Shown: positions 1 to 32,145 of the stretch, piece by piece | Position numbering within the stretch: position 1 is the first letter of the stretch | How the letters are laid out: each line of letters opens with the position of its first letter | Source: an uncultured Rhizobiaceae group bacterium | GTDB taxonomy: Bacteria > Pseudomonadota > Alphaproteobacteria > Rhizobiales > Rhizobiaceae | DNA: 32,145 nt | Direction: 5' to 3' | NCBI GenBank assembly: GCA_937944075.1 | Contig: CALDZZ010000025.1 | Location: 1 to 32,145, forward strand | Translations under genes and position numbers: made by a program | The notes under the pieces: model-generated | What the model was told of the DNA's origin: nothing | Database searches by the model: none | Seen by the model: only the letters and a program-made list of their open reading frames with translations

Positions 1-350
1 AACGGCGCCAGATATGGACTTGTTCATCGCCCCATTTCTTGCGCGCGTCATCCTTGTTGAGGCCAGCCAGATCGCCGTAGTTGCGTTCGTTCAAGGCCTG
101 GTCGTGGATGGTTTCAAGGTCTGATTGTCCAACGCCATCCAGGATATGTTGACAGGTTTTTTCTGCACGTTGCAACACGCTTGTGTAGGCGATGTCGAAT
201 TTCATGCCGCGCTCGCCCAGCAATTTGCCAGCCGCTTTTGCTTCCTGATGGCCAAGCTCTGTCAGGTCAGGATCACGCCAGCCTGTGAAGAGGTTTTTCT
301 TGTTCCATTCACTTTGTCCGTGGCGGACAAGAACGAGTGTGCGTTCCATG
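1..350 (-). CDS. gpmA: 2,3-bisphosphoglycerate-dependent phosphoglycerate mutase (C-terminus cut by window edge)
   Basis: Reverse-strand translation begins [33 protein letters not shown], the phosphoglycerate mutase RHG motif; ATG at 348-350, reads off the left edge. Confidence 0.93.
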
Positions 351-372
351 GGTTATTCTCCAGTTTTTATGT

Positions 373-1182
373 TCAAAGTCCAAGCACATCGCGCATGGAA
401 TAAAGTCCTGCCGGTTTGCCATGTCCCCAAAGGGCTGCTTTAACCGCTCCAGTTGCAAACAGCGATCTGTCTTGTGCAGAATGTGAAAGTTCGATGCGTT
501 CGCCAGCACCTGCCAGGATGACCGAATGATCACCGATCACAGAGCCGCCCCTCAAGGTTGCAAAGCCGATTGTTCCTTCTTCGCGTGCACCTGTGATGCC
601 ATCGCGTGAGCGCACTGAATTTGATGCCAAATCGATTTCTCGTCCCCTGGCGGCTGCTTCGCCCAATAAAAGCGCTGTACCGGATGGGGCGTCTACCTTG
701 TGCTTGTGGTGCATTTCGAGCACTTCAAGGTCAAAGTCTGAAGCTGCAAGAGCTGCAGCTGCCTTTTCAACCAGAACTGCCAGAAGATTGATACCAAGGC
801 TCATGTTACCCGACTTGATGATGGTTGCGGATTTGGCCGAAGCAGCTATTTCTTCATCTTCATCTGCGGTGCATCCGGTTGTCCCGATCACCTGAATGCA
901 ATTGTGCGTGCCAACCTTTCTTGAAAGGTCTACGGAGACTTGAGGGGCTGTAAAGTCTATTACGCCATCGCAAGCATCCAGTCCGCTGTCCAGATCAGAA
1001 GAGATTGGTATTCCGTTTTCACCAATGCCTGAAAGCGTTCCTGAATCCTCTCCCAGCATGGGTGCATTTTCGCGGTCTATGGCGGCGACCAGCCTTGCAC
1101 CTTCCATTTCGTTGATGGCACGAATGAGTGCGCCACCCATACGGCCGCCTGCGCCCATGACTGTCAGCTTCATGTCACTCAT
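373..1182 (-). CDS. dapB: 4-hydroxy-tetrahydrodipicolinate reductase
   Basis: 269 aa; N-terminal GAGGRMG nucleotide-binding motif, [15 protein letters not shown] signature; 4-bp overlap with the upstream gene. Confidence 0.95.
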
Positions 1183-3014
1183 GAGGTTTTCCCTTTTGCA
1201 AAGCGTTTCACTGTTTCCTTTTTACGGGCTACAGATTTCTTTTCAAGCTTATCATTGCCGATGCCATGCAATCTTGCGTAGGTGCCGGACGATTTGCGGA
1301 TCAGGCTGTTGTGGGTTCCTTCCTGTGTCACCCTGCCGGCTTCGATTACGTAAATCTTGTCTGCATTCCTGATGGTTGACAGGCGATGGGCGATGACGAT
1401 GGTGGTGCGTCCCTTGACCAATTTGTCGAGTGCCTGTTGAACGAGCAGTTCGGATTCATTGTCGAGCGCAGAGGTTGCTTCATCAAGGAGCAGAATTGGC
1501 GCATCGCGAAGAAAGGCCCGGGCGATGGATATGCGCTGGCGCTGGCCGCCAGACAAATTACCGCCCAGTTCGCCGACGGGCGTATCATATCCTTGTGGCT
1601 GTTCCAGTATGAATTGATGAGCCTGTGCCAGTTTGGCTGCTTCATGAATTTCCTCATCCGTGGCGTCAGGCCTGCCATAGCGAATGTTTTCCAGTATGGA
1701 TCCTTCAAACATGATCGCGGTTTGCGATACATAGGCCATGTTGGAGCGTAGCGATTTGGCTGTTTTCAGCGCAATGTTCTGTCCATCTATCCGGATTTCA
1801 CCGCCCTGCAAATCAAAGAAGCGCTGAATGAGCAAAATCAGTGTGGACTTGCCGCCACCTGATGGGCCAACCAGTGCGGTTGTTTTGCCAGCCTTGGCTG
1901 TGATGGAAACGTCATCCAGCACGATATCTCCTTCAGCATAGGCGAAGCGAATGTTTTTGAATTCAATTTCTGCATTGGAAATGCTGATTTCAGTTGCATC
2001 GGGCTTGTCTGTTTGGCGCGGCGGTGTGTCAAGGATTTCATAAAGCATGCGGGCGTTTACCAGGGAACGCTCAAAGGCCACACGGAAACTTGCCAGCTTT
2101 CGAGCTGGCTCGTAGGCCAGCATGGCTGCTGTCAGAAAAGAAAACATGCCACCCGCGTCATGGCCAAGCTCTGCTACGCGGTACCCGCCATAGGCAACCA
2201 CACCGGCAATTGCAAAGCCTGCCAGAATTTCCGTGGGCGGTTTGGTTTTGGCATTCAGTTTGACAATCCGGTTGGAGCGAATTTCGGCCTGTTCGGTGAG
2301 GTGAAGCATTTTTTGCTCCATCTGCTCTTCCATGGTGAAGGCCTTGACGATTTCCATGCCTTGTGAATTTTCTATCAGCGAAGAGGTGACCCGAGCATTC
2401 AGGTCAACTTCCTGCTTTGCCACTTTTCTGATGCGCTTTACATAGCGTGACATGATAAAGATGATGACCGGCATTACCGTCAAGGAAATGACCGTCATGT
2501 GCCAGTCCTGAACCAGCATAACGATGATGAGCGCAACGAGTGTGAATAGATCGCGGGCAAAGACGATGACGATGTCATTCATCATGGTGCGCATGGCCAG
2601 AATGTTCTGGTTTATCTGACCCACGATATAGGCAGAACGGTTGGACTTGTGAAACTGCACCCCAAGGGCTAGCAGGTGGTCAAAAACCCGGCGCTGGTAA
2701 CGGGCAACAATGTTATTGCCAATTCTGCCCAGAATATTCATGTAGCCGTAGGTTGCCAGTCCGCGAATAGTGAATACGGCAAAGATTGCAAGCGCAATGT
2801 AAAAGGCTGCGTCCATGTCCTGATTGACAAAAACATCATTGGTAATGTTTTTGACGATGTAGGCAACAAAGGCCGTACTGGCTGCCACGGCTCCCAGAAA
2901 CAAGAACGCAATGATGTATTGCTTGTAATAGAGCGTCCAGTTCTCGGAGAGAACACGCTTTACAATAGCATTGTTTTCCTCGGAGGAGAGCGGGTTTTTA
3001 GGTGTTGTCGCCAA
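1179..3014 (-). CDS. ABC transporter, fused permease/ATPase (MsbA-like exporter)
   Basis: 611 aa; N-terminal TM region, Walker [10 protein letters not shown], signature LSGGQRQR, Walker [13 protein letters not shown]. Confidence 0.92.
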
Positions 3015-3087
3015 GAGAATTTCAACCAGAGCGTTGTTTAAAATGTATCCGCGCTTTCTTACAGTGCGAAATGGGGTTTTGCAAAGT

Positions 3088-3573
3088 TTATAAGGCTTTT
3101 ATTTGATCCCCGATTTGAATCGTGCCAGGCTGAATGATTTTTGCCGTGATGCCGCCATGCCCCCGAACAGCACTGTAGCCACCTTCGCCAAAGGTTTCTT
3201 CCATTCTAGAGCATGGCGCACAAAGGCCTGTCCCTTCAAGAATGGTGTCTCCTATTCTGAGTTGACGGCTTCGCAATCCCAAAAGGTTTATTCCGCTGAC
3301 AACAATATTTCTGCGCAAATCAAGGGGGGAGACGCAATCAATACCCAAGAACGCAGCAATCACCGAAAGATGCTCATACTGGATGAGTGTGACTGCGCGT
3401 TTGCCGCCAGAGGCATAGTGATCACCCTCGAGGCCTTGTGGTGTTACCTTGACCTGATCAAGTGCAATGAGTTGTTTTCTGCGCTCCGGGCGAATACCAA
3501 TCCATTGCACCATGCCGGCTTTTGCATTTCTGGCGGTCAGTGCAGCGATGGTTTCCATGTTGTGGCCTACCAA
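3088..3573 (-). CDS. MOSC domain-containing protein
   Basis: 161 aa; LEGDHYASGGKRAVTLIQ, DLRRNIVVSG, GTGLCAPCSRME motifs typical of MOSC proteins; possible alternative start at 3558. Confidence 0.85.
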   Translation of the reverse strand: MVGHNMETIAALTARNAKAGMVQWIGIRPERRKQLIALDQVKVTPQGLEGDHYASGGKRAVTLIQYEHLSVIAAFLGIDCVSPLDLRRNIVVSGINLLGLRSRQLRIGDTILEGTGLCAPCSRMEETFGEGGYSAVRGHGGITAKIIQPGTIQIGDQIKAL

Positions 3574-3776
3574 TGGGGTGGTTTTTCATTGGGAACCGGT
3601 GCATCTACCGTATCTTCCAGCATGGCAAAGCGACTTTCCAGCATCACGACCTTGCGCTCAAGGCTTTCGATGCGTGACTTCGTATGAATAAGCTCGGCAG
3701 AAAGTTCCTCATTGGCCATTGTCATGTGGGCCATGGTTTCTTCCAGTTTCATGATTGTATTATTTGTATCAGCCAA
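3567..3776 (-). CDS. slyX: SlyX family protein
   Basis: 69 aa coiled-coil protein ending EKPPHW, typical of the SlyX C-terminus; overlaps the MOSC ORF. Confidence 0.75.
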   Translation of the reverse strand: MADTNNTIMKLEETMAHMTMANEELSAELIHTKSRIESLERKVVMLESRFAMLEDTVDAPVPNEKPPHW

Positions 3777-3906
3777 AAGCGTGTACCTTAAACGTTCTGT
3801 TTAAATAAATGTGAACCAATTTTACCTCTTAAAGGTTGATTTAATCGGCAATGTCAATCTAGGCTCTAACCAACACACATTTGTATATCAGAAATAGGAG
3901 CCCCCC

Positions 3907-4392
3907 ATGAAGATCCGTTCGAAGTTATTATGTATATTTTCAGGGGTAGCTTTATCAACGCTATCAGGCGCAGGGATGGTAATGGCTGCGACCGAGGCAA
4001 AGCCGGTGGAGATCAAAGGTGAAATCATTGATACCTGGTGTTATCTTTCCGGTGTCATGGGTGGCGAGGATGCGGTAGTTGGTTCTGCTCATCACACTTG
4101 CGCCCTGTGGTGTGCTGCCGGGGGCATTCCTGTGGGTGTGCTGGATGAAGACGGCCAGATTTATATGGTACTCAAGCTGAAGGGCGAGGATGCCATCGCC
4201 AAGACTGACAATATCATGGAAATCCAGTCAGATCAGATTACAGCCAAGGGAATGCATTATGTCCGTGACGGGGTGAATTATCTGGTTGTGGAAGATGTGA
4301 TTGCCAATGAAGGCATTACAAACCTAAATCATGAAGATTATGGCTCGGTTCCGCCGAATTCTTTCCCGAAAAACTATCTTGGCAATCAATAA
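3907..4392 (+). CDS. Exported hypothetical protein with conserved Cys / CxxxC motif
   Basis: 161 aa; signal peptide-like N-terminus (…AGMVMA|ATEA); IIDTWCY … HHTCALWCAAGG; SD-like AGGAG at 3897-3901. Confidence 0.8.
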   Translation: MKIRSKLLCIFSGVALSTLSGAGMVMAATEAKPVEIKGEIIDTWCYLSGVMGGEDAVVGSAHHTCALWCAAGGIPVGVLDEDGQIYMVLKLKGEDAIAKTDNIMEIQSDQITAKGMHYVRDGVNYLVVEDVIANEGITNLNHEDYGSVPPNSFPKNYLGNQ

Positions 4393-4404
4393 GGAGATTT
4401 TACC

Positions 4405-4998
4405 ATGCAATCCATACTTAAAGGTCTAACCCTTGGTACTTCTCTTCTTTCAGCTCTGGCTTTGTCGAGCGTAACTGCTTTTGCTGCTGATTTTTCCAAA
4501 GGTAGCAAGGCAAAGGATTTCGGGCTGAATGAAGCAGTGCAATCCACTTTTTCTGCCAAGGTCGTTGACCTGCTGTGTGAAGTTGCCGGAAATTGCGCAG
4601 ACAATTGTGGTGACGGAAACAGGCAATTGGGTCTGTTGCGAGATGCGGATAACAAGTTGATTGCCGTTTTGAAGAACGGTCAGTTTTCCTTTAATGGTGC
4701 AGCTGAGGATTTGCTTCCCTATTGCAACAAGAAAGTGGATGTGGACGGCATCATGGTTGGTGATGCAGAAGAACATAATACACAATTTTACATGGTTCAG
4801 TTTATCCGCGAGGAAGGTGCTTCTGAGTGGAGCAAGACAAATCGCTGGACCAAGGCATGGGCCGCCAGAAACAAGGATGCAAAGGGCAAGGGCCCATGGT
4901 TCCGGCGTGACCCAAGAGTTCTGAAACAGATTGAGGCGAGTGGTTACTTTGGTGTGGGCAAGGAAGCTGACATCAAATATGCGAAAGAGAATCAGTAA
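4405..4998 (+). CDS. Exported hypothetical protein with CxxxC motif, divergent paralog of the preceding ORF
   Basis: 197 aa; signal peptide-like N-terminus (…SVTAFA|ADFS); VVDLLCEVAGNCADNCGD; AAGGAG SD-like sequence upstream; last base overlaps next start. Confidence 0.8.
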   Translation: MQSILKGLTLGTSLLSALALSSVTAFAADFSKGSKAKDFGLNEAVQSTFSAKVVDLLCEVAGNCADNCGDGNRQLGLLRDADNKLIAVLKNGQFSFNGAAEDLLPYCNKKVDVDGIMVGDAEEHNTQFYMVQFIREEGASEWSKTNRWTKAWAARNKDAKGKGPWFRRDPRVLKQIEASGYFGVGKEADIKYAKENQ

Positions 4999-5645
4999 TG
5001 TGGTACCAAGTTTCCCGCTTCGGGCTTTCACTCATGGCTGCAACTGTCATGACAGTTTCCGCACTTGCTCATGATGGTGTAGTTCATGACAATTTAAGTG
5101 ACGCGCTAAAACATCAGGAGGAAACCTCTCCAAACACACTTGGCTTTCCTGAAGTCAAGGGAGGGGACTTTGAGCTTGTTGATCACGATGGAAACATCCG
5201 AACATCAAAAGACCCTGCCGGCCGATACCAGATGATTTTCTTCGGTTATGCAAACTGCAAGGCGATATGTTCGGTAGCGCTTCCCAGAATGGCCGCAGCA
5301 ATTGATATGCTCAAGAAGCAGGATATCGAGGTAACACCCCTTCTCATTACGGTTGATCCCGAGCGCGATACGGTTGACAACATGAAAGAAGCACTTGTGC
5401 ATCACCACAAGGACATGGTGGGACTTACCGGTTCCCAGGCTCAACTGGAAGTTGCCTACAAGGCCTTCAATGTTGAAAAGTCTCTTGTTTACGAACATCC
5501 TGAAGAAGGGCCTATCTATGCGCATGGCTCATTCATTTATCTTGTTGATGGTCAGGGTGGCTTCAAAACGCTTTTACCGCCAATTTTAAGCCCGGAGCGA
5601 ATGGCAGAAGTTGCCAAAGGCTATATTGCAGGTGAAAAATCCTGA
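4998..5645 (+). CDS. SCO1/SenC family protein
   Basis: 215 aa; FFGYANCKAICSVALPRM (CxxxC), LITVDPERDTVDNMKEALVHHH, conserved His in IYAHGSFIYLVD; signal peptide-like N-terminus. Confidence 0.9.
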   Translation: MWYQVSRFGLSLMAATVMTVSALAHDGVVHDNLSDALKHQEETSPNTLGFPEVKGGDFELVDHDGNIRTSKDPAGRYQMIFFGYANCKAICSVALPRMAAAIDMLKKQDIEVTPLLITVDPERDTVDNMKEALVHHHKDMVGLTGSQAQLEVAYKAFNVEKSLVYEHPEEGPIYAHGSFIYLVDGQGGFKTLLPPILSPERMAEVAKGYIAGEKS

Positions 5646-5770
5646 TTTTTTGAAGGTATTTTCCTTTTTCACCAATAGTTTACAACGCATGAACTCATAA
5701 TTAACTTCATGTTAATCATACACACGGCATTATGGCTGAAGTTACCTAACGGAACAGTGAGTCGTGAATT

Positions 5771-6133
5771 ATGCAAGCAGAAAAAAAATTACAAGATACC
5801 AATTTTGAAGAGACGCCTGCCCTGTCACAAGCGGAAGTCATGCAACGGATCATGTCAAATCCCGCTGATGCTGTTGAAATCGGGAGTAAGCTTCCGGCAA
5901 TTCAAAGAGCACGTATTGCGCAATTTTGCTATGGGCGTGTACACATGCGTGAGTTGGGGCTGAGACTTGCAAGCACTTGTGACTTGATGACCTTGAAAGC
6001 TGCCTTTGGTCGGGGTGGGGAAGTTGTTTTCAAGCAATCCAGAGACGTGGATGATACCTTGAGCAAGTTACGCACAACAGCAGGAAGTCAGTCACCAAGA
6101 CCAATTACGCTCAAGGGCAGCATTACCGGCTAA
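5771..6133 (+). CDS. Conserved hypothetical protein
   Basis: 120 aa ORF in an otherwise unexplained gap; no recognised domain. Confidence 0.6.
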   Translation: MQAEKKLQDTNFEETPALSQAEVMQRIMSNPADAVEIGSKLPAIQRARIAQFCYGRVHMRELGLRLASTCDLMTLKAAFGRGGEVVFKQSRDVDDTLSKLRTTAGSQSPRPITLKGSITG

Positions 6134-6175
6134 TTGCCCAAGTCTGTTTTATAACGTCTTTATCTAAAATCGAGA

Positions 6176-6193
6176 TACCCGCTCAGGCGGGTA
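6176..6193. terminator. Perfect 7-bp stem-loop between convergent genes
   Basis: TACCCGC-TCAG-GCGGGTA; overlaps the methyltransferase stop codon; no strong T-tract, so function is uncertain. Confidence 0.35.
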
Positions 6194-6977
6194 CCGCAAA
6201 AAAGTCCTTGTGACCCACAAACAGGCTGGCATCAGAATTCTCTACCAGGCTTATTCTGTTTTGCAGCCAGTGCTGAAATTTCTTCTTCTGGTCAGGCTCT
6301 ATTTGTATGGCAGCTTCATACCAACCCTCAAGCAACATGATTTGAAAGCGCTTGTGTTTGCTGTTTCCGATCCAGTCTGATTCCTGTGCGCTTACCTGGT
6401 AGCCTGCTTCCCTGAACAGGTTAATCGCATGATCTGCTGCCTGTGGGCCCAATGCCGGGCCAAATCCCTTGTCTGTTTTCTGGTGTGCATTGAAAGCCTC
6501 AAGGACGTCATTGTCATCCTCAAGTCTGGGTTCACATTCAGCTCTGCCGTCATAGGTAAGTGCTGCATAAAACGGAATTTTTCGCTTGGTAACTTCCTTT
6601 ACCATATTTTCCAGCCAGCTTTCAGAAACCAGATCAAGAAATGCTGATGTTGTAATCAGGTCTGGTGAGTGAGAAAATAGTGGGTTCAGGTTGTCAGACA
6701 AATCAGCCAGCGAAAAATCCACACGGTCACCCAGTGCTTCATGTTTGGCAACATCGAGCAGTGCATCGTCGTTGTCGACCAAATGCCATATTATGGTCTG
6801 ATGCAGGATTGGTTTTAGCGCGCGGAGGGTTGAACCCGTTCCGCTGCCGATATCAGTGATGTTTAACTGGTTGTCACGGGCAAACCAGCCACTCACACCT
6901 GCAAGAGTAACGTCACTTCTTGCACTGTGATCCACAGGTTCTCTCAAGGCCAACCATTCTGCTGAAAATCCGCTCAT
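6183..6977 (-). CDS. Class I SAM-dependent methyltransferase
   Basis: 264 aa; ITDIGSGTGSTLRAL motif I, HLVDNDDALLD acidic loop; 4-bp overlap with the upstream glycosyltransferase. Confidence 0.8.
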   Translation of the reverse strand: MSGFSAEWLALREPVDHSARSDVTLAGVSGWFARDNQLNITDIGSGTGSTLRALKPILHQTIIWHLVDNDDALLDVAKHEALGDRVDFSLADLSDNLNPLFSHSPDLITTSAFLDLVSESWLENMVKEVTKRKIPFYAALTYDGRAECEPRLEDDNDVLEAFNAHQKTDKGFGPALGPQAADHAINLFREAGYQVSAQESDWIGNSKHKRFQIMLLEGWYEAAIQIEPDQKKKFQHWLQNRISLVENSDASLFVGHKDFFAVPA

Positions 6978-8032
6978 GCCAGTTCCTTCAATCGTTTGGC
7001 AAACTGTTGTGCTGCCGTTTGCCAGGTCGGGAATTCCGGTTCGGCCCTGATGGTATTTTTCTTGTACTCCAGCCGCAGACTTTTGTCTGTAATCAGTTTT
7101 TCAAGCGCCTGTTTCAATTGTCTGGTATTTTCAGGCTCTATCAGTATCCCACATGATGGCGGAACCGTTTTGGCAATCGCACCTCCGGTTGTTCCGATCA
7201 CTGGCAGTCCTCTCACGATGGCTTCTGCATAGACCATGCCATATCCCTCATATTGTGAAGGTAGAACAAAAATATCAGAGTTTGCATAGGCCTCTTCGAT
7301 TGTCTTGTCCTCGACTGCACCATGAAAGGCAACCTTGTCTGTCAGGCTGTTCATTTCAATAAATTCCTTGAGGTTCAAGAAAAGTGCCTCATCAAATTGG
7401 GTGCTACCATAGCAATTCAGTACCCAGTCAAGGTTGCGTAATTCGGCCAGAGCTTCGAGAAGGGTTCGATGGGATTTTCTTGGAATAACGGAAGCAACGC
7501 ATATGAGTTTTACGGTATTGCTGTCGCTATCAGTCGTGTTGGTAGCACGGTTGGCCGGTCTGTCAACGCCTGGCAATACGGCATGAATTCTTTCGGGGGC
7601 AAACTTAAAGTTATCCTTCACGCTTTGGGACGTGGTCTCACTGGTTGTAATGACCGCTTTAACCCAGGCTAATCCCGATTTTTCACTTTCCTTCAGTTCC
7701 TTGGCTACTTGTTCAGACAATCCGTTTTCAAGGCAAAGCGGATGGTGCAGCAATGAGACGACAGGCATTTTGTCCGCAAGTTTTTTTAAAAATTCAGGCG
7801 ATGCCCCGCCCAGAAGGCCATCAACCACGGCAATTTCTGCGGGCGGAAAGTGTTCAATCGCCTTGAGTGCGCTTGCCTTTTCTTCATCCGTCGGAAAGGG
7901 GTAATTGCCTTCCATGCTGATCAAATCGACTTGTTGTCCGGATTTTCGCCACTCGAGGATGATGTGCCGATCATAGCGATACCCACCAGTTGGCAGGTCA
8001 ATGTCACCTGGAATGACGAATAATATTCGCAT
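6974..8032 (-). CDS. Glycosyltransferase family 4 (GT-B fold)
   Basis: 352 aa; LICVASVIPRKSHRTLLEAL, FVLPSQYEGYGMVYAEAIVRGLPVIGTTGG (E-x7-E donor-site motif). Confidence 0.88.
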   Translation of the reverse strand: MRILFVIPGDIDLPTGGYRYDRHIILEWRKSGQQVDLISMEGNYPFPTDEEKASALKAIEHFPPAEIAVVDGLLGGASPEFLKKLADKMPVVSLLHHPLCLENGLSEQVAKELKESEKSGLAWVKAVITTSETTSQSVKDNFKFAPERIHAVLPGVDRPANRATNTTDSDSNTVKLICVASVIPRKSHRTLLEALAELRNLDWVLNCYGSTQFDEALFLNLKEFIEMNSLTDKVAFHGAVEDKTIEEAYANSDIFVLPSQYEGYGMVYAEAIVRGLPVIGTTGGAIAKTVPPSCGILIEPENTRQLKQALEKLITDKSLRLEYKKNTIRAEPEFPTWQTAAQQFAKRLKELA

Positions 8033-8035
8033 TAA

Positions 8036-8434
8036 TTACAGTTTTCCCTCATACCATGCACGTGCCACATGGCTTTCGGAAATGGTAATCCGAATGGCGT
8101 GCAGTTCACCTTTCTTGCGGCCCAGTTCACCAGCGTTTGCAGCCTTCGCCAGATGGTCAAAGATGTGTTTTGTCAGAAATTCAGTGGTTGTGTTTTCACC
8201 CTTGAACTGTGGCAGTTCATCCAGGTTTGCGTAATTGATGGGCGCAAGTACGGCTTTTAGCGCACCATGGGCAGCGCCGATATCAATGACGACGTTGTTT
8301 TCATCCAGTTGCTCGGAGATAAAACAGGCATCCACGACGAAAGTAGCGCCATGCATGGCTTGTGCGGGTCCAAAAAATTCACCTTTGAATGAGTGTGCAA
8401 TCATGATGTGATCGCGAACTTCTACTGCGTGCAA
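8036..8434 (-). CDS. Divergent 6-pyruvoyl-tetrahydropterin synthase / QueD-like protein
   Basis: From TTG at 8434 (AGGAG SD upstream): LHAVEVRDHIMIAHSFKGEFFGPAQAMHGATFVVDA…; PTPS-like AH…HG, IDIGAAHGALK, NTTTEFLTKHIFDHL, ISES. The ORF track start at 8575 is probably too long because it overlaps the upstream gene. Confidence 0.78.
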   Translation of the reverse strand: MHAVEVRDHIMIAHSFKGEFFGPAQAMHGATFVVDACFISEQLDENNVVIDIGAAHGALKAVLAPINYANLDELPQFKGENTTTEFLTKHIFDHLAKAANAGELGRKKGELHAIRITISESHVARAWYEGKL

Positions 8435-8486
8435 GGGACGTCTCCTGAGTATTGGTTGGATATGCTTTAATCGATTATGCCAAGGA

Positions 8487-9524
8487 TTATCGCATCTGTT
8501 GGTAGTTGACCAGTTGGCAAAGAATATTGCTATCTGCACTAAATATGTCATCAAGATGGTTGGGCAATGCCTCAAACCCTATTCCTGTTTCAAGGAGGGC
8601 ATCCAGTGCCGGGTTCGTCAACAATTTCATGGCTTCTCGCATGCGGTCAGGGTAGTCATGGGTGTCTCGTCTTGAAGGGGAAATGTGACCGACCTGACTT
8701 GAAATAATTTGCAGGCGTTGAGAATGAAATGCGCCGCCCAGATCAAGCGATACACGCTTGTCGCCAAACCAGCTCATTTCAATGATCCTTGCCTCAAAGG
8801 CTGCGCTGTCGATTGCAAGCTGAAGACCCGATGCGGAGGCGGTTGAATTGAAAATGCGCTCCATGTGTGGTGTTGAACCCTTTGTGAAGTCGCTGACAGT
8901 CCTAAACTCAAGACCCAACGCTTCTGCGACCTGGCGTTTGTCAGCATTGATGTCCACAATCGTGGGTGTGAAACCTGATAGTGTCTTGACACAATAGGCG
9001 GTGAGCAAGCCGACCACTCCGGCGCCGATAATCAAATGTTTACTCGTATCTCCCAATTCGCCGTCCCAGGTTGCGTTGAGGGCAGTTTCCATGTTGGCGG
9101 CGAGCACTGCTGTTTGAGGTGAAAGTCCCTTGGGAAGGGGATTGCAGGCGGCTGCTTCAACGATAAACAGATCCTGATGCGGGTGCAAAACAAATACATG
9201 ATCGCCTTTATGCAGCGTTTTGACTTCACTTTGTGTTTCAATGATCTCACCCACACAGGCATATCCGTAGCTGACTGGATAAGTAAAATCCCCGACTTGA
9301 TTGGGGCAACGCATCCTGATTTCCTCGGATTCCGGCACTTTACCGTGATAAACGAGACTTTCAGTGCCACGACTTATACCGCTGAACATCGTCTTGATGG
9401 TAACGAAATTGTCATTTATATCAGCAAGTTGACAATCTTCTATAACAGCACTACCTGCCTGTTTATAGCTCAGTCTTCTTGCTCGCGCAGTGGTAACGTT
9501 TATTTGAGGCAATTGTTCAGACAC
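8487..9524 (-). CDS. MDR-superfamily dehydrogenase (BchC-like, zinc-binding-dehydrogenase family)
   Basis: 345 aa; MFSGISRGTESLVYHGKVP, VSYGYACVGEI, HLIIGAGVVGLLTAYC Rossmann motif. Confidence 0.82.
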   Translation of the reverse strand: MSEQLPQINVTTARARRLSYKQAGSAVIEDCQLADINDNFVTIKTMFSGISRGTESLVYHGKVPESEEIRMRCPNQVGDFTYPVSYGYACVGEIIETQSEVKTLHKGDHVFVLHPHQDLFIVEAAACNPLPKGLSPQTAVLAANMETALNATWDGELGDTSKHLIIGAGVVGLLTAYCVKTLSGFTPTIVDINADKRQVAEALGLEFRTVSDFTKGSTPHMERIFNSTASASGLQLAIDSAAFEARIIEMSWFGDKRVSLDLGGAFHSQRLQIISSQVGHISPSRRDTHDYPDRMREAMKLLTNPALDALLETGIGFEALPNHLDDIFSADSNILCQLVNYQQMR

Positions 9525-9626
9525 AGTTCAGCAAAATTTCTCTATAACCTTCTCACAAGACATGGGCTTTGTCTCATTTATGCCAAAAAGGCAAGTGAAT
9601 GAGCATTTGTCAAATCTTTTGGTAAC

Positions 9627-11507
9627 TTGATTTTAGGTACATATTACATGACCCCTACAACTCGCAGACAGTGTTTTGCTTCCCTCGTGATTGTTACAAT
9701 CTTCATGTTGTTAAGCATGATGACATATTCCTTGTCTTTGGGGGGAATTGTTTTGGCCGAGTGGGTCTTGCTCGCCTGTTTTGCGATAACCCTGCCATGG
9801 ACCGCAATTGGTTTTTGGAATGCGGTCATCGGATTTTTTATCCTCAGAACCAAAAAGAATGCTGCGCAGCATGTTTATCCTGCCTCTGCCGGTATAATCG
9901 GTAATGAGCCGATTACCAGTTCAACTGCAATTGCCATGTGTATCCGCAATGAAGACGCAAGTCAGGTGAACCGAAACCTGAATTCGATGATTGCACGTCT
10001 GGTTGCAGCCGGTGAAGGTGACAAGTTTCACGTCTATATCCTGAGTGATTCATTCGAACCAGAGACCATTAAAGACGAAGAGAAAATTTTCAGCCAGTTG
10101 AAAAACACTTGGGCTGGACAGGTTGAGGTTACCTACCGCAGACGTGATGATAACCCGGGCTTCAAGGCTGGCAACATACGAGAATTTTGCGAGCGTTGGG
10201 GCCACAGGCATGACTATATGCTGACGCTTGATGCTGACAGTGTAATGACTGCATCGTCGATCCTCAAAATGGTACGCATCATGCAGAAAAATGATACGCT
10301 TGGCATTTTGCAAAGTCTTGTTGTTGGTCTTCCTTCAGACAGTGCCTTTACCCGTGTTTTCCAGTTTGGAATGCGGATGGGTATGAAATCATATACAATC
10401 GGTAGTGCCTGGTGGCAGGCTGATTGCGGTCCATACTGGGGGCACAATGCGCTCATTCGCATGAAGCCGTTTATTGACCATTGTCACTTGCCAAAAATTG
10501 AGGGCAAGAGCGCCCTGTCGGGCTGGATCTTAAGCCATGACCAAGTCGAAGCAGTTTACATGCGCCGCGCCGGTTATGAATGTCGTGTTCTGGCTGAGGA
10601 AAGTGGTTCGTATGAAGAGAACCCACCGCATATTCTGGAATTTATCCGTCGTGACCTTCGCTGGTGCCACGGCAACATGCAGTATCTGCATTTGTTGAAT
10701 GAGCCTGGTTTGCTGCCAACAAGTCGTATCCAACTGGTGCTGGCCATTATGATGTTTGTCAGTTCTCCTGCGTGGATGCTTTTTGTGCTGGTTGGCACAA
10801 CAGCATTTATTTATCCTGAAGTGGGCGTTCAAATGCAGGGTGTTGGTCCGGGCTACACACTCTTTGCCATTATCATGGCCATGATTTTTGCGCCCAAGAT
10901 TGCTTCGATTGCTGATGTTTTGCTGCGCAAGGATTTGCGAAAATCCTTTGGTGGTGGCTTTGCCGTGGTTTTTGGCTCAATGGCGGAAATTCTATTTTCC
11001 ATGATGTTGGCACCGATCATGGCGGTTGCCAATACGATCTTTTTGTTTAAACTCTTTGCCCTTGGAAAAGCAAAGGGTTGGGCAACCCAGTCGCGTAATG
11101 CAGAATCGCTTCCGCTTAATGTGACCGCCAAACATTTGTGGCCGCAAATGTTGTTTGGTACCATTGGTGTTGCAGGGGTATTGAGTGTTGGCAATTTTGA
11201 TGCCCTGACGCTTGTGATTTGCCTTCCTGTTTTTGTCGGGCCATTCCTTGCCATCCCATTCGGGATATCAAGTTCACATGAGTTCTTTGGCAATCTGGCT
11301 GCAAAATATGGTATCTGGCAATTGCCCGAAGAAGAGCAGCCACCGGTGATTATTCGTGCTCTGGATTTGCCTGCCATTTCAATTCGTGCAGCCCATGAGC
11401 AGAATTCCGAATTGCATTCTCCACTGACGACACAACAATTACTGGATATTGATGCAGACCTTGATATTGTATCTTCCAATGTCGATGATATGCGTGTTGT
11501 TGCATAA
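9627..11507 (+). CDS. opgH: Glucans biosynthesis glucosyltransferase H-like (OpgH/MdoH), GT2
   Basis: 626 aa multi-pass protein; CIRNEDASQVNRNL, LTLDADSVM (DxD), ADCGPYWGHNALIR, RRDLRWCHGN (R/QxxRW-type). Confidence 0.88.
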   Translation: MILGTYYMTPTTRRQCFASLVIVTIFMLLSMMTYSLSLGGIVLAEWVLLACFAITLPWTAIGFWNAVIGFFILRTKKNAAQHVYPASAGIIGNEPITSSTAIAMCIRNEDASQVNRNLNSMIARLVAAGEGDKFHVYILSDSFEPETIKDEEKIFSQLKNTWAGQVEVTYRRRDDNPGFKAGNIREFCERWGHRHDYMLTLDADSVMTASSILKMVRIMQKNDTLGILQSLVVGLPSDSAFTRVFQFGMRMGMKSYTIGSAWWQADCGPYWGHNALIRMKPFIDHCHLPKIEGKSALSGWILSHDQVEAVYMRRAGYECRVLAEESGSYEENPPHILEFIRRDLRWCHGNMQYLHLLNEPGLLPTSRIQLVLAIMMFVSSPAWMLFVLVGTTAFIYPEVGVQMQGVGPGYTLFAIIMAMIFAPKIASIADVLLRKDLRKSFGGGFAVVFGSMAEILFSMMLAPIMAVANTIFLFKLFALGKAKGWATQSRNAESLPLNVTAKHLWPQMLFGTIGVAGVLSVGNFDALTLVICLPVFVGPFLAIPFGISSSHEFFGNLAAKYGIWQLPEEEQPPVIIRALDLPAISIRAAHEQNSELHSPLTTQQLLDIDADLDIVSSNVDDMRVVA

Positions 11508-11508
11508 G

Positions 11509-11525
11509 CATCAATCTGGTTGATG
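11509..11525 (+). other. Hairpin in the opgH-manC intergenic gap
   Basis: CATCAA-TCTGG-TTGATG perfect 6-bp stem; no T-tract. Confidence 0.4.
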
Positions 11526-11541
11526 AGTTGGGTGGGTTATT

Positions 11542-12984
11542 ATTTGTATCGGTAAAGTTACGCCTGTTATTTTGAGCGGTGGTGCTGGAACACGGCTGTG
11601 GCCACTATCCAGGAATTCACGCCCCAAACAGTTTTTGAACCTGGGTGGTGAGCAAAGTCTTTTTCAAAGTACATTGATGCGGTGCTCGCATGACCTGTTT
11701 CACGAGAACCCGATTGTAATCGGCGCAAATGATCATCGTTTTCTGATTGCTGAAGACCTTGCAAGACTTGATATCAAGGCAGATATCATCCTCGAACCGG
11801 TTCAGCGCAATTCTTGTGCTGCAATCGTTGCCGGCTGTCTGCAGGCGCTTGAGCGTGAGACGGATCCGATTGTCATTATACTGGCAGCTGACCATGCCAT
11901 TCATGACATGGATGGTTTTGCACTGACTGTATCCTCTGCCATTGAGGCTGCAACGCAAGGTTATCTGATTACCTTTGGCATCAGGCCTGATTATCCTGCG
12001 ACTGGATATGGTTATATATTACCCTCAAAGGATAATGAGATTTGTGGCGGTTATCAGGCTTCCAGTTTTGTTGAAAAGCCGGATCAGAAGCTTGCCATCC
12101 AGTACCTTGAAGAAGGTTATCTTTGGAACAGTGGTAATTTCATGTTCAAGGCGAGTGCCTTTATTGAGGAAGCGCGAAAATATGCTCCCGAAGTAGTCAA
12201 GGCAGTCTCCAGAGCGCACCATGAAAAGAAAACAGACCTTGATTTTCTAAGGCTGAATAAGGCTTCATTTGAGCAAAGTCCCTCCATATCCGTTGACTAT
12301 GCGATCATGGAAAAAACCCGGCAATGTGTCGTGTTTGCTGCTACGCATGACTGGTCTGATATTGGCACATGGAATTCCGTATGGCGTAACTTGCCGCAGG
12401 ATGATGCCAATAACGCAATACTTGGCGATGTTACCATTCGTGATGGCGCAAACAATCTGGTTCATTCCCGGGACAGGCTGACAAGTTTGCTGGGTGTTGA
12501 TGATACGATTGTTGTTGTGACCCGTGATGTGGTTCTGGTTTGCGACCAATCACGAAGCGAGGATATCAAGTCGATTGTTGGCAATTTGAAAGAGCAGGGA
12601 CGTGATGAGGCTGATATGGCTCTTCAGGTTTACAGGCCTTGGGGTAATTATGAGCAGTTGGACAAGGGGGAGGGCTACCAGGTCAAACGCATTGTCATAA
12701 AGCCGGGTGGTGTGCTGTCTCTACAAAAACACAAGTATCGTGCGGAGCATTGGGTGGTTGTTCAGGGTCGGCCCGAGATAACGATTGAGGACGATGTTAA
12801 AACACTCGAGCCCAACCAGTCCATTTATATCCCGCTTGGCAGTGTTCACCGATTGGCTAATAAAACAGATGAAACGGTTGTTTTGATAGAGGTTCAAACA
12901 GGCGACTATCTTGGGGAAGATGATATCATTCGCCTGGATGATGAATACAACCGATCGTCTGGCAAAACAACATCTGTTGATTAG
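11542..12984 (+). CDS. manC: Mannose-1-phosphate guanylyltransferase / mannose-6-phosphate isomerase (start codon uncertain)
   Basis: VTPVILSGGAGTRLWPLSRNSRPKQFLNLGG; FVEKPD; C-terminal type II PMI cupin YRPWGNYEQL…HKYRAEHWVVVQG. Track start is TTG at 11572, inside the nucleotide-binding motif; in-frame coding extends up to the TGA at 11524 with no ATG/GTG, so the 5' coordinate is a guess at an ATT. Confidence 0.88.
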   Translation: MCIGKVTPVILSGGAGTRLWPLSRNSRPKQFLNLGGEQSLFQSTLMRCSHDLFHENPIVIGANDHRFLIAEDLARLDIKADIILEPVQRNSCAAIVAGCLQALERETDPIVIILAADHAIHDMDGFALTVSSAIEAATQGYLITFGIRPDYPATGYGYILPSKDNEICGGYQASSFVEKPDQKLAIQYLEEGYLWNSGNFMFKASAFIEEARKYAPEVVKAVSRAHHEKKTDLDFLRLNKASFEQSPSISVDYAIMEKTRQCVVFAATHDWSDIGTWNSVWRNLPQDDANNAILGDVTIRDGANNLVHSRDRLTSLLGVDDTIVVVTRDVVLVCDQSRSEDIKSIVGNLKEQGRDEADMALQVYRPWGNYEQLDKGEGYQVKRIVIKPGGVLSLQKHKYRAEHWVVVQGRPEITIEDDVKTLEPNQSIYIPLGSVHRLANKTDETVVLIEVQTGDYLGEDDIIRLDDEYNRSSGKTTSVD

Positions 12985-13002
12985 GTTATACTGGTAAAAG
13001 CG

Positions 13003-13353
13003 TTAGTTGCTGGAAATCAACGGCAGGCCAGGAGCAACTTCCTTTGTCTCGGTCATCTCTTTTGGCTGTTTTTTCTCATACTCGCGTTGCATTTTCGTCG
13101 CTTCGTAGGACTTCTCTCTCAGCGCTTTCCTGTGCTTGCCTTGTGAAATCCAGGTAAGAGATGCGCCAATAATAGCACCAATGATAAGCATGCCAAACAT
13201 GAAAACAAAAAATGGCAGCGAGATTGAAAATGCCGGGTTTTCCGTATTTAGCGGATCTATGCTGAAAGATACCCAATGCCGGTTTGCCACAGAAAGCAGG
13301 ATCAGCAGAATTGCAATGGGTACAAAGAAAACAAGATTGATTATTTTACGCAA
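13003..13353 (-). CDS. LapA domain-containing (lipopolysaccharide assembly protein A-like) membrane protein
   Basis: 116 aa; two TM segments, ANRHWVSFSIDPL…FFVFMFGMLIIGAIIGA, then basic coiled-coil tail; adjacent to ihfB. Confidence 0.75.
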   Translation of the reverse strand: MRKIINLVFFVPIAILLILLSVANRHWVSFSIDPLNTENPAFSISLPFFVFMFGMLIIGAIIGASLTWISQGKHRKALREKSYEATKMQREYEKKQPKEMTETKEVAPGLPLISSN

Positions 13354-13379
13354 GATATTGGTTCCTGAATGGCGGTTGT

Positions 13380-13658
13380 TTACTGGTTCAGCTTTTCGCG
13401 CAGTTCTTTACCGGTTTTGAAAAACGGAACCCACTTCTCATCAACCATTACCTGCTCGCCTGTTTTGGGATTGCGCGCTGCTCTTGCAGGTCTGTTTTTG
13501 ACAGAAAATGCGCCAAAACCACGCAATTCAACACGGTTGCCCTCAGCCAGTGCATCGGTGATTTCGTCAAGGATTGCATTGACCACATGTTCTACATCGC
13601 GATGATATAGATGAGGGTTTTTGTCGGCGATCATCTGAACAAGTTCTGATTTAATCAT
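13380..13658 (-). CDS. ihfB: Integration host factor subunit beta
   Basis: [33 protein letters not shown]…[26 protein letters not shown]; start set to ATG at 13658. Confidence 0.95.
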
Positions 13659-13684
13659 AAACTCAATCCTTAAGCTTAGGTTGG

Positions 13685-14662
13685 CTAATTGCCAGAACCT
13701 TGCCAAATAGAGACAAGACCGTCAAGCGGCAGATGTTCCCTTAGGGTATCTTCTAGGGCTTTCGCGTCCGAATTTCCGATTTCGATGCCGAAAATACGGG
13801 CAAATTTGGCAATGGCAGCCGGATTGTCAAAGATGCTGTCCGTTGGTCGTTTGGGTTTGCGCTCAACCACTTTCAGTTTTTCATCAATTCCCTTTTCCTT
13901 CTTGAGCCATGCTACGGCCACCTTCTCACCGCCAACGGCGTCAATCAGACCGTTCTCAAGACTTTGATTGCCAGTGAAAATACTGCCGTCAGCCAGTTGC
14001 AATACCTTGAACTCCGGCATGTCACGTCTTTCAACAACAATATCAACAAACCACTGGTAGGAATCCCTTATGACCCGGTCAATCATTTCAACCGCTTCAT
14101 CACTTGCAGGATTGAATGGATTTGGCTCCGCCTTAAGCGGTGAAGACTTGACGGATTTCACCTTGACGCCAATCTTGTCCAGCAGTTCTGATGCGTCTGC
14201 ATATTGAAAGAGAACGCCAATTGATCCGACGATTGAAGAACGTCTTGCGACAATGTGGTCACTGGCTGAGGCAATCATGTATCCTGCAGAGGCTGCAAGC
14301 GTTCCAACGCTTGTTGTTACCGGTTTTGTTTCGGCAAGCTCTCGAACGGCTTCATACATGGCTTCCCCGCCAACGGTTGAGCCACCAGGTGAAGAAATAT
14401 TGAGTACAACCGCCTTTACTTTCTCGTCGTCCTTGAGCTTTTCAAGAAGATCCAGCATTGGCTTGTCATTGGTAATCACACCGGTAATGCTGACGCGCGC
14501 AATATGATCCTTGCCAGCGCTTGAAAGGCCTGCCTTGTTGGCGCCAAAGGCAATCATGGCAAGCAGGGCAATACCCAGTATGATAAACGTGAGTATGCGC
14601 CAAAAGCTTACTTTCTTGCGCAGTCTTCTGCGATCAATGATGTCATCTGCATTTATAGACAC
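13685..14662 (-). CDS. sppA: Signal peptide peptidase SppA (S49 family)
   Basis: 325 aa; [26 protein letters not shown] (catalytic Ser), SSIVGSIGV. Confidence 0.93.
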
Positions 14663-14735
14663 TGGCGTTTTCCTTGCTTTGAATGGCTTACAGGTAGCAG
14701 TCGATTATGTTTCCTGCAAGGCTGCGATCGCTATT

Positions 14736-16205
14736 TTAAAGGTTGTAGAGCGTTGAGTATTTGTCTTCCAGATAGTTGATAAGCGGCGCGGAGGATGCAG
14801 GCTTGCCACTTGCTTGTTCAATCAGTTCTGTAGCCGATAAAAGCCGGCCTTTTTGATGAATATTTTTGCGTAACCATTTCAGCACCTCACCGGTTTCTCC
14901 CTTGGCAATTTTGTCATCACGATCCGGCATGTCTTGCCGCATGGCTTCATCCAGGCAGGCTGAATATATATTGCCAAGGCTGTATGTGGGAAAATAGCCA
15001 AAGAGGCCCACAGACCAGTGCACATCCTGCAAGACACCCAGTTTGACATCCCTGACCTCAAGCCCGAAATATTCCATGAAGCGCTTGTTCCATTCTCCTT
15101 CAAGGTCGCTCACCTGCAAGTTCCCGGAAACCAGTTCACGCTCCAGCTCAAAGCGCAATAGCACATGTAGATTGTAATGAACTTCGTCAGCCTCGGTTCG
15201 GATGTAGCCTGTCTCAACACGGTTGACTGCCTTGTAAAATTCATCGGGTGAGTTGATGTTCATGTCCGGAAATTGCGCTTTCATTTGCGGATAAAGCCAT
15301 TCAGCAAAAGGACGGGACCTGGCAATCTGGTTTTCCCAGAAGCGTGACTGGCTTTCGTGTACACCCATGGAACAATATTGTGCAGCAGGCAGATAAGGAT
15401 CAGGTGCGCCCTGGCCATACAGCGAATGGCCAACTTCATGGGCTGTCGAGTAAAGGCAATTAAGCGGGTCGGCTTCATCAACACGGGTAGTTATGCGGCT
15501 ATCACCACTGCCACCGGAACTGAAAGGGTGTGTTGATAAGTCAATGCGGCCGGCTGAAAAATCATAGCCCATTTGTTTTGCTACATCATGCGCAAGCTGC
15601 AACTGGTTTTTTGTTGGGTAGGTGCCTTCAAATCCGTTTGGCTTCGGGTGTCTTGAAATGCGCTCGCGCAAGGCAACCAATGGTTCACGCATGCCTTCAA
15701 GAAGTGGCAGAAGCGTTTCGGTTCGAGCACCTGGTTCAAATTGGTCAAGGAGGGCATCATAAGGACTTTGCCCATCACTGCTTAAACACTGTGCTTCCTC
15801 GCGTTTCAACTCGACAAGCTTTTCCAGCGCTGGCGCGAACATTTCAAAATCACCAGCCTCACGTGCCTTCGCCCAGATCATCTGCCCCTCGGCAGATGCC
15901 TTTGCAATTGTTTGAGCAAGTTCCTCGGGAACCTTGGTGGCCAGGTCATAACTTCTTTTGGCCTCTCTTATATTAGCCTTGTCTTCATCGCATAGCGCAT
16001 CCTCATTGATTGCTTCTATCCATTCCGGGATGCGTTTGTCCGTATTCATCTGGTGTAACAGCGCGGCAAGAACGCCCGTTTGCTCGGCTCGCTGGGCTGC
16101 GCCCTTTTCAGGCATCATGGTTTCCTGATCCCAAGATATAATGCCGGACACCTGGCCAAGTGCTGCACTTTTTTTCATATGTTCAAGTAGGTCTGGAAGA
16201 GACAT
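14736..16205 (-). CDS. M32 family carboxypeptidase (Taq-type)
   Basis: HEVGHSLYGQG (HExxH), ESQSRFWEN, IRTEADEVHYNLHVLLRFELE; start taken as MSLPDLLEHM at 16205. Confidence 0.92.
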   Translation of the reverse strand: MSLPDLLEHMKKSAALGQVSGIISWDQETMMPEKGAAQRAEQTGVLAALLHQMNTDKRIPEWIEAINEDALCDEDKANIREAKRSYDLATKVPEELAQTIAKASAEGQMIWAKAREAGDFEMFAPALEKLVELKREEAQCLSSDGQSPYDALLDQFEPGARTETLLPLLEGMREPLVALRERISRHPKPNGFEGTYPTKNQLQLAHDVAKQMGYDFSAGRIDLSTHPFSSGGSGDSRITTRVDEADPLNCLYSTAHEVGHSLYGQGAPDPYLPAAQYCSMGVHESQSRFWENQIARSRPFAEWLYPQMKAQFPDMNINSPDEFYKAVNRVETGYIRTEADEVHYNLHVLLRFELERELVSGNLQVSDLEGEWNKRFMEYFGLEVRDVKLGVLQDVHWSVGLFGYFPTYSLGNIYSACLDEAMRQDMPDRDDKIAKGETGEVLKWLRKNIHQKGRLLSATELIEQASGKPASSAPLINYLEDKYSTLYNL

Positions 16206-16265
16206 GTTTTTCCCTATGCGATATTTGCTAGTTGCATAGATAATGCGTTCCATGTTCAAAACCAA

Positions 16266-17189
16266 TTGATTAAAACGCAAAATCAATGTGAGGCAGATTT
16301 GAAATTCAGTTTGAAACAGCTAGAGGCCTTTGTGTGGGTCGCAGATCTTGGCAGTTTCAAGAAGGCGGCCGAACGATTACATACGACCCAGCCAAATATT
16401 TCATCACGAATTTTGAAGCTTGAAGCAGTTCTAAAGACATCTCTCATGGACCGGGATGCAGGTTCGGTACGGCTGACATCGAAGGGGCAGGAATTGTTGA
16501 AGCTAGCCCGTGAGATTTTGCAAAAGGCGGACGGGCTTGCTGCGGCTGCAGATCAGTCAACGTTATTTGATGGAACCTTGCGCCTTGGTGTTACGGAAAT
16601 GATCGTACATACATGGTTACGGGAATTTCTGAAGGCACTGAAAGAGCAATATCCAAATATTGTTGTTGAATTGAAAGTAGACCTTTCGGTTAACCTCAAG
16701 GAAGAGCTGCGTTCGCGCTCGATTGACCTTGCATTTCAGAACGGGCCATTTCAAACAGTTATGTCAGGCAGTGTTGAACTTGGAAAATACCCCTGGATAT
16801 GGGTTGCTTCACCAGGGCTTGGTATCGACATCAAAGAAAAGCTGAAACCGTCTGATCTGGTCAAACATTCAATTTTAACCCACGCAAGGGACACCAAGGC
16901 TTATGGTGATGTCGAAGAGCATTTTGCCTCGGTTGGCGCACGTGCTCCGCGACTTGTACCATCGAGCAATCTTGCAACCTGCTTGCACATGAGTATCGAC
17001 GGGCTTGGTGTTGCAACCTTGCCTGAAGCCATGGTCAGGGATGCCCTGAAGAGTGGGGAGTTGATTGCGATTAATTATCCGTGGGAGCCGGAGCCACTTA
17101 ATTTTCTGGCTCGCTATGATGCGGAAAGAGCGCCACATTATGTTGCCACTGCTGCGCAACTTGCACTGAAAGTTGCCAACCGATTTTAA
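16266..17189 (+). CDS. LysR family transcriptional regulator
   Basis: 307 aa; LKQLEAFVWVADLGSFKKAAERLHTTQPNISSRILKLE winged HTH; substrate-binding domain. Confidence 0.93.
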   Translation: MIKTQNQCEADLKFSLKQLEAFVWVADLGSFKKAAERLHTTQPNISSRILKLEAVLKTSLMDRDAGSVRLTSKGQELLKLAREILQKADGLAAAADQSTLFDGTLRLGVTEMIVHTWLREFLKALKEQYPNIVVELKVDLSVNLKEELRSRSIDLAFQNGPFQTVMSGSVELGKYPWIWVASPGLGIDIKEKLKPSDLVKHSILTHARDTKAYGDVEEHFASVGARAPRLVPSSNLATCLHMSIDGLGVATLPEAMVRDALKSGELIAINYPWEPEPLNFLARYDAERAPHYVATAAQLALKVANRF

Positions 17190-17293
17190 TCGGCAATGAT
17201 AAAATAAATTTATACTCTGAATAAAGTAAAATAATTTGCTTTGATGCTAAGCCCTAGTATCCTTGAGACTTGTTTCATCTTCAGGACAGGTAT

Positions 17294-19372
17294 ATGCGAG
17301 AAAATTCAATCAGGCTGGGAGCAGACATTGGCGGTACGTTTACAGACGTTGTTCTGGAGGTGGACGGCACCCAATATTCAACCAAGGTTTTAACAACCTA
17401 TTCAGCGCCTGAGGATGCAATTATTGATGGTATGCATCAGGTTTGCAAAAAAGCCTCCATTAGTCCCTCTGACATAGGGCAGATCATCCATGGAACTACG
17501 CTTGCAACCAATGCCCTGATTGAAAGGCGTGGCGCAAAGACGGCCCTCATCACGACCAAGGGCTTTCGCGATGTTATTGAGATGCGTACTGAATCCCGCT
17601 TTGAGCAATATGATCTCAATCTCAATTTGCCAGAACCGCTTTTGCCGCGCCAAAGACGCTATGTGCTCGAAGAGCGTGTGGATGCAAAAGGTGACATTCT
17701 TATTGCTCTCAAGCGGAAAGAGGTTGAAGCGTTGATTGATGACATGGCGCTTGCAAATTATGAGAGCATCGCGGTTGGCATGATGCACTCCTATTTAAAT
17801 GACGCGCATGAAAAAATGGTGCGGGATGTCATTGCGGAAAAACTGCCGAACACCATGGTTTCGCTCTCAAGCGAAGTCTCTCCGCAGATGCGTGAATATG
17901 AGCGCTTCAATACGGTTGTAGCCAATGCCTATATCAAGCCGTTGATGAAATCTTACCTCGGGCGTCTGAAGGGGCGCATGGGTGATGAAGGCGTTGATTG
18001 CAATATTTTCCTCATGCATTCGGGTGGCGGAATCATATCTCTGGAAAATGCAGCCGAGTTTCCGGTTCGTCTGGTTGAGTCCGGGCCTGCCGGTGGGGCT
18101 GTTTTTGCAGCCAATATTGCAGCACGATACGGGTTGGAAAAAGTGCTTTCCTTTGACATGGGTGGCACAACTGCAAAGATTTGCCTGATCAAAAACCAAA
18201 CGCCAAAAACAAGTCGTGTCTTTGAAGTTGCGCGTACTTATCGTTTCAAAAAAGGTTCTGGCATGCCGATTTCCATTCCGGTGATTGACATGGTTGAAAT
18301 CGGTGCAGGTGGCGGTTCTCTTGCCCATGTGGATGCGATGCGTCAAATCAGGGTAGGGCCTGAATCTGCTGGTTCTGAACCAGGGCCAGCGTGTTACGGA
18401 CGAGGCGGAGACAAGCCAGCCGTAACGGATGCGGATCTTGTGCTTGGCAAACTTGATCCGGATAATTTTGCTGGTGGTTCAATCAGGCTTGATGCCTCCG
18501 GGTCTTCTGATGCGCTTGAAGCGGTGCTTGGCAAGACGCTAGATATGGATGCGCAGACTGCAGCGTTTGGCCTTGCTGAAGTGGTGGACGAAAACATGGC
18601 CAATGCCGCGCGGGTGCATGCTGTTGAAAACGGCGAGGACCTGTCAGAATATACAATGATTGCCTTTGGTGGTGCAGCACCACTTCATGCGGCGCGCCTT
18701 TGCGAGAAGCTGGGTGTTGACCGAATGCTTGTGCCAACCGGTGCAGGCGTTGGGTCTGCCATTGGCTTTCTGCGGGCGCCTTTCAGTTTTGAGGCTAACC
18801 GTTCTGTATACATGCGATTATCTGATTTTGATCCTGATCGTATCCGTAGCTTGCTTGCGGATTTGAAAAATGAGGCGACCGGATTTGTTCGCAACTGTGA
18901 TGCGACCGCTGATATTCTTTCAAATTACAAAGTCTATATGCGCTACTCCGGACAAGGATGGGAAATCCCGATTGAACTTACCGAAGAGCAGGCAATGAAT
19001 CCGGATGCGGATACGTTTCTTGAGTTGTTTGAAGCAGACTACACAACACTGTTTGGGCGACCGGTTGCGGGTATGGATGTGGAAATTACAGTTTGGGCCG
19101 TAAATGCAACCACACCGCCTGAATCAGTCGAACGCTTTTGTGATGCAAGTGAGGGGAAACCCGCAGCTGTTTCTTCGACAAGAAACATATTTGATCCGGC
19201 TTTGGGGAAATCGCTTGAAGCTTCGATTGTCTTGAGGAATGAGATGCAAACCGGTCAGACAGTCTGCGGCCCTGCCGCCATAACCGAAGATGAAACAACC
19301 ATTATCCTGCCATCAAGCCGCAGAGCCATTCGTCAGGCGGATGGTTGTATTGATGTCATGAGAAAGAACTGA
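17294..19372 (+). CDS. Hydantoinase/oxoprolinase family protein, A subunit
   Basis: RLGADIGGTFTDVVLE, IIHGTTLATNALIERRGAKTALITTKGFRDV, SFDMGGTTAKICLI, GPESAGSEPGPACYGRGG; start taken as MRENSIRLG. Confidence 0.94.
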   Translation: MRENSIRLGADIGGTFTDVVLEVDGTQYSTKVLTTYSAPEDAIIDGMHQVCKKASISPSDIGQIIHGTTLATNALIERRGAKTALITTKGFRDVIEMRTESRFEQYDLNLNLPEPLLPRQRRYVLEERVDAKGDILIALKRKEVEALIDDMALANYESIAVGMMHSYLNDAHEKMVRDVIAEKLPNTMVSLSSEVSPQMREYERFNTVVANAYIKPLMKSYLGRLKGRMGDEGVDCNIFLMHSGGGIISLENAAEFPVRLVESGPAGGAVFAANIAARYGLEKVLSFDMGGTTAKICLIKNQTPKTSRVFEVARTYRFKKGSGMPISIPVIDMVEIGAGGGSLAHVDAMRQIRVGPESAGSEPGPACYGRGGDKPAVTDADLVLGKLDPDNFAGGSIRLDASGSSDALEAVLGKTLDMDAQTAAFGLAEVVDENMANAARVHAVENGEDLSEYTMIAFGGAAPLHAARLCEKLGVDRMLVPTGAGVGSAIGFLRAPFSFEANRSVYMRLSDFDPDRIRSLLADLKNEATGFVRNCDATADILSNYKVYMRYSGQGWEIPIELTEEQAMNPDADTFLELFEADYTTLFGRPVAGMDVEITVWAVNATTPPESVERFCDASEGKPAAVSSTRNIFDPALGKSLEASIVLRNEMQTGQTVCGPAAITEDETTIILPSSRRAIRQADGCIDVMRKN

Positions 19373-19384
19373 GAGCACAAAGGT

Positions 19385-21094
19385 ATGGCAAGAGAACATT
19401 CAACAGTTTCCTATCAGGTAATGTGGAACCGCATGATTTCCGTGGTTGAAGAGCAGGCGCAAGCACTGGTTCGAACAGCGTTTTCAACTTCCGTGCGTGA
19501 GGCAGGAGATTTGTCTGCGGGCGTTTATGACGTAAAAGGTCAGATGCTGGCGCAAGCAGTAACCGGAACACCGGGACACGTGAATGCCATGGCGGATGCG
19601 GTTGGGCATTTTATTCGTCGAATTGGCTATGACAACATGTTTGAGGGCGATATCTATATCACCAATGACCCGTGGGAGGGTACAGGGCACTTGCATGATA
19701 TTACAATTGTGACGCCGTCTTTCTATAAGGGCAACCATGTTGGCTTTTTTGCCTGTACGGCACACATTGTGGATATTGGTGGACGTGGCTTTGGTGCAGA
19801 TGCGGCTAGTGTTTACGAAGAGGGGCTTTATATCCCGATCATGAAATTTGCCGAGCGTGGCGAAGTTGATAAAACGCTTGTGGCCATAGTGCGCGGTAAT
19901 GTGCGCGAACCTGATCAGTTGATTGGCGACATGTATGCACTTGCGACCTGCAATGAAATCGGTCATCGCCGCTTAATCGACATGATGCAGGAATTTGAAC
20001 TGGATACGCTTGAAGGCATCGCAGGTTTCATTCTGGAAAATTCCAGACGCGCCACGCTTGAACGGATTGCAGCCTTGCCTCGTAAATCAGCAACTGGCGA
20101 AATGACTGTCGACGGATTTTCGCACCCGATCACATTGAAGGTGAAGCTGACGCTTGAAAAGGATCGAATACTTTCTGATTTTGAAGGAACCTCAGGCCTC
20201 GACAAGAAGGGCATTAATTGCCCGCTTGTTTATACCAAGGCCTATGCCTGTTATGCGCTCAAATGTGCCATAGCGCCGGAAATTCCCAATAATGCCGCTT
20301 CGCTTGCACCGTTTGAAATTGCCGCTCCTGAAAATTCGATCGTCAATGCCATTCATCCTGCACCGGTCGCGCTTCGACATATCGTTGGGCATTTTGTGCC
20401 GGATACGGTTTACAATGCACTTGATAAAATCCTGCCCAATCTGGTTCCGGCTGAAGGGGCGGGGTGTTTGTGTAATTTTCAGGTATCGCTTCGACCACGC
20501 ACAGATGAAAAAGCCCCTGAGGATGCGGTTCGCTCGGAAGTCCTGACCTTTAATTCGGGCGGGTCAGGTGCAAGGCCTGAGCATGACGGATTAAATGCAA
20601 CAGCGTTTCCCTCCGGTGTGATGACCATGCCGGTGGAAGCAACCGAACATGCAGGGCCCGTCATTATCTGGCGCAAGGAATTGCGGCCAGATAGTGGTGG
20701 TGCCGGCAAGCAGCGTGGCGGTTTGGGACAATATATGGAAGTGGGCGCACGTGAAGGCCATGAGTTTGATTTTCAGGCCATGTTTGACCGGGTGAAGCAT
20801 CCTGCCAGAGGGCGCCAGGGCGGACTGGATGGCGCCCCAACGACGATTGCCCAAGATGATGGTTCAAGGATGAACGGCAAGGGCAAGCAATTCGTGCCGT
20901 ATGGTCGAAAGGTGATGCTGGCTTTCCCTGGTGGTGCGGGATACGGTGAGCCATCACAACGGGATATGGAACGGGTAAAACAAGATCTGGCTCGTGGGTA
21001 TATTTCTGCTGAAACAGCGCAGCGTGATTATGGAATGAGCGCGAAAGAAGTTCGCGAAATTGAAGAAGCGATAAAGCTTGGAGAAGTGATGTAA
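19385..21094 (+). CDS. Hydantoinase B/oxoprolinase family protein
   Basis: 569 aa; FSTSVREAGDLSAGVYDVKGQMLAQA, TNDPWEGTGHLHDITIVTP, GGSGARPEHDGLNATAFPSG. Confidence 0.94.
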   Translation: MAREHSTVSYQVMWNRMISVVEEQAQALVRTAFSTSVREAGDLSAGVYDVKGQMLAQAVTGTPGHVNAMADAVGHFIRRIGYDNMFEGDIYITNDPWEGTGHLHDITIVTPSFYKGNHVGFFACTAHIVDIGGRGFGADAASVYEEGLYIPIMKFAERGEVDKTLVAIVRGNVREPDQLIGDMYALATCNEIGHRRLIDMMQEFELDTLEGIAGFILENSRRATLERIAALPRKSATGEMTVDGFSHPITLKVKLTLEKDRILSDFEGTSGLDKKGINCPLVYTKAYACYALKCAIAPEIPNNAASLAPFEIAAPENSIVNAIHPAPVALRHIVGHFVPDTVYNALDKILPNLVPAEGAGCLCNFQVSLRPRTDEKAPEDAVRSEVLTFNSGGSGARPEHDGLNATAFPSGVMTMPVEATEHAGPVIIWRKELRPDSGGAGKQRGGLGQYMEVGAREGHEFDFQAMFDRVKHPARGRQGGLDGAPTTIAQDDGSRMNGKGKQFVPYGRKVMLAFPGGAGYGEPSQRDMERVKQDLARGYISAETAQRDYGMSAKEVREIEEAIKLGEVM

Positions 21095-22320
21095 TGGATT
21101 TGAAAACACAGGCACCAAAACAAAAATCCTATGATGTCGTGATTGTTGGTGGAGCGATGTATGGCTCTTCGGTTGCATGGTGGACGGCACAAAATCCTGA
21201 TTTTGATGGTTCCATTCTGGTTGTGGAGCGTGACCCGACTTATGAGTTTACATCAACCTCGCATACAAACTCCTGCATGCGGCAGCAATTCTCGAATGAA
21301 GTGAACGTCAAGATTTCACAGTTTGCAGCCGAGTTTGTGAAGAACTTCAAGGATTTTTTTGGCGGTGATAAACGCGTGCCGAATATTCCCATCCAGTCCT
21401 ACGGGTATATGTATCTGGCGGACAATGAAGAATTTTCAAACACGCTCAAAGAATTGCAGAAAATCCAGCAAAGCCTTGGATCTGGCACGAAGCACATGAC
21501 TGCAGAAGAGATCAAGCGTGACTATCCGTTTTACAATCTGGATGACATCATCTCCGGCAATCACAACCTGATTGATGAAGGCTACTTTGATGGCAATACG
21601 GTGTTTGACTGGTGGAAGCGCTCGGCACGTGAGCATGGGGCGGAATATTGCACCAATGAAGTGATTGCCATGGGGCTGAATGATGCAGGCACCAAAGTTG
21701 AAACTGTAACGCTCAAATCAGGTGAAGTGATCTCGTGTGGCAAAGTGATCAATTGTTCAGGCCCGCGTGCGGTAGTGACTTCGCGGATGGCTGGCATTGA
21801 AGTGCCGGTTGAACCACGCAAGCGTTATACGTTTATTTTCGATGCCGAGCAGCCGCTTGATCGTGATTTGCCATTAACGATTGACCCAACCGGTGTTCAC
21901 ATGCGCACGGACGGACAATATTATCTGGCGGGCTGTCCAATGAGCATTGGTGGTGCGCCGGATGATCCGGTTGATTATGATGATTTTGAGCAGGACCATT
22001 CGCTTTGGGAACAACATGTCTGGCCTATTATCGCTACGCGCATTCCGCAGTTTGAAGCGATCAAGCTGACGAATTCCTGGGCAGGGCATTATGCGTTTAA
22101 CACCTTTGACCAGAATGCTATCATTGGTCCGCATACAAAGGTTGAGAATTTCATTTTCGTGAATGGATTTTCCGGCCACGGTTTCCAGCAGTCACCAGCC
22201 ATGGGGCGTGGGGTTGGTGAACTCATTACCTATGGCGAATATCGCACGATTGATCTTTCAGCCTTTGGCTATGAGCGCATCGAAAAGGGCGAGAAGTTCG
22301 TCGAAAAAGCAGTCATCTAG
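21094..22320 (+). CDS. FAD-dependent oxidoreductase (DAO family)
   Basis: 408 aa; DVVIVGGAMYGSSVAWW dinucleotide-binding motif; C-terminal NFIFVNGFSGHGFQQSPAMGRGVGELI; 1-nt TAATG overlap with preceding gene. Confidence 0.92.
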   Translation: MDLKTQAPKQKSYDVVIVGGAMYGSSVAWWTAQNPDFDGSILVVERDPTYEFTSTSHTNSCMRQQFSNEVNVKISQFAAEFVKNFKDFFGGDKRVPNIPIQSYGYMYLADNEEFSNTLKELQKIQQSLGSGTKHMTAEEIKRDYPFYNLDDIISGNHNLIDEGYFDGNTVFDWWKRSAREHGAEYCTNEVIAMGLNDAGTKVETVTLKSGEVISCGKVINCSGPRAVVTSRMAGIEVPVEPRKRYTFIFDAEQPLDRDLPLTIDPTGVHMRTDGQYYLAGCPMSIGGAPDDPVDYDDFEQDHSLWEQHVWPIIATRIPQFEAIKLTNSWAGHYAFNTFDQNAIIGPHTKVENFIFVNGFSGHGFQQSPAMGRGVGELITYGEYRTIDLSAFGYERIEKGEKFVEKAVI

Positions 22321-22335
22321 GACAGGAATAAAACC

Positions 22336-23178
22336 ATGAAACTTGTACTCACCGGCGCAGCAGGGCGTCTTGGTTCTCAACTTCGCGAACCCTTGGCAAA
22401 AATGGCTACCAGCCTTGTTTCAACAGACATTGCCGATGATATCGGTCAATGCTATGAGGGCGAAACCTATATCAAGGGTGATCTTGCCTCGCTGGATGAC
22501 ATGATGAAAGTGCTGGAAGGCGCGGATATGGTCATACACTTTGGCGCCTTTGTGGATGAAGGCCCGTTTGAGCAACTGCTGGGACCGAATTTTGTGGGTG
22601 CCTACAACATCTGGGAGGCAGCCTACCGCCACAAGCTGAAGCGGGTGGTCTATGCCTCTTCCATTCATGCGGTTGGCATGTACCCGAAGAATGAGTTCAT
22701 CGGTACAGACGTGCCTCACCGTCCGGATACGTTTTACGGGCTGGCCAAATGTTTTGCGGAGGATCTTGGGCGCATGTATTGGGAAAAGCGTGGGCTGGAA
22801 TCAGTTCACATGCGCATTCTTTCCTGTTTATCTTATGAGGGTGTGAACAATGCGCGCGCATTAGGCTCATGGTTGTCGTATGATGATCTGGTTCAGCTGG
22901 TTACCCGCTGCGTTGATACACCCGTGACCGGATTTTCCGTTATATACGGCGTCTCAAATAATGACCGTGCACCAGTGGACAATGCAAAGGCCTCTTTCAT
23001 TGGCTACTGCCCCAAGGATAATGCTGAAACCTATGCAGAAGAAGTGCTGGCCAACGAGCCTCCAATGGACAATCAGGACCCCGGCCACATGTGCCACGGT
23101 GGCCCCTTTGCATCCGTGGAACTGGGTAAAGGCGCTGTTGCCAGTATGAATGTGGTTGACGATACGAAAAAGACCTGA
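22336..23178 (+). CDS. NAD-dependent epimerase/dehydratase-type SDR, uronate-dehydrogenase-like
   Basis: 280 aa; LVLTGAAGRLGSQLRE, VIHFGAF, YASSIHAVGMYP, YGLAKCFAEDLGRMY (YxxxK). Confidence 0.85.
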   Translation: MKLVLTGAAGRLGSQLREPLAKMATSLVSTDIADDIGQCYEGETYIKGDLASLDDMMKVLEGADMVIHFGAFVDEGPFEQLLGPNFVGAYNIWEAAYRHKLKRVVYASSIHAVGMYPKNEFIGTDVPHRPDTFYGLAKCFAEDLGRMYWEKRGLESVHMRILSCLSYEGVNNARALGSWLSYDDLVQLVTRCVDTPVTGFSVIYGVSNNDRAPVDNAKASFIGYCPKDNAETYAEEVLANEPPMDNQDPGHMCHGGPFASVELGKGAVASMNVVDDTKKT

Positions 23179-23208
23179 GGGTTGGTTGTCAGGGTTTTAT
23201 TCAAAAGC

Positions 23209-25773
23209 TTACTTGGCAGTTTTCAATGCTTTCAGGATATCTTCTTTTCCGTAAGGTTTCTGCAAGACATCTATTCCCGCAAGCTCTTTCTTGATTTCTG
23301 AAAGATCACCGTACCCTGAGGCAAATACGAACGGGATTTTCATTTCCAGAAGCTTTTCGGCAACCGGTTCACTTGTTTCGACGCCCAGGTTGAAATCAAG
23401 AAGGGCAAAGTCGATTGCCTCATTTTCAAGAATTGTGAAAGCCTGCGCAACATTGCTTGTCATGTGAACGTTTTGTGAGCCCAGGGCTCTGAAATGATCC
23501 TCTGCATCCAGAGAGATAATCATGTTATCTTCTACGATAAGGACAGTGTCAGGCGTTTGCATACGGGCTTCAGCTTGTTTGATATCGGGGTCAGAGGCAA
23601 CTACGGGCTTGGTGAGCGTATTGGTTATGTAATTTTCAGGAATGACAAATTTTGCCGTGACACCGGATACATTGTAACTGATTTCGGCAGAACCTCGTAA
23701 TTCGTGCGGTATTGATCTTTCTATGATCGTAGTGCCAAAGCCTCTGCGTTTTGGGGCTTTTACCGGTGGGCCACCCACTTCCATCCAGTGAATGACAAGG
23801 CCGCCGTCCTGGTCGCGTTCCAGGGTTATGTCAAGGCGGCCCCTGTTGTCACAAAGTCCGCCGTATTTGACCGAGTTTGTAATCATCTCATGCATAACCA
23901 AAGCCAGAACGGTGAACGCCTCAGGGGCGATAAGAACATCACTTCCCTTGATGATTATGCGCTCGTTATTGTCAGTCATATAGGCTGACGCTTCATTATA
24001 AATGAGCTCACTTAGCGAGGCTGGGTTCCAGTTCTCCTTGGTGATTTGATCATGCGCCAGAGCCAATGCATGGATGCGTCCACCCACAACTTCTGTAAAG
24101 CTTGCAATATCCTTAGAATTGTCCTTGCTCTGGTTGATCAGCCCGCGAATCAGGTTCAGGATATTTCGCACGCGGTGATTAAGCTCAGCGATCAGGAGTT
24201 CTTGTTGCTCTTGTGCCTTGCTGCGTTCCTTTACAGCATTGTCGGTTAGTCGAAGTACAACTTCCAGCAAGGTGACCCGCAAATTGCTTGCGATGCGAAT
24301 TTCTTCTTCGCTCCAGTTTGCGCATGATCCTTTTACAATTTCACGCCAGCTTTCAAAACTTTTGCGCGGTGTTAAGCGGATTCCATTGGGGCCAAGCTTT
24401 GCAGGTTTTTCCGGGTTTCCTGCCCAGTTAACCGATTTAACAATTTCCCGCCTGTACAGAACAAGGTAATCGCGTGGTGAACGTGATATTGGTATGGCGA
24501 GTATGCCTGCTGCAACATCGACGAATTCAGCTGCTGGCGGGTATTTTTCAGACAGGTTTTGAGTTGAATACACACTGCCTTGTGCAGTGGTGTTGAGGAA
24601 CGAAAGCATGCCCTGAAACTGTTCGCTATTGGGGCCATCGCCTTGTAACATATATTGACCATTTGCCCAGATGGATACCCCATCATAAGGGATGGTACTG
24701 GCAAGGGCATTGCTGATGACTTCAAAATTATCGGCAATTGAATTGCCATCAGCAAGTTGAGTCATGATTTGGTCATGTAATATCTGACCCCGCATGGCCA
24801 CTTCTGCCCGCTCTTCGCTTTCCTTTTGATCCAGCACATAGGAAAACATTTGAGCAAACAGTTCGCTCATGCTTCTGATTCCAAAGCCCACATTGCGTGG
24901 CGTAGTATTATGGCATGCAAACAGGCCCCATAGTTTCCCCCTTACAATGATGGAGATCGATAGGGAGGCTTCTACGCCCATATTCTTTAGATATTCAAGA
25001 TGTATGCTGGAAACTGCACGAGTGATACTCAAGCTCAAGTCCAGCGGTTCGTTTTCGGCGCCGAGAACAGGCAAAATGGGAACGCCCTCATCGTTGACAT
25101 CACCGATAATTCTCAAAAGGCTTCGCTTGTAAAGTGCCCTTGCCTGTTTGGGTATATCAGATGCCGGGTAACGCAAATTGAGAAACGATGACATGTTGGG
25201 TTGCCTGGCTTCAGCAATTACCTCACCCGTATCATCAGGCAGAAAACGGTATACCATCACACGGTCGAAATTCAGAATGGCCTTGAGTTGTCGTGCCGCA
25301 AGCTGGCTCAATTGTTCAACGCTTGAAGATTGCTCAATACGCGAGATCATCGGTTTTATGTAATTAAGATAATCACGGTCAGAGGATGAATCCGTTTTTT
25401 CAAACTCTATGATAATTGACCTGCCTGAGCGATGAACTGCAACGTCGAAATTCCGGTCATCATCAAACAGGGCGACCGCAAACAGTCGCTCCATGGAGTC
25501 AGCTGAATTGAGTAATTGAAGTCTTCCTCTTATATCATGCAAGGCCTGGTCACTGATGACGCCTACCAGTGAAGAGCCGACCGCCAGTTTATCGTCCACT
25601 TGCAAAAACGCATGCGCATTTTGTGACAGGTGATTTACAATCCAGTCTGGGGTTACGGATATTAAAACACCAAAGGATTGAATTTTCGAAAGGATGTGAA
25701 TTGGCTCACGATCGCATGATGTCAAGTCGACATGATTATCAGTGGTTGCTTTGGTATTATGCGATTTGGACAA
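23209..25773 (-). CDS. bphP: Bacteriophytochrome: PAS-GAF-PHY sensor, HWE-type histidine kinase, C-terminal receiver
   Basis: SCDREPIHILSKIQSFG (bilin Cys), YPASDIPKQARALYKR, SSIHLEYLKNMGVEASL, LWGLFACHN, PHY tongue WAG and PRKSF, ELNHRVRNILNLI and WMEVGGPPV (HWE kinase), REC VLIVEDN…LLDFNLG. Start taken as TTG at 25773 with AGGA upstream; ORF track start is 25830. Confidence 0.92.
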   Translation of the reverse strand: MSKSHNTKATTDNHVDLTSCDREPIHILSKIQSFGVLISVTPDWIVNHLSQNAHAFLQVDDKLAVGSSLVGVISDQALHDIRGRLQLLNSADSMERLFAVALFDDDRNFDVAVHRSGRSIIIEFEKTDSSSDRDYLNYIKPMISRIEQSSSVEQLSQLAARQLKAILNFDRVMVYRFLPDDTGEVIAEARQPNMSSFLNLRYPASDIPKQARALYKRSLLRIIGDVNDEGVPILPVLGAENEPLDLSLSITRAVSSIHLEYLKNMGVEASLSISIIVRGKLWGLFACHNTTPRNVGFGIRSMSELFAQMFSYVLDQKESEERAEVAMRGQILHDQIMTQLADGNSIADNFEVISNALASTIPYDGVSIWANGQYMLQGDGPNSEQFQGMLSFLNTTAQGSVYSTQNLSEKYPPAAEFVDVAAGILAIPISRSPRDYLVLYRREIVKSVNWAGNPEKPAKLGPNGIRLTPRKSFESWREIVKGSCANWSEEEIRIASNLRVTLLEVVLRLTDNAVKERSKAQEQQELLIAELNHRVRNILNLIRGLINQSKDNSKDIASFTEVVGGRIHALALAHDQITKENWNPASLSELIYNEASAYMTDNNERIIIKGSDVLIAPEAFTVLALVMHEMITNSVKYGGLCDNRGRLDITLERDQDGGLVIHWMEVGGPPVKAPKRRGFGTTIIERSIPHELRGSAEISYNVSGVTAKFVIPENYITNTLTKPVVASDPDIKQAEARMQTPDTVLIVEDNMIISLDAEDHFRALGSQNVHMTSNVAQAFTILENEAIDFALLDFNLGVETSEPVAEKLLEMKIPFVFASGYGDLSEIKKELAGIDVLQKPYGKEDILKALKTAK

Positions 25774-26323
25774 ACGTTTTTTCCTGCTCAACAAGTTTGT
25801 AAGAATCAAAATATAGATCAAATGCAGCAAGAGCGCCTTTAACTAAGACACTATAATCCTCAGGGGTATTTATGCTGTTTTTGATTTCCCTGACCACAAC
25901 TGGCCAGTAAGATCGCATGTCTGCCGACTGCAAGTATGTTCTGGCTGACAGGGTTGCGGGGTCGCTGGATGCGGAAACCCTTTTCAACAAGACTGCTGCG
26001 CCAAAATGCGCGCCGGAAACCACATAGGCGAGGCCAGCAAGATTTGAAAGTTCAGGCAAACAGGAGAGTTTGGCAATAACGGGTTTTTCACCAAGCGCCA
26101 GAATATCTTGATGGATCAGGCCGGATTGCGCGGGCGGGGGTGCAAAGGACGAGCCAACCTCTGCAAAATGCTTTTCTATCGCCGATAATGCAATAAAATG
26201 AGCCTTCAGGAAAATGCCATACTCGTCACGCTTTGAAATATCGAGCCTGCTGAACAAATCATCGACTTGCTGATGCTTGCAAGCCGTGTCTTGTCTAAGT
26301 TGCAGTCTGTAATTTTTTGTCAT
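25757..26323 (-). CDS. bphO: Biliverdin-producing heme oxygenase
   Basis: 188 aa; LRQDTACKHQQVDDLFSRLD (proximal His), LAGLAYVVSGAHFGAAVLLKR; overlaps the start of bphP. Confidence 0.88.
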   Translation of the reverse strand: MTKNYRLQLRQDTACKHQQVDDLFSRLDISKRDEYGIFLKAHFIALSAIEKHFAEVGSSFAPPPAQSGLIHQDILALGEKPVIAKLSCLPELSNLAGLAYVVSGAHFGAAVLLKRVSASSDPATLSARTYLQSADMRSYWPVVVREIKNSINTPEDYSVLVKGALAAFDLYFDSYKLVEQEKTFVQIA

Positions 26324-26455
26324 CTGTTGATTTTATAAGGCTGATTTCAAATATATCAATCTGCACCCGAAATACCCAAGTCTTTCATGAAGATATTCAA
26401 ACGTAAAAAAAATCATCAGGAATGACAATATGTTTCTTGCTTTCAGTTCATCGGG

Positions 26456-27271
26456 TCATACACGCCATCCCAGCAGGTGACGTTCTGCAAGCCCAATAAT
26501 GGCACTCATGATCACACCAAGCAGCGATAGAATCACCACGCCAGCAAATAGACGTTCCAAATCGTAGAGCGATCCAGCTTCCAGTATGTAGGCGCCGATA
26601 CCATATTCTGCACCAAGCATTTCAGCAGCGACAAGCAGGATGATGGCGATTGCCAGGCTGATACGAAGCCCGGATAAAATTCCTGGCATTGCCCCTGGTA
26701 AAACAATTTTATAAACAATAGACCACCATGAGAGTCCGAAACTTTGCCCCATGCGAATAAGGGTTCGGTCCACGTTGTCTACTGCTCCATAAGTCGCCAC
26801 CACGGTTGGTGTGAAAGTTCCAAATGCTATCAGTGCGTATTTCGAACCTTCTCCGATCCCGAACCAGATGACAAAAAGTGGCAATAATGCAATTTTTGGT
26901 ATTGGAAAAATGGCCGCGACCAATGGCACTAATCCAGAGCGAATGTAGGAAAACAAGCCGATTAATACGCCAACACTGATGCCAATCAGTGCACCTATCG
27001 TTGCCCCTACCAGAAGGCGAGACAATGATGGCCCCAGATGCTGGAACAGTAAGCCACTTTCATAAAGCTCATGGAATGTCTCTAATACATCAGTCGGTTT
27101 GGGCAGGGTTAGTGCCGATATCCAGCCGCTTTGTGTCCCCCATTCAGCGATCAGGATAAGGGCTATGAATACTAATACCCCGACCCAACGCTGTGGTTTA
27201 GGTGCAAAGCCACCGCCCCTGAATTTGACGGATTCTCCCGCATTGGTTTCTGGTGTCTCTATTTTAGACAT
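26456..27271 (-). CDS. ABC transporter permease (SsuC/TauC-type)
   Basis: 271 aa; SAEMLGAEYGIGAYILEAG-like segment (AAEMLGAEYGIGAYILEAGSLYDLERLFAGVVILSLLG), multi-pass. Confidence 0.9.
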   Translation of the reverse strand: MSKIETPETNAGESVKFRGGGFAPKPQRWVGVLVFIALILIAEWGTQSGWISALTLPKPTDVLETFHELYESGLLFQHLGPSLSRLLVGATIGALIGISVGVLIGLFSYIRSGLVPLVAAIFPIPKIALLPLFVIWFGIGEGSKYALIAFGTFTPTVVATYGAVDNVDRTLIRMGQSFGLSWWSIVYKIVLPGAMPGILSGLRISLAIAIILLVAAEMLGAEYGIGAYILEAGSLYDLERLFAGVVILSLLGVIMSAIIGLAERHLLGWRV

Positions 27272-28031
27272 TTAGCAACTCTGCATCTGCCGCACGTGCC
27301 TCGTCTCGCATTAGTTGCCACAATCGCTTTTGCTGGCGTTCAAGGTCTGAATCACCAAACTGGCGATCTGAAAGCGGTTTATCGATGTTCACGATCTGTC
27401 TAATTTCACCCGGCCTACGCGAAAGGACCACAATCTTATGTCCAAGTCTGACAGCCTCAGCCAGATTATGCGTTACGTAAACAGCGGTAAATGGTTTGCG
27501 GGTCCACAGGGCAACCAGATCATCCATCAACAATTCACGCGTTTGACTATCCAGTGCTGATAGCGGTTCATCCATTAACATGACTGCCGGGTTTACTGCC
27601 AAAGCACGTGCAATCGCCACTCGTTGTTTCATGCCCCCTGAAAGTTGCTTGGGCAACGCCGTTGCGAAGTCGCTCAACTTAGTGCGTGATAAAACATCAT
27701 CAATAATTTTTTCAGCTGCGGCGCCTCTAATGCCATGATCTTCAAGCACCAGTGATATGTTGCCTGAAACGCTACGCCAGGGAAGCAAAGCAAAATCCTG
27801 AAAAATAAAAGTCAAAGGGTTCAAACACCCTTCAGGTGGATTTCCTATTTGTACTACCCGGCCCTTAGAAGGTCTTTCAAGTCCGCCAATGAACCGCAAA
27901 AGCGTAGATTTTCCACAACCTGACGGCCCGACAATACAAACGATTTCGCCGTCTGAAATTTCAAGGTTGATGTTCCGCATCACCTCAAAGTCGTCGTATG
28001 AATGGCTTATATTAACTAGGGATATGTCCAT
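27264..28031 (-). CDS. ABC transporter ATP-binding protein (SsuB/TauB-type)
   Basis: 255 aa; GPSGCGKST, LSGGMKQRVAIARAL, VMLMDEPLSALD. Confidence 0.93.
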   Translation of the reverse strand: MDISLVNISHSYDDFEVMRNINLEISDGEIVCIVGPSGCGKSTLLRFIGGLERPSKGRVVQIGNPPEGCLNPLTFIFQDFALLPWRSVSGNISLVLEDHGIRGAAAEKIIDDVLSRTKLSDFATALPKQLSGGMKQRVAIARALAVNPAVMLMDEPLSALDSQTRELLMDDLVALWTRKPFTAVYVTHNLAEAVRLGHKIVVLSRRPGEIRQIVNIDKPLSDRQFGDSDLERQQKRLWQLMRDEARAADAELLNV

Positions 28032-28040
28032 GAAGTAACC

Positions 28041-28074
28041 AAAAAACCCGGCACGCAGAAGTCCGTGTGCCAGG
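28041..28074 (-). terminator. Rho-independent-type hairpin between binding-protein gene and ATPase gene
   Basis: Minus strand: CCTGGCAC-ACGGACTTCTGC-GTGCCGGG-TTTTTT; 8-bp stem (one G-T pair) followed by six T. Confidence 0.75.
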
Positions 28075-28084
28075 CATGTTTGAT

Positions 28085-29104
28085 CTAACCGATCATTTTT
28101 ACGTAAGACTGATCAACCAGCATATCGATACTGATATCTTTATCGACCAGATTTTCTGACTGGAACCAACTCAATTGATCCTGAACCGAAGCGAGGTTCA
28201 GTGCAGCGCCTTTATTCAGCCGCATGGTACCATTGATTATAGAAGGTGCAGCCTTTTCTCGCGGACGATCTACGTAGACATATTTGTGAATCAGATCCAC
28301 CATTGAATTGACGCCATCATCTCCGCCAGATTTGTCAATCATTGCGGCTGCGTAATCATCAACTCCCTTTGAGAAACCGGCAATGAAATTCTCGGTCATT
28401 GCTCTCTCGTCTTTGGCATTTTTTGCTGATGTGAAGACGGTAGTAACCTGATAGTTTGGCAAATAATCAGCAACATTTCCGATAATATGTACAGCACCAC
28501 CCTTGGATAGAGGCTTGGCAATATGAGGTACAATCGACCATGCATCGACTTGACCTGATTTTAAGGCGCCGATGATTGCACCAACTTTTTGAAGGGGCGT
28601 AAAGGAAAGGTCTATACCCTCTGCCTTAGCCATTTTCGACCCCATATAATGGAACGAAGATCCCGCTTGTGTAACGGCATATTTTTTTCCATTGAGGTCC
28701 TTTGGAGACTTTATACCGGCCTTGAAAGCAGCATCCGAAACAAGATATTTTTGTCCATCAATACCGCCTTCTTCGCTGAGTGCACCACCGATGACCTTGA
28801 TGGCGCCTTTTTGGGCAAGTGAGACAAGTCCGCCAGAGACTGCTGTCACCGCATAATCGACATCTCCGGAAGCGACTGCAACCGCCATGGGTTGAGCTGC
28901 TTGAAAGAACTCGAATTCAACATCTAGTCCGGCTTCCTTGAAATAGTTTCGTTCATAGGCGATGAAACTTCCTGAATGCGAGGTGAAGCGAAGTGCCCCC
29001 ACCTTGATCTTTTTGTTTGTCGCGATTGCCGGCATGGCCAATGTTGATGCGACAACAGTGCTGCCAATCAGAGCCATTGATTTTCTGCGGTTTACTTTGA
29101 TCAT
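28085..29104 (-). CDS. ABC transporter substrate-binding protein (SsuA/NMT1-like)
   Basis: Signal peptide-like N-terminus (MIKVNRRKSMALIGSTVVASTLAMPAIA); KVGALRFTSHSGSFIAYERNYFKEAGLDVEFEFFQ; upstream of cognate ATPase and permease; start at 29104 preceded by GGGAGG. Confidence 0.88.
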   Translation of the reverse strand: MIKVNRRKSMALIGSTVVASTLAMPAIATNKKIKVGALRFTSHSGSFIAYERNYFKEAGLDVEFEFFQAAQPMAVAVASGDVDYAVTAVSGGLVSLAQKGAIKVIGGALSEEGGIDGQKYLVSDAAFKAGIKSPKDLNGKKYAVTQAGSSFHYMGSKMAKAEGIDLSFTPLQKVGAIIGALKSGQVDAWSIVPHIAKPLSKGGAVHIIGNVADYLPNYQVTTVFTSAKNAKDERAMTENFIAGFSKGVDDYAAAMIDKSGGDDGVNSMVDLIHKYVYVDRPREKAAPSIINGTMRLNKGAALNLASVQDQLSWFQSENLVDKDISIDMLVDQSYVKMIG

Positions 29105-29140
29105 GATTTCCTCCCTTTGATCAAATTTCACTCATATTTT

Positions 29141-29812
29141 CTAGATTGCCGATACGAAGTCAGCATTTATTTCTTCGGCTAAAAGCTTGGTGGCCAATAT
29201 TTTGTCTCGCGCCAGTACCGCATCCAGCAAATGTTTTTGACGTTCCTTGCGTATAGAAAAATCAAGCCTGCCTTCGCGCAATAATGCCAATCTGAAACGC
29301 CTGCTTTGATCGAAAAACTTGCGCTGAAGATCAATCATGCGTGGACTATTACAAGCCTGTATCAATGCAACAGAAAATGCACGGTATGCCTCATCCCACT
29401 CGAGCGCATGTAGATCATCAGGGTCGCCTGCCACAAGCGCTTCTGCTTTTTGCAGTGCATGGTGTGCTGCGATCAATCGACCCTCCCAAGCCACATCACC
29501 TTGATCAATAGCCATCTCAAGGGCGACTTTTTCCAATTCACTTCTAACAAGATTAATGTCTTTGAGGTCATCTTCAGTGGCAGAGGTGACGCGGAAACCT
29601 CGTTGTGCTGTTGCTTCAACAAGGCCTTCAGCACTCAAGAGCCTCAATGTTTCGCGCATTGAATGATTGGACCCGCCATAGCGCTGCCTTAAAGCTTCAA
29701 TTTTCAATTTTTGATCAGGCAGCAACGTGCCAAAAGAAATGTCGCGTCTTAATACTGACGCGAGCATTTCAACGATTGTATCGTCTTCTTTTGTCTTGGG
29801 AGAAAAAATCAT
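29141..29812 (-). CDS. GntR family transcriptional regulator (FCD-type)
   Basis: 223 aa; LRQRYGGSNHSMRETLRLLSAEGLVEATAQRGFRV wHTH; FCD-like C-terminal helical domain. Confidence 0.88.
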   Translation of the reverse strand: MIFSPKTKEDDTIVEMLASVLRRDISFGTLLPDQKLKIEALRQRYGGSNHSMRETLRLLSAEGLVEATAQRGFRVTSATEDDLKDINLVRSELEKVALEMAIDQGDVAWEGRLIAAHHALQKAEALVAGDPDDLHALEWDEAYRAFSVALIQACNSPRMIDLQRKFFDQSRRFRLALLREGRLDFSIRKERQKHLLDAVLARDKILATKLLAEEINADFVSAI

Positions 29813-29822
29813 AATATGACCG

Positions 29823-29875
29823 AAATTTGAAAATATTGGAGATTTTTATCTTTTTCCAATAAAAGAGTCAAATTT
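29823..29875. promoter_or_regulatory. Nested inverted repeats upstream of gntR (candidate operator)
   Basis: AAATTTGA (29823-29830) / TCAAATTT (29868-29875) and TATTGGA (29834-29840) / TCCAATA (29855-29861), both perfect; 11-63 nt upstream of the regulator start. Confidence 0.45.
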
Positions 29876-30265
29876 CCATCATGCTATAATAGTAAATTCA
29901 CTAAAGTTGATGAGAAACGATCAAACTTAGTTCATGCTATCTGAAATGGATTTTATACGAAATTATCAAGAATAGTTTTCGTTCAACAAGATCAGGAAAA
30001 GTAGAGTGACTCACCTCTAGTTCTTGACCTTCTACTAAGTGAACATTGTCAGGCCAATACGACGTTTCCATAAGTTGGGAATGCATGGAAATTTTCCTAA
30101 TGGCTTAATATTTGAACTGTTGTGTCCTGCAAAGGCGTATCGATAGCTCTTTGATTTGTTGGTCTTTATAATACTGTATTGGATGATTGAGTGGTGCCCC
30201 CGCCACACTGTGATTGAATGGTTAAACTATTGAATTTAAGTCTAAATATTTTATAAAAATTTATC

Positions 30266-30287
30266 GATACCCCCAATGATACCCCCA
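30266..30287. repeat. Tandem direct repeat GATACCCCCA, 12-nt period
   Basis: GATACCCCCA-AT-GATACCCCCA; reverse complement TGGGGGTATC-AT-TGGGGGTATC. Confidence 0.85.
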
Positions 30288-30315
30288 GAGTGAGTTTTGT
30301 CTGTATTTGATATTG

Positions 30316-32145
30316 CTAAGATCGCTGTAGTTGAGCTTCAGCTTGGGAAATAACTAAATTTATTGCTGAACGTTCCAAGTCTGGTGGATAGCCAAATTTT
30401 TTGAGTATACGGCGCACGAGAATGCGTAATTTTGCTCTGGCACTTTCTTTCAAATGCCAATCTACTGTTACATTCTTTTTGAGCTGATTGACTAATTCTT
30501 GAGCTATTACTTTTAATTCATCGTTTCCCATAACTTCGATGGCACTATTGTTTTCTGATAGTGCATCATAGAAAGCCAACTCTTCTTGGCTCATATTTAG
30601 ATCTTCGCCACGGCTAGAGGATGCCTGAACTTCTTTAGCAAGATTGATCAATTCTTGGATCATTTCTAAGCTTGTGATTGCATTTGCATGATACCGTGCA
30701 ACGGCTTCAGCTAAACGATCAGAGAACGCTTTTGCCTCGACAATGTTTTGTTTCTGCCTATTTTTGATTTCTCCAGCTAGCAGTTTTCTTAGTGCGTCTA
30801 ATGCTAGATTTTTATGCTTCATATTTTGTATTTCTGATAGGAACTCATCTGATAACACAGAAATTTCTGGTGATTTCAGACCAGCTGCTTCTAAAACATC
30901 TACTATACTTGCGTCAGCTATCGCCTCTGAGATTAATTGTCCTATGGCAAACTCTTTGTCTCTCTTGCTTAAACCAGATTTTGGTGATGATTTGGTAAGT
31001 GCTGCTTTCACCGCTTGGTAAAAACCAATTTCGTTTTTGTTCTGTTGTGCATAATCAGTAGCGGAAGCCAATGCGAAAGCTTTTGACAAAGCGCCAATCA
31101 GTCCTGAATAGTAATTCAGCGCTTTCTTTTTTTCTGTTTCGTTATTGCATTTGTCAGCGTTTGTTTTTTGTTTCCCTAAGGCCCATTCAATCGCTGATGC
31201 TAGTGTTTGTAATCTTTCAGTAGGTGATCCAGTTATTCCAAGAGAAAGATCAAAGCCATCGTAGAAGATACGGCATTTTTCGACATATTCTTTTAATGCA
31301 GCTATAGCTTCTTCTTCGCTAATGCCAGTTTTGTCTCTATCTGTTTGCGTGTAATTTTGAAGTGCATTCTTTAGGTTTTGGCCAATCCCGATATAGTCGA
31401 CAACAAGTCCGCCAGGCTTGTTTTTAAACACACGATTTACTCTTGCAATGGCCTGCATTAGTCCATGCCCACGCATTGGTTTATCAATATACATCGTATG
31501 CATAGAGGGGGCGTCAAAACCTGTTAGCCACATATCCCGCACGATAACGAGTTTTAAAGGGTCACTATTATCCTTTGCTCGTTTTGCCAGATTGTCACGA
31601 CGTGTTTTATTGCCAATGTGCTGTTGCCAATCGAGAGGGTCGGATGCTGAACCCGTCATGACGATCTTTACGACACCGCTCGTATCATCTTCCGAATGCC
31701 AATCCGGTCTTAGTTTGATAATGAGATTATATAAATCGACGCAAATTCTGCGGCTCATACAAACGATCATAGCCTTACCGTCCAAGGCTTCAATTCGATT
31801 TTCAAAATGGTTCACAATGTCTTCTGCAACGATTTCCAGGCGGTCGCTAGCGCCAACAAGTCGTTCGACAGAACTCCACTTAGCCTTTGCCTTTTCTTGC
31901 TCTGAGATGGTTTCATCATCGAATAATTCATCGACTGCAGCATCGATTTCCGGGAGTTTTTCCTTTTCCAGTTCAACGCGCGCCAGCCTGCTCTCATAGT
32001 AAATCGGAACCGTTGCTTTGTCTTCTACGGCGCGACTGATATCGTAGATGTCTATATATTCTCCAAAGACAGCTGGAGTGTTTACATCTGCGCTTTCAAT
32101 CGGAGTTCCTGTAAATCCGGCGAATGAAGCGTTGGGCAAGGCTTG
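30316..32145 (-). CDS. hsdR: Type I restriction endonuclease subunit R (HsdR), C-terminal portion, cut by window edge
   Basis: [79 protein letters not shown] (SF2 helicase motifs V/VI of HsdR); the frame is open to the right edge. Confidence 0.93.

Follow-up and report, generated by a model that had tools for sequence, protein, structure and literature searches.

We identified a three-gene cassette whose first two products, ORF1 and ORF2, are never-described, mutually related exported proteins and whose third is an SCO1/SenC-family protein. Together, the three probably form a small copper-handling (or thiol-redox) module that is unrelated to the usual cytochrome oxidase assembly genes. Within the window (the whole stretch of DNA that was analyzed, 32,145 nucleotides), the cassette is laid out as follows:

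3907 to 4392, plus strand: ORF1, an exported-looking 161-aa protein of an unnamed family with a predicted OB fold
4039 to 4113, plus strand: site region of ORF1, with the codons of Cys45 (4039-4041), His62 (4090-4092), Cys65 (4099-4101), and Cys69 (4111-4113)
4393 to 4404, plus strand: 12-nt gap between ORF1 and ORF2 with a Shine-Dalgarno-like AAGGAG
4405 to 4998, plus strand: ORF2, an exported-looking relative of ORF1 (197 aa, family unnamed) with a predicted OB fold and C-terminal helices
4576 to 4725, plus strand: site region of ORF2, with the codons of Cys58 (4576-4578), Cys64 (4594-4596), Cys68 (4606-4608), and Cys107 (4723-4725)
4998 to 5645, plus strand: cassette SCO, a 215-aa SCO1/SenC-family protein of the cassette lineage (PF02630 match)
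5256 to 5525, plus strand: SCO copper triad, with the codons of Cys87 (5256-5258), Cys91 (5268-5270), and His176 (5523-5525)

A preliminary description of this DNA had pointed to the tight packing of the genes, the signal-peptide-like N-termini of all three products, a CxxxC motif in each, and the SCO1 identity of the last, and all four points were confirmed. The genes share the plus strand, separated by a gap of exactly 12 nt and then joined by an overlap of exactly 1 nt between the ORF2 stop and the SCO start (TAATG at 4996 to 5000). Judged by eye, all three products appear to carry Sec-type signal peptides (MVMA/ATEA in ORF1, TAFA/ADFS in ORF2, and SALA/HDGV in SCO), that of SCO reading as a cleavable signal without a lipobox. 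The motifs are CALWC in ORF1 (residues 65 to 69), CADNC in ORF2 (64 to 68), and CKAIC in SCO (87 to 91). The third protein matches PF02630 (SCO1-SenC) with an E value of 1.1e-40 (139 bits versus a cutoff of 22.8), and its nearest solved relatives are SCO proteins. Because the cysteines are invariant in ∼100 loci and the gene order is kept, the layout is not a product of chance. Promoter and terminator scans returned chance-level results only, and no copper-operator-like sequence was recognized by eye upstream of ORF1.

Neither ORF1 nor ORF2 matched any family when the single proteins were compared with Pfam and NCBIfam, and no family was found in Pfam for 67 and 72 members of their respective alignments. 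A PDB sequence-profile search likewise returned nothing significant for either protein, and a literature search of open-access text found no paper on this cassette. With Pfam and NCBIfam empty, the pair does not fall into a characterized family with another function. The preliminary description had read CxxxC in each protein. The motif is present and its cysteines are conserved in orthologs, but the conserved sets are larger, namely Cys3-His-Met in ORF1 and Cys4 in ORF2. In the ORF1 alignment, His62, Cys65, and Cys69 are invariant (100/100 rows), as is Cys45 in every row with a letter at that position (99/99), and Met51 is near-invariant, being kept in essentially every row. For ORF2, the corresponding counts are 100/100 for each of Cys58, Cys64, and Cys68 and 99/100 for Cys107. 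The odd number of conserved cysteines in ORF1, together with the invariant His and Met, would argue for a metal site over disulfides alone.

Profile comparison (hhalign) of ORF1 with ORF2 gave a probability of 95% (E = 2.6e-8), and other alignments gave 80% and 89%; control comparisons with SCO reached only 0.1 to 0.3%. By this measure, ORF1 and ORF2 are homologous to each other. Both are predicted to be OB-fold barrels from AlphaFold models with mean pLDDT values of 83.7 (ORF1) and 93.7 (ORF2); the leading Foldseek matches of both models were mostly OB folds, a resemblance at the fold level only with no match at E ≤0.001. In the ORF1 model, a helix placed between strands 1 and 2 carries the HxxCxxxC stretch. 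Among metal or heme handlers, CusF, an OB-fold Cu(I) chaperone, as well as NlpE and CcmE, resemble ORF1 and ORF2 in having an exported OB-fold domain (again at the fold level only), and NlpE appeared as a weak structural match to ORF2 in Foldseek. ORF1 and ORF2 differ from these proteins in their ligand pattern and have no sequence match to them; the CusF, CcmE, and NlpE families are absent from the Pfam matches of the 67 and 72 members.

Of the 61 genomes in a set of relatives, 16 encode both ORF1 and ORF2 and none encodes only one of them; the order ORF1-ORF2-SCO is kept in 16/16. The 16 comprise all 12 genomes of the window's genus plus 4 that belong to other families in its order, while the cassette is absent from 25/25 genomes of other genera in the window's own family within this set. 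Scanning every GTDB species representative retrieved 317 ORF1 relatives, and linkage was read in the best 80 loci. Since our own gene calling missed some genes in high-GC loci, adjacency was scored by tblastn and HMM matches. ORF1 is followed by ORF2 in 80/80 of these best loci, with SCO downstream wherever the contig is long enough (76/76). Co-occurrence with SCO, tabulated as the preliminary description had suggested, is complete in the 16 cassette genomes and in the testable loci among these 80, and the possibility that the three genes are not syntenic elsewhere was not borne out. Genes outside the three differ between lineages; the three therefore behave as one unit. Hosts are mostly marine alphaproteobacteria, and the scan loci include Litoreibacter, Roseovarius, Roseivivax, Filomicrobium, and Ahrensia.

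We also examined 19 further whole-genome stretches, 4 of them among the 16 cassette genomes, and found SCO in 15. Four genomes of a deeper lineage spanning two families (G141, G256, G348, and G349) hold ORF1-ORF2 without SCO nearby, one of the four contigs stopping 1.2 kb past ORF2. SCO is thus not obligatory in cis, and the pair is the core of the cassette with SCO as its usual companion.

No copper gene is constant in the cassette neighborhoods. The opgH/opgG/opgC-like outer neighbors in Litoreibacter track taxonomy and not the cassette. In Litoreibacter/Roseovarius-type loci (L067, L072, L083, L085, L100, and similar), rhodanese-like and esterase-like genes often follow SCO on the same strand. 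No plasmid records with the cassette were found, and no viral contigs were confirmed. One locus (L063) comes from a record titled Oceanobacillus sp. HTM 045 (Bacillota), in which the cassette sits in a stretch of 70% GC and groups with alphaproteobacteria; this assembly is probably mislabeled or contaminated.

The cassette SCO retains its Cys-Cys-His triad in 92/92 cassette sequences, and the inner residues of CxxxC vary (CKAIC, CPGIC, CEAIC, CQEIC, and others). A single branch with support of 100/98 splits these 92 from 31 other SCOs in the tree, by which the cassette SCO is a separate, dedicated lineage. The three cassette proteins show correlated pairwise distances (r = 0.78 to 0.84, partly through shared ancestry), as expected for joint inheritance. 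Given the sequence SALA/HDGVVH (window 4998 to 5072), the mature SCO may start with His; an AHDG-like start occurs in 24/92 cassette SCOs, and an extra N-terminal copper site is possible.

The preliminary description also noted that no cytochrome oxidase gene lies nearby. None was found among the main other ORFs scanned in the window, but this is weak evidence, since the genome (G000) encodes another SCO on a 12-kb contig (C223) that also has no oxidase gene. A COX1 search of 99 flanking loci found credible COX1-like genes within 10 kb in only 2, and a link to oxidase genes was rejected. It is nonetheless conceivable, if rather unlikely, that the cassette is an accessory set for assembling the CuA/CuB sites of an oxidase encoded elsewhere, with ORF1 and ORF2 in the role of PCuAC or TlpA. 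SCO and a small copper protein do cooperate in CuA assembly (PMC9145763), the genome that the window belongs to encodes a COX2, and those two loci do have a COX1-like neighbor. However, SCO, PCuAC, and COX2 are present in nearly all relatives with or without the cassette, so that routine CuA assembly is independent of it, and no oxidase neighbor is consistent across loci. The SCO/PCuAC/TlpA pathway (PMC9145763) resembles the cassette in pairing a CxxxC...His SCO with small periplasmic partners, but ORF1 and ORF2 match no PCuAC or thioredoxin family, and the window's genome encodes a separate SCO and a PCuAC alongside the cassette. Neither PF04314 (PCuAC; E ≤1, 67 and 72 members) nor PF00116 (COX2/CuA domain; ORF1, ORF2, and the same members) was matched.

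The account we prefer, tentatively and just short of calling it probable, is that the cassette is a self-contained periplasmic module whose SCO supplies the OB-fold pair with copper, keeps the pair reduced, or both. ORF1 (Cys3-His-Met) and ORF2 (Cys4) would present soft-metal ligand sets on exported OB-fold proteins, into which the cassette SCO would insert copper and/or whose cysteines it would keep reduced. Once loaded, the two proteins could carry copper through the periplasm, or act there as a copper redox pair, on behalf of a target encoded elsewhere. Speaking for this account are the linkage of the three genes, the near-invariant sites, the relation of ORF1 to ORF2, their predicted folds, the intact SCO triad, the separate SCO branch, and the correlated distances. 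Copper as the metal, its transfer from SCO to ORF1/ORF2, and the end target are all points that we infer. Counting against this copper module are the SCO-less pairs, the lack of a constant copper neighbor, and the fold-level nature of the Foldseek matches.

The nearest precedent for an SCO with a dedicated client is the mtoX-SCO1/senC-mauG operon of the copper methanethiol oxidase in Hyphomicrobium and roseobacters (PMC5739008), where SCO likewise shares an operon with a dedicated nonoxidase periplasmic protein. Unlike that operon, the cassette has no SBP56 or MauG, and ORF1 and ORF2 are small (predicted) OB-fold proteins. Neither the assembly that contains the window (87% complete) nor the window ORFs scanned yielded an SBP56. 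It occurs in 9/16 cassette genomes versus 5/45 other relatives; because it is absent from several near-complete cassette genomes (G004, G037, G042, and G046), SBP56 (methanethiol oxidase) was rejected as an obligate partner.

About as improbable as the oxidase-assembly role is a metal-free thiol-disulfide relay, in which SCO would act as a thioredoxin-like reductase with ORF1 and ORF2 as substrates or adaptors. Every conserved site is thiol-rich, SCO has a thioredoxin fold, and many Litoreibacter/Roseovarius loci have a rhodanese-like gene just 3′ of the cassette. Such a relay, however, would need neither His62 and Met51 beside the three invariant cysteines of ORF1 nor the copper His that SCO always retains.

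A distant homologue of ORF1 bears on the choice of metal. In 10/10 loci (L126 to L129 and L198 to L203), a protein of 250 to 400 aa with the Cys-His-Cys-Cys residues of ORF1 adjoins a ferric-reductase-like/Rieske membrane protein, a neighborhood that may point to metal or electron handling by this class of domain. The ORF1-like domain is C-terminal and unnamed in Pfam. Unlike ORF1, this protein is longer, with an extra N-terminal part, and has no ORF2 or SCO beside it in the stretches fetched; it and the cassette sometimes occur in one genome. This association and the existence of the pair without SCO in cis would fit a pair that holds a metal or cofactor other than copper (Zn, Fe, or heme) or transfers electrons, as the Rieske-linked paralogue might, with an indirect role for SCO, but this is the least likely of the alternatives, as a copper-triad SCO is closely linked in nearly all lineages and Sec-type export would disfavor a preassembled Fe-S cluster.

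Returning to the copper module, the earlier proposal that ORF1 and ORF2 are candidate partners in a periplasmic metal or thiol system gains from their lack of a family, their conserved cysteines, and their synteny; it stays a proposal, and SCO is not a fixed member in cis. A bolder extension, possible but doubtful, is that ORF1-ORF2 is a periplasmic copper pair of a new OB-fold class (multithiolate sites, that of ORF1 including Met/His and that of ORF2 being Cys4) that is matured by its own SCO and serves a copper-dependent redox pathway other than cytochrome oxidase in marine alphaproteobacteria. To our knowledge, few clients are known for SCO proteins outside cytochrome oxidase assembly. An SCO with a dedicated partner is a known kind of arrangement, and ORF1 and ORF2 are testable candidate clients. 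Here, a separate lineage of SCO is tied to two unannotated families across hundreds of genomes, cultured roseobacters among them, which makes the client question directly testable. Two conserved families that are blank in current databases would also gain a name and a working hypothesis.

Three other features of the window were recorded. Downstream of SCO, an unnamed 120-aa protein without a Pfam match (5771 to 6133) is conserved as a cassette neighbor in the window's genus alone. A Type I restriction R-subunit-like ORF (30316 to 32145) runs off the contig end, and a bacteriophytochrome with PAS_2, GAF, PHY, and HWE histidine kinase domains is encoded on the minus strand at 23212 to 25830.
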